From assembly GCA_023053545.1 (NCBI GenBank), contig JAKZAN010000006.1, positions 2,857,001 to 2,921,000 of the forward strand: a stretch of 64,000 nucleotides of DNA, written 5' to 3'. Under the pieces are notes generated by a model. That model worked only from the letters and a program-made list of their open reading frames with translations, had not been told where the DNA came from and did not search any database. Below are positions 1 to 64,000 of this stretch, in pieces (position 1 is the first letter of the stretch; each line of letters starts with the position of its first letter). The translations under genes and the position numbers were made by a program. The DNA comes from Lepidurus packardi. Taxonomy: Eukaryota; Arthropoda; Branchiopoda; Notostraca; Triopsidae.

Positions 1-2081
1 GCTTGGACGAAAACTGGACTAGGACCCGCTACGGCTCCTGTATCGTTACGCATGGAAGCAGTGCTCCCACCCATGGGAATAGGAGCTGGGAATGGAGGAG
101 AGTCTGGAGAGGGCATAACGTCAGATTTAACCGAGGTAGTGCAAGAAACCTGGTTCATTCTGCTTATCGGAGGTCTCTTGCTGTGCGGACTGTTGGTCCT
201 CGTGACGGGTTTAGTCATGCGTCGAAGAATGGCCAGGAAGAAAGCTTTGGGACATTTGACAGGTACTCATGGAAAGAATCAAATGAATGGCTTTTCTTTT
301 ACACGACTGTTCTTGTCTTTTTTACGACAGCTACGCTACATAAAACTGACGATATTTCACATGTGAACATAAATGGACGAGACTTGTTTTGGTCGCGAGG
401 TTGGCAACCTACGGATTGTGGCAAAGATCCCAAAATGATTAACTCAGCCTTATCGACTCCGACAGCACCCGAATATGCCGAGTTGACGAACGGCCCCTTG
501 AGTACGTTTTTCCCACGGAAAGATATGAACTCAGAACCGCCTGCCGCCTACGCCACCACAACATTAGTTAGTTCTATGCAACGAGCTCCAGCTAATAGTA
601 TGGTAAGTCTTTTAATTTGGCGTTTTATGCAATTTTTCATTATTTTACGGAGAATTATCATTAACTGATAGCTTATTTCTGTTGCGTTCTTATTTTTCTA
701 GGATACCCGCAAGTATACAGCTTTGTCTACGAGTGGAATGCTCCGATTAGACTCACGTAACTCGGGTTCTGATGATTCGAATCCAAGACGTCCCAAGACC
801 ACCGAACCTACTTTGGCAATGCAAGGAGAAGCGGGGCAGCCTTTATTGGACAACAGTCCCATTTCAGATTCCAGTAGTTACACCACAGGTAAACAGCACT
901 ACTTTAAAAATAGGTAAGAAAATGATTTCAGCAGAAACTGTTTATTATATAGACGAGAATGGCGTCCGTATTAAAGGGAAGAAACGGGGGAATCGAAACA
1001 AGCGAGACAATGCAGTCAATGGCGGAATGGTCCCCAACTGGGCAGAGCTCTTACCACCCCCACCTTCACACCCACCCCCGCCCAACCCTAGCACATGGGG
1101 TGATCGAAGTTTACCTCCGCAGCAACAGGTAATATTGTAGTGCCAATTTTCAGCTTCCTTAAGAAATGCTAATTGCACGCGTTATTCTCGTTCCATAGGG
1201 AAATGCCAGTTCTTTGAAAGGCGTTCAAGGATGGAGAATTCAAGGCAGTCCTGCTTTCCCCAAACGCCCTTCCGCTTCAGAGTTGCCCTTCGGTAATAAA
1301 GCGCCTTCGCACCCTCAACTGGCGTGGAACGGGCGTAATGGCATAGATAGTCGCAGCTCCGGAGGGAGTTCGCGAGGGAGTTCTTCTCGCGGAGGAGGAG
1401 GCGGTGGTGGCACTGGAGTTATAGTCAATCATGGGGATGAAATGGGTCGCGCAGCACGTCTGAGCAAATCTAAGTTGGCTGAATACGCGCCTGGATACTA
1501 CCGCGGCAGCGAGAACGGTGGTCAGAATCCTTGCAAAGACAATCATTCTGGCTGTTCCATGGACCGTGGCATTCAATCATCATTGCCCAGTTTGGTCCAA
1601 GATAGTGTGCAGCGATTTAGAAGGCCCAGTAAGGGTAAGTTTTGCGGTACACTTTTCTAGTATTCGAAGGGTTTTATGTATCAAGAATATTCTTGTAGAT
1701 GATCATCAAGACTCCGATACGGAAGCTGGCCCCGAGTACAGCGATTTAGAGAGCTATTATGGTGGCTCTAATGCTTATTTTTCAATACCTTGCGGAGACT
1801 CGGCATTAGCTTATACTAACCCGTTGCATCCGTCGTACCCCATTCATCCTAGCGGTAATGGATGGAGCACAAACCAAGGGCCAATTGCGAGACCAGATGA
1901 AGAGGAACCTGACAGCGATTCTGGCTCGCAGTGCGAAAGCGACGCAGGGTCGCCAACGTATTCTGATGCTCAATATGCGGCTCCTGGATCGAGGAGCAAT
2001 GATCCTATGAGTTGCTCCCAGATGAGCCAAATTATCGGTAGCAGGACGCACAAATCCACGCCTGCGGGGACAGGGTACTAG
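1..2081 (+). CDS. robo: Roundabout (Robo) receptor, 3' exons only
   Basis: This is the C-terminal part of an axon-guidance receptor for Slit; the Ig and most FN3 domains lie left of the window. Exons inferred: 1-262, 331-602, 702-888, 932-1128, 1199-1634 and 1699-2081; phases agree and 578 residues are visible. The first exon gives the end of an FN3 domain, then a membrane segment (WFILLIGGLLLCGLLVLVTG, about 141-214) followed by a basic RRRMARKK stop-transfer. The cytoplasmic tail carries Robo signature motifs: PEYAEL (CC0-like), AAYATTTLV (CC1, tyrosine-containing) and ELLPPPPSHPPPP (CC2, the Enabled-binding motif). The rest of the tail is Ser/Gly/Asp-rich and ends in GTGY. I see no clear CC3 or poly-A signal. 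Family assignment rests on the TM plus CC1 plus CC2 order. The paralogue is not decided. Confidence 0.86.
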
Positions 2082-4159
2082 TCGAGCTTCAATTTAAGGT
2101 GAATAGCCATTAAAATCGACTGAAAATGATCCTACTGAATCGTGCGTTATCTGTGTGTGTTCCAGATATCAATTCAGGAACTATGTGGGCGTTGGATGGC
2201 TTTTTCGTATATCTCCAGTGAATCTGTGATGAAGAAATAAGACAGAGTTCTTTCTTGTGCTGTACACTTGTGTGGCGCACGCAATATGGAAAACGTGGCC
2301 CTTTTGTGCGCTATATCCTCGTCTCTCCTCAGTGCCATAAGCTTCGTCTTTTGCAATGCAAGACAGTCATAAACCATTGGGTGTTTGCTTTGAATGCGAC
2401 AGAATCAGTTGTCAGACGAGAAGTGCGTAGGGAAAAGAAAACCGTGAATGTATGGTATAAGTACCAAGACGCTATTTGTTAATCAAGGATACTCATATGT
2501 CCAGCAATAGTTTAAAAATAATAGAAATTTGATCACCAACTCGAGGTGATACGGGAGCAAAACAATACGGAAAAAGGAAGCTCACGGTTTGCCGGACAGT
2601 TTGATGTATTGAAAAGAGAGTTAACTCACGAAAGACTTAATGAATGGATTAATTACATATCAGCAGGAAAGGAGTGGTGGTAAAGGAAAGAAAGGAAGGA
2701 AGTTATCTTAAACCCAATTTTTCCAAGCATGGATTCTCTTTCCCCGATAAGGTAATTTCTAATTGTCCCTTTTCCTTTGGGATATCCTCTTCCCGAGCCA
2801 TTCAGTGGTGTGTTATTTTTGTAAGTCAGGAAGTCTTGGGCGATTGAAATGGGATAAAACCGTGAAGCGCTTGTACAGAACTGATTATGTGTAAAGTCAT
2901 GTCAATGTACATATCATCACTACATGTTTATGATTTTAATATTTTTTTTTTGGCACTAATATTTTTAAAATTTGACAGAACTTTCCGGTAATAGTTTTCT
3001 TTTTTCGTGTATTGAAGAACTTTGCATCATTATGGACGTGGGACATTATAACCCCCACCTCCCACCGATCAAAGGGTGGGGAGGGGTGTCAAGTAAGGCC
3101 TATATCCAGTTCCTATTAATCCGGAGATACGTGCGGCAAGCATATTCGCAGATTTAGCACTTTTACTTTTTCAATGAAATACCAAAGATGGTTGGAAATA
3201 CTCGGTTACCTTAAACTTTAAAAGATGGTTGGAAATACTCGGTTACCTTAATAGGTTACCTTAAACTTTCCTTACAGATTGATAATTATCACTAATATTA
3301 ACTGTGTTAAACCTTTTCCTGGTTTTGCATATCTTTTGGGGTAAAATAAGGAATAAAGGACTGTAATATGGCTTTTGAATGGGAATAAAAAAAATGGGGT
3401 GAGGGTCCTTAAGATACAATCAAATTATACTACGATTTGCAAGCAAATTTAGATACATAACATGTATATTTCGTACCTTTAAGTCCGCGGTTTCGGTGGC
3501 GATAACTATGATCTTTAAGACGGAGAAGTCTAGAAGGCAGGAGTTCCGGAAGGCAATAATCTTGAAGTCGATAGCAATGCTGGCTATGTTCATTCGTAGG
3601 TCGATTATGTATGAGATTCTGCAGACAATGCGCTATGGGTGACAGTTATGTCACGGCATAGGGTAACACATGTACTAGATGAGGTTACTGGAGGAGACCG
3701 GGCAGATAATAATATCTTCTGAGTTGACATTATCTGTTATGTAGTACTACGGACAATTATCTATTTTTTATTGCGTTACCCTTTAAATGTTAACTTGCTG
3801 CAAACGTTTACGCGCGTTTTGGGCCTGGTGACATTCGTACGAATAAATTGAAACACTGGGAACAGCGGTATCGATAAAGCGAGAAATGCGAAACGGAAAA
3901 CAACGGAAAACGAAAAATTGGTTGATGGCGTTGGATCTCAAAAACAGCCGGTTCACGTTTTACTAATAGAGCAATTATGGGAGCGTTTTAATTTAACTTG
4001 AACTAGATATTGAAACAATGTATATTTTTTCCTAATTATGTCTGTGTAACAGACTTAGGATGTTAAATAATTTAGTATCATTTCGCGTTTCGCATTTTAT
4101 CCACACCAGGAACAACATACAATAACAAAACATTGAGGGTTTGATATTTTGAACTGAAG
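2082..4159. other. Intergenic region between robo and WDR35
   Basis: No coding exon is recognised. The left part is presumably the robo 3' UTR. A short tandem duplication lies at 3184-3251. The last 200-300 bases before 4160 should hold the WDR35 promoter, but no TATA box stands out. Confidence 0.5.
3184..3251. repeat. Tandem duplication, 37-bp period
   Basis: A segment beginning AAAGATGGTTGGAAATACTC occurs at 3184 and again at 3221, each copy running on through GGTTACCTTAA. A partial third piece (GGTTACCTTAAACTTT) follows at 3254. The copies are identical over about 31 bases, so the duplication looks recent. Confidence 0.85.
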
Positions 4160-7100
4160 ATGTTTATTTACTTAAGCAAAAAGGTCTGTATCTTTATTTA
4201 AGAGGTAGACTGTATTTTATCAATGATAAAATCTTCCCCTAGATTGCTATTCCGAACAACACGAAGTTACACTGCATTTCTTGGAATAAAGAAGATGGGC
4301 ATTTAGCTTGTGGAGGAGACGATGGTCTCTTGAAGGTTCTGCGACTAGATTCTGGTAACTCAAAAGAGACGAATGAACATTTAATCTTCAACTCTATTTT
4401 AGGTAAGGATGGAGCCAGTGGAAAAGGATTGGCTGCTCAGTCTAATTTGTCCATGAATCAAACCTTGGAAGGTCATAATGGTACCGTCCAAGTTGTTGTG
4501 TGGAACGAGATCCACCAGAAACTAACTACTAGTGATCAGAATGGCCTTATTATTGTCTGGATGCTTTATAAAGTACGTCTCCTTTTTCTTGAAAAGAACA
4601 AATTTTAATTGTCTTGACCTGTACTTCAGGGTTCGTGGTTTGAGGAGATGATAAACAACAGAAACAAATCGGTAGTAACGAGCATGGCATGGGATGCTGA
4701 AGGTCAGAAGATATGTATTGTCTACGAAGATGGAGCAGTTATTGTTGGAGCTGTAGACGGAAACCGTTTATGGGGCAGAGACATCAAAGGCGTTAATCTT
4801 GTAGGCGTGGATTGGTCGCCCGACGGTAAACTTCTTGTGTTTGCATTACGTAATGGTCAAGTGCACGTTTATGACTACACCGGCCTCTTTGTGGTAGCAA
4901 GGTCCACAGTGTTTCTTTGACAAGTAATTAAGATTGTTTTCCTTTCAGTCCAAAGTCACCATTTCGTGCTTGGAAGGTACGAGCGGAACGTCGCCTAGCA
5001 TTGCAGGATTAGAATGGTACGACGGCAGAAACGGAAATCTGATCCCAGACGCTCCATCCTTAGCTATTGGTTACCAAAATGGACGTTTACAGATCATGAA
5101 GAACGAAAGAGACGAAGGTAAGTCCTGATTTTTCATAAAAATGGTATTATACAGTTTTTAATTGATCATTTTTCTTAGACCCAGTTGTTTTGGACTGTGA
5201 ATTGCAAATTTCGAAAATTCAGTGGAACCACAACGGCAGTGTTTTGGCGATAGCTGGCTGTTCCATGTCAAAAGTTGGAGCAGATAAAGAAACGCAATGT
5301 ATGCTTCAGTTTTATTCCCCATTGGGCGACTTGCTGCACTGCCTAAGATTGCCTGGTCAGAATATCTCAGCTTGCGCCTGGGAAGGCCTCTCGTTAAGAA
5401 TTGCCTTGGCAGTTGATTCTTACATTTACTTTGCAAATATTCGACCTACCTATATATTCTGTTACTTCGCTAACACCATGGTGTATGCTTTCCAGAAGAA
5501 AGAACGTGCGGAGACGTTTATCATGTTTTGGGACACCAAGAACAATGAAGTAAGCTTTTAAAATATGTAAGTGTTTTTGTTACAATTTGTAATTGATTCT
5601 AGCGCTACGTGAAACCTGTGAAGCAGCTTTTAGCCTTATCAAGCTATGGAGATCATTGTGTTCTGGCTACCAAGTTAGATGATGAATCTGGTCAATATGG
5701 TCTCATCCTGTGTAACGCATTGGGAACGCCAGTGGATAGTAAGCTCACTTTGTAAAAGATTAATATTAATAAAATGTGTATGTAATTTTTTTTTTAGGCA
5801 AATATATAGATTTGGAACCCTTATATGTTGCGGTGACTGCCTCCCATGTGTTTGCTGCATCCAAGAGCCATTTTTATGTATGGCATTTCAGGACACTGAA
5901 ATCTCGTACCTTGGAATTCTCTGGTGATTATTTAGAACTGCAAATTTTGGCATTGGCTGTGTTGTCTTAACGCGTCTGTTTTAGTAGTAAAACGGGAAAT
6001 TAAGGAAAAGGTTTACTTCATTGACAACATCGATGACGCTGAACCCAAAGCCAAGGAAGTGGTAAAATAACTTCGTAAAGGATGAAAATATACTAATGTG
6101 TTATTGTGGTAGACGAAAGACCCTATTTGCTGCTTGACTGCGTCGGATAAAGTCCTTATTATCGCAAGGGAGTCTGGTGTTATTCAAGCTTTTCAGTTAC
6201 CACGCGTAGCTTATATTGGGAAGAGTGTTTTACCTGTAAAACCACAGCGACTGGCCCTCAATTGCACTTCTTCGTAAGATTTTCTTTTATATTGTATAGT
6301 TCCTCTAGTGTGTCTGTACTATATCAAGGAAATTATCCATAATTGATATGAGTGGTCTACTGAACATATTCGGGATCGAGGACCTTGAACCGGGTTCTTC
6401 TCGCATGGGATCAATTGTCCAGTATTTATGAGTGTTATGCTGTTTTATACGTATTATAAAAAATCTGTTAGATTTGAGCGACGAGACGTGTGGGATATGT
6501 GCTGGGCTACGGATAATGAGGATTTGTTGGCTATTATGGAGAAAACTCGCATGTATGTACTCCGTAGATTGGAACCCGAAGAACCTGTTGTCAGCTCGGG
6601 CTACATTTGCCAGTTCAAAGTAAAATAGTACAAGAAAAAACAGATTAATTCAGAATATTTTATTTTATTTCAATAGGATTTGGAAATACAAGCAATTCAA
6701 CTGGACGAAATTTTAAAAACTCCTGAAAGTCCCCAAACGGAATTCTTGCAGCTAATGGAAACCAAATCCTTGCGAGATACTCGAAATTTGTTAGCCCAAG
6801 TGGGGATCAAAGAGGCTACTACGTATGTGGAGGAAAACACACATCCAAGGTTATGGTAAGGTTTTCTCTTTTTATTTGTTTCGTAGCGACATTCATAATA
6901 GCACAATTTTAGGCGTTTGTTAGCTGAAGCAGCTTTACAACCATTAGACTTAAACTCTGCCGAAAGTGCTTTCGTGCGATGTGGGGATTACCCTGGTGTC
7001 AAGTTAGTTCAGCGGCTCAGATCTTTGACTTCTGATGCTCTTAAAATGGCCGAAGTTTCTGCCTATTTTGGGGACTTCGAACAAGCCGAGAAACTTTATT

Positions 7101-8842
7101 TGGAAGCTGATAGAAGGTGAAAGCTCTGTACACTTTTATCTAGATTTTACATGTTTTTTTTTTTTTTTTTTTACGAACTTTTTAGGGATTTGGCTATTGA
7201 GTTATATAAGAAGCTGGGAGACTGGATCCGGGTTACGGAGTTGCAAAAAGGATCGCATTCCATTAGTGATAAGGAAGCCGAAGAAGCCTATAATGCCTTG
7301 GGTGATTATCATGCAGATCGCTTACAGTGGTAAAATCTAAGAAAGTGTTCATCTTTTTCGGTTTCAAACGCGGAGCTTTCTTTTAGGGAAGACGCTATGA
7401 AGTATTATGAGCTAGCGAAGAACAACAAGTGCTTGATAGATTGTTATTATCGTCTCGAAGAATTCGAACGTTTGGAAAAGTTGGTTGTGACTTTACCGGA
7501 GAACCATGAGTTATTGCCTTCGCTTGGTTCCATGCTAGCCTCTGTAGGAATGTGCGACCAAGCCGTGGCTGCATACATCAAAGTAAGCTCATCATAAGGA
7601 AGTCCAATAAGGCAAATATTAATTTAATCAATTCACAATTGCTTTATTAGTGCAATAGAGTTAAACAAGCTGTGGACGCATGCATTTTGTTAAACCAGTG
7701 GCATTCTGCAGTGCAATTAGCAAAGAAGTATGAAGTGAAAGATGTTTCTACTTTGTTGTCGTCCTATGCCCAGAAGTTGATGGAAGAAGACAAAAAATTT
7801 GAAGCTGTGGAGTTGTTTCGTAAAGCTAACAAATTTTTGGACGCTGGAGTTCTGCTTTACCAAGTAATTTAAATTACGATTTTTAGCATTTATCCTAAAA
7901 AGTTGCGTGACTTAAGTTAGCAGATGACGAGGTAGCTAGAAAAGCTTCACCAATGGCTATCAAAAAGATGTATGTAGCAGGAGCTTTACTGGTAGAAGAG
8001 CATCGTATCTTTAAGAAATCTTCTGCAGGTTAATTATTCTTTAATAACTTAAATGCGCTTAGAACGTCTAATCCGTAATTGAGTCGTGAGCAGGTTCTCA
8101 GCGTGGATTTTCGAATATATCCTTGGATGATAACTATGCTAGAGCCGCTAGACATATCGAAGCCCCATGGCGTGGAGCCGAAGCGTTTCACTTTTTGTTA
8201 TTGGCCCAAAGACAGCTTTACGAAGGTAAGATTCACCATGTACGTTTGTTAAGAAGATTGTGTTAGCTATTTTTATAGGATCTGTGGATGCTGCAATGAA
8301 AACGGCATTGAAATTGATGGAATACGAAGATTTGGTGCCAGAAGAAACAGCTTGCTGTGTTTTGGCCTTAGCGAGCTGTGCGAATCGTTGCTTCGCGCAA
8401 TGCTCGAAAGCATTTGTGCGCTTGGAAGCGTTACCAAACAGTACCGAAGCTATGGTAAATTGTCCGACATAACATAAGGCCATAAATATAAGCGCGAGTT
8501 GTAGGGAGAGGCGTACAGCAAATTAGCCATAGATATTTTCATGAAGCACGCACCTAAAGACTTGAACAAGGGTAATAGGATGGAGTGCCCTTCTTGTCGG
8601 ACTTCTATGCCCGATTGGTAGACTTATTCGGTATAATCTTTGAAAATGTAATAATTTTGCTATTTTTTAGGAGTACTTCTTGTATCCACTGTCAAACAAA
8701 ATATCATAGCTGTGTAGCGAGTGGGAGGCCTTTGACAGATATGACCATGGCATGGACTTGCCGCACTTGCCATCATTATGTGGCCGAGCAAGATATAATA
8801 ATTCGACTCACTTGCCCGTTGTGCCACGCACCGGTGCAATAG
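4160..8842 (+). CDS. WDR35: WD repeat protein 35 / IFT121, IFT-A complex subunit
   Basis: Core subunit of the IFT-A retrograde intraflagellar transport complex, needed for cilium assembly and ciliary membrane cargo; in arthropods it would act in ciliated sensory neurons. Exons inferred: 4160-4183, 4243-4354, 4403-4572, 4630-4893, 4949-5117, 5179-5549, 5603-5738, 5798-5923, 5985-6061, 6113-6273, 6329-6421, 6472-6619, 6677-6855, 6913-7116, 7186-7329, 7387-7582, 7651-7863, 7917-8028, 8094-8225, 8279-8454, 8505-8617 and 8671-8842, giving 1163 residues; the human protein is 1170-1181. The start [20 protein letters not shown] equals the vertebrate N-terminus. N-terminal WD40 propellers are followed by TPR-like helices and C-terminal CxxC zinc ribbons (MECPSC, CIHC, CRTC, CPLC). 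All exon phases close. Most introns are 48-70 bp. It looks fully intact. Confidence 0.97.
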
Positions 8843-10166
<1,324 letters not shown>

Positions 10167-13100
10167 TTGTACGAATGCCGGTACGGATTGCAACATCCAC
10201 GGGGATTGGCTTTGATCATCAACATGTACACGGTTGAAGGGCAAAGCGTTAGACTAGGCTCAGACAACGATGTAAGATGCTTAGAAACGCTTTTCTCGGA
10301 TATGAACTACGAAGTGATTACATGGATTGATTTAACATCTAATGTAAGTATAGTCTCTCTTTTCTCAGGAGTTTCGTTATTTAGCTATAATTTTAAATAC
10401 TTGACAGGAACTTTGGACAAATTTGAGAAATTTCGCTAATGATGAAAGGCATGTAACCGCAGATTCAGTCGTCGTTGTAGTCATGAGCCACGGATTCGAA
10501 GGCAATGACTTCACGATGTCTGCATTCCTGACGAAGGATGGGGAACGTCATGGTTCACAACAGATAGTTACTTCTATTGTTAACGTGGAAACATTGTTTG
10601 GAAAACCGAAGATTTTCATCTTTAACTTTTGCCGGTATTACTAATATAGTTTATTACGTGTTTTATTTGTATCACTGCCTTCTCCTCGTGCCTGAATTGA
10701 GCAGTGGTCCTTTCCATCACACTGGAGTAGAAGTATTTTCCGGTGAAGCTAGTAAGCGAAGTAGTTTCGTTGATGCTGGCATGGATGTAGTCGATGCTGT
10801 AATTACACCAATAATTAGATCAACCAGCACGGGAAGGAATTGCGAGGATGTGCTTATCTTTTATTCTACATTACCTGGTAATTTCAGCCTCTTACTCGAT
10901 AACAAAACCACTCATTGATCCACAGGTTTTGTTTCGGAGCGTCACGAATATTTAGGATCACAAGCCATACAAACATTTTGTAAGACAACCCAGGAGAACT
11001 CAATTCGTTTGGATGCTCATAATTTGTTTGATAAGGTATATAAGTTTAAAAAAAAACTGGACACTGATTGCTCTGACGTCGTAATAACGTAAGGGTTACT
11101 AACAGGTAGATCAAGAGTTGAAAGCTGCTGGTTGCCTTCTTACTCCAGAGTTAATCAAAAGAGGCTTTAACAAGAGATTTTACTTTTATTCGTACGTTGC
11201 CTTAAGGCAGCATTACATTGATAACTGCAAAGAGCCTTTGCTCCCTTGGTGTCCGGAGTACTCTTGGACTACCGAAGAAGTTTATGTAGACCTTTCACTC
11301 GATTCGGACAGAGGATTAGAATATTTCCAAGCAAATGAAATCTTCTACCGTGCCCAAGTAAATAACTTGACAAGTCATGCATGTCTACTTTGTCAAATTT
11401 GGCGTTTGGCTTCATTTAGGAGGAAAATAGGATCCTAATTGAAGGAGATGCTGGATATGGCAAGTCGACTTTGATGCGTAAGCTGACCATCGATTGGACT
11501 CGCGGCAAAAAATACTTACAACAATTTAATCTGGTGTTCCTGGTTAAGCTCAACGCTGTTGCTCAAGTAGTCAAATAAAGCAGTAAATGCACACTAATTA
11601 ATCACTCCCTATGGAAAAGATACATGAAAATCGAACGCTTGCGGAATATATGGAAGAAATTTATGGAGAAATTTTGAGAAACGCGGTGAGCGGATTCGGG
11701 AACATAGATGTTCTATTGAAGAGTGAACAAGCGTCCCGTATTTTGCTGCTTTTGGATGGCTACGAAGAAGCTGGGGAACAGATCAAGGGTGAAGTGAATC
11801 AAATCCTTAATGGACGCCAGTGGAAGGGATGCCACACAATACTAACAGCTCGACCTAAACGCATCCCAAGTGCCGCTATTTCCCGTACGCAGCGGATGTC
11901 TATAATAGGATTCGGTAAACCTCAAGTGAATTTAGCTGTTAGCAACTTCTTCATAAAATGCAATGGATTAACCAAGGAAATAGTGCTGGATGTTTTAAAA
12001 GACATCAAACCAACAGACCTTGAATTCATCAGAGTCAACACCCTGCCATCGCATCACCAACCCCACGCCAAAGAGGATTTTTCAGACTTCGTCAAAATTT
12101 TATCAAACGTAGAGCCTTACGTTTCTTTAACTAAATCCCCTCTCATGTGTATTATGCTCTGTTGTCTTTTTAAAGACAAGAAAGGCAAATTACCCAATAC
12201 CCGAGTGGACCTCTACTTCGATCTTATCAACCTCAACTTGTACCGTTCTGCCCTAAAAAAGTCCCCTGATGATGAATGGGAATGGGGTGAGCTTCAAAGA
12301 AACTTTCCCAAATCACATCGCGAAATTTTGGGGTTGTTTGGTGGTTATTGCTTTGAAGCTCTCAAAACCGACAATGTCTGTTTTTCTCACAGCAAGTTGA
12401 CCGCAAATGACAGCGAGCAAGGTGTTAGTGATATACTTAGTGAGTTAATGGAAGCTGGGGTAATCATCAGGGATACTGCCTTATCGACGAAGAACATGCT
12501 AAAACGTCAAACGTTTTACGTAATGCCTCATCGTACCTTTACGGATTTCCTTGCTGCTTACTACCTAAGTCTAATTAAGAATTCGGAGGAATTAAAACGT
12601 CTTGTAATGGATTTATACTTTCATGATTACGGGACTTTTTGCGAAGTTGGTTCCTATTTGCGGGACATGGACTTGCTGCCAATATTGGTTGACGCTTTGC
12701 GTCACGTCAAATTCCCTATCGAATTTATCTCATCTTCACTACATCCTAGTAAAGTTTTTAATGAAGATGGGTGTCAATGGCTCTTGCCTGCTTTACCCGA
12801 TATTGATATGTATTTACCCACAGGTGAATTTCCTAAACTTTTCATAGAGACCCTAATTTCGCATAAGAATAGCGTTAGACCTAACCTGTCTGTAGACCTG
12901 TTGTGCCACATGTCAGGAGCCACAGAGCAGTTTTGTGAATCAACTATTAGCAATTTTTCCCAGTCAGGGATTTTGAAGTCACTGACAATATATGGTAATG
13001 GTGTATGGGACAACAGCGTTAAACATAACGTTTTGGATAACAATTATCATCCCAAACTGGTTTTTAATGGTTCTTTATGTTCCTACAATCTGAACTGGGT

Positions 13101-14970
13101 AGAGTGGTATACGTCAAAGCGAGGGTTTGGCTTCCCTTGTGTAGAATTACCCCTTGAACTAATTGACAATGATAGAAAAGGATTAACACGTTTGCTGTCG
13201 TCTGAAAGCTGCCCAAGTAGTTTAACCCTGCTAGGTATTGTAGCCCCAGATTTCTATGCCGAAGTTTTCATATATTTGTTCTTCCTCAGGGAACATTAAT
13301 CAGCTGAGCACTGTGGCCAAGGCTTTGCAGGAAGCGCCAGATAATTGTAAGCTTACAGCCCTAAGTCTTGATTTGAAAAACGATCTTCACCGTGAGTTGC
13401 AGTCTAGTCTTGCAGTCTTACAGTCTTACAGTCTAGAAAATCTCACACCAAAGCTCTACAGGTTGGTTATTTAAATTCGTTTGTCGTTCGTAAATTATGC
13501 AAGCACAAAAGTAATTGTGAACGCAGCTGCATTCGCATGAGTTTTGAGAATGCAGTTTTGAGTCAAGAGTTCGTTAGAAAGAAGAACGACAAAGATATTG
13601 CATGTTTTTATGTGTATATAGGTAATTACTTATTGTTTTCAAACGAAGAAGTGAAAATGCTTTTGTTTGGACTATCTATTACAGAATCAACGAGCAAGCA
13701 GTGCAACAAATAAAACGCATTGTCGAAGTATTGGGTCGAAACAAAAAAGTGCATCGTTTCGCTGTTGCCGTGTACGCTACTCTTTCAACGTAAGTAATAT
13801 TGAGACCAAGTATCTTGGCTTTTCCTTCTCTACGTAACCTATTTCAGTTCAACAGATGTGAACAATTTGATTGGGCCAATTGTCAAAGAGCTCCCTTATT
13901 CCGGTAAACTCCACCACCTTTCTTCCTTGTGGATAGACGTACAAAGGACATTGCAGGGTAACGAGTTACGCGACCTGATTTTTGGCGTTCGTCAAAGTTC
14001 CTTAGAAAGTCTAACTCTCAAAAACATGGAATTAATGTTCACGGTAACGAAATTAATATTATACGTTCTTGCTCACGATGTCACCTTGCTGTTAGTTGAA
14101 AGATTTCTAATATAGGAAGCACATATGTTGAGTGCCACGGATTTCATACAAAGGGGGAATTTTCAAAAATCGCAGTGTCGACTCCGGAGCCTCGTTTTAG
14201 CGAGCATGAGGTTTGAGATGTTATCAGCACTGCAAAAGCGGATTTCCACACGAGCTTACAAGTTGGCTTTAGTCTCGTTGGATATACTGCTTATCCAATG
14301 TGCCCCAGAATTATTGGACTGGTTCTTTGAGAACATTTCTTTACCCAGCTTGCAATGCCTGAACTTGGAAATTGCAACAATCATTGTTACAGAACATGAA
14401 TGTTTGCATTTCAAAAAAATTCTGCAGCATGTTAGTAAGACTAATGGCAACACCTTGGAGAAATTAAAGTTACGATATGGGGCTCCAGACGATGAGAGCC
14501 ATGTGATTGTTCCTGTCAAAGAAAATGTAATGCACTGTACACATTTACACACCGTGCAACTTGATTTTCCCTTTAGCGGCAAATATTTCGTTGATTCTGG
14601 TTATATCTACTTTTCTACCGGGAAACTACCCAACCCTGAAACTGAAAATATGAATCCGTATTTGTCTTTGGCTAGAGTAGTCCTGGACTTACCTCAGCTT
14701 CGGCACCTGAGTTTTCCTTTAGTATCCCACGAACAATATAAAGAATATTTGAATGACTTTTTTCACGCTATCGCTGATCGTGCCTCGAAATGGACTGGGA
14801 GAAAAATTGAAGATTCAGCAAGTGAGGAAAAAGTGAAGCTTTCTTTGACAATAGAATGCCAGGGACAGGTAGCTGCTATGGCTGGAGGAGTTTTTAAACA
14901 ACGAGGAATAAAGTTTGAAATGTGTTATGTGAAGAAAAAGCATTACGAATTTTGGTTTCCGGAGTCATAG
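10167..14970 (+). CDS. Caspase-NACHT-LRR-like fusion (NLR with caspase domain)
   Basis: Exons inferred: 10167-10343, 10408-10634, 10705-10877, 10926-11035, 11106-11357, 11420-11566, 11620-13234, 13290-13461, 13685-13789, 13848-14043 and 14116-14970; all phases close on 1342 residues. Residues about 1-255 form a caspase domain: PRGLALIIN, the Arg of VRLGSDND, catalytic His87 in MSHG, catalytic Cys134 in NFCRG, then a p10 half ([23 protein letters not shown]). Residues about 314-560 form a NACHT NTPase: P-loop GDAGYGKST (322-330), Walker [10 protein letters not shown] (404-412) and sensor LTARP. An NLR helical region ([13 protein letters not shown]) and diverged LRR-like repeats follow to FWFPES. 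The 5' end is unresolved: 10167 follows an AG acceptor, so a prodomain exon may lie upstream. By family logic, ligand-driven NACHT oligomerisation could activate the tethered caspase directly; this is inference. The neighbours WDR35 and COPZ are unrelated. Confidence 0.9.
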
Positions 14971-15004
14971 ATTCTGACATATAATTTCTTACAAATTGGA
15001 AAGA

Positions 15005-15152
<148 letters not shown>

Positions 15153-15225
15153 AAAGAAAGAAAATAAATAAAGATAATATATATAGAATAATATATAGAA
15201 TAAAGAAAAATATATATATATATAG

Positions 15226-15238
15226 AATAAAGAAAGCA

Positions 15239-15286
<48 letters not shown>

Positions 15287-15299
15287 TGCTTTCTTTATT
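15226..15299. repeat. 74-bp palindrome with (AT)n core
   Basis: The left arm AATAAAGAAAGCAAAAATAT (from 15226) is the exact reverse complement of the right arm ending at 15299, with pure alternating TA between them. The whole block can form a near-continuous hairpin or cruciform. Related AGAATAAAGAAA words recur at 15148-15225. Confidence 0.9.
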
Positions 15300-17076
15300 T
15301 CAGCATTGATTGCTGTTAACATTCTTGATGTACTAGAATTCTTGCAGAATTATGTTTATCTTATGTATTACATATGTATTTTAATAAAGTTACAGATAAT
15401 AATTAACGTTTTCACACTGACTATTTATGTGAACGGAAAGAATTTTGTTCGAAGTATTTACTCAAACGTCGCAGGAAAAATTAAACAAGAACGACAGACC
15501 ATTCTCGTATCCATATTTACAGGCAGCTAAGAAATCAATAATCTGGCACCTCGTTGTTTTCATTATTTGACCCTGAAGTCTTTTAAATGCGTTTTCTTTA
15601 CTCCGAATAAGTTATGAGACTTGAAGTATTGAGTTGGGCTAGAAACATCACAATTAAAAATTAGGATAACTGTGTGTATTATTTGCTTTATATCATTGCT
15701 TATGACAATATAATCATAAGTGCACGAAATCATGCATCCGCTGGAAAAGACGGTTCAAATAAAGAGAAAGACCATTTCGTTAAAGTTGGCTGTTAAAGGT
15801 GGAGACCATAAACCTATCGTTGAGACCATTAACGCCCGTTGACCAATTAGTTAAAAACGGAAACCAATAACGCTTTCTAAATTCCAACATGCGCTGCATC
15901 ATGAATCCAAAATACAATCACGGCTGGCTGTAGTGATAAAGTTTTCAACTATTTCTGTTATATGTCTTTCGCAATAGATGATTTTAAAAAAAGAGATATT
16001 TGAATATTTGAAGAGAAAATTGAATATTTGAACTTTTGTTCTGGTTCGTATTTTTAAATTCTGTTAGATTTATATTATAAATAGAAGAGTTGAATTCGCA
16101 GTCATATCAAATAATTCAATTATTGCCAGTATAACTAACGCCGACTTACCGGTTGTTACATATTAGACGGGAAAAACTTCTTAAAAAACTAAACGACGAA
16201 TCGGAACAACTCTTTAGTGTTGCCGTTAAGTCGCAAACAAAGTTAGAAACACCTTGGTTGCCGTGCGAAAACCAACAATCCATATTTTCCCGTACATATA
16301 GTATTAATACTTTGATGTTCGAGACAAAAATCATGATGTGCAGCACTGCGTAATTCAAAATGCGACGTGAAATTCAACGTGATGTGATGTGAAATTGAAC
16401 AACAATGTGAGATTATGCATTGTGACATTACTTCGTCCATTGACATTGTGCAAAAACCAGTGATCATAATAAGCGATTATCATAATCAGTCCTTTAAAAT
16501 TGCATTCTATGATGCGGATGATTCTAATTACCAGTGGCCATAATCATGGTGCCTACCTGTATATTGTGTAATAGCATTGTTTGTGTAAATTGATACTTTG
16601 TAGATACAGTATATATTCGAATTTGTAAGACGAATGTCAATGGATTAACTTTTGAAATCTCAAAAGAATTACAAAATCTGTTATTGAGACAATAATCGAA
16701 TGCAGTATTTTTTTTTACGGAAGACATAAGTAGTAATGACGATCCATGCCTGCGTAATGAGGCATTTTTCAATGAAAGTCATAGAAAAGTCAATGCAAAG
16801 TTGTGGAAAACTCTATAGGTCAAGTCCATAGATAGACTTGGAAAGCATGGAAAAGACCATGGAGGATCGTGGAAAAGTCGATGGATAAAAGCATGGAAAA
16901 ATCTATATTAAAAAAAAAACATGCAACGTCATGCTTTTTGGACCAAAAAATCCAATGACCCATCCTGCATGCAACTCAATAACAGACTTTTCATGGATTG
17001 ACATGAAAATGCGATAATTTTTTCCCCGGGTAGAGATTAAATCAATAAGCTTAACACGTGTTTTTAACATGTGTTT

Positions 17077-17090
17077 TACATGTGGATTGT
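17077..17090. repeat. Target-site duplication, left copy
   Basis: TACATGTGGATTGT matches the right copy at 18355-18368 exactly over 14 bases and brackets the LINE fragment. Confidence 0.8.
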
Positions 17091-18354
17091 TGAAAGCAGT
17101 TATCTAAACAGAATGATCGATTGCCATAAAAACGACCTCGTGGTCTCAGAAACTAGAGGAAACGACTCGATGAGTTGGGAAAGCTATGAAGAACTGAGAA
17201 ACAACTTTTTTTTTACCAAAACCAGCCGGTGGAGATATTTTTGAGAACCTTTTAGCCCCTTGGGAATTTGAAGCAATGTGCATCAACACAAACATCGATA
17301 GATCGTCATTTAGAAGGAAGAGTAACGATTATACAGTGTAAACAATATTAGCTTTTTTGACAAATTTTACAGTGATTTAAGAAAATATAAACGGACAGGT
17401 CGAAAGATTTTAATGCAAACACGGGATGTGGCATTTTTATTGAAGAAAATAGAGAAACCTGGGCATTTGCGTTAACGAAGCACTCATCGGTTTTGGCGGC
17501 GGAATTAACAGCCATTCTTATGGCAGTGGAAAAGATGTAGAAAAATACACCCGAAAAGTATCTAATCTTATCTGACTCTCAAGCAGCACTCAGCACCCTG
17601 AAAATCTGGGGAAGTAGGAATTACTAGCAGACTACTCAAACAAGTCCAAAAAGAAACAAAAGAACTAAAGGAAAAGGGGTATACGGTCAAATTACAGTGG
17701 ATACCAGCACACGTCGGTATTAAGGGAAACGAGACAGCGGACATGGTTGCGAAGCAAGAAGGAGTTCAGAGAACAAAGTGACAAACATTTTAACAAGACA
17801 CGAAGTGATGATGGTAACCAAAAATCAGGTAAAAAGGGAATTTTAAAACAACATCAAAGCGATCACATCCCAGAAGGTAATTTTAAAGACAGAACAGCTC
17901 AACGCCAAGAGGTGGAGGAATATTAGAAAGAGAAGGATGGCGGTGGCCGTACTACGATTGAGATGTGGTCATGGGAAGATAGGGACATGATTCAACTACA
18001 CAGATTCAACATGATTGAGAACCCAACGTTCAGATATTGCCAAGAGAACAAGGGCGTGGAACATTTAATTTTGGAATGTCGGAATTTTAATACGGATAGA
18101 GGATTTTAATGGTCAGATTACGCAGCAGAAATGTCCCAAGCACGTTAGACGAAGTATTGGGTTTCGGAGATAGGACGCTTCACTAAAAGTATTTTATTCA
18201 GAATGCATTATGCGAATTCCTCACGCAAACACACTGCAGATTTAGTCTAATCACTATGTATGATTTTACCTATTATATCCTCGTGTTTTTTTAAGGTTTA
18301 TCTTGATCTCTTCGTTACATTCTGAATGCTGTATACAACAAACACCAACACCGC
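17091..18354 (+). mobile_element. 5'-truncated LINE (I/Jockey/R1-like), RNase H end, degraded
   Basis: The insert is bounded by 14-bp direct repeats TACATGTGGATTGT at 17077-17090 and 18355-18368, read as a target-site duplication. Translation in shifting plus frames gives the 3' part of a LINE ORF2: APWEFEAMCINT linker, a DG-containing RNase H start near 17390, GCGIFIEENRETWAFALTKH (about 17425), AELTAILMAVEK, LILSDSQAALSTL, and LQWIPAHVGIKGNETADMVA (about 17695-17755). A zinc-knuckle-like CQENKGVEHLILECRNF follows near 18050. Such a C-terminal RNase H is typical of the I, Jockey and R1 groups. In-frame stops (TAG after AVEKM) and frame changes show it is dead. The reverse transcriptase and ORF1 are absent. 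Confidence 0.85.
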
Positions 18355-18368
18355 TACATGTGGATTGT
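18355..18368. repeat. Target-site duplication, right copy
   Basis: TACATGTGGATTGT, identical to 17077-17090. The sequence just before it (CAACAAACACCAACACCGC) would be the 3' end of the LINE. Confidence 0.8.
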
Positions 18369-18747
18369 GTCGATTTAAAGTCCTTCCATTTTTAAATTCT
18401 GTAGAAAACGTACGGCTTCGTAACTGTCAGGTCTGGTCACTACCATTAAAAAACCATACAAAAACCATACCACTACCATAAAAAAAATTTTTTATGCCAG
18501 TAATGATTTAGTTAGTTCTGAACAATTTTCTATAAATATTTGAACCTGCCGCGTTAAGATAAGTATTGCGTCAACGATTGACGCATATCTATAGCAGCGC
18601 CAACAATCAGACTGCGTACAGCGGCATTTTCCTGCACTATCGCGTGTGTTTCGTACGTGTTTCGTCTGTTGGGACTTGGGATCAGGGGCTGTTTTTTGCT
18701 CGGTGGATTTCTCTCCAGTATTTTGTGGAAACTCGTATTGGTTCAAG
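18369..18747 (+). promoter_or_regulatory. Upstream region of coatomer zeta with 8-bp dyad
   Basis: No gene is seen between the LINE and the COPZ start codon, so the COPZ promoter and 5' UTR should be here. A perfect dyad lies at 18567-18585: TGCGTCAA, spacer CGA, TTGACGCA. Its CGTCA/TGACG half-sites resemble bZIP (CRE/AP-1 family) sites. Function is inferred. Confidence 0.45.
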
Positions 18748-19955
18748 ATGGAAAGTTATTTGACTGTAAGTTTGTTCATAATTAATTGTGAATTACGTTT
18801 CAGTGTTTGTTCTTGTATGTAATGCAACCAGGTCTGTTTTTTATCAGTTATTTTATATCATTCGTTCAAAGTGCTTGGAGGATTTAGTCCCTTACTTTAG
18901 CTAGAAGCAGTCACATACGTAGAAAAATAAATGAGGAGAGGGATGTTCTTATACACGTCATTCGTGCGAACGTCACCTAGAACAACGACTAATCCGTGCC
19001 AGCTTCACATACCCTATTAGCATAACTAATAACTGTTCTTATTCTTCCCAGGAACCGTCTATGTACACCGTTAAAGGGATTGCTATTCTAGATAATGATG
19101 GCAAAAGAATTTTAGCCAAATACTACGATTCTACCATATTCCCCAGTGCCAAAGAACAGAAGGCCTTTGAGAAAAATCTGTTCAACAAAACACACCGTGC
19201 AAACGCAGAGATTATAATGTTAGATGGCCTGACTTGCGTATATCGTAGCAATGTCGACCTTTTCTTCTATGTCATGGGCAGTTCCCAAGAAAATGAAGTA
19301 AAATCTAAATTTGTAATCTCACACTTAGCGTTAAAGTGTTTCTTTCTAGTTGATTCTCATGAGCGTGCTGAACTGCTTGTATGAATCTATTAGCCAGATT
19401 TTGCGGAAAAACGTAGAGAAACGTGCGTTATTGGATAATATGGATATCGCCATGCTGGCCTTGGATGAAATTTGCGATGGAGGGATCATTTTGGAGGCTG
19501 ATCCATCCTCAATAGTTTGGCGAGTGGCTTTACGAAACGATGATGTTCCTTTAGGAGAGCAAACCGTTGCGCAGGTAAACCAAATTTGTACTAATTGTAG
19601 TCAAGTTTTCAATGAAGCATGTTTCCAAAACCTTGCATCCCTAACAAATCTCATTCCTGGTATATGGGACTACGCGGGTCTGTAAAACTCATCAGGTCCA
19701 GAAGAAGCTGTCTGCCACAGGTGCAGTACGTTTTGAGTCCACAAGCGTGGAGTGTGAGCCTCTACTGCACTTGTTTTTGCCTCTTTTATTGCTCCACTTT
19801 CATCCATTTCACGTTTGGCCGGTTGTTTTCACAGGCGTTTTTTAACCGTCAACGATATGTATTTGGCTTCATTGTAGAGATTTATTATTTTGGATTGCGT
19901 TGTCTAGGTTCTGCAATCCGCAAAAGAGCAGCTGAAATGGTCGCTTCTGAAATGA
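18748..19955 (+). CDS. COPZ1: Coatomer subunit zeta
   Basis: Small subunit of the COPI coat for Golgi-to-ER and intra-Golgi vesicle transport; it pairs with gamma-COP and has the longin-like AP sigma fold. Exons: 18748-18765, 19052-19297, 19350-19574 and 19908-19955, coding 178 residues (human 177). The protein starts [20 protein letters not shown] and contains [20 protein letters not shown] and [14 protein letters not shown], ending [15 protein letters not shown], closely matching vertebrate COPZ. The start was chosen because the six-residue first exon aligns with MEALILEPSLYTVK in human. The 333-bp last intron stays open in another frame but has no recognised content. Candidate poly-A signals AATAAA lie at 20015-20020 and 20200-20205. 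Confidence 0.97.
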
Positions 19956-20014
19956 AAGTCCTGGGTATTGACTGGAACACCAAACCCAGTACGACAACAA
20001 CTACCCCGTAGACT

Positions 20015-20020
20015 AATAAA
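20015..20020 (+). terminator. Candidate poly-A signal of COPZ
   Basis: AATAAA 60 bases after the COPZ stop, followed by an A-run. A second AATAAA at 20200-20205 is an alternative. Confidence 0.5.
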
Positions 20021-20746
20021 AAAAAAACGAAGAACGCAAACATTCTATTTATCTCGGAAAAAATCATCTAAACCGGGACCCAGTTTTCTTGGAACTTGGC
20101 TGCGAAATATTGTGTCGGTGTGTTAATTGATTCATCCTTTTTACTTTTTTCTTTTTCTTTGCATTCGACACCGCATCCTTTATACAACTTTGTTATGTGA
20201 ATAAAACTCTATAGGGCACATGCTAGTTTTCAAATTTCCCGCCGCAGTTAGCAGGACGCGCAAAACATACAAAAGGTATATTGTTCGTAGAAGGCTAGGC
20301 TGAAAAAGCATCTTTCAAATATGTTCGAATCTCTTATGTTGTCAATACGTAGTAAAAGGAAGAACCGGTAAGTTAGTTGTTAATATTTTTTAAAAAATAA
20401 TTGGCAATGCCGAGCCACGTTGAATGAAGTGCAACAAGGAAAGGGGGGGAGGAGCCTGCGTTCTCGCTTGTGCTAAGCTCAAACTCCTTTGTCGTAGTAA
20501 AAGGCTGGGGCCGCCATTTTGCCCATGTTCTGTGCGACCCAACCCGAAGATTTTGGGGTGATAAATATCCATTTTTGCCACAAGGGTGGCCCTCTCTACA
20601 TTAAGGCAAGTGAAAATCATAAACATGGAGTGCTAAAATACGAACGGGCGACAAGTTATCGGCCCGTTCTAGGGCTGGTAAAATCCTCCAGATTGTGTGT
20701 GGTGTGCTTTTGGTATTAGTTCAAGTGTTGTGTGAGTGAGACGGCC
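20021..20746 (+). promoter_or_regulatory. COPZ-EPC intergenic region, EPC promoter
   Basis: No gene seen. GCCGCCATTTT at 20510-20520 matches the YY1/Pleiohomeotic consensus and lies about 230 bases before the EPC start codon. No TATA box is evident, as usual for a housekeeping chromatin gene. Confidence 0.45.
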
Positions 20747-23622
20747 ATGGCGAGCAAGCTATCTTTTCGGGCTCGGGCGCTGGACGCCAGTAAACCCATG
20801 CCGGTTTATATGGCCGAAGAAATCCCAGATTTGCCAGATTTTACAGCAATTAATCGGGCTGTGCCCCAAATGCCAACTGGGATGGAGAAAGAAGAAGAAA
20901 CGGTGAGTTTGGAATGCATTTTTGGCTATGATAAAGCCTGTTAAGATGGCGGCGCTCCCTTGTTTTATTGCTTCTCTTTGATTGGTTCCTGTGAGGCCGC
21001 CATTTTAGTCACGTGACTCTAAAACTGCGCGCCAAATTTAAAATTATATATCTATATTTTTGTTATGCGTTTTAGGAGCATCATTTGCAAAGAGCTATTG
21101 TGACAGGTCTCATAATTCCGACACCTGAAGTCTTTACAATTGATGATACATCCAGATATGAACGAATGTTTGCGCCTGATTACAAGATGCCGCGTCAGCT
21201 TATCCACATGCAGCGTAAGTTGAAATCGAACAGTTTGAGTTGACTAGTCAATTTCATAGGAGTAATTTAATTTAAGACCTGTATTTTTGTCGCTTTAGCA
21301 TTTACCATGGAACAGGATATTCCTGACTATGATATGGACTCAGAAGACGAGAGGTGGATGAGCAGCCAAGGCAAGAAACTGGACCTTACACCTCGTCAGG
21401 TGGGGTATCTGGCTCTTGGCAGTTGTTTTCACTTTCTCTATTCTCATTTTTACTCATGGAACTTATCAACAGTTCGAAGAAATGATGGATCGGCTGGAGA
21501 AAAGCAGCGGACAAACCGTTGTCACTATTGCTGAAGCTAAAGCCTTGCTCAAGCAGGATGACGATCTGACCATTGCTGTCTACGACTATTGGCTAAACAA
21601 GCGGCTAACGAAAGTAACATCACACACAAATACAATTACAATATAAATGTGCTTTCTTTTCTAGCAACATCCTTTGATTTTGCATGTCAAAACCGAGAAG
21701 CGAGATGCATCCTCCACCCACAATCCCTACGTCGCGTTTCGAAGGCGTACAGAAAAAATGCAGACTAGGAAAAACAGAAAAAATGACGAAGTTTCCTATG
21801 AGAAGATGCTCAAATTGAGGCGCGATTTAAGCCGTGCCGTCACCTTACTGGAAATGGTTAAGCGGAGAGAAAAGGCCAAAAGAGAACTTTTGCTTTTAGG
21901 CGTTGAAGTTTTCGAAAAGAGGTTAAAAAAAACAAATTCCGTATTTTTATTTTTCACCTTGTAAATAATGTTTTGTTTGCCTGCAGGTACCAAATGGGTG
22001 ATTTCAGTGGCCAAGTATTTCAAGAAGTATCATCGTTACCCAAGCCCCGTCCAGTTATGACACCATTAGCCCTGTCTCAATATTCCAATTTGTGGGGGAT
22101 TCGCACACAGTCGCCGAAGGTAGTTTATTACTTATACAAATTACGGAAGAAAAACTGTCATTAGTTTGCGCACTAAACTTAAATGAGTGCTTATATTAGT
22201 ACAGCGATCCCCCTTTAGCTTTACAACACAGGGAGGAAATTTAAATCTTTATGTATTTGGTTTTATAGGAGGAGATGCCTGTAAAGCGAGACAAAAGACA
22301 GTACAAAAAACGACGTCATAAAACCTCCACGTCGTCCAATTCCCGACATGCCTATTTTCATGGCTTTTCAGCAGCCGGAGGTGGAGCGGGGAGTGACCGA
22401 GATACCTCGAGAGGAGCCGCACCTCGCGTGCCTCATCTGCATGGCGATTTTGCTGTTTCTTCCGAAGACGAGGGTAGTGGCGTACCGGTTTCACAATCCG
22501 AAGCTGAAGAAGAAACTGATGCCTCAGGAGATGGTCCTTTTGCGTTCAAAAGAATGCGTGGCTGTACTTACCAAGCTGTAAGTTTATTATTTGCCTTAGT
22601 TGTAGAGTTCCGAAACTCCTCTTATTTAAAAGCCTGATATGTTAGGGCTTTGTTTCTTTTTTTACTCGCGACAAGACCAGTTACATTTTCTGGTCTCTGC
22701 AATAAAGATTAATTTTGTTTATTATATTATTTTTTCTTAGCCTGTTTCATCACCACCTAGTAGTACTTGGCCCTGGTCAGCCCCTGACGAAGGTGGAAAA
22801 GGGGATCCTCGGTTTCGGTACGCTCTGGCATCGGTATCGCAACCTTTTCCAAGATGCGTGGGCTTCGCTCGTCGTAGAATGGGGCGTGGAGGCCGAGTTT
22901 TGTTGGATCGAGCCCCCACCGTGCTGGATCCTCATTGGAAAGACTTGGAATCGGAAGATAAATCTCGGTGGTCACCTGAATTCCTGGAAGAAATTCAAAA
23001 AAACTGGAGACATTTCCGACCACAATACCCTTCACCACCCCCAAGTCCGCCCCCGCCACCTTCAGGGTTTGTAACTGAGATCGGTCAGGCCGATTTGACG
23101 CCCAGTTCTGTGGCAGTTGGCGTAGAAGGCGATGAAAACTCGTACTTGACTTTTCCACTCTTTCCTGACATGTCCTTGGGCATGGCAGCGGATCCTGCTC
23201 AGTGTAACCTGCTGGATTATGAATTACCGCTTTCTTGGTGGAGTTCCGTGACCAGCAAAGAAACTCTGGGTGATCCGTCAAATTGTAGTAGTACTAAGGG
23301 CAGTCACGTGTCGTCTTCTGCGGCGGCGATGACTGGATCTGATTGGACAGGGGATCATACCACCCTGATTTATACGGGTGATAAAGAGAAACGGAGTGGA
23401 GTTCACTGTGAACCTTCCAAGTGCATTGGTAAGAGTGAGTGTTCCAAACTTTTGGGTTTGGAAGACCGTGATGGGGAATCCCAGCCGGATGGGTTGCATG
23501 CGGTAAATAGCAGCCAAGACAACAAAAAGGAGCATAAAGATGGTCTCATCACGAGCCTTTCCAACGGTCCTACGACGGAACGTAAGTGGGGGTCGTCTTG
23601 TAAACCTCTAGCACAGCACTAA
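20747..23622 (+). CDS. E(Pc): Enhancer of Polycomb, NuA4/TIP60 scaffold
   Basis: Non-catalytic subunit that couples Tip60/Esa1 acetyltransferase to nucleosomes, acting in the nucleus. Exons: 20747-20902, 21076-21214, 21299-21399, 21473-21613, 21665-21921, 21987-22119, 22269-22577 and 22741-23622; 705 residues. The N-terminal EPcA region begins MASKLSFRARALDASKPMP and includes INRAVPQMPTGMEKEEE, DYDMDSEDE and NPYVAFRRRTEKMQTRKNRK with a basic coiled coil. The EPcB-type motif VGFARRRMGRGGRVLLDRA sits at about 22855-22911. Relative to human EPC1 the segment after HHLQRAI is about a dozen residues shorter, and the C-terminus is Ser/Pro-rich without a long Gln tract. ATG 20747 is preferred over an upstream GTG in frame. 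AATAAA comes only 9 bases after the stop. See the alternative last exon at 23970. Confidence 0.96.
20943..21018 (+). promoter_or_regulatory. YY1-like pair, CCAAT and palindromic E-box in EPC intron 1
   Basis: Within the first intron: AAGATGGCGGCG at 20943-20954 and its inverted form GCCGCCATTTTA at 20997-21008 (both YY1/Pho-like), an inverted CCAAT (ATTGG, about 20980-20984) and the palindrome GTCACGTGAC at 21009-21018 (USF/MITF-type E-box). The grouping suggests an intronic promoter or enhancer. Binding is inferred. Confidence 0.45.
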
Positions 23623-23631
23623 TCTATTTGT

Positions 23632-23637
23632 AATAAA
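23632..23637 (+). terminator. Candidate poly-A signal of EPC
   Basis: AATAAA nine bases after the TAA at 23620-23622, which would make an unusually short 3' UTR. Confidence 0.5.
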
Positions 23638-23969
23638 GCTCAGTATTTAATTTTTTGGGTCAGTTATTGTTTTATATTTTTTACTTTGATTTCGTTACCT
23701 TGGATTCGTTCTTTCCCGAAAGACTCGCTTATTTGCTTTCCTTTTTTTATGGAAAAGTTATCCCTTTAGCTCGATATTATTCCCTGAGGAAACGGTCGAC
23801 TAATTTGTATTGATTGGTAGGTCGTATTCACGACAAAAGCCACACCTCCGGTCCTTGTTCGCTGCCGGGATTATTTTCCAAAACTCCTTTGCCTTTTAAA
23901 GACAGGTAGAAAGAGCTGAAAACAGAGGAAAGTGTGCGGATCTTTTTTTAAAAAAAGAAAATATTCTAG

Positions 23970-24064
23970 TCAAGACCAAGTCCAACCCAGCCCGGCTGCT
24001 GGGACGACTGCGGCAGAAGGAAGCCACGCCCATTCGACAACTCTGCAGCAACTGCTTGTATTAG
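23970..24064 (+). CDS. E(Pc): Possible alternative last exon of EPC
   Basis: The last EPC exon contains a strong donor, C|GTAAGT, at 23581/23582 in phase 1. An acceptor (ATATTCTAG) ends at 23969, and the following bases continue that phase as 31 residues including NPARLLGRLRQKEATPIRQL before TAG at 24062-24064. The composition looks protein-like and unlike the surrounding intergenic DNA. If used, it replaces the last 13 residues of the main form. The polypyrimidine tract is weak and I recognise no homologue for this tail. Confidence 0.4.
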
Positions 24065-27000
24065 GCGCTGACGACACATTCCCCATGGAAGTCACGTGAC
24101 ACCTGTCGAGCCAAGGCAGGCGTTGGAAACAGTTGTCCTAAATTAGACATGTAAATGAGCCGAGGTTCATTCTATTGAAAGGCAATGGGCAATGGTTGAG
24201 TGGATCCACAACTTCTTTGTTGTTGTTTTTTTCCCTTTTTTCCTTTGGCGTTTGTTGGTAAAAAGCAAAAAATAAGCGGCTTTTGAAGCCATGTTGTATT
24301 GGTTGCGTTACAGCTGCCGTGAACGTTTTAATTTTCGTTCTTTTTTGTCTGTCTGTGTCTTGAAATACTTTAATTTGCGTTCGGTCAAATTTCTCCCAAC
24401 TTCCTATGGAAGCTTGGTGTCCCTGTAGCTTATAGGGGATTTGTATGATTGCAAAAAAACAAACAAGAAAAATTAATCACAATTTCCCCCACCTCATTGA
24501 CAACAATTAAGTAAATGGATTATAGAGCAAAGTTTTGGTGGCTGCATTGAGCTGAAGGTGGAATTTTTTCCCTTAATAAATGGCTTTTTTATGAAAAGTA
24601 GTCTTTTTGATGTGTACATGCAACAAGCGTCGATGGTTTCTTGATAGTTGCTGCTCGATAGGTGGCGCAAGTGGAGCAGAAAAGGTGCCGTTTTCGAAAC
24701 CAGTGGAGATGTAGACATTTTAAGAAAGTAAATATTACATCAACTCTTCATTTTGACTTTTAGTGCTGGAGATTTGTATTTATGTTGTTCTTTGTATGCA
24801 ACAAATTCTGCTGAGCCTGTTCTGCTTTGAAAGCCTTCAAATGGAAAACTGAATTGAATATCCATCTATCAAACGTCACGTATAGGTTCTCTCCTTCAAC
24901 ATGTCTAATGAATGGATACAAACAAGTTAGTCCATGTGTATTTTTTTCTTACTCAGTATTAATTCAATTCTAAATCAAATTTTAATCTTAGGTTCTGTAT
25001 GAATTAAATATTGATTGTGAGGTGTAAATTAGCTTGCTAATTCATGATATTGGGATACATATACAAGATTGTACGTTCCACGCATACCAAGGCGTGGAAA
25101 ATGGTCATTAGTTGACCATTTAGGGCCATCAAGGTCGCCCACTCTAACGGGAACCAAGGTCGCTGTATCTCTTCCTCAGCTTTTCCAGTCCCTTTTGCTT
25201 TATGTGCATATAGATACACGTACCCGAAAACTGACCGCTCAGTAACCAACGCAAAACCCCTTTCATTTTCCCCGAGTCCTTTTATTTAGGCACCCCAGCA
25301 ACAGATGTAAATTGGCGTCGTCGTCTTGTGCACTTACATTGGATCTTGGTAAAATTTTGAAGCGCTGCAACCCGTCATAACCATGACCATGTCGTTTTCA
25401 TTTCCGGGGGACAAAATCGGGATTTACCCTGTATAAGGAACTTCTTTTGAATTGACTAGGAACTTTAGTACTATCTAGGTACCACCTAAAAAAAACTGAG
25501 GTGTTCCACGCTGTGCTAAATAATCTGGAACACTTGTCATTTATTCCCATGGGAACCCCGACGCAAAATTCCCCTATATCATTGTGGTTGCGTTTTGCCA
25601 TAGAAAGTTAACAATTCCAAAACCTACCAGGAAAATCCCCCTCGTTTCAACACAAGAAAAAAGGTTTTTCCAACTCCAAGGCTTTTGTGCTCACGAGCGT
25701 CTCCAGCGTCCTGGATCCGCGTCCGCTTCTTAATTATATTTATTCTTCAACCCCCCTCCCCCCCCGCATAAAGCTTCGCTTTGATATCAAATTCCGACCA
25801 TCTTTCTCATTAGCCTCTCCATCCGTCTTTTTCAGTTTATATTTAGAGTATTAAAAAAACGAAAATAAAAACCAAGAAACTTTTCCAAGTTGTGAGACCA
25901 GCCAATTGAATTTATTTTTTCCGTATCCCAGTATAGACCCTGACGTCATGCGGTCACACGCCACCGTTTCAGAACGAATCATCGAATAAAAAAAAATATG
26001 ATGGAGGGCGGCTAATTTGAGAGCGTGGTTATGGGGGACTTTCCCGGTTCGCTTATAGCGCGAAATTCAAGACAGGGTTATTAAACACGTGTTGTGGCAA
26101 CCTGCGATTCAGAGACTTGTATTAATTATTATCATTTTATTTCATTTATTTTTTAGTTTTTTAGACTCTCACACATAATCCATTCCAGGGGCGTGGGGAA
26201 GCAGGATGCAATGCCGGAACTTGGACCCCTGAAACTAGTATTGCTCACTAGGAAAGCGCAAAACAGACTTAAAAGGAACGATCCATTCCAAATTGCATGT
26301 ATCCGTAACGTTTCCTTAATGAAAGGAGAGTTCGTAACTCGCTCATTTGTCCTTAAATGCTCTTGTAGTTTCGCATTATGGTGCCAGGGTGGGACTTGTT
26401 ACTTTTGAATGACTTTTTTGTCGAATTCATAATGAGACGGTAAAGTCTTTCAAAAACCCGAAGAAAACTCCCTTGGCTTGTAAAGTTTGTGGCGTATTAT
26501 GATCCAAGTTTTCTTTTGTGTACTTGCCCCTGAAAGGAAAAAGCCAGGTGATGGTGAAACAGCCACAAGGGGCTATAGATGATGAGAGAGCAAGCAAGCG
26601 AGGAAGCAAGCAGGAAATTCTTCGGCGTAAGACAAGTAGCTGGTCGCTAGAGGCTAACAGTGCTTTTATTATCAAGTTTTTTTTTTGTGTGGCTTTTGAG
26701 TTTTTGATCTCCAGCTCTGGGTCTAGCTGGTGTTAGGCTTGTATTCGTGTGGCTGTGGCTACGTTGAATTGGGCTCGAAGCTTTAACTTGCCACTAAGCC
26801 AGTTTTTGCGTTTGGTCGCTGAAAAATGTCCGCCGTCACGCGGGAGAGTATTCCAGAAAAAGAAGCCCCGAGACCCAAAAGGTGCAACGAACCATCAAGC
26901 CATCGTTGCTGTTGCTGGCACTTACTCCCGGATGTAAAATTACTATACTATAGAATCTGTTCTGCTGCTTGGCTTCAGCCAACCCACGCCAAGTTCGTGA

Positions 27001-27366
27001 GTTGTGGGTGCTGAAAATCCGAAATGTCGTTAAGCATTTTTTATTATTATTATTTTTTTTTTTAGGATAGAGATGCGTCCCCCTAATGTCTTTTTTTCTC
27101 AATTATGTAGCAAAAAAATTTTTAACACCGAATGTTAGGTTTAAGATGGGTTCCTCTCTTTTGGCGGTGTAATTTACGTGCTATAATTGTTTTCAGTTAA
27201 TGTCCTTACGAGTTGTTAGTTGAGCCACACTAATGATTATATTGTTTATCCCGAAAGAATGCGGGCCTGACAACCTAAAAAGAAAAAAGAAAGAAAAATG
27301 CTGCAAACATTTTTTACGCATTCATTGTTGGTTAACGATCATGTTTACGCTTTTCGGTTATTTAGG

Positions 27367-27612
27367 TCCGCGGCAATGAAACAATATGGTATGGAAATGT
27401 GACAACGCTAGTTCATGTAAAGGGGGCCCCTTTTAGTTGTACTGCGTTGTATAAGGATGGTGAAGTATTTCTTACTGCAGGTGCCGAGAACGTTAATTGT
27501 CAGTTTTGGGATGAAGAGAACCAAGCTCAGGGGATTGCTATGCAAGGCCACGACATCAGGCAGGCCAACAGTCTCCGGCCTTGCCATAAGGAATGGGTTG
27601 GACCTGGGCATT
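27367..27612 (+). other. Candidate orphan exon, WD-like reading frame
   Basis: An acceptor-like TTATTTAG precedes an open frame reading GNETIWYGNVTTLVHVKG and then KDGEVFLTAGAENVNCQFWD, which resembles the end of a WD40 blade. No partner exons with matching phase were found on either side. It may be a decayed gene fragment or chance. Confidence 0.2.
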
Positions 27613-28525
27613 AAAGTATCATACACGCATACCTGGCCATTATGTATCCAGCGTGTGCCCAAAGTAAGCTGTGTAAAAAGCCTGCGAAATCATTCCAATT
27701 TGGCCACAGCTTCATTTGTTGATGAAAAAAAATCATTGGAAAACAAATCCGAAGGTAGGTTGGCGTAATTGGCCCGTTAACTTCGAAAGAGTTTATCGAG
27801 AACCAAAGCTTTGAGTGTGATATAAAAGCAACAAGAATCTAGTTACTGGTTACTTTTACACCGTAAAAAAAGAGCAAAGTTGAAAGGAAAAAGGCGGCAT
27901 TCCTAAGCTAAGGTATATACTGCAGTCAAGGCCTTGACTTTGACTCGGCAAGGCCGAGGGCATCTGGCTCTGGCTATAGCATTGCATTCCGGCTAGGGTT
28001 CTTCTTGCTTTTACGGGAAAAAGAAGTCAGTCTTGGTTGCACAAAACTTTACATAGTTTGCGAGGGGCTACAGTCGTTCAGCATCTTGTTACTTTTTCAA
28101 AAATTCGAAACGAAAAGGTAAACGCGAAGGCGGGCGAACAGGAGTTCTTGTTTAACCGTTGAACACAACGTTTGAATTTGGGTTTCCCGCCACGCCAAAA
28201 ACGGAGGTGGACAATGGACCCAACCTTTATGCCGTTGGATTTGGGGATTGAGCCCTTGCAGCGTTGCGGAGTTTTACACGTGTAAGCATACCCATGACGT
28301 GAGGTTGGTGCTGACGTCATAGAAACCGGTCACGAGGGTCAGGTGAATCGTTGCCAAGCCAAAAATCCTTCTGAGTTGGCGAGAAATTCTTCGCTGTAGA
28401 AACAGCTTTAGCACGTTGTAGATTCTGCAGCGAACCGACAGCTTGTTGGAAGAGGCTGGATTTGCGTTGAGCATCCACGGAACGTAGTGTTTACTGGCCA
28501 CTACATGTCCATATATGGTCGAGTC

Positions 28526-28544
28526 GGTGGTGGTGGTGGTGGTG
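28526..28544. repeat. (GGT)n microsatellite
   Basis: About six GGT units followed by GTGTGTG. No association with a gene is seen. Confidence 0.8.
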
Positions 28545-30624
28545 TGTGTGGACCTTTTGACTTCTTTTTCTGGCTTTTTTCCCGCTTCGGTTGCCTGGTG
28601 CTCGAGTGCCTACCTGCTTTACATGTCCAGGTGGTCAGCCAGCGCAGGAAGGCTGTTGTTGCAGACTTTGGAGCTGTAATCGCTTTGAACGTGTTTCTCG
28701 AGACGCTGCAGCAAAGGTTTATTTTTAAAATCTATGTCCTTAATCTAATATGAAAAGGAAAATAATTCTCCCTAGTCAATTTCCACACGGACTTAACCCA
28801 TGGAAGATGGAAACCCCAAGAACAACTCTCTTTAACCTGTGTTTTGTTTTAAGCATGTTACCCATCCCTCTACGCAAGGAATTTTCCCACTTCGCGCCAC
28901 AATTGTCCTATTTATAACAGCTTTTTTAATTTAGACCTCCACGATAGGAAGCATTCTTAGCCACTGAATCACAAAGTCTTGCATGCAGGCCAAAAAGGCA
29001 AAAAAAGCTTTTGTAACGAAGCCGTAAAGAGCAGTAGTAAAAATTCTTACTAATATTATTATTTTTTCTGAGACGCGTTTAAAAATAAGAAAACAACCTG
29101 ACGTGAATTGAGCGATGCCCTTTTGCAGGTGATATGGCAGCGTGGTAAGAAAATTATGTGTAGCATGAGGCATGACATTGCTGACCATATTAGGCAAGCA
29201 ATAACTGGGAAAGGGGGATTGGAATTTTTGCGAGGTAAAGGTAAAAAGGTAATATAAAAGCCAAGGTGATAAGAGGTGCAGGAGTGGGCTGTAAAACGCT
29301 TTACTCATACCAAAAACTCTGCAGCAAAAGAAGCAGAAGAAGAACATGATGATAGAAAGACGAAAGGAATGCTTACACGACGCCCACGACGGACGGCCTT
29401 CAAAAGAAAAACTCCCGGAGTCCTGTCCTAAGCTTGTTTTCTATTCGGGTTCTGTTGGGCTAGCCTGTGCCATGCCAAGCTGCTCATTAGGATTATATCC
29501 TTAATCTGCAATGCTGGAGTGTAGACTTGGTCATCCCTGGCAAACACAGAGACAGACTCGCGCACACATACATACGTTGATACATAACATTGTAGTTTTG
29601 CGCCCCCCCAAAAAAACTCACTGCGCTTGGAATGCTCTCAATGCGGAAGCTTCTTAAGCTGCCCCTTCTTCGGAAGACTATAGTCACAGCTGTGTAATTA
29701 ACAAGCAACACGTAAAATAGCCCCCTTTAATACGAGGCAATAGAAATAGATTCAGCGCTCACGACAAGCGCTGAGACAGCTAAGTCCATCAAGGGATTTT
29801 TTTTACCTTAGTTTGGTTGCGAAAAACTAGGACTTGCATACCAGCAAAAATACATTTAAAAGAGTGGAGGAGGAGTGGTTCGTTTGTTGATTATGTTGGT
29901 GGTGCACATGGTTCCCCAGTTCTGAAGAAGTGTGTATGTACCTGGCCGACCATGGACGTCGCATTCCAAGCATTCCTGGGGAAATCCCGTCCACCTTGCT
30001 TGTGGTCCGTGGCATTGTCAAGGTTACCGGATGGGTTCTTTTAGCGTGAGGCGCCCAAGCTAGCTCAACCAGAGTGGACTCGGACTCCCGACCGCTGACA
30101 ACGTTCGCTGTTTTAGCTCCGGGACAGAGTTTTGGTTCTTGTAGCTTGTGACTTCTTTTAAGGAAGACATTTGGAGTTCGACTTGTTGAGAGAGTGGTGT
30201 GCTTGATCGAAGGATCCGTGATGTGTATCCTGTTGATTTGTTAGAATTCTAGTCATGGGTGTCGTGAGGTAGCCTCTCCTAGGCTTTGTCTGTCTGTTGT
30301 GACTGGAGACACTGCCTTGAGGAGGCCATCCTCGTGGCGACTCGTAGGTCGTCGTCCTTTCCGAGCAATTTTTTCAGTATTGTAAATGTATTGGCCCCAT
30401 AAGTAATTCAATTAAAGTTGCCTTTACGTGTACACGGGAAAGAACAGAAGAACCGTTGTAAGAAATTAACAAAGGAATTTGGCTAAGCACTGCTTAGGGG
30501 TACCGTTTGCGCCTGCGCAGGCATGTCTTAGGCTTAGTACATGTATATTTGGGTAAAAGCAATCGAAACGTGGTAAATATACTGCGAAACTCTTCTCTAA
30601 CATTATTTACAGGCTCCAAACAGC

Positions 30625-31193
30625 TTAGAAATTGAATTTGGGTGGATCCGTTACGTAGGTTCGTTCGTTCAGGTAATACCTAAATAACGATCGGATAAAA
30701 AAAAAATTAGTGCGATAATTCTTAACTTATTTTTACAAAGAAGAATTACCATTTGGGCGCTTCGTTGCAATCGAAATTATTGATCCAATCGCAAACGCGG
30801 TATTGCTGATTGAAGGCGGTTTCGCTACCACACATATGCGGGATACGTCTGCCTTCTTCGTCGCACATGTGGAAGATCATGCAGCCAAATTCCAGATCTG
30901 CATAGAAACCCAAGGCTCTCCCGGTGCAGTCGAAATTCAGCGTGACGTTAGGAAACTCCTCCCAGCGTTTTGTCTAAAGTCAGAGCAATTGTTAACCAGT
31001 TGGCAAATTCTTACAGTAAAAAGAAAAAGAGCAATTTAAGATACCCTGTGCAAGGAGGGGAGAGCCAAAACTGCGCCCAAACCTAATTGAAGTATTATAT
31101 TGTTAGCATCACATATTCGTAGTTCTAGTTTAGGTAGAGTATGCTCTGCTTACCCAAAGCGAGGACGGCTGTTAACACAATTTGGCGCATCAT
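30625..31193 (-). CDS. Small secreted chitin-binding (CBM14) protein
   Basis: A complete gene hidden in four short exons on the minus strand: 31193-31154, 31082-31045, 30973-30750 and 30679-30625. Phases close on 118 residues. The protein starts with a signal peptide (MMRQIVLTAVLALGLGAVLA), then an RTKR dibasic site, then one type-2 chitin-binding domain with the six expected cysteines (FDC, FGC, HMC, HMC, RVC, FDC), aromatic residues FYAD, FNQ and CDWINNFDC, and a short tail ending PPKFNF. It should be secreted and bind chitin in cuticle or peritrophic matrix (CPAP1/Gasp-like group). The start is the first of two adjacent ATGs; an AG acceptor just upstream (at 31206) suggests a 5' UTR exon further up. 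Confidence 0.88.
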
Positions 31194-34100
31194 TTTGTAT
31201 AGCAGAATTTCTGAAAAAAATACAAGTAATATTATTTAATAGTTACTTCACTAACAAATTGGTAAGCAATAGATCATCTGTATCGCAACCGAAGAAACAA
31301 GGTACTAATATTTCTTTAAAAAAAAAATAAGAAGAGATAATCTGGATCGAAGCTTTGCAATGGAGAAATAAGCTATTTTTTTAACTTAAATAGGAAGACT
31401 GTCCCTAAGAAACATTTATGGTAATGGAACGTTAATTGACAAGATGGTAACTTGGTTGCGTAGTATATCTGTTAAAATTGAAGAAGTGTTAACTTTTCAA
31501 AGTGCATTTTTGGCAAACCTTGTAGCCAGAAATAATACTTTACGGTTTTTTATCTTTCACCTATAGCTGACCTTTGGGAGAAAGCTTGGGTCTCCTTTGG
31601 ATGCTGTAACGGGCAACAAAAGAACAAGCTTTGAAATTTTTTAATGGGTGAGCTTTCTCCTCCCATCTTCTGCCTCTTCTCACCCGCCCTCCCTCCCTCT
31701 TCCTTTTTTTTACTCCCGAGTCGAAAGGCCCCCGTATAAGTTTATGGTCATTTTATTAATTTATTAGTCATTTACCAGAGTTGGAGGAGGGGCTGTGAGC
31801 CTCTTGAGTTATCCTTCTATATAACTGGCAAGACAGGAAACTTCAGTTTCCTGGGAGAAAGTTCACTGTGTGGGGCTTTACTGTTAAATTGTTTAAAACA
31901 CTAATTTGAGAATAACTCTACCTTCTAATCTAATTTGCGCGCATTGAGCTCAGGTTTTGAATGAACTTCCACTTCTTTACTTAAAAAGAAAATAGCTTTA
32001 ATGTAGTACCTGGATTTGGTTAACAGTGGAGTCGAAATAACAAGAATCCATTTAAATTAACGTTTAGTGTTAGCAGAAAATGCAATTGACGAATTTGCTG
32101 ATTAAAACAAGAAGCTTGATTCCTCAAAAATGACACAGCAAGTTTTTACCTAGCATACGTTTCTATTTTGGGACGTTTTTGTACCGAAAAACACATTATC
32201 GCGAGAATTGTGAAGAGCAAATTTAACCAAAGTTCGGAAGTTAAAAACTTAGACACAGATCTTTACACCTCATAGTAGTAAATACGATGAATTGGTAAGA
32301 ATTCTCGCAATATTTTCACAAACTTAAAAAATGGACCAATAGTCTTAATTCCCGCATCAATTTTTATGGGCTCTAAAATTAAGTGGTCATATAAATGATA
32401 ACGCCCTGAACTTTTCCCTGAATGCCAAAATTATTTCTAAGGGTATTATAGACTGTAATAATAAAATAAAATAGAAAGTAAAAGGATGTTTATATAGACT
32501 TACCTTGGGCTTTGTGTAGTATAACCGTTGAATAGCAAGTAGTTTGAATTGGATACGGTCTATCTGGGGTTAGAAATAAGAAGTTGGAGGCGACAAATGT
32601 TTTTGGGGACGAAAGAAGATGATGTTCAAGCACTGGCTCAACCTAGGAGATTGCCATTGCTTCAACATCGGCCTGGCTCCTTTATATACCTGCATATCGC
32701 TTTCTAAGCCAGCACAAGAGCCAGTCTTTCTTGGCACTAGGGCAGAACACTTTTTTTTTTTTAATTCCTCTTTGCTGCCATGTAACACTACAACATCTCG
32801 TAGACGACCTCAGGACCCTAAAGTCTCCAGGATCTTGGTTATGGGAAGCTGGGCTAATGGTTCCAGGCTGACTTTTTTTTTCCAACATAGCGAAGACTTG
32901 TCCCATAGTCCCCTACAAAAATTCCCATAGCAAAAAGCTATACACTTTTGGGCTGTCTCTCAGTTATTGTTGCACAACAGGTAACAAAAATTCCGACACA
33001 TTCAGTGTCCTGTCCCATGACTTTTACTTTTTTACACCCCAAGAAAACTTACATTTCTCCATATTTTTAAAATGTCCTTAATGTGTATGGCCTATTTAAC
33101 CCCATTCGTCTGTCCTGAACCTTTAAACAACTTAGGCGCTAAACATTTAGACATAAGAGGTAAATAGTTTTTTTTTTCCTCCTATGGAGCTACCTTGCCG
33201 ATGGGAGAAAGTGAATTAAATGTCTCATCGTGCCTATCACAGGGTTTATAAAAGAATACTTTAATTTGTACCAACATATAAATTAGTGTATAATTGACTG
33301 GAGTTTTCTGATAAGCTGCGCCGTTAAGTCCTGTTTTGGCAGCGTACTCGCATTTCAATGGTAAGCACTTTCGCTATCTGTTTCCTTAGCTGCTTTCCTT
33401 GCACGCAATTTTGACGTGACAATTGAACAATAAATACATATATGAACATGGCGCAGTAAGATTGGCAAACTTTTCGCTTAGCACTTTTCGCTGAGGCAAA
33501 AGGCGCCGAAAACTTTTTTTTTAATACTCCCTAAAACGCGAAGGGGAAAGTACTGGAGTCTTGACCATTATTTTTTATTGCTCCTTGCCAAGGATACCAA
33601 GCTCCTGGCTCGTAATCCAAACAATTGACCTTCCTAACCTGGCTTTTTTTAAAATACTGAATATCCTTATCCTTATGTAAAGTAACCCCTCCGAAAAAGT
33701 TGTTAAACTTGTTCTATTGTAGTTACGTGTCAAACAATTTTTTATGTTAAATTTGTATATCGATAAGATGAAACTGACCCAGTTTCGCAGTTTGTCTTTT
33801 TTTTAACTTGCACCCGACCCTTAAGATTATCATGACGCAGTGGACTTAGTTTTGCATAAAAAGATGAATAGTTGATCTCTTGAAACAATGCGACTAATAG
33901 ATTAATGCCCGACCAAGGAATCTTGTCACCTTTTCTGCTGTTTCTAAGATTAAGCTCTTTGTCTAGGCCTTTGGACGCTTAATTTGTAAATCAGTTTAGC
34001 TTGTTTGGGAGGAAAAAATGGACCTCTCTTAAAAGATTCATGGGCACCCACGTGAGAATTCCTCGACAGAAAATATGCTAATTTCCATGATGGAGCAGCC

Positions 34101-37100
34101 GTCATGTTAATATAAGAAAAAAAACGTAGGAAAAAAAGGAAACCTTAAAAAAGGCGCCAAAAATTCCGGAGCTCTGAACGTTGGCATGAGGTGGTTGGCG
34201 CCGAGAGGGAAAGTTGAGATTTTATGGTGTCGTGACGTTATGGGAGCTCCGTGGAAGACACCTTTTTGTTAAGGGACTGGAGAAGGAAATTGTAGCGATA
34301 ACAAGAGAACCAGAGCAGGCCATATTATACAAAATTATTGGCGATAATCCCCTCCCTTTCCTCAAGAATTTTTCCCAGTGATTTCTCCTTTAGATTATTA
34401 TGTAACACTGGAACCATAGTTGTAATACGTTCAATTATTGTGCGTTGACTACTCTTTTATAGGTTAAAAAAGCCGCACAACCCCTTTCCTACTTTGAAAA
34501 AGGATAGTACTGTTCTAACTGCCTCGAAGTTTCGCATTCCGGAACACACTCTTTTTATTGTTGGCAGTCCTTTGGGCACTAATTTGCATTGGTATCCCAG
34601 ATACAATATTACGGAAGTCATATAGAAAGCTGTTGTAGCCTCTTCTTGTTGGCTTCGCCCTGATACATAAATGGCAGCAGCATCCAAGACCTACAAGCGT
34701 GCAACATGTTCCCTTTGTTGTCTTTTTTCTCCTTTTTGGACTTGGCAGCATTTAGGAATCTTGTAATAATGCAAGCTGTGTTCTCCATGGAGTAGCTATG
34801 ATTTTGCGTAGTTGGCTATAAGCTAGGATAACGGCCCAATCCTGAGATGCCAAAGCGTGAAACGAAACAGAGCTTCAAGGAAGCGAGAGAAAGGTGGGCA
34901 AAGGTTGTGGCCAAAAGTATTAACTTTCTCCAGTTGAGGTCATTCCCAAAAAATTCAAGGGGAAAATCTCTTATTTTTCTGCTGATAGATCCAAAAAAAT
35001 GCAACTCATGTGAGAATCCATTATATAGTCTCTGCATTTTTTGGTTGAAGACACGGTCATTAAAGAGTGTGTTAGGTAAGCATTGATAACACTCCAATTT
35101 TTTGCTGCGTCGTCTACCAAGATGCACCTTTTTCAGGCAGCGCTATGTATAGATAAGCTGAGGGGGGTTACTCTGCGGCGCCAATCAAGACGTAAAACAA
35201 GAAATTCGTTTCCACTTTCTCCTGAACTCTTGTCGCGTTAAACTTTGGGCCTTTTGAGAGCAGGATTATAAGCAAATCGCATTAGTGGAGGTGAGAGCAA
35301 AAAGCAAGCACTCGAGAAACTATTTCATACTCTGGCGAGGAAGTGATAAAAATAATGAATGACAATGACCAAAGGCGTTTTTATCATGTAAGGGAAATAG
35401 GACTCATGAGCCACAAGTGCTTTTTTATAGCTGACACAATCTCCTCGTTTAGAAAGACAAGTTTGAAGAGACAGTAGTAATGGTTTTCTCGAAGGCGCCA
35501 ATGTGTCTTGGGCTCAGTTTCGTTGCCTTAACCTCTTCTGAGGCTCTGCAAATTAAGACAGCGAAAAGAGCGAAGACAACTTAGACCCTACAATGACTCG
35601 GTATTCTTATTCTTATTAATGGAATTAGTTTGATAAAGTAGTCGTCCTTGTAAGCCCCTGCTATAAACATCTTTGCGGAATTCTCGCGTAGAATGAAACA
35701 AAATTGCAAATTTCTATTGTTACATTCTTGAGCGGTTTGTTCTGGTGAACCCAAAATGCATTCGACAATCCAGCAGTGGTTTGTGATAAACTACATAGGG
35801 GAGATTGGGGCTCGTTCGGCCTTTTTTTCTGTTTTCTTTCTATAGACCTCCTTAAGCAATGGAACGAAAAACTTTTGAGCGTTTTAATAAGTCAAATCAT
35901 TCTTTCTTACTTTTTCAGGGGTAATTTTCAGCTTGTGAAGCCTTACGGTTCACATGCTTAACGACCAAGAAAATATTCTGGATACTCTTCAACATTAATG
36001 AGCGTTATATTTTAAATGACTTCTAAAGACACTCCCATAATTCTTCTTTGAAACACTAATCTGAATGTATCCATCGCAGAGCAACGCTGAGTAGGCGGGA
36101 CAAGGGAGGAGCTGTTCTCATTGTTGTGGTCTGATAGTGATACAGAAATGGGTGTTTGTGTTGCGGGTAAAAAAACTAATACAGTAATCTAGAGCTTTTT
36201 ATTGACCTGGAGGCATTCTAAAATGCTTCGTTTAGTAAGTGAATAAAGCAAGCCGGTAACTCTAATTTGCCGTTTCTTGGTAAATTGCACATGTTATCTA
36301 GAAAGACCTTTGTCTCGCCCCATGCGATTTCTAACCAAAACTCTGGTAATTGCGTAAAAACTTCTCTTAATATGGCTCTCAAACCTGTTTCTCTTGTATA
36401 ATGTAGGCTTTTCTAAGAAGGTGGGATGCGATGGTCCTACTTGTTATAGTAAGGCAAATAGGTAGAGAGAAAGTGACACCTTAACATCCTCATCTGTCAC
36501 CCTAAAATTCCTGTTTGGGCTTCTTATGCATAATTGAACTTAAAGGCAGGAAGGTAACAACAAACAACACTTTTAAAGACTTTAAGGATTTGGCTTTGTA
36601 TTGTGGCTTTTGTATAGGAGCTAGATTTTCACTTTGGCCTTTTTGTTTCTCCTGACTCGTTTCAGTCACGAAGACGAAGGGATTTCTCTAAGGTAAAAAG
36701 CTCTGATTCCAAACTGTTAGACTATCCTACCCGCTCACGATTTAAGCTTCACGTTTAAGACAACGATTCTTGCATATCACGGTCAGGTTCATGGGAGTAT
36801 CAAGATTCACCTTTGAAGTTTTGAACTCCTGGGAGAGTTCTAAAACAAATATTTTTAGCGTTTTCCCCTTTTTTTGCCTTACAGAGGGAAATAAAGGCAA
36901 ACTTTCTCTTGCACCATTTTCCTTCATCGTCGCTTTATGATCTCGTTTTATCGCCAGGAAAAAGAGACGCAACACCTTTAATAATTCATTTAAATATTCT
37001 ATTGTCAGCAAAAGGCAGAAACAACACATTTTATTTTTACAACGCAGTCTGGCATGAAATCATCCCCAGTTTACGTAAGAAAGAAAGAAAATCACCCAAA

Positions 37101-37209
37101 CTTCACTATACAAACTTGCACTGCTCTAATTTTTTCTCATTCATTCTCGTCACGTTTGTTTCCTAATTGCCGATCTTTGCGTGCGCATGCCGAATAGCCC
37201 TTTGGATTC
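31194..37209. other. Gene-poor region
   Basis: About 6 kb between two minus-strand chitin-binding genes. I found no exon with family motifs on either strand; open frames such as 34816-35127 (-) and 36742-37029 (-) look like chance. Pyrimidine-rich patches occur near 31680-31710. Confidence 0.5.
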
Positions 37210-39781
37210 TTATCGGACCGTTGTATGAAAGAGGTCGTAGATATCCTGAGGAAACCACGTCAAGTCTGCGGAAGAGGCCTCAGCCGACTCTTTGTCGGAA
37301 TGATGCTCCCATGTTTCAAATTGGGAAGACTCGACAGGCAGCCGGATATCACGTGAGTCTCTTTCTTGGATCGGGAAATTTGAAGATGGAGGAGCTTGAG
37401 GTCCGCGTCGAAATCCTTGTCCTTGTTGTGCGGGTTGTAGGTTTGTGACGAAGTTCTCTTGGGAAAGAACTTGAGGTCCGCGACTAAGTCCCGGTCCTGC
37501 TGCTCCTACCGTGCGTTCGATTTCAAACGACGAGTCAAAACGGTCAAATTGGGGGCCTGGCCGGGCATTACTGCGACTGGGGGGACGCTGAGAAGGTCTT
37601 CGAGACACAATGGGGGCGGGAATGGGTTCTTCTGTTAGAACAAATTCATCCAAATCTTCTACGGCATGCGGTGGAGGAGGGGTGGTTGTTAATCTGCTGG
37701 TAATTCTGGATTGTTGTCTTGGTCGTGGCGTTGCTGGCTCCGAAACAGGGGGAAGCGATTCGGGTTCATTGGTAAAGGCGGGGGCTGAAGTAGTGCGGCT
37801 TGAAGGTGTTCGGTTTTGAGGTCTGAAAGGAGGCCGCTTGGGGGCAGGAGTCTCGACTTCTAGGTTTTCTCCGATAGAGATTTGCATTTTCTGTGCCTTG
37901 GCGGGTTTGGCAGGCAGCGGCACGGTTTGTGATTCTTTAGTTTGGAAGTGTTCCAGAAATTCGGGGGCGATAGCTGCGATTTCAGATTCCACGCCCGTGG
38001 TTGGCCTATGGTTGGGTCGGCGTATTGACCCGAAACGAGAAGGGACTGCTGTGGTTACTCGTACCGGTGCTGAGGTAACTTCACTGGTTGTGGGTGGAGG
38101 TGGGGGATGGGTGACGGCGTGACTGTCAGTAGCTGCCGCCGTGGGCCTGTTAGGACTCAGTCTGGGACGAAATTTCGCAGCTACACCTGTGTTGCGGAAA
38201 TCGGCTACGCTGCGATCAGAATCTTCCGTTTCAGGTTCGGTAACCAAATTAGCTGTGCTGGCCTGCTTAGGAGGGGGTAAAGGCTCTGATTGTGAAGCCA
38301 CTCTTTCGTCATAATCAAAGTTAGGTCTGCGTCGAGGGCCGTCAATAGCACGGAATTGACCATCACGTGGTCGCTCTCGCTGTCTACCTCCAGGTCCAGG
38401 CCGCCTTCGCCTGCTAGGGCGACGAATGGCCGGAGCGTGAGTGGTGGTTGTGGTAGTTGTAGTCGTGGGATCATTTTCTGAACCCGTGATGTCGTCGTAA
38501 TAGTAGTAATCGTCATCATCGTAGTAATAGTCATAATCGCTGGGTCGCCGTCTACTGTTTGACGTTCTGGGGCCAGAAGGTGGGGCGTCACCTCCTTTGT
38601 CAGCAGCATGACCCGGAGGAGGACGCCGATTGAATTGATCCCGCCATCGCTTACGAGCTTCTGGTGCTAGAGTTGTTGTAGTAGTAGTGGTGGTCTTGTA
38701 TAGCGCCTCGTTTCTGGAAAGTGTTATAGATTTTAGTTAGTTGTAAAGGATGGTCAACGCCTTGATAAAGAAAGTTCATCTTTAATATTAGAATTTCTTA
38801 AAATAATATATGGTATGTAATAATAACTAATAAAACGTGACTCGACTATATAGCTAAGTAACTACGAGTATTTTGCCAATAAATACAGTTCTAATGTTCA
38901 CTATTTAGTGTTCTTCAGCAATTGTTATTTTATAAAGAAGCTTATAGAAAGTTGAAAATTAGCGTTTAAGAAATTTGTCGCTTGATCAGACAAAAAAATG
39001 TCCACGTTGTCTTCGAGAAGCCTTCTGGAAGACACGATTCGAAGTACAGTAGTAATAAAGATATCTAAGTACTAATATTTTTCGTTATATGTTCGTCATG
39101 TCTGTATATTCTTTGTTGTAAGATTTTGTGTATGACTTACCGGTCAAAGAATTTTGGAGAGTTTACACAGTCGACTTCATTGGCAAAATGGCAGTTGAAA
39201 ATCTTTTGATCGAAAGCTGTGTAGTTGGCGCACAGGAAATCATAGCGGATTCCGAATAGGCATTGGTGGTACACCTAGAAAAAGGTTCGTATGGTTTTAG
39301 CCAAAACGTCCTTTAGTTTGGTTAATATAATATGTACTTGGCATTGGTATTCTACGTTAGCGTAGAAACCGTCTATGAGCCCTGTGCAGTTGAAAGACAT
39401 TTTGTTGGGAACGCGGCTGAAGAATGGGAAGTGGCTCAGGTTAAAGCCATTGAGTTCGCGAGGTAAGTTCGGGTCCCATACATAGTCTATCTGCGGATCG
39501 CCAGTTAGCGGCGGTTTGGTTTCACCTTCCACAGATGATTCTCCAGCGTCTGCCGCGTTTGCATCCTCGGATTCTTCCTCTACCTGTGGTGAAACTGTCG
39601 TTGTTGTTGTCGTCGTTGTTTTAGGCTTGGCTGCTGGCGCGGACTGACCAGGTTTGGGTTTGATCGACACAGGTTTGAAAGGCAATTTGATTGGTGAGTC
39701 AGTTTGTCCTTGGCAATTCCCCAAGATGAGAATAACGACACCTGTGTTACGAAATAAAAATAAGATTTGTAAGCTTTTCAT
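37210..39781 (-). CDS. CPAP1-type chitin-binding protein with long low-complexity tail
   Basis: Minus-strand exons 39781-39338, 39274-39141 and 38713-37210; 693 residues if ATG 39781 is the start. A hydrophobic N-terminus is followed by a Pro/Lys/Thr spacer, then one CBM14 domain split by an intron after the third cysteine side (FNCTGLIDGFYANVEYQC, then VYHQCLFGIRYDFLCANYTA and CHFANEVDC). The remaining 500 residues are disordered: poly-Thr, Arg/Pro-rich, and a Tyr/Asp run (DYDYYYDDDDYYYYDD, 38487-38539). Probable structural cuticle protein. The start is uncertain: an acceptor CGTAACACAG|GT at 39741 in phase 1 matches the way the sister gene at 43 kb is built, so the true first exon may lie upstream and ATG 39781 would then be intronic. 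Confidence 0.85.
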
Positions 39782-40943
39782 TCTATCTGTGTAACAACGC
39801 CCGCTCCAAAAATACCAAACTACATTTTTCTATTTATTTTCATTATTGAATTTGGTCATACTCTTGCACAGCTGTAGCCTTGTGATTACTTGCAGTGTCG
39901 AAATCAAAGTACCTGGTTAAACCCAAACTATCAAATTCTCCTTATTCTTCAGAACAATGGGTGACGAACCCTCAGCTAACACGTCGCGTGCTACTCAGTC
40001 TTTTGCTGTCCACTTTGCTGTATTTTGCTGTTCACGGTCTAGTACGCAGTCATTAAAGTAGTGAATTTATAATACTGAAGCATATTTCTGTTCATGCCTA
40101 AGCCTGCGACTCCTAGGACTTCAATTTGTCCCCTTGTTAAACTGCTGTGCATTAAACTTATTGAATAGTTTTTTTTAAAGACGAACTACATCTACTAACG
40201 AATCTTATATCGTTTATTACAGTCCTTCTGGCATGAAACTTCAAGTCAGCAATAAAAAGATTTGAAAATAAAGTGTAAATAAAAATAAACACTTATATGA
40301 AGACAGTAAATGAAGTAATCTACCACGATAATAAAATATTAAATAAGGCGCATTTAGTAAAAAAAAATGGTTGCATAGATGATTGCATAGCTTTAAACTA
40401 CTTCAAGATCATGTTAACAGATAACTGATTTTTTTAGTCAAATTTCGAAGTTGTGAAAGGATAGATAGTAAAACAGAAAAGACAGCGTATATGAAGGTCC
40501 TGTGTTACTCTAGGTTCATTTGGTCAAACGACACAGCTAAGTGTTTAAAAAAAATAAGTAGAAAAATACTAGATTGTAAAGCTTAAACACTCGGATAGAA
40601 GCAGAAAAAAAATTAAATCAAAGCAACACTTTACATGCTTAAGAAATACTGAATAAAAACTGTAGCTTATTGGTGCAGTCTGGGTACGGGTAATAAGTTT
40701 CAATTTTAATGTGACTATGTCGTAACTGGGTTAATTATCCCAGCCAAGGTTAACTAACAGTGGTTATTTCATGAATTTAACCGTATCTTATCTTTTTCTG
40801 CGTAAAAGATTGTGTTTTGCGTGCATAGCCAACGCCCATGTACACATCGTTAACTGTACAGACGTGTATTCTTGTATTTTTTTCCTTCTGGGATTTTTAT
40901 TGGAACAGGGAGGTCCGTTGGAAGAAGATTTTTTATAAGGAGG
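39782..40943. other. Intergenic region
   Basis: AT-rich. No gene recognised. It may contain the 5' exon of the 37-39.8 kb chitin-binding gene and the 3' UTR of the next minus-strand gene. Confidence 0.5.
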
Positions 40944-42488
40944 TCAGTAGGGTAGCGCCTTCACTTTCACTGTCTGGTCATCGAGTTGGATTCGCCAGAT
41001 CCTATGATACGCGTACACAAGACCAACATATAGCTGTCGGAAAAACCCTACGTTGAAAAAACCCAAAAGCTTGCCAAAGTACCAGCTACCATACATGATG
41101 GGCCACCGTTTAAAACTTACCCATCTTACTTACCGTTTCAAAACTTACCCTTGCATATGTTGCCTTAGGCAAGGTTAAATAAATTGGAGCACACGAAAAG
41201 GTTTCAGAAAGAGTTAAAAGTGCGAAAAACAATATAACTTTTTCAAACGAAATAACATCGAAACTTACTTGCTGCAATAATCCAGGATACTCCTCCGTAG
41301 CGACCACGTCCAAGAGAATCCATGCTCGTTCAAATTCGTGACAAAACTTCGCTAATGGAGGAAGCTCTTTATTATCACTATCACATTCGAGTCCAGTGTG
41401 TCGGTAACCTAGGTGAAAGTAGAGAAAATGAGAAAAGGTTCTCTGGAACAAGGATCACATTCTAATTGGAAACTAATGGCGTCCACTAACTTATGGTTTA
41501 GAAAAAGGAGAAGAAAAAAGGGAAAGCTCAAACACCACCACCTTCGCCTTCGTTTGGTTGGGCGATGGTCAGTTTGCCTTGTGAGATCGTAAAGTCCTAT
41601 CCCACGCCCTCGCCCGAAGGATCTAAATCTAAACGGTTCGATACTGTTGACAGTTGGAAGGTTTCTAACGCCATGTAGGATACAGAAAGAGAGTTTGCGT
41701 AATTTTAGGAGTCTTTTTGTGTTCGGCCGTACCATATGAAATAGCATACGGTTGGAAATTAAGCAGTTGTTTGCGGGATTTTTCGTTCTTTGTCTCTTAC
41801 GCAATCACCTGACAAGGACTAGTTACCCTTCACGCTCGGCCCAGCGAGAAAGTAATCGGAATGGCCGCTAGAGATATTGCCTTATTACTATCCTTTTTCT
41901 TACTTTTTTCAACAGACTTGGGAGTTTTTTAAACCGCTAAACTACGGATGAACAATTAATTACTTCAGTTGGGTAATAAACTAAAGACAAAGGCTGGCCT
42001 AGGACAAGGTAAAAAATTCAGTAGAACAGCGTCGTCCCACTTCTTACTCAAGACTTGGTCGTTTAAAAGTCCTACATTTCTTGTAGACCTCACCAAAACT
42101 GGTTTCGCATCATTGCTGCAAGTTACTAGCTTTCTATGAAAACTTTTCCTTTAGCTGATCTATGCACGACTTGCCCTACTCGCTTGCAACAAAACTCTGC
42201 CAATTCGGCTCCTTTCACCGCACGTAAGCAGTTCACGTGAGATCGCTAGCTAAACTGTTTTCAGATACGTATAAAATGTTTTTTTTTTAGAAACGTATAA
42301 AATGTGTTTTACCTTTACTTTTATTAATTTTCGAAGTCCTTGAAAGGAACCGATTTGAACGTTTGGTACAAAGAAGCAACTTCCCACTCGCTCTGATATC
42401 AGACGGGTAAGCGGTTCACTTAGAATAATCCATGGACAGTATTGACACTGAACACGGTACTGTGTAGAGCTTATGGCACGCACTTGCA
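40944..42488 (-). CDS. Unrecognised multi-exon gene (3' part)
   Basis: Four minus-strand exons join in phase: 42488-42313, 41489-41459, 41408-41269 and 41033-40944, ending at TGA 40944-40946. About 145 residues are visible. Features include VQCQYCPWIILSEPL, VGSCFFVPNVQIGSFQGLRK, CYRHTGLECDSDNKELPPLA, EYPGLLQQ and a C-terminus LYVGLVYAYHRIWRIQLDDQ with a Lys-rich end. The acceptor before 41489 has a long pyrimidine tract. No membrane segment or signal peptide is clear. I do not recognise the family. The exon at 42488 begins one base into a codon, so a 5' exon is missing; if that base is A, the codon is ATG. Agreement of four phases argues for a real gene. Confidence 0.5.
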
Positions 42489-43103
42489 CTAGGAAACCTT
42501 TTGCGTGCTAAAAATTGTCCTCCTGTCCCGTCTCTGGTTTGAACCTTTCTGGCTAAAGATGATCAGGTGCGTGTTAGGAGCCCCACCTGCTGCCTCTCAC
42601 CGAGACCGCTGTTATGCTTTGCTTGACGACGCTTTTTGGGAGAGTTGAAGGCAAGAGAAAGGCGGGTGAGCCAGCAAAATGCGATTGAAAGCGAGCGGGA
42701 ACACAGAGAAGAGAAAGAGGTCACTTTGAAGCCAACTGCTGCAGGTAACCGCTGTTGCTTATTACTATGCGTGAAAGAGCTTTCGTTTTTGCTCTTGGCC
42801 TATCTTTCCCCAGCCTCATGCCTTGTGTATCCATCAAAATCAAACAACTGTCACAAAGGCTTGAAACGCTTGAAACCCTGGATTTTTCATACACTTCGGG
42901 GTGAAGGGAGATGGACTAGTTTGCTCAAATGTGTACTGCATAGCTAGGATGAAGGAGAAAGGAGGCTACGAGACCCTCTTGTAGGGGAGAAAAGCTGACT
43001 TTGACCCATTTGGTAAAAATATGTAACTCAAATTTTCTGTTTTATTTCAGGTAATTTGAAACATGTGAAAAACGAACTGGCTGGTGATTTTCAGTCACTA
43101 AAT
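42489..43103. other. Intergenic region
   Basis: No complete gene. A purine-rich segment on the plus strand (about 42640-42730) could be 5' UTR of the minus-strand gene to the left. Nothing else seen. Confidence 0.4.
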
Positions 43104-43963
43104 CTAGCCATTGTTGGGTCGAAAATCGTCTTCCTCAGGGAAGGGACGAATTATAGAATTGAAAATATAATCCTGCTCGGCTAAACGACAGTCATAATTG
43201 TAGTAGTGGTCGCAGACTAAGGTCCGTTGGTTGAAGAGTGTACCAATTCCGCACAAGTGGCTATAACGTCTTCCGTCAGGTAAGCATTGGTGGTAAACCT
43301 AGCGAGAAAGTCAAGTTTTAGATAAAGTTTAAAAGTTTACATTTCCTTCCTTTTGATAGGAAATCGATTCGGTCTTAGGAGGCATTTGTAAAAGTAGTTT
43401 GCCTTGATGAATGGAAACAGAATGCCAAAAAAACAACGCTCTAAGGACAATTCCTTACTTGGCAGTTGGTAGTTGGATCCGCGTAATAACCCGGAAACCT
43501 GTCTGTGCAGAAGAACCGCAGATATGGTATGGAAGTCATTGAAGGGCCGACGAAGTTGGGAGGGAGGCTTGAAGCTGGAGTTGGACGAGGAACCAAAGGA
43601 GGTGGCGGAAAACTAATGGGAATTGGAGGACGTAATGCCACTTGCCTTGGAGTCAATTGACGTCCTATAAAATTCGTCCTGTAAGCATGGGGTTTAGAAA
43701 AATGAAGTCTAAAAGAATTACTGGAAAGTGTTGATTGGAATTTCTTTTCATCCGAGTCAGGTTGGAGGCGCGTAATACGGATTCTGGGTCTAGCTGCTTC
43801 ATTCACTGCAATTGGCCGTGTCACATTTTCAATGGGCTCAGATCGAACGGAACATAACCATAACATCAGTAAGCCTGCAATAAAAAGTAAGGTAAATTAA
43901 AGACTTGTTCCGGAGTTATAGAATTTTCACAGCACTTGGTATCAACAGCAAGTTGGGTTTCAT
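43104..43963 (-). CDS. CPAP1-type chitin-binding protein
   Basis: Minus-strand exons 43963-43936, 43874-43459 and 43298-43104; 212 residues with closed phases. Exon 1 codes MKPNLLLIP and joins SLLMLWLCSVRSEP, together a good signal peptide; this decides the start over the in-frame ATG at 43866. A basic/Pro-rich spacer follows (IPISFPPPPLVPRPTP), then one CBM14 domain: FFCTDRFPGYYADPTTNC, VYHQCLPDGRRYSHLC and FNQRTLVCDHYYNYDC. The intron lies between the second and third cysteine, the same place as in the 37-39.8 kb gene, so the two are sisters. Likely a secreted cuticle or apical-matrix protein. A TATA box lies about 90 bases upstream. Confidence 0.9.
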
Positions 43964-44046
43964 GTTGTTTTTGAATGTTATTTCTTGGGGTTGTTCACTA
44001 ATGCACAGCTTTGTCATATGTGACATATACCTGGCAAGATTGTGGT

Positions 44047-44053
44047 TTATATA
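44047..44053 (-). promoter_or_regulatory. TATA box of chitin-binding gene
   Basis: On the minus strand the sequence reads CCTATATAAACC, with TATATAA at 44053-44047. Transcription would start near 44020, leaving a 5' UTR of about 55-60 bases before ATG 43963. Strong TATA boxes are common in developmentally pulsed cuticle genes. Confidence 0.6.
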
Positions 44054-44059
44054 GGGTTG

Positions 44060-45206
44060 TGACTTTTTTCCGGAGTATATGGATTATTATTTGTCCTCTG
44101 TCAACTATGCATGTGGGTTTTGTTAACGGGGTGGAGAAAACTTTTGAGAATGACAATACACTTCCGTCAATTCTTCGGTCATGGCATGCGTACCTGCTCT
44201 TGTGTTAGCGATTTTTTGTTAGATGGAGAAATCCGTAATGTTACGTATATTTATGCCACCCCAAAATGTGTGCTTGTTTGTGTTTTCAGTGGTTTAAATG
44301 ATTCCTTCCGTTATAATTCAGTTTCCCTTTACATGTTTTCAAAGAGAAAGCTCTTTTTGTATTTTATATTTAGGTACTTTTTTATTGTAAGAACCGCGTT
44401 CTATTACATGCAATAAGGAAATGTACAATAGAAGGGAAGATTGACTGTATCTTCCATCTTATTTAACTAGAGGTACTTTCGGAATGGGTCATTTGCTGAC
44501 TGGGAGAAACTTTAGACGTTTGTTCTGCTTTCTTCCCAAAAAGAATTCATTCTTTTTTGTGTGGAAAACTGCACGTGTAGCCTTTCCCCACTGCTGGTTA
44601 TCAATTAGCCTCTTTTTAGCATTGTTTTGTGTAGGAATGTTCCGGTGGGCCAGTTCGCAATTGTTTAGCAAAGCAGACCGAATTCGTGACTCGCTTGAAT
44701 TGGGGTTTTCCTTTAAAATAGAAAATGGTGGCAATATAGGCGATAATATTTGAGATAATATCTTGTAGGAAGGCGTGGTGATTAATTAATGTTTGGATAG
44801 ATAAGAACTAAGGGTAGCGATTATGACGCATGGCAGTGTTCACGATACTGCAAATGACAAGCGAAAGTGAAGATTCTAAACGTGACGAGAATATAGTCTG
44901 CAATTGTCAAAGCTTTTGACTCGTAGCGAATTCTCTTCGTGGTCAAAACCACGAAAACTGTGTTAGTTGGGCCGCTACCAGACGATGCTGACGTTAATAG
45001 TTGAAAAACATGAGCACGCCTGCGTAATCTTCGCCTGGTGTTCTGTCTGAGCCACAGGACGTTCAATAAGCAAAGGCATCCGTAGTTATTTAGTGTTCAG
45101 TCACCTACTGGCTCTTTCGGCTTATTCCGGTAACAACGAAGAAGAACAACGAGTGAAATATCCCATTAATTCCCTATAGTCTTAACTGCTTTAATCCCAG
45201 GGAACC
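44060..45206. other. Intergenic region between divergent genes
   Basis: Separates the minus-strand chitin-binding gene from plus-strand uridine phosphorylase. No gene recognised. A plus-strand frame at 44484-44753 includes hydrophobic residues but no family motif. Confidence 0.5.
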
Positions 45207-47951
45207 ATGTCTTTCAGCGATGATAACGACGAAGAGTAAGTTAAACCTCTGCTTTACTGTTTCAAACATTTTGATGAACTTTGGATGTTATGCCTCGTCC
45301 GAACTCAAATCGGGAGCTAAATTGGTTTCTAAAATGTTCACGGAAACTAGCGATCTTAAAAGAAATTTGCCCAACTTTAATAAATTGATAGGAAGTTAAG
45401 GAGTAAGAGCTTGTAAAACTCGTATTATAGGTCACGTGACGTCACGTCGCAGTGGCTCGTACCTTGTGTGTATTGATTTTACTTTCATCCTTCCCGTTTC
45501 GACCCCAAGAAAGTGACAAAAGTATTTTTACGAGCTTGGCCATTTTAGACATTTAATTTTCTCCTCAATTCTTCATTAACACCCGATCAGAATTACGCCT
45601 AAAAAATGGATGCTAAGGACAAGGATTTAATCTATCAAATTTGTTCCGGACCCGTGGACTGGGATTAGTCGCATCATACTGTGACGGAAGTTAAGTGACC
45701 GGGTAAATCCCCAGAAAGCGAAAGAACTTGAGGTTAAAAAATGTATGTCGTTTTTGGTTACGTCACAGCATTTCACCAAGTTTATGAAACGACAGGGTTT
45801 TCTGTCAAGAAAAACCGCAGGCGAGCCTCCATCCTTCCCCACCAATCGCTTGACAGGCACACCCTAAGTCATTCGAACGATGCACACTTCTCAAGGATAA
45901 AGCTGGTTATTCTAAGAAACTGATTACTACCTAACTTTCCTTGTACGAGGTTCTATTAGCTAGATAAAACCCCTGTCAGCTAGACTAGCCCTTCACTCCC
46001 ATTTTACGTCCTATGGTCGATTTTCGAAATTCGTTCTCGCATGAAAAAGTCGTTGAATTGCATAGCCATAGCGGATTTATATTAACGTGATGCTTTGTGA
46101 GTGCGAGCCTTGTTTAGTACGAGTGTCTGGTGCAAAGAAACATAAATGTGGCACGCGGTAAATTTTGACATTGTTTTACTATCGTTGCTCGTCGCTCTAC
46201 ATACAAATCTATAGCTAGCACCCCTTAAGGCCTAAAGGCTTATTATAAACCCTTTTCCTTGAGGTTATACTTAGCTTGAAAGGTCGTACTGACGTTTGCT
46301 TTTGTGCTTCAGTTAGCTGAACCATAGCTTCCAGGGTACAGCGAAAACGGCCCTGCTGCTAATCGAAACTGTAAACGTAACGGTGTGTCTGTTTTTTGTA
46401 TAGCACAACAACAATAGATCAAACATGTCTCCCGAAAAGCGAATAAAGCGCAAAGAGAATTTGGGTTTACGACAGAGTACGGACAAGAATGAAAGAGAAA
46501 AGACTCAGAGAATGCAGAGCATAGAGCGTATTCTAAGCACCCGGTATCTATTTAATTGCGCTGTCTTCATTATATTGAAAATAGCTATGGTTAAACAAGG
46601 CATTAATGTTTAATAATACCTGCATTGCAGATATGCGGACGGATGCGTGCGTTTGCGGAATCCACATATTGAGTTGATGGACCAAGACATCCTGTATCAT
46701 GTGGCACTCGGCAGCGGTTCTCATGATCTCCGAGAAATGTTTGGTGATGTCAAGGTAAACTTAGTAATCCATTTTCGATGTTAAAGATCGTAGTAGTTTT
46801 TGTGCCTCATAATGCTATTATAATAATTTGAATTCTCTTTAGTTTGTATGTATGGGAGGTACACCGAAGCGTATGGAGCAGTTTGCTTATTCCGTCATGG
46901 AAGAAATAGGCTACAAACTACCCACAGGGACTACCTTGCTTGATATATCACAGTATTCCTACCGCTATTCCATGTTTAAAGTGGGGCCTGTTCTATCTAT
47001 TAGCGTAAGTCTTTCAATTTCCGACTGAATGCGAAACGTTAATCAGCTTTCTTTCATTCTTAACAGCATGGAATGGGAATTCCATCCGTAGGGATTCTTC
47101 TTCATGAAATCATTAAACTGATGTACCACGCACGCGTGAAAGATCCTATTTTCTTCCGTTTGGGCACGTGTGGTGGCATTGGTATCGAAGGGGGAAATAT
47201 CGTGATTACGGAAGAAGCGGTGGATGGTATGCAAAGACCGTTTCTAGAATTGGTAAGTCAGAGAAGACTTGCGTTCAGGGATGAAATCAATAGCGCCCTA
47301 ATGCCATTCCCTCATTTAGCCGGTATTGGGAAAATTGGTACAGCGCCCAGCGTTACTCGACCGTGACTTAGCTTTAGAACTCAAGTCATTAGCGACCGAG
47401 GATGATCCTTTCGATGTGCATGTTGGCCGGACCATGTGCACATATGACTTCTATGAAGGTAACGAAAAAGCGTAACTTGGGCTTTATTCATTAGGCTCAA
47501 GCATGCGCATTGTGTTTTAATAGGCCAGGGTCGATTGGACGGTGCTTTTTGCGACTATAGCGAAGCTGAGAAGCTGGATTTTCTCGACCAAGTCCATGGA
47601 GCTGGTGTTATGAACATGGAAATGGAATCGCTGGCTTTTGCAGCACTTACTCATCATGCAGGCATTAAAGCTGCTGTTTTGTGCGTCACGCTATTGAACC
47701 GCTTAAATGGAGACCAAGTAAAGACAAGTTTTGCTTGGCAGGCCAGGTCCTTGAAACGTTTTATTCCTTTTTAGGTGGCTTCGACAAAAGAGGTGCTCAA
47801 TGAGTGGCAAAATCGACCTCAAATGATAGTGACACGTTACATTAAGCGTCATTTGGGAATGGCCACCCCGCCTAGACCTAAAGTTGTCTCACAGATAGTT
47901 AACCCGAAGAAAATGAAGATCGTGCGGGAGGAGTCGCAGAGTTATGAATGA
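45207..47951 (+). CDS. UPP1: Uridine phosphorylase, two alternative first exons
   Basis: Catalyses uridine + phosphate to uracil + ribose-1-phosphate (cytosolic pyrimidine salvage). Main exons: 46425-46543, 46631-46754, 46843-47004, 47067-47252, 47320-47458, 47524-47717 and 47775-47951; 366 residues from ATG 46425. Hallmarks: FVCMGGTPKRM, KVGPVLSISHGMGIPSVGIL, RLGTCGGIG (phosphate/ribose site), [20 protein letters not shown] (uracil side), NMEMESLAFAAL (ribose 2'-OH Glu) and VTLLNRLNGDQ. A separate ATG exon at 45207-45235 (MSFSDDNDEE) ends in the same phase as 46543 and can splice straight to 46631, giving a shorter, acidic N-terminus. The 46425 form has a basic N-terminal extension compared with vertebrates. 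Confidence 0.95.
45236..46424 (+). promoter_or_regulatory. UPP intron 1 / putative second promoter
   Basis: No coding sequence seen. GTCACGTGACGTCACGTCGC at 45431-45450 overlaps an E-box palindrome (GTCACGTGAC) and a CRE (TGACGTCA). The downstream ATG exon at 46425 has an acceptor-like TATAG just before it (46403), so it may be a cassette exon or an independent start. Function inferred. Confidence 0.4.
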
Positions 47952-48527
47952 GTTCCAGGTTTTATGTATTATTTTTACACCGGTTAGTTTGACAGGTAAG
48001 AGTGGTCTCTGTGTTTATTTGTAACTGTGGTATATAGAGCGAGAAGTACCAAGTACGAGCAATATAGACCGAGAAGTACCAAGTACGAGCAAGAAAGTGA
48101 AAGGGGGAGAGAAATGAGAAAGCAACGACGACAATAATTTTATTGATGTTGTCCGATGTAATTTTATGCACATTCCATGTTGTAGTATTAAGGCAAAAGT
48201 TCAGTATTTTGAAGTCTGTTGGATGTTAGAAAATTATGTATCCCATCTTTCTTGGTGAAAGATATCGCTCGCAGGTTGTGTGAAGTAGGTAACAAAATTA
48301 TCCTCGAAATGGGAATTTTTGGCCGGCTTGTACAGCTTCTCGTTTTTTCTCAAATTGATTCTTGTTAATGAGGGCGTTATTGGATAGGCGTGCTCTAATT
48401 GTTGAGAATGTAATAGATATGTCAAATTTTATTATGGTATCACTGATTAACTTTCATCGAGCTCAAATCTATAATCTAAAAGTTCGAAAAGAATCAAAAT
48501 CCGGATGCAAAATTAGAGATAGTTGTT
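47952..48527. other. Convergent intergenic region UPP/ADAMTS
   Basis: Holds the 3' UTRs of both genes. A minus-strand AATAAA occurs near 48137-48143. The tandem duplication at 48033-48092 is listed separately. Confidence 0.5.
48033..48092. repeat. Tandem duplication, 30-bp unit
   Basis: TATAGAGCGAGAAGTACCAA at 48033 recurs as TATAGACCGAGAAGTACCAA at 48063, each followed by GTACGAGCAA. One mismatch between the two copies. Confidence 0.9.
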
Positions 48528-51500
48528 TTAGCGTGGGTAGCCTTTACAAGTTATACAACATCGTTTGCGGAACTCAGGAATAAGACAGTATCGACGCAAA
48601 ACTGGCAAACCGCAGTAATGTGATTCGTCTTTAGCACACTTTGTCAGCTTACAAGGATACATGTTTTCGCATTTTCTAATAAGATTTGGCTTAGGGCCAC
48701 AATCTAGGTCAAGGGTTTGTAAGACTGTAGTATTAGATGTATCGTTCTCGGAACTTGTAGAGCCGTTACTTAAACTGTCATCCTGGAAATTCTCACAAGC
48801 GAAGCTCATTGTTTGGGCACCGGCGCCGCAAGTTTGCGAGCACTGTGGGTAAAAAAAATCTGTTACTTAGTACTTCATTTGGCATAGCTAAATAGAATTT
48901 TACCTGTCCCCAACCCGTTTCCGTCCATTGACCAGGGCATATTTGCCTATTGCAAGGTCTGAGGTCATCGGGTTTGGGGTCTTTGCAGAACGCTGGATCA
49001 GCAAATGACTTCGGGTCTTGGTAAACAGGAAATTGTTCAACGTTATCCAACCCCTACGCACCAACAACAAGAATATGAATATTTTCTGTCTTTGTTGGGA
49101 TCCGCTGTTTGATTTTTAGCTCTAGCTCACTTCAGCATCATAAACTATTGGATTCCAGCTATTCACTTCGGGTATTACATCTGGTTTACCATTCGTTTCA
49201 TTTTCCAGATCGATTTTCTGCCTGGCCTCTGAAGCGTTGCCAATAGTAAGCACGTTATCAAGAATCTCGTTGTCAGTTCGGTTTGGCAAAGAGTAGGCTG
49301 GAGAGTAGCTCAAGTGCATACTTTTGATCAGTTTGGTCTTGACGCAGTATAACATTCGCATTTGTACTCCGTCCTGGCCACAAGTTTGACTACAGCTTTC
49401 CCACGGTCCCACAACCCATCGGAAATGACAACTATAAAAGAAAAACAACTTAATAATTTTATTTCAATGTGTTTTGTTCTAGATATATACTTGAAAACGT
49501 TACAAAATCGAACATTTGTCATGGGTTCTTCCTTTATAGTTGAACAGTAACGTTTTTTGGTGATGCGTTTCAGTTTTAGGTCCCTGCACATTGCCACTTG
49601 ATTTTGTAAACCTCCACCACAAGTTTTAGAGCAAGGTGTCCAGCCAGCCATCTCCCACGCGTAACGATTTTTGTCTCTTTCTTCTTTGACTTTTGTTTTG
49701 GGTGGGACGCTCCAACTCGCGGTAACGTGAACGATTTCTTTGGTGGACCCCGGAGTAATCTTCAAATTGCAAGAAGTTGTTAAAACGCAGTCGTTAGTTC
49801 TTAGTTGATTAAACACCGTAATAATATTGGTAATTTTTGGGAAAATTACCATGAGAAGCAAGTCACTGTGTAAAGGCCCTTGAGCGCGTAAAGTTTCCTT
49901 GCCCTGGGTGTTGGTATAAATGAATCTTGTTCCATGAGTGATAACCACGTCGTTAAAGTCCTGGCCGCGTGTATCGGGGGCGTGATATACCCATTTACGG
50001 CTTTTACGGTCCATTAATGAGAGTGTATGCGAGGTACTTGGCGTCTCTTCAATTATAATGTTGCGCGCTCCCCTTGGCAAAACCACCATTCTTCGATGAG
50101 CTGGTTGGGAAAAATCTGTTTTCTTGCATTTTTCTTTAAAAAGTCTCGCTCAAGGCTTACGTTCTTTCGGTCTTCCATGGTACTGGCGATCTACGACGGT
50201 ACAATTTGCAATTCTCCCTCCACAGACACCGCACTCATTTTCTCGAATATTCGAACCGATTCTGCGATCACACCCCACCACCAAACATCGTCCCTATTTT
50301 TTTCTATTCCATTACTAGCAATTCAATTTGTTTGAGCGAAGATTGTACCTGTATACAGATCTTGTGTGGCTCTTCGTAACTGCATGGCGTCCCGTCAATG
50401 ACGAGCTCTTGGGTCCTAAAAATTTCTCCCGTTTGTTGAGCTCGGCAGGTAAGAAAGCATTGAAGGGTTTCTGGAAGAGCTTACGGTTAGTCGGGGTAAT
50501 TTCCAAAACAAGATCAAAAGTCTAAAGGGATACTTTTACCATTGTTAAGTTGCCAGGGTAGCCAAGAACGCTTGTCTCTATTGTCCGTTCCTAGCATATG
50601 AGGCAATAAGCGGCATTGTTCGGCCCTAAAGTCGCTAAGTTTTTTACATGGAAGCGTATTACAAAGCTCGAATTCCTCAGTGGGCCCCTGGCATTGCTTT
50701 CCTCCATTGAGAGGTCTAAGAGGAGAGGGTGTTTTCAGAAGAAAAATTGAATTGCGAAATTACGATGGGTTATCACATTTACGGGACCGAAATTTTACAC
50801 CCGTTCCACAAGTACGAGAACAAGCTCCCCATTCCGTCCAGGCAGACCAATCTCCATCTCGGGGGTTTCGAGCCACAGGGCTCTCAATTCTGCGTCTTTT
50901 TCCAACTTTCTCGCAATAGCCTCTTACACACCACTTTTGTTGGTAATGAGACAAATATTATCAAATTGATTTCCTTTAAAGCATTTTTTTTAGTTAAATT
51001 TTACCATATCTAGCCCACAAACAGTTCCTTCTAAGGGCGGTCCTTTCTTGGTTTTGCATAATTGGGGACTTGAACGATGGCCACACCATAAGTGTGTACA
51101 AGGATCTGTTGTTCCGAAAGATCTGCATAAAGCGTAGCCTTCACCAAACTCCATGCGACATTGCTCGTCTAAACTGTAGCTAGACTGGATCGAAGATTGG
51201 ACCACTGTGGCGTTCAAGCCTTCTGGCTGGTTTCGCATGCATCGCCAGTGCCTATCAAGCAAATTCGCCATTGAAGAACTGCATAGTAAAAGAGCTGGCT
51301 GCCTAAGACTTACTCTTTTTTTAAGTGGTACTCGTAGTGAGTACACTTGGACCAATGGAAGCGACTGAAAGTGGCTGCGACCATAGGCGCCATTACTGAT
51401 CCTTGCACTGCTTCATCAATACAGTCATTGGCGGCGTTCACATCTCCATCGTGACTAAATCCTAAACTGCAAAAGCCAAGCTTGAAGGAATCTTAAAAGC

Positions 51501-53105
51501 AATATTTTGGGACTTGAGAGAAATTTACACGTGGCCAACTTCGTGGGCAATGATGAACGCTGAAGTAAGGCCTTCGTCACGGTTTAGGGAACAGCTGCGT
51601 TCAGAATCACAGACCCCAGAAACCGGAGCGTAGCCTGAGGGTCCTCCCAAGTCCAACCTGGTAAGCCATACAGCTACATCATGAGGATGTTGAGCTGCGT
51701 CGCCCCGCAGTAAAGCCGAGTTCCAGCTATTGACATTTTCCAAGGAACGTTTCGAATTGCCTTCACGGACCTAGTGAGTTATACCCTCTTTAATAACCGA
51801 GATCTATTGAACATTTTGGAGTAAGTGTTACCTGTCCGAGTTTGCGATCCTCCAAGAAAACTAGACGGGAGATGACTAAGCTCATGTTAGCCTCCAATGA
51901 TGTATCCTCATATATCGCGCTTACCTAATTTGATCATATATACATAGGCCAAGGTTACATGAAACAGAGTTACGGAAACTTTTACTATATTCATTAAGGT
52001 AAGGACGTATTTTTGGACATGGCTTTTTCCGTGGAACTTGATAACTGTATGGTCCACCGCTATCGCCATTTCGAGCCACTTTTGCGCGTCTTGGATTCTA
52101 ACCTTCTCTTCTGGCTTCCGGCGTTTGGCTTCCTGTGGTTTGTCTATAAGTGTTTCAAAAAATGCAAACTTAATAAGTAATAACGGTTTATTTTTAGTCA
52201 TCTTTTACATTCTGGCGACTCCCAAAGTTTGTCAGGAGCGTACCCGTCCCAGTCCAACACATCGTTGCTAGTTTCGTTTTCACTTGTGGTCTTATCTTCG
52301 TTTTCCTTCGTTTTTAGTGAGTGTGTCTCGTTAATTGACTCCGGAATCGTATAATTATCGGGTGGCATTTCAGGAATGGTGTTATCGAAGTAGTCGTCGT
52401 CATCTTCGATATCCTCCTCGATGTAATAATCGTCAGTTTCTTCGTCAAACGTGTCTAAGACCTCGTTGCCTTCTTCATCGTAATCGACAGATCTTTTTCT
52501 CCTACGTGCGGCATTCAAATGTTGTCTGTAGTCTTGGTCGTAAGCTAACGCAAGAAATGAATCCTTGTCTTCAAGGGTGTATAACAGGTGTGGAATTTTC
52601 CCTTGTTCATCTACGGGTGAAAACGAATCTCGTTCCAGGAAAAACGTTTTATTGTGGACTTGAATAAGTCCACTGAAGCCATCGCAGATGTTGAAGGCTA
52701 CGACGGAATCCCGTTCAGCGGTCTTCACGATCCCGGAATATAAACAGTCTTGAGCGTCTTGAAAGGGACGCTCTTTCCAATGCTCTCCCGCCTCTGTAAT
52801 CCACTCAATTATTGTGTGGGCGGTAATTATGTGTCTGCTTGGTTTTAGGCTCAGAATCATAGAATGGGATGGTCTTTCAATGACAATTTCCACCAGACCG
52901 TTACCTACTCCGCCAATGGATCTTTTATTACGTGACGTGATGGATGCGCCTCGTTTTACAAAAGGATATACCACTTCACCGGTCTGTATTAGTTCAACTT
53001 TTTAGCCCTGTACGATCTTGTATATTATTAGCGATTTGGACTTACCCCAATGACGCTATTAACAAGGAAAAGCAATCCTGTAAGCACAAACGAAGTTACG
53101 TACAT
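48528..53105 (-). CDS. ADAMTS metalloprotease, ADAMTS2/3/14-like
   Basis: Secreted zinc protease of the extracellular matrix. Fifteen minus-strand exons: 53105-53046, 52983-52209, 52143-51986, 51924-51832, 51770-51529, 51466-51314, 51278-51005, 50933-50764, 50715-50540, 50470-50349, 50293-50161, 50115-49491, 49431-49131, 49053-48904 and 48842-48528. Phases close on 1248 residues (human ADAMTS2/3/14: 1205-1223). Order: signal peptide [20 protein letters not shown]; propeptide with RRRKRS furin site and an acidic Asp/Glu/Tyr stretch; reprolysin domain ([11 protein letters not shown], zinc site HEVGHVLGFSHD, SVMAPMV Met-turn); disintegrin-like; TSP1 ([12 protein letters not shown]); Cys-rich (CGVCGG); spacer; three further TSP1 units; C-terminal PLAC ([12 protein letters not shown]). 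Spacer motif [14 protein letters not shown] resembles procollagen N-proteinases. It appears catalytically intact. Confidence 0.95.
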
Positions 53106-54244
53106 CCTGGTCGAGTTGAGGCACTTATTTGGCTTTGGCTTTGCTTCGTGTAAAAAAGCGAGTCCCCGTATTGAGCTACTTGAAATGTGCGTCATCTGTG
53201 GCCATGTGGAGTATGTAAAGTTGAAAGGAGGCTGTCATTGAGAGCTTTTGTTTATTCTCCGTGCTCGCCTCTTTCACCAAATGGACAATTTTCTACTGCC
53301 TTTGTGGAATTCATGCCTTCGTTGAAACTGCTCGTAGTTAGTCGAGCGTTGCTGGACTGGTAAAAAGAGTCAACGCGCATATAGTTATGGGTAGCTTCTC
53401 CGCGACATTGTACTATACGACAGAAAAAGAAATCTGGCGCTCTGTTTGCAGTTCTCGTAATGGTTGTATGAAGATTGAGAAATTTTCAAGTGTTGTTTCT
53501 TACGATTGAGATTATCATCAGTTCGAGTGGTATTTAGATGAAGAGGGCCGTTTACCTACTCGACTACCGCATTAGCTTTTTTTGCTCAGCAGTCGCTGTC
53601 CTCGTCTTGCGCAATTTCATAAATCATACCTCAAACTAGCTAGAAAAGTCAAAGAATTGATGAGAAGTGGCTCCAAAGGTTTGCGTTGCCCGTATAGGTA
53701 CTGCGCCTCCACAAAGGTATACCTCGCTTTTTTTATGCACACCCTTTGACCTAAGGTCAAGGCAAGATGAAAGGAATAAGCAGAAAACCAGTCACTAACA
53801 AAGAATTCGGAAGGATAAGGTCAGCTAAACCTATCAATGTTTTGTTTTGCACCTTACTGCCCCTTTAATATATGCCATTTTTATATTAAGACTAATTATT
53901 AACTATCGCCGTCATTTATTGTCAACAGGTACTCTCACAATACATAATTATTAATTAGACAATGAATAAGATTCAATATCTTCTGTACCAAATGTTTCAG
54001 GAATGTTGCTAAAAAGATCACCGGGAGATTTATACAAATGGCAAAAATGCCCAAACAACTCAGCTGCAAAGGGGAAACAAGAGGCGTTACACAAGAAGAC
54101 AAAGACATTTTTGGTAATAAATTAATACATCAACAAAGGCACGAATAAGCATATTACCTGCCTTTACACCACGTCTTTTTTTTCTAGAAAGACCCTAGAA
54201 TGCCAGGATCCAATACTGGTTAGAACCACGAAGGATATGCTTCT
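53106..54244. other. Intergenic region
   Basis: Contains the ADAMTS upstream region and the 3' flank of the Frizzled/LDLa gene. No serine-protease exon, and no other gene, is seen here. Confidence 0.55.
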
Positions 54245-57200
54245 CTATCGCCGTTCATCATCTTCTTGCTCTTCGTCGCTTTCTTCTTGATCTTCTTGGC
54301 TAACTGCTGTTGCATTGCAATTTAGCTCATCAGCTCCATCAGAGCAGTCACGGGTAGAATCGCAAATTTGATCTAGGCGAACACAAGTACCATCGCTACA
54401 TACAAGCTCGTCTTGTCCACAAACATCCGGCTCCTGAAAAGCATTCTCGGGACTAGGCAATCGATGCGCACTAGAAGCTGCCGGTCCTAAAGCAGCAAGT
54501 CGCTCTATAAAAATCATTATAAATTCCACATAAAAGTTCTATTCTTAAAATACTAACCGTCTCGTAATGTACAATCTTGCTCATCGGAACCATCTGAGCA
54601 GTCTTGGTTCCCATCACAGCGCCAAGTTTTGGAAATACACAACCCGCTATGCTTGCATTTAAAATCCTCTCCTTCGCAAGCCACACTTGTACAGTTCACT
54701 TCATCGGAATTATCTCTGCAGTGGCTGCTTCCATCGCAAACCCAACCTCTTGGAATGCAAGAAAGTCCATCGCGACAGCGAAACTGTTCTTCGCTACATG
54801 CTAGCATAATATCCAATTAAATTCCCCTGCATCACAAGCTGTGAAACGAAAAGAATGTCGCCTTACTTTCAGGGGATGCGCAGTCACGCTCATCTGATCC
54901 GTCAATGCAATCCGCTCCTCCGTCACACTGCCAACTTCGTGGGATACAACGATTTTCTTTTCCGCACCTGTCGAAAATTTCTATAAGAATACCATTTAAC
55001 ATGCAATTGTAGCTATTTACCTAAATTCATGCTCTGTGCAAGAGGGGCATGAAGTCTCGTCGTTTCCTGTGCTGCAATCATTGCTACCATCACAAACCCA
55101 AGCCTTTGGTATGCACGTGTGATCTGCACAACGGAATTCCCCTTGAAGACACTGTCCATCTTTGGCTAAAATCGCACAAAATCTTTAACAATCATAAGAA
55201 AACTACGTGACTAAGTTACCTCTGGCTAAATTAACGCAAATTTCAGGGTCGTCAGAATCTGGAAATTGTTCGCACTCAAACACTTGCGCCAGTGGCAAAG
55301 CAGCGAGGACATATTCTTGACAATCCCCTGCCACAGCTAAAACACACCAAGAAAAAGAAAAAGGAATTTATATCGAACAAGAAAAGACAAACTACTGTTT
55401 ACCTTTACAAAACTTCCTGCAAGGAGGTAAATTGACTCCCCCAGAGCAAGACGGTTCCAAAACGCTGCACATGTACTGTTTTACACGCGGGTGACATTCA
55501 TAATTGGCTATAATTTCAAAGTACGGGATACTCAAATTGCGTTCAACTTCACTACTGTCGCCCACCCAATTAGGCAATCTCGTTTCCATGTATGGCAGGA
55601 CTCCTCTGCAAAACGGGAGTTTACGTGGTTCGCAGACTCCTGAAATTATTGAGCAATGAGTTGCTTGAATACAAAACACATCCATCAAATACTTTACCTG
55701 GAGTTTGCCTGTTATCAAGAGGCACAAATGACGTTGTCAATTTTCGATTCTCGTGGCCAACAATAGTCCGGGATTTGTCTCCATTGCTTTTATCCTTAGC
55801 CGTTGTAAAGAGTCCAGGTACCACAGAAGCCAATCCCATATCTCTCATAATAGAAAGAGCTTCGAGATCCATATCTGAATCTGCGTCCGACTCGGTCGAA
55901 TTTACAGCCTCAAGTTCCGGATCCTCAGTTACAATCATCATGGGTTTAGTCATCTTAGGGCTTGAAGTCGTCATCTGTACCAACGTAGTTAAGTTAAATA
56001 CCAGTTTCGCGTCTGCAACCCCAGTAATGGATTCTCTGTGTTCTAGTTCCTTCATAGGGTTCACATTGGCTTGGTCGTTTTGACGAGCGGGTGTGGACAT
56101 GTCGAAAACTTTGTGGTTGGAACCATCAGGTACTAATTCGAGTTCGTCTTCGTTGGAAGTCTCTTCGCTACCACTGATATTAATTCCATTCACAGGGCTT
56201 CGTTCTTCGTTTTCTTCTTCTTCTGATAGTTGCACTTGTGGAGTAGAAGTAATCATAATTTGACTACGCGTTATTTCTGCCCGGATCATTTCTGTCGTAG
56301 AAGAAACTACCGGGTTGTCCTCAGTACTATTGGATAAGTTCATAGCAAGAGGTTGCCAATCAGAATCATCCAAGTGCATGGAGAAGTTTTTGGAAAGGTC
56401 ACTGAAGATAGGAATGCCCGTAGAGTTATTTTCCGAGGTAGGTTTAGTGTCTTTCACAATAAATAGCGGATGAGTAGGAGAAGTAACAACTTCGTCTGTA
56501 CTAGGTCTACTTTGAGCGATTTCAAAGGTAGATCCCCCGCCTTGACTACCTCGGACGATAATATCGAAAAACGAGTCCTCTTCGACGATTTCATCTCGAT
56601 CGGTGCTTTCCTCGCTAGCTGCTACATGGCTGACATTTTGGAACATGTTGGCGTCTCCCATGGACTCTGTTGCCAATTTCGACTCTTTCGAAATATTATC
56701 AGCAAGGTCATGAATGGCGTCCAAACTGGACGGTAACATGTCGTCTTCATCTTCACCTGGTTCGTCGATTCCAAAAACCATGTGAGGTAAAAGTGGCAGT
56801 TTATCCTCGACCTTGTCTTCTTCTAAACCAGTCACTTCGGGCTGTTGATCTGGTTGGGGCTCTTTCGAATGAAAATGAATAGTTTCGTTCATGTTTCCTA
56901 ACGATGGATGGCTAACGATGATATCATGTTCGTCGCCTAAGACACGGTGCTCAACAGGAAGTTTGCTGACCGGTCTATCTTGATTGTTCTCATGCGTGTG
57001 ATTCAAGGCTGCCTCCACGTGTAATATTACTGGTGTGGAATGAGACTCATTGCCCATCACGCCAAAGGTAGGAAAAAACTTTGTCTTGTCTTGCATGAGT
57101 TCAGTTGGCTCTTGCTCCTTTCCTTTTTCATCTTGGGAGTTATTAAGGCTAACGCTATGCACGTCGCGCGCTGGTGACGGCCAAGCAGGTTGGATGATGC

Positions 57201-58036
57201 TTTCTGTGCTCGCAGTGAACTTTTCCAGATGAGTTTCATCAGTCTTTCCTTGTGGCATTACTACTTCAGCGTCAAGTTCTTCTTTCTCTTCCCCTACATG
57301 AAAAACAACATTCTGCGGCAAAACTTGACCAACTGAATTGGGGTTCGCGAATCCATCACCCACTTGTGATGGGGAAATCGCAGGTATTGTGTCTAAAGGC
57401 TTTGGGGAATTGGCCATTTCCTCTCCATTATAGATCGGGTACACAGATTTACCTAGTCGAAACAAAACTCATAAATTCTAGCTTCAAACACAAATAAAAA
57501 ATAGAGTAATACCTCCCACTTGCACTTCGTGATCTTCTAAAAGGAAAGGAGTTTCCGCATGGGCAGGGTAGTACCGGTTACTATCATCATGGATTGTTAC
57601 GTCTGCATCGATATTATCCGCAGCGTTTATACCTTTGCCATGGTCAAGCCCTATATAAGACTCATTACTGCATGACCTTCAAACGAAGCTAAAATTATCT
57701 CCTACCATTTTGAATGTCAACGTGAAGACCATCAGATCCAAATAAGGAGGAAGTGGAAAGTGTTTCGTTAAACACAATTCGGTCATCCATAATTTCGTTT
57801 TCTAATAAAGAAAACCATATTAGCCCAATCGGTCCACGAATTGGGGTTTAAAGTAACAGAAACGCACCTTTCATCGTGAAAAACACGATAAGAAAGATTC
57901 CGCCAATGACGGCAATGACAGCCAAGGCAATTACAAGTCCCCACATCAAATCCCGTCCAACTCTTCCGGGTTGACAACATTTCCCGCTACTATTCGATTC
58001 TGCATCACCCGTTACTGGATACAAGCCTTGGGAACC
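54245..58036 (-). CDS. Corin-like type II membrane protein: Frizzled + 5 LDLa, no protease
   Basis: Minus-strand exons 58036-57868, 57801-57706, 57650-57513, 57452-55698, 55639-55403, 55336-55220, 55165-55021, 54967-54867, 54800-54558 and 54504-54245; 1086 residues visible in closed phase. The N-terminal coding exon upstream of 58036 was not found. Order: short cytoplasmic part with CC, one membrane segment ([20 protein letters not shown]), a 585-codon exon coding an acidic Ser/Thr/Asn-rich mucin-like stalk, a Frizzled domain with ten cysteines (FCRG, YEC, MCS, PCRKFC, DCQEY, FEC, EIC), then five LDLa modules each with the calcium motif (e.g. [16 protein letters not shown]). The protein stops after an acidic tail, [10 protein letters not shown]. 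Corin has this layout plus SRCR and trypsin domains, which are absent. Possible roles are Wnt or lipoprotein binding; inferred. Confidence 0.88.
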
Positions 58037-61000
58037 CTATTGAAATGCAAAAGAATATATATGTTATTATGCACTAACAGGTTTTTAGACAAAAAGCTAC
58101 GATGCACGTAAGGGACAATCAGGCATGCTACTATGCTTTCCTTTCGCTTTTTTTGCCCTTCTCCCTCTCAACAACCCATGCCTGTAGTAACCAAGAGGAT
58201 CAGCGCATTTGTCTTTGTTACCGTTTCAAGTTCCCTGAACCTCTTTTAACTCCTTCAGCTCCGCATAAAGTAGCACACAATGCAACTTCCCCTTTCAGGC
58301 ACCCTAAAAACCAGCATTAGCTGCAAAATCCCTTCCAGGCTTTTACCACCTGACCTCAATAACCCCTCTTGTGCATAACACCTGTCTCTCGACTGATGTT
58401 CACCAGCTTTGTAATCTAGACTACTAAAAGAAATATTGTTTGGTTTACATAGCACTGATGCAAATTAAATAATAATAGGGCTCGGCATTTCTAGCTGTAC
58501 CTAACCCAAAATATTTTGCTTGTCAAATTTAGGCAGGTAAATTCAGGACTTCAGAAGCTTAAAAAGGGCACTGGAGCTTCTTCCTCGAAACCTCGAACTC
58601 TCCCCATGTATAGTATCCAAAGAGATATTTAAGCACAAAGTGGCTTTCCAAGGCCAAACACCTGGAGGAACCATAGAAGAATCTACCATCCTACAATGAA
58701 AAGACAGCTCTAGGTCCCGTGATCCCTTTTCCGCTCGGCTATCTTCGTCTACCCTACAAAGCACTTCTTTTATTCACCATTCCTTAAATTCAGGAATACA
58801 TATCTTCACCATCGACAGCCCGATATCTTTTTGCTATCCTTGCCCATTCATAAGATTCTCGAACTCTTCTTTCTCGGTCAAACATTTAAAATCCACTAAC
58901 CTTAACATTGTCCACATGTTATTTGATATCACAAAGTCCAGTTAGAATTCGGGAAAAAAAAGGCGTTGGTGAGTATTTCACGCTTCAGAATTGGAAAGGC
59001 TCTAATAATTTACCGAACAAAACGTCGGGAGCATGCATCCTAAACCACTCGTGGTCAAATCTTCCCATATAAGCCGTAGGAGAACTTTGGGGAGTGATCC
59101 AAAACCACACTACCGAATCCAAACTTTGAAAAAGACGTAACAGACATAAAATTCCGTCAACTTAAGATATTAAACTCAATTTCAGAAAGAAAGGCATCAT
59201 AAAATTATTACCGTAAAAACTCTCAAGTTTCCTATGTTCCTGATGTTCTAAAAACGATTCCCGTTAGTAACAAGTTTCCCCAGTTTCCAGTTTCTTATTT
59301 ACCTACCATGTTACATTTAATTGCCCTTCACCTTCAAGTTCCCTCCTAATATAACGTGCTGCAAGCAAGTCCAGCATAATTGTCTACAGACCATCAAACG
59401 TGAGGCCACATTAATCCTTTCCTTAAAATAAAAAAGAGAAAAAAAAAGAAACGCAAATGAACACTGAGAAAGAGAACTGTCATATCTTGTGTACACCTAA
59501 ACAATCGCCCACGTCCAAATACCTTGGATTATTCCAATATGTGCACCGTTCCCGGGCCGGAAACTGTGACGCAACTACTGTCACACATGCCCAAGCATAG
59601 TCAAATGTGAAATCTGCCGTTTGCCATTCGCTTACGCACAATCTTGGCAGCGAAGCAATGACAGGATATTGATGGTAACAATGCAATTCATTGAACGAAA
59701 CGGAAGGAAGTTTTTGAGGAAAGATTTCACTTCCTATACGTAAGCTCAACAGGATCTTGGTCACTTAATCCTAAAACGTTTGGAAAACCGACGTGTCTAA
59801 TGTTCCGACGACTCCCGTCACATACAAACATTAGTAAAAACCCCGGTCTGCTTAGGCTAGCTAAACTTTGTAGACCAGTCATTAAGGGAACTAGGTTTCA
59901 GGTGCTCAAATATACATTAAAATATCATATAAAACAAGCGAAAAATGCTAGTTCGAAAACTAAAACGTAGCAGAGCCACACAGCTTCCACATGCCTACAG
60001 GTACAACATAGGTTCTTGAACTTCACACTGGATTGGATGCCTGGATGGGCGCGGTGCTAAGCTTTACCTTGCACCTGAAAGTATCATAGCTAAAGAAGAA
60101 GAGCGCTGGATCTAGTACGGACTACTTGACATTCCCACGGGCCCTATTCATTCAAGCATCCGGTGCGATAGGGTCCTATTGCTTAGCTTAAATGCCGAAC
60201 TTCTACCCCTGCTGCACCATTCAGGTGATCCTTCAAGGTCTGTACCTGTACTAAATATACAACTTCCACCTACAACTGTTGTATTGCTTTTGGGTGCAAT
60301 ACCAACAACAGTAAAATAGTCGTTCTGTTGAACAGTTATTCGAATCTGACTTACCCCGCTTATGATACGTTTTCCCATTCTCGTTAACAGATAATCCTCA
60401 GCTCAGCTTTGCCAATTCGAATTCAAGACACACGGATCCAATAATATTTTTCGGTTAAGTGTTAACCACTACCCAACTTGTTCACTGCAGCTTAGTAGCT
60501 CGAAGACTGAACACGCTGTCGGCTTTCCTTCGTATATTCCTTCACGCTGGACCCGGTACGGTTGAGTGTGCTCCCGTCCCACGACAGTAGTACGACTACA
60601 TTCCTGCGAAAGGGAGCCCGTCCACCTATATCAAGGCATCTTCCTTAGCTGCCTCGTCTTTTTGCCCACGTGAATTCAAGGAAACCCAGCCTACGGGGGC
60701 ATTCGGTGCCCTTTTTCGACTAACAAAGACACGATAAGATAACAGAGTGTAGTGCAACGCCGCTAAAACAAGCCTGGGAGATAGCTACACGTCTCTAAAA
60801 ATTCACCAATTGGGATTTCTTCAGGACCCATAGCTAATTATGTTAAATTACTTACGTCATTGGCAATAAACATGTAGCTATACAGTTTCGAACAACTGAG
60901 GGACGATTTGGTAGACTTTGGGGCATCACCGATTATGAAACCTCTAATTATAGAAAATATGGATATGCTTTTAAACACTGACAAACTTATGTTGGGCTTT

Positions 61001-61408
61001 TGGGTACAATACTGTAAGTGGTGAGTCAGTACTGGTTTTTAGGTGTATGCAAATTCGCGAGGTTCAAGCCAGGAAGGACTTTCTAGGGAAACTAGGTAAG
61101 GATAATAACAGTTTTTCCCACTTCTGCTCCAGCAGTGCTTTGATAGATGCAAAAGAAACAGGGCAGTAGATCGCAAAGGCTCAGCTAAGGCCATATGTCG
61201 TGCAAAATGATGAGTAGGCATTCAACTTTTGAAAAGAAAAGATAAATATGTCGCTTCTCTTCTGTTTCGGCAGATGTTGCTCTAATCCAGGGTAAAAAGC
61301 AAAACAAAAGTGAAGCAATTGACCTGGTTTTTTGGGGTGTGTAATAAATGTATAGACGTCTATGGTTCATAAAAATCTACCTTTAGCTATCTAGGAGTTA
61401 AAGAGAAT
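58037..61408. other. Region without recognised gene (probable 5' intron)
   Basis: About 3.4 kb between the first found exon of the Frizzled/LDLa gene and LIPT1. The missing start exon and promoter of the Frizzled/LDLa gene should be here. Short minus-strand frames (59480-59764, 60148-60378) show no family motif. Confidence 0.5.
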
Positions 61409-62881
61409 TTATTTTAGGGTAGTTATCAAACTAGCTAACATATTGAGCAAAGTAGAGCGTAGGTTATCATCACAATGGCTAAGTTTTGCGTTAGCTTCAT
61501 TAAAGATGGAGGATTCAATTTTGGCACCCACTAAGAATGCCAAATCCATGCCGATGTCCACATCATGATTGAGGAAACTTAGGGATTCGATCATGCCTTG
61601 ATATACAGCCATTTGCACTATATAACCAGGACTGTATTCGCGCGTGACAGTGAATCGTGGAGTTTTGCCAAATCTCCATTCCCAGCTAGCGAATTCCTGG
61701 CGCAGTTGGCCCAACCCTGAAGCGAAACAAACCACATAATGCAGTCAAGTATGTAATGCTAGACTTGACAAAGGCAAAGAACAGGATTAAGTCCACAGCC
61801 TGGTAAAAAAATGACGGAAAGAGAACACAGGCAAGGAAACTTCGACGGATGTGATGATGACACTTACCAGGAAACCATCCTTCGCTGGGATTGATCAACT
61901 GGTAGCCTCTTGCTGACTCTTTGTTGGCCTTATTGGGCTCCAAAAAGAGAGATCCAATGGCAGACTGGATTTCTTCCAATGTCAATTGCAATCCTAAGGA
62001 TGACAAGTTGGATATCGTAGACCGGACACTGGCGGTGGCTTTGCTCACCATTCCTAACTTCCAAACCAAGAATAAAACTATACAGATTGTGTCCATTTAT
62101 CCCTGGTCAATTTACCTCTTCTGGTCTCAAAACCTGACTTAGGTTGGCAGTATCTACATCTACCAAAACGGTGCAATGATGATATGCGTTCTTTCCACCC
62201 AGTTTGGCAGCAGTACCGGAAATCTAAACAGAGGAGGCATGGAAACGGTTAAACTACTTGACTTTTTGCGTTCGTTCTGCAAGCAACTTCAATTACCTTG
62301 TACTTGTTGTTTAGCATAATATCTTCCCGTTCATTGATGTCAACAGGAATTTCCCAGTTGGTTTTCAGAGCTTCACAAATTAGTTCCAAATTCCGTTTTC
62401 TGTGATAATCAGCTCTGGTAGTAAAAAACGTACAATTCAAATTGCCCAGATCATGGTATACTGTCCCTCCACCACTATTTCGCCTTGCGAAAGATATATC
62501 TAAGCTAGGGAAAATTCTGACATGAAATAAGAAGATTACGGTATCGGTGTCAGTTTTACCATTTTTAGCTAGCAAGGACAGGTTGGCTTCCATCCAAGGG
62601 TTCTGATGCCGTCCAATAACCACACAAGGTTTATTTTGCCATAGTAAGAGCACTTGGTGTTTCGAAAAATCAAAATGACGATAAAGCCAATCCTCTAAAG
62701 CTAAATTTGTAAAGATATCGTCAGATTGAGAAATAAACACTGAACGACAAACTCTTGCATCTTTGCACGCACTTGTGAAAGTTCTTTTCATATTTATCCG
62801 ACAGATTTTCTGTGCATTTTTCAAGTTAGAAGTTGTCACGCTGAAACTGTGCTTGAAACTATGCATTGCCGTAAACAACAT
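61409..62881 (-). CDS. LIPT1: Lipoyltransferase 1, mitochondrial
   Basis: Transfers lipoyl groups to E2 subunits of 2-oxoacid dehydrogenases in mitochondria; lipoate-protein ligase A fold. Minus-strand exons 62881-62560, 62499-62297, 62223-62116, 62057-61868 and 61716-61409; 376 residues (human 373). Motifs: NLALEDWLYRH, LLLWQNKPCVVIGRHQNPW, ARRNSGGGTVYHDLGNLNCT (lipoyl site), KISGTAAKLG with the conserved lysine, YHHCTVLVDVD, GWFPG and WEWRFGKTPRF. The N-terminus (MLFTAMHSFKHSFSVTTSNL, then basic residues) fits a mitochondrial targeting peptide; a second ATG six codons in is also possible. An AATAAA overlaps the stop codon on the minus strand. No defects seen. Confidence 0.95.
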
Positions 62882-63046
62882 TATGAAAAAATTTAATAAG
62901 TCGGCAGTGGGACTATTTGCACCACATCAGGAGGCTATCTATACATACAAACTTTCAAAGACAGCAACAACGTTGCCCCTGGACGCAGGCTACCAGAATG
63001 CTGACACGGTCTCCGGATTTACTGAATGTGTAAATGTATTCCTTTA
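62882..63046. other. Upstream flank of LIPT1
   Basis: Short region between LIPT1 and the inverted-repeat element. It presumably holds the LIPT1 promoter; no specific element recognised. Confidence 0.4.
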
Positions 63047-63753
63047 TCAAAATTGACACTAGTGTGTCAGTTTCGAAAAAATAATTTTTTTAAGCTTTTA
63101 ATATTCTCTCAACTTAACCTAACCTAACCTAAGCTAACATATGTAACCAGTGAACCTGTTGGAAAATTTCAACAGGTTGTCCGGTTTCAGAACAAGAGAT
63201 AAAAATGACAATTTTTGTCATATTATTGGTAAACGTTCTCCAGGAAAAAGAATGACAAACAAGTGTCACTTGAGTTAAAAATTGGTAGTTGGAGTGGAAA
63301 TACATTAGGGTTGGTTAGCTTAGGTTGACGATTCTCTTAGATTAGCTTAGGTTAACGATTCTGATGAAAATCTTGTACAGTAATACCCGACTACGCGAAC
63401 TCGGAGATACGCGGTTCTTGATCTTGACTGAAGCAATTTTATTTCTGCACAGTTTACTGCTATGCAGGATGTGAATGTCAATGCCATACTCCAGTTTTTC
63501 CTTCTTAGCCTCGTAATGAGATTTTTCCTAAAGAATTTTTAATTTATTTCATTACTGTATGTAGCTGTAGCGGGCGGCAACCCGGCAACCCTGTCACCCC
63601 GCTAGCTTTAGTGTACCCCAACTTACGCGTTTTCCCTCGTCACACCTATCGCGTAACTTTGTGGTACTACTGTACATGTACTTTCTTTCACTCCATTAGC
63701 TGAAAACAGAAAAATCCATTGTTCGAAACTGACACACTAATATAATTTTGACA
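63047..63753. mobile_element. Non-autonomous DNA element with terminal inverted repeats
   Basis: TAGTGTGTCAGTTTCGAA at 63060-63077 is repeated as a perfect inverted copy at 63722-63739. Outside these, TCAAAATT (63047-63054) and its inverted copy (63744-63751) extend the match with a 4-5 base mismatch block. The element, about 0.7 kb, has no coding capacity. It contains CCTAA/TTAGG-like words (63114-63130 and 63315-63356) and a smaller nested element at 63378-63672. Family not determined. Confidence 0.65.
63378..63672. mobile_element. Nested pogo/Tigger-like MITE, about 295 bp
   Basis: The left end CAGTAATACCCGACTACGCG and the right end, read inverted, CAGTAGTACCACAAAGTTACG, share CAGTA-TACC and a TACGCG core, and both flanks are TA (63376-63377 and 63673-63674). 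Such ends and a TA duplication are typical of pogo/Tigger elements of the Tc1-mariner group. The ends are diverged, so the insertion is not recent. It sits inside the larger inverted-repeat element. Confidence 0.6.
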
Positions 63754-63811
63754 GCAGAATACACTACATAGGTTTGTCACTAAATCCGAAGAACGTGTTG
63801 AAATTTCCCGA

Positions 63812-63899
63812 AAAAAACGATCCGATCCCTGCCAATTTACGGTCAACGCTGGCCCGATCAGATCCGACCAAGTGATCAGGTCTGATCGGATCGCTTTTT
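63812..63899. repeat. Inverted repeat (hairpin)
   Basis: AAAAAACGATCCGATC at about 63812-63827 pairs with GATCGGATCGCTTTTT at about 63884-63899 with one mismatch. The loop also carries GATCAG/CTGATC words. It may be a tiny MITE or a chance GATC-rich fold. Confidence 0.55.
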
Positions 63900-64000
63900 G
63901 AAAGATCCGGAACACTGGTGAAATCATAGAGTAAAGATTCATATAGAGGGAACATCCCTGTGTATAAGACTTGTTGCCAAGAAATAGATGTACTACTTGA

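Follow-up and report, generated by a model that had tools for sequence, protein, structure and literature searches.

Does this arthropod genome encode a receptor with a caspase of its own, the protease and a NACHT domain being joined in one protein chain? The question is raised by a locus in the window, a stretch of 64,000 nucleotides (contig C5, positions 2857001-2921000) of the 108.6 Mb, 344-contig genome of Lepidurus packardi. To our knowledge, the activation of caspases by NLRs is absent from most discussion of arthropod immunity.

Structure and domains of the window gene

The gene was rebuilt as 11 exons on the forward strand at window positions 10167-14970; spliced together, they code for 1342 residues without interruption up to a stop codon (Table 1). 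Each of the ten introns, 48-223 nt long, has GT..AG borders and preserves the frame. The eleven in-phase exons and the 1342 residues given in the earlier note were thus confirmed on the rebuilt splice model; its span holds the exons as described but not the first coding exon. By the model, position 10167 follows a splice acceptor and is not the gene start, which puts the predicted first coding exon upstream. Since a second gene of the same kind, on contig C4, opens in the same phase with a 27-nt exon (ATG...GAG/GT), the start exon of the window gene is probably the one at 9669-9677. The C4 exon encodes nine residues and, with only these ahead of its caspase, a prodomain appears to be absent.

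Table 1. Features of the caspase-NACHT gene in window coordinates (a slash marks a splice junction)
Feature	Position	Strand	Basis
Probable first coding exon, ATG GAA GAG/GT, encoding Met-Glu-Glu ahead of the caspase	9669..9677	+	phase 0 fits exon 10167; analogy with the C4 gene
Exon: p20 start of the caspase, PRGLALIIN, substrate-pocket Arg29	10167..10343	+	Peptidase_C14 26.0 bits (ORF of this exon)
Exon: p20 of the caspase, catalytic motifs SHG and NFCR	10408..10634	+	Peptidase_C14 35.2 bits
Catalytic His87 codon	10489..10491	+	sequence
Catalytic Cys134 codon, within NFCRG	10630..10632	+	sequence
Exon: intersubunit linker (Asp158, Asp162, Asp165) and p10 start	10705..10877	+	spliced model
Exon: p10, second pocket arginine Arg198 in FVSER	10926..11035	+	spliced model
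Junction exon: caspase C-terminus RGFNKRFYF, then directly the NLR linker	11106..11357	+	spliced model; same junction in the C4 gene
Exon: NACHT P-loop	11420..11566	+	NACHT 41.8 bits
Walker A, GDAGYGKS	11444..11467	+	sequence
Exon: remaining NACHT and what follows it, with a family-conserved stretch	11620..13234	+	spliced model
Walker B, LLLLDGYEE	11743..11769	+	sequence
Exon: C-terminal region	13290..13461	+	spliced model
Exon: C-terminal region	13685..13789	+	spliced model
Exon: C-terminal region	13848..14043	+	spliced model
Final exon with stop codon: C-terminal domain conserved in the NLR family, ending in YEFWFPES	14116..14970	+	24 invariant columns, 8 members

On the same strand, a WDR35/IFT121 gene occupies window positions 4243-8841, with about 830 bases between its end and the probable start exon. 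The first caspase exon in the model is preceded by long TA repeats at about 10020-10136, and the stop codon is followed by others at about 15009-15150. Other neighbours recognised by Pfam in the window are of the clathrin-adaptor small-chain type (18935-19384), ADAMTS-like pieces (49328-53001), an Fz domain (55392-55736) and a lipoyl ligase (62249-62926). The genome also holds at least 150 matches to Chitin_bind_4, the RR cuticle protein family (150 of the 266 candidates were scored), which marks it as that of an arthropod.

Searched with Pfam, the spliced protein matched Peptidase_C14 with 114.6 bits (E 7.2e-33, profile positions 1-232 of 233) and NACHT with 69.8 bits (E 3.3e-19, positions 2-164 of 167). 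Matches of single exons were weaker and the p10 exons alone gave none, as is expected because each exon holds part of a domain. Against the PDB, the caspase half found caspase-3, CED-3 and Dronc at E about 1e-14, and the NACHT profile of the family found NLRC4 (3.8e-12), NAIP and NLRP3, with E from 4e-12 to about 5e-9. His87, Cys134, Arg29 and Arg198 are each conserved in the C4 gene; their roles as catalytic pair and S1-pocket arginines we take from caspase-1. The active-site pentapeptide of both genes is NFCRG and not QACxG, a form that is common in caspases without being universal, the Dronc site being different as well. The domain does not appear to be of metacaspase type, its nearest relatives in the PDB search and the caspase tree being animal caspases and the genome's own caspases. 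In the NACHT, Walker A (GDAGYGKST) and Walker B are intact, and the domain is, judged by its profile, of the animal NLR type. No Pfam match to CARD, DED or PYD was obtained in the model of either gene or in three ORFs of 52-57 residues upstream of the window gene. The complete caspase (with His87, Cys134, the p10 pocket motif and Peptidase_C14 across its profile) and the intact NACHT claimed earlier are therefore upheld; of the profile searches proposed as a check, those for Peptidase_C14 and NACHT gave matches but that for LRR did not.

The label "LRR-like" that had been given to the C-terminus finds no backing in Pfam or in profile searches against solved structures. A profile of eight family members gave no match in the PDB at E<=1, and none of the eight matched any LRR family of Pfam. 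The loose LRR motif was counted 10 times against 6.1 expected (p 0.07) and reached p<0.05 in two of the eight last exons of the family, and the strict motif was counted 0 times. The fold predicted from the single sequence had a mean pLDDT of 34 and was useless for this region. At its end, the C-terminal region of 460 residues holds a domain conserved in the family; aligned across the last exons of eight genes, it has 24 invariant columns.

The second gene, the NLR family and the origin of the caspase

A search of the genome with the caspase half, together with a scan of the fetched stretches with the model, led to the second caspase-NACHT gene on the minus strand of contig C4 at about 11.2816-11.2873 Mb. 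Its model comprises 954 residues and stops short of the last exon, which is open and homologous to that of the window gene. The two proteins are 35% identical across the aligned stretch and their caspase halves 36.8% identical (93 of 253 aligned positions). Both retain the catalytic residues His and Cys, the pair of pocket arginines and the motifs SHG, NFCRG and GDAGYGK[ST]T; that the caspase motifs persist at such an identity is what one would expect if function has been maintained. The intron phases (0,2,1,0,0,0) are identical over the exons that run from p20 to the long NACHT exon. No caspase-NACHT gene beyond these two was found by tblastn over the fetched stretches of loci L001-L018, L019-L038 and L039-L042.

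With the caspase and linker of the C4 gene as the query, the genome gave 52 matches, namely 37 NLR linker exons, 5 further caspase exons from the fused pair of genes and 10 matches in a caspase cluster on contig C6 (10.06-10.09 Mb). Genome-wide, a linker exon continues backwards into a caspase in two of the 37 cases, the window gene and the C4 gene. Two linker rows that start early (query positions 274 and 278) were rejected, with an in-frame stop and no caspase in the fetched upstream stretches. A cluster of NACHT NLR genes, with 19 NACHT rows, lies at C1:1-600000, and one row each was found on C17 and C18.

The upstream parts of 14 caspase-less NLR genes were read (L033 and L034 were left out, and L031 was read and lies outside the family). 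In 12 of the 14, which are related genes and not independent cases, the position of the caspase is occupied by a short stretch of the pattern [VIL]x[IVL]G, a four-letter pattern that is weak by itself and that we take to resemble the RHIM core. This RHIM-like stretch, which sits before the NLR linker, is carried by L023, L024, L025, L027, L029, L032, L035, L036, L009, L011, L012 and L043; examples are STVHIGTRFENQGN, GSVNIGNNFEMHG and DTVIIGNHN, and the poorest are NINLG (L032), KLHIG (L029) and VSVGG (L043). It was not found upstream in L044 and is doubtful in L010 (SLSVG beside a stop). These genes are possible amyloid-signalling NLRs in an arthropod. When the motif was sought in 11 loci, mostly caspase-bearing, nine scattered pattern matches were obtained and none lay in a caspase N-terminus, so that there is no Rosetta-stone support. 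Since two of the 37 linkers are fused to a caspase and 12 of the 14 other genes carry the RHIM-like stretch, the caspase appears to be an N-terminal effector that can be exchanged within this NLR family. By eye, long open frames resembling mobile-element genes adjoin the NLR genes at L027/L028 and L035.

Stand-alone caspases are arranged in tandem at C6:10062000-10087000 (L002, L004, L005, L007), and the two that were read have the active site FQFCR, with Gln retained. A C6 stand-alone caspase has introns in common with the fused ones: in phase 2 behind the codon of the active-site Cys (TG[CT]CG/GT), in phase 1 after ST(L/V)P and in phase 0 before VD; the C6 caspase also has a nearby phase-0 intron ahead of the p20 exon. 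The caspase tree covers nine copies from this genome, several being partial, and has no metacaspase row; in it, the two NACHT-linked caspases pair on long branches (86/84, not starred) and are joined to the C6 pair with support of 100/99. The C6 caspases are thus likely kin of the fused one. The NLR tree was built from nine NLR NACHTs and five outgroup rows, genes with no 400-residue open frame being left out. Here the window gene branches first, followed by C1b (83/82), the C4 gene and then the caspase-less rest, and a tree that holds both caspase-bearing NACHTs together was rejected (p-AU 0.0025). Each tree has few rows, and the caspase-NACHT genes examined come from one species. The trees disagree, the NACHTs standing apart and the caspases paired, and the caspase therefore behaves like an effector module that was either retained or transferred. 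An old fusion, with the caspase later replaced in other lineages, would fit both trees and the shared junction; the alternative of two fusions, or of a caspase transfer between NLRs, would take fewer changes on the NLR tree alone. That an adaptor-free animal inflammasome with an active caspase was ancestral to the NLR family, and that a RHIM-like amyloid stretch later took its place, is a tentative proposal that we think rather more likely to be wrong than right. If true, a single arthropod NLR family would show both a built-in executioner and an amyloid-recruited one.

Proposed activation of the caspase and rival readings

We favour, with a probability of roughly 60%, the reading that the window gene encodes a single-chain, adaptor-free, inflammasome-like protein whose caspase would be activated by NACHT assembly. 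It is drawn from the full-length C14 and NACHT domains in one model, the shared junction exon and the finding of no death-fold domain. NACHT NLRs oligomerise upon nucleotide exchange, and initiator caspases are activated when brought together. In the window protein, the C-terminal region would sense a signal or hold the protein off, and binding of the signal would lead the NACHT ATPase to exchange its nucleotide and the protein to oligomerise. Oligomerisation would crowd the N-terminal caspases, which may then dimerise like initiator caspases and become active. The active caspase would probably cut its own p20-p10 linker, with VVD/A at Asp165 as the candidate site, and would then cut cell substrates or downstream caspases, and the infected or damaged cell would die. 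Proteolysis would thus be triggered with no CARD, DED or PYD involved. With sensor and executioner in one chain, the adaptor would be dispensed with, a sound inference; the start exon, oligomerisation, activation, cleavage, ligand and outcome are predictions from the gene model. Asn in place of the active-site Gln, which occurs in both fused genes whereas two C6 caspases keep Gln, could weaken Asp binding.

A rival reading is that the model merged two neighbouring genes or recorded a rare read-through. Within the junction exon, flanked by introns of 70 and 62 nt, the end of the caspase passes unbroken into the NLR linker, and the C4 gene has the same junction inside one exon. The two-gene reading was rejected, as it would split this exon, which is stop-free in both genes; the matching intron phases speak against it too, as do the nearby introns of the window gene, which at 48-70 nt leave no space for a promoter or a 3' end. 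Two separate genes at the locus are very unlikely, and this is the least probable reading that we considered. Caspase and NACHT thus share one open spliced frame, with a junction exon common to two genes. Nor do we give much credence to the gene being an inactive, decaying relic, a view that the long TA repeats on both flanks might invite but that is at odds with 1342 open codons and with splice sites, Walker motifs and catalytic motifs that are all intact.

The change from Gln to Asn in the active site leaves room for another view of the caspase domain. It might be a pseudo-protease or platform, the oligomer recruiting the stand-alone C6 caspases and activating them by heterodimerisation, much as FLIP activates caspase-8. 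NFCRG instead of QACxG in both fused genes, and the presence of close stand-alone caspases in the same genome (joint clade 100/99), argue for such a role; we nevertheless hold it to be unlikely, as His, Cys and both pocket arginines are retained in two diverged genes and as Dronc is active despite its non-QACxG site. More improbable still is an integrated decoy, in which the caspase would bait caspase inhibitors or proteases of a pathogen and the NLR half would signal in another way. This would suit an NLR family with variable N-terminal parts and has a precedent in plant NLRs with integrated decoys, but the caspase occupies the effector position of the NLR, where other genes have the RHIM-like part, and the model shows no second part of an effector kind.

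Relation to known systems

A built-in caspase fired by NACHT assembly, the reading that we prefer, can be set beside receptors of other organisms. By profile, the window NACHT is related to those of the vertebrate NLRC4, NAIP and NLRP3. These inflammasome receptors recruit a separate caspase via CARD or PYD, whereas that of the window gene is part of the chain.

In bacteria, the metacaspase-NACHT-WD40 architecture is called widely distributed in passages of one study, where 15 sequences (2.2% of those studied) have a NACHT (PMC3501461). Passages of another, on fungal NLRs, describe N-terminal enzymes such as metacaspase as common in complex bacterial STAND proteins and the all-in-one form as possibly ancestral (PMC4986451). 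The window protein resembles these metacaspase-NACHT(-WD40) proteins, as far as those passages describe them, in uniting a caspase-fold protease and a NACHT in one chain. The bacterial proteins are of metacaspase type with WD40, whereas the window caspase is closest to the stand-alone caspases of its own genome and its NACHT is of animal type. Fungal protease receptors are described in parts of PMC12881547 as clustering with gasdermin genes; a few of these receptors, a small subset, are NLRs that have the protease at the N-terminus. They likewise have sensor and protease in one chain (PMC12881547, PMC4986451) but differ in the protease, which in the same parts is mostly a serine protease and in some cases CHAT (PMC12881547). 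A search of the present genome for gasdermin, run with no positive control, gave no match. The earlier claim of an undescribed system cannot be kept in principle, since sensor and protease in one chain are, on the passages cited, established in bacteria and fungi (PMC3501461, PMC4986451, PMC12881547).

Among animals, passages on amphioxus report TNFR-caspase and LRRs-caspase fusions and DD/DED-NACHT genes (PMC2575513). Like these shortcut genes, the window gene joins animal receptor parts to a caspase, but the main-text passages of that paper contain no one-chain caspase-NACHT (PMC2575513). Crustacean NACHT NLRs are represented by the shrimp LvNLRC, and a tree legend in the same paper lists Daphnia pulex (PMC12370184). 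In its main-text passages, the N-terminal region of LvNLRC has no assigned function and a caspase is not mentioned (PMC12370184). In an open-licence library, no paper has the phrase "caspase-NACHT", and the papers listed by title or abstract included none on a true animal caspase on a NACHT NLR. Public proteins were searched in ways that have no bearing on other arthropods: the whole model gave one match among 6002 candidates, a NACHT-LRR protein with 23% identity, none of the 7994 scored for the long NACHT exon matched it, and a six-member NACHT profile gave eight weak NACHT proteins among 8000 scored. No relatives of the window gene were found among viral contigs.

A receptor with its own caspase makes it possible to test directly if NACHT assembly is enough by itself to fire a caspase. 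In such receptors sensing and killing may need no go-between, and the fused genes point to caspases as a possible output of the far larger family of NLRs that this genome encodes.
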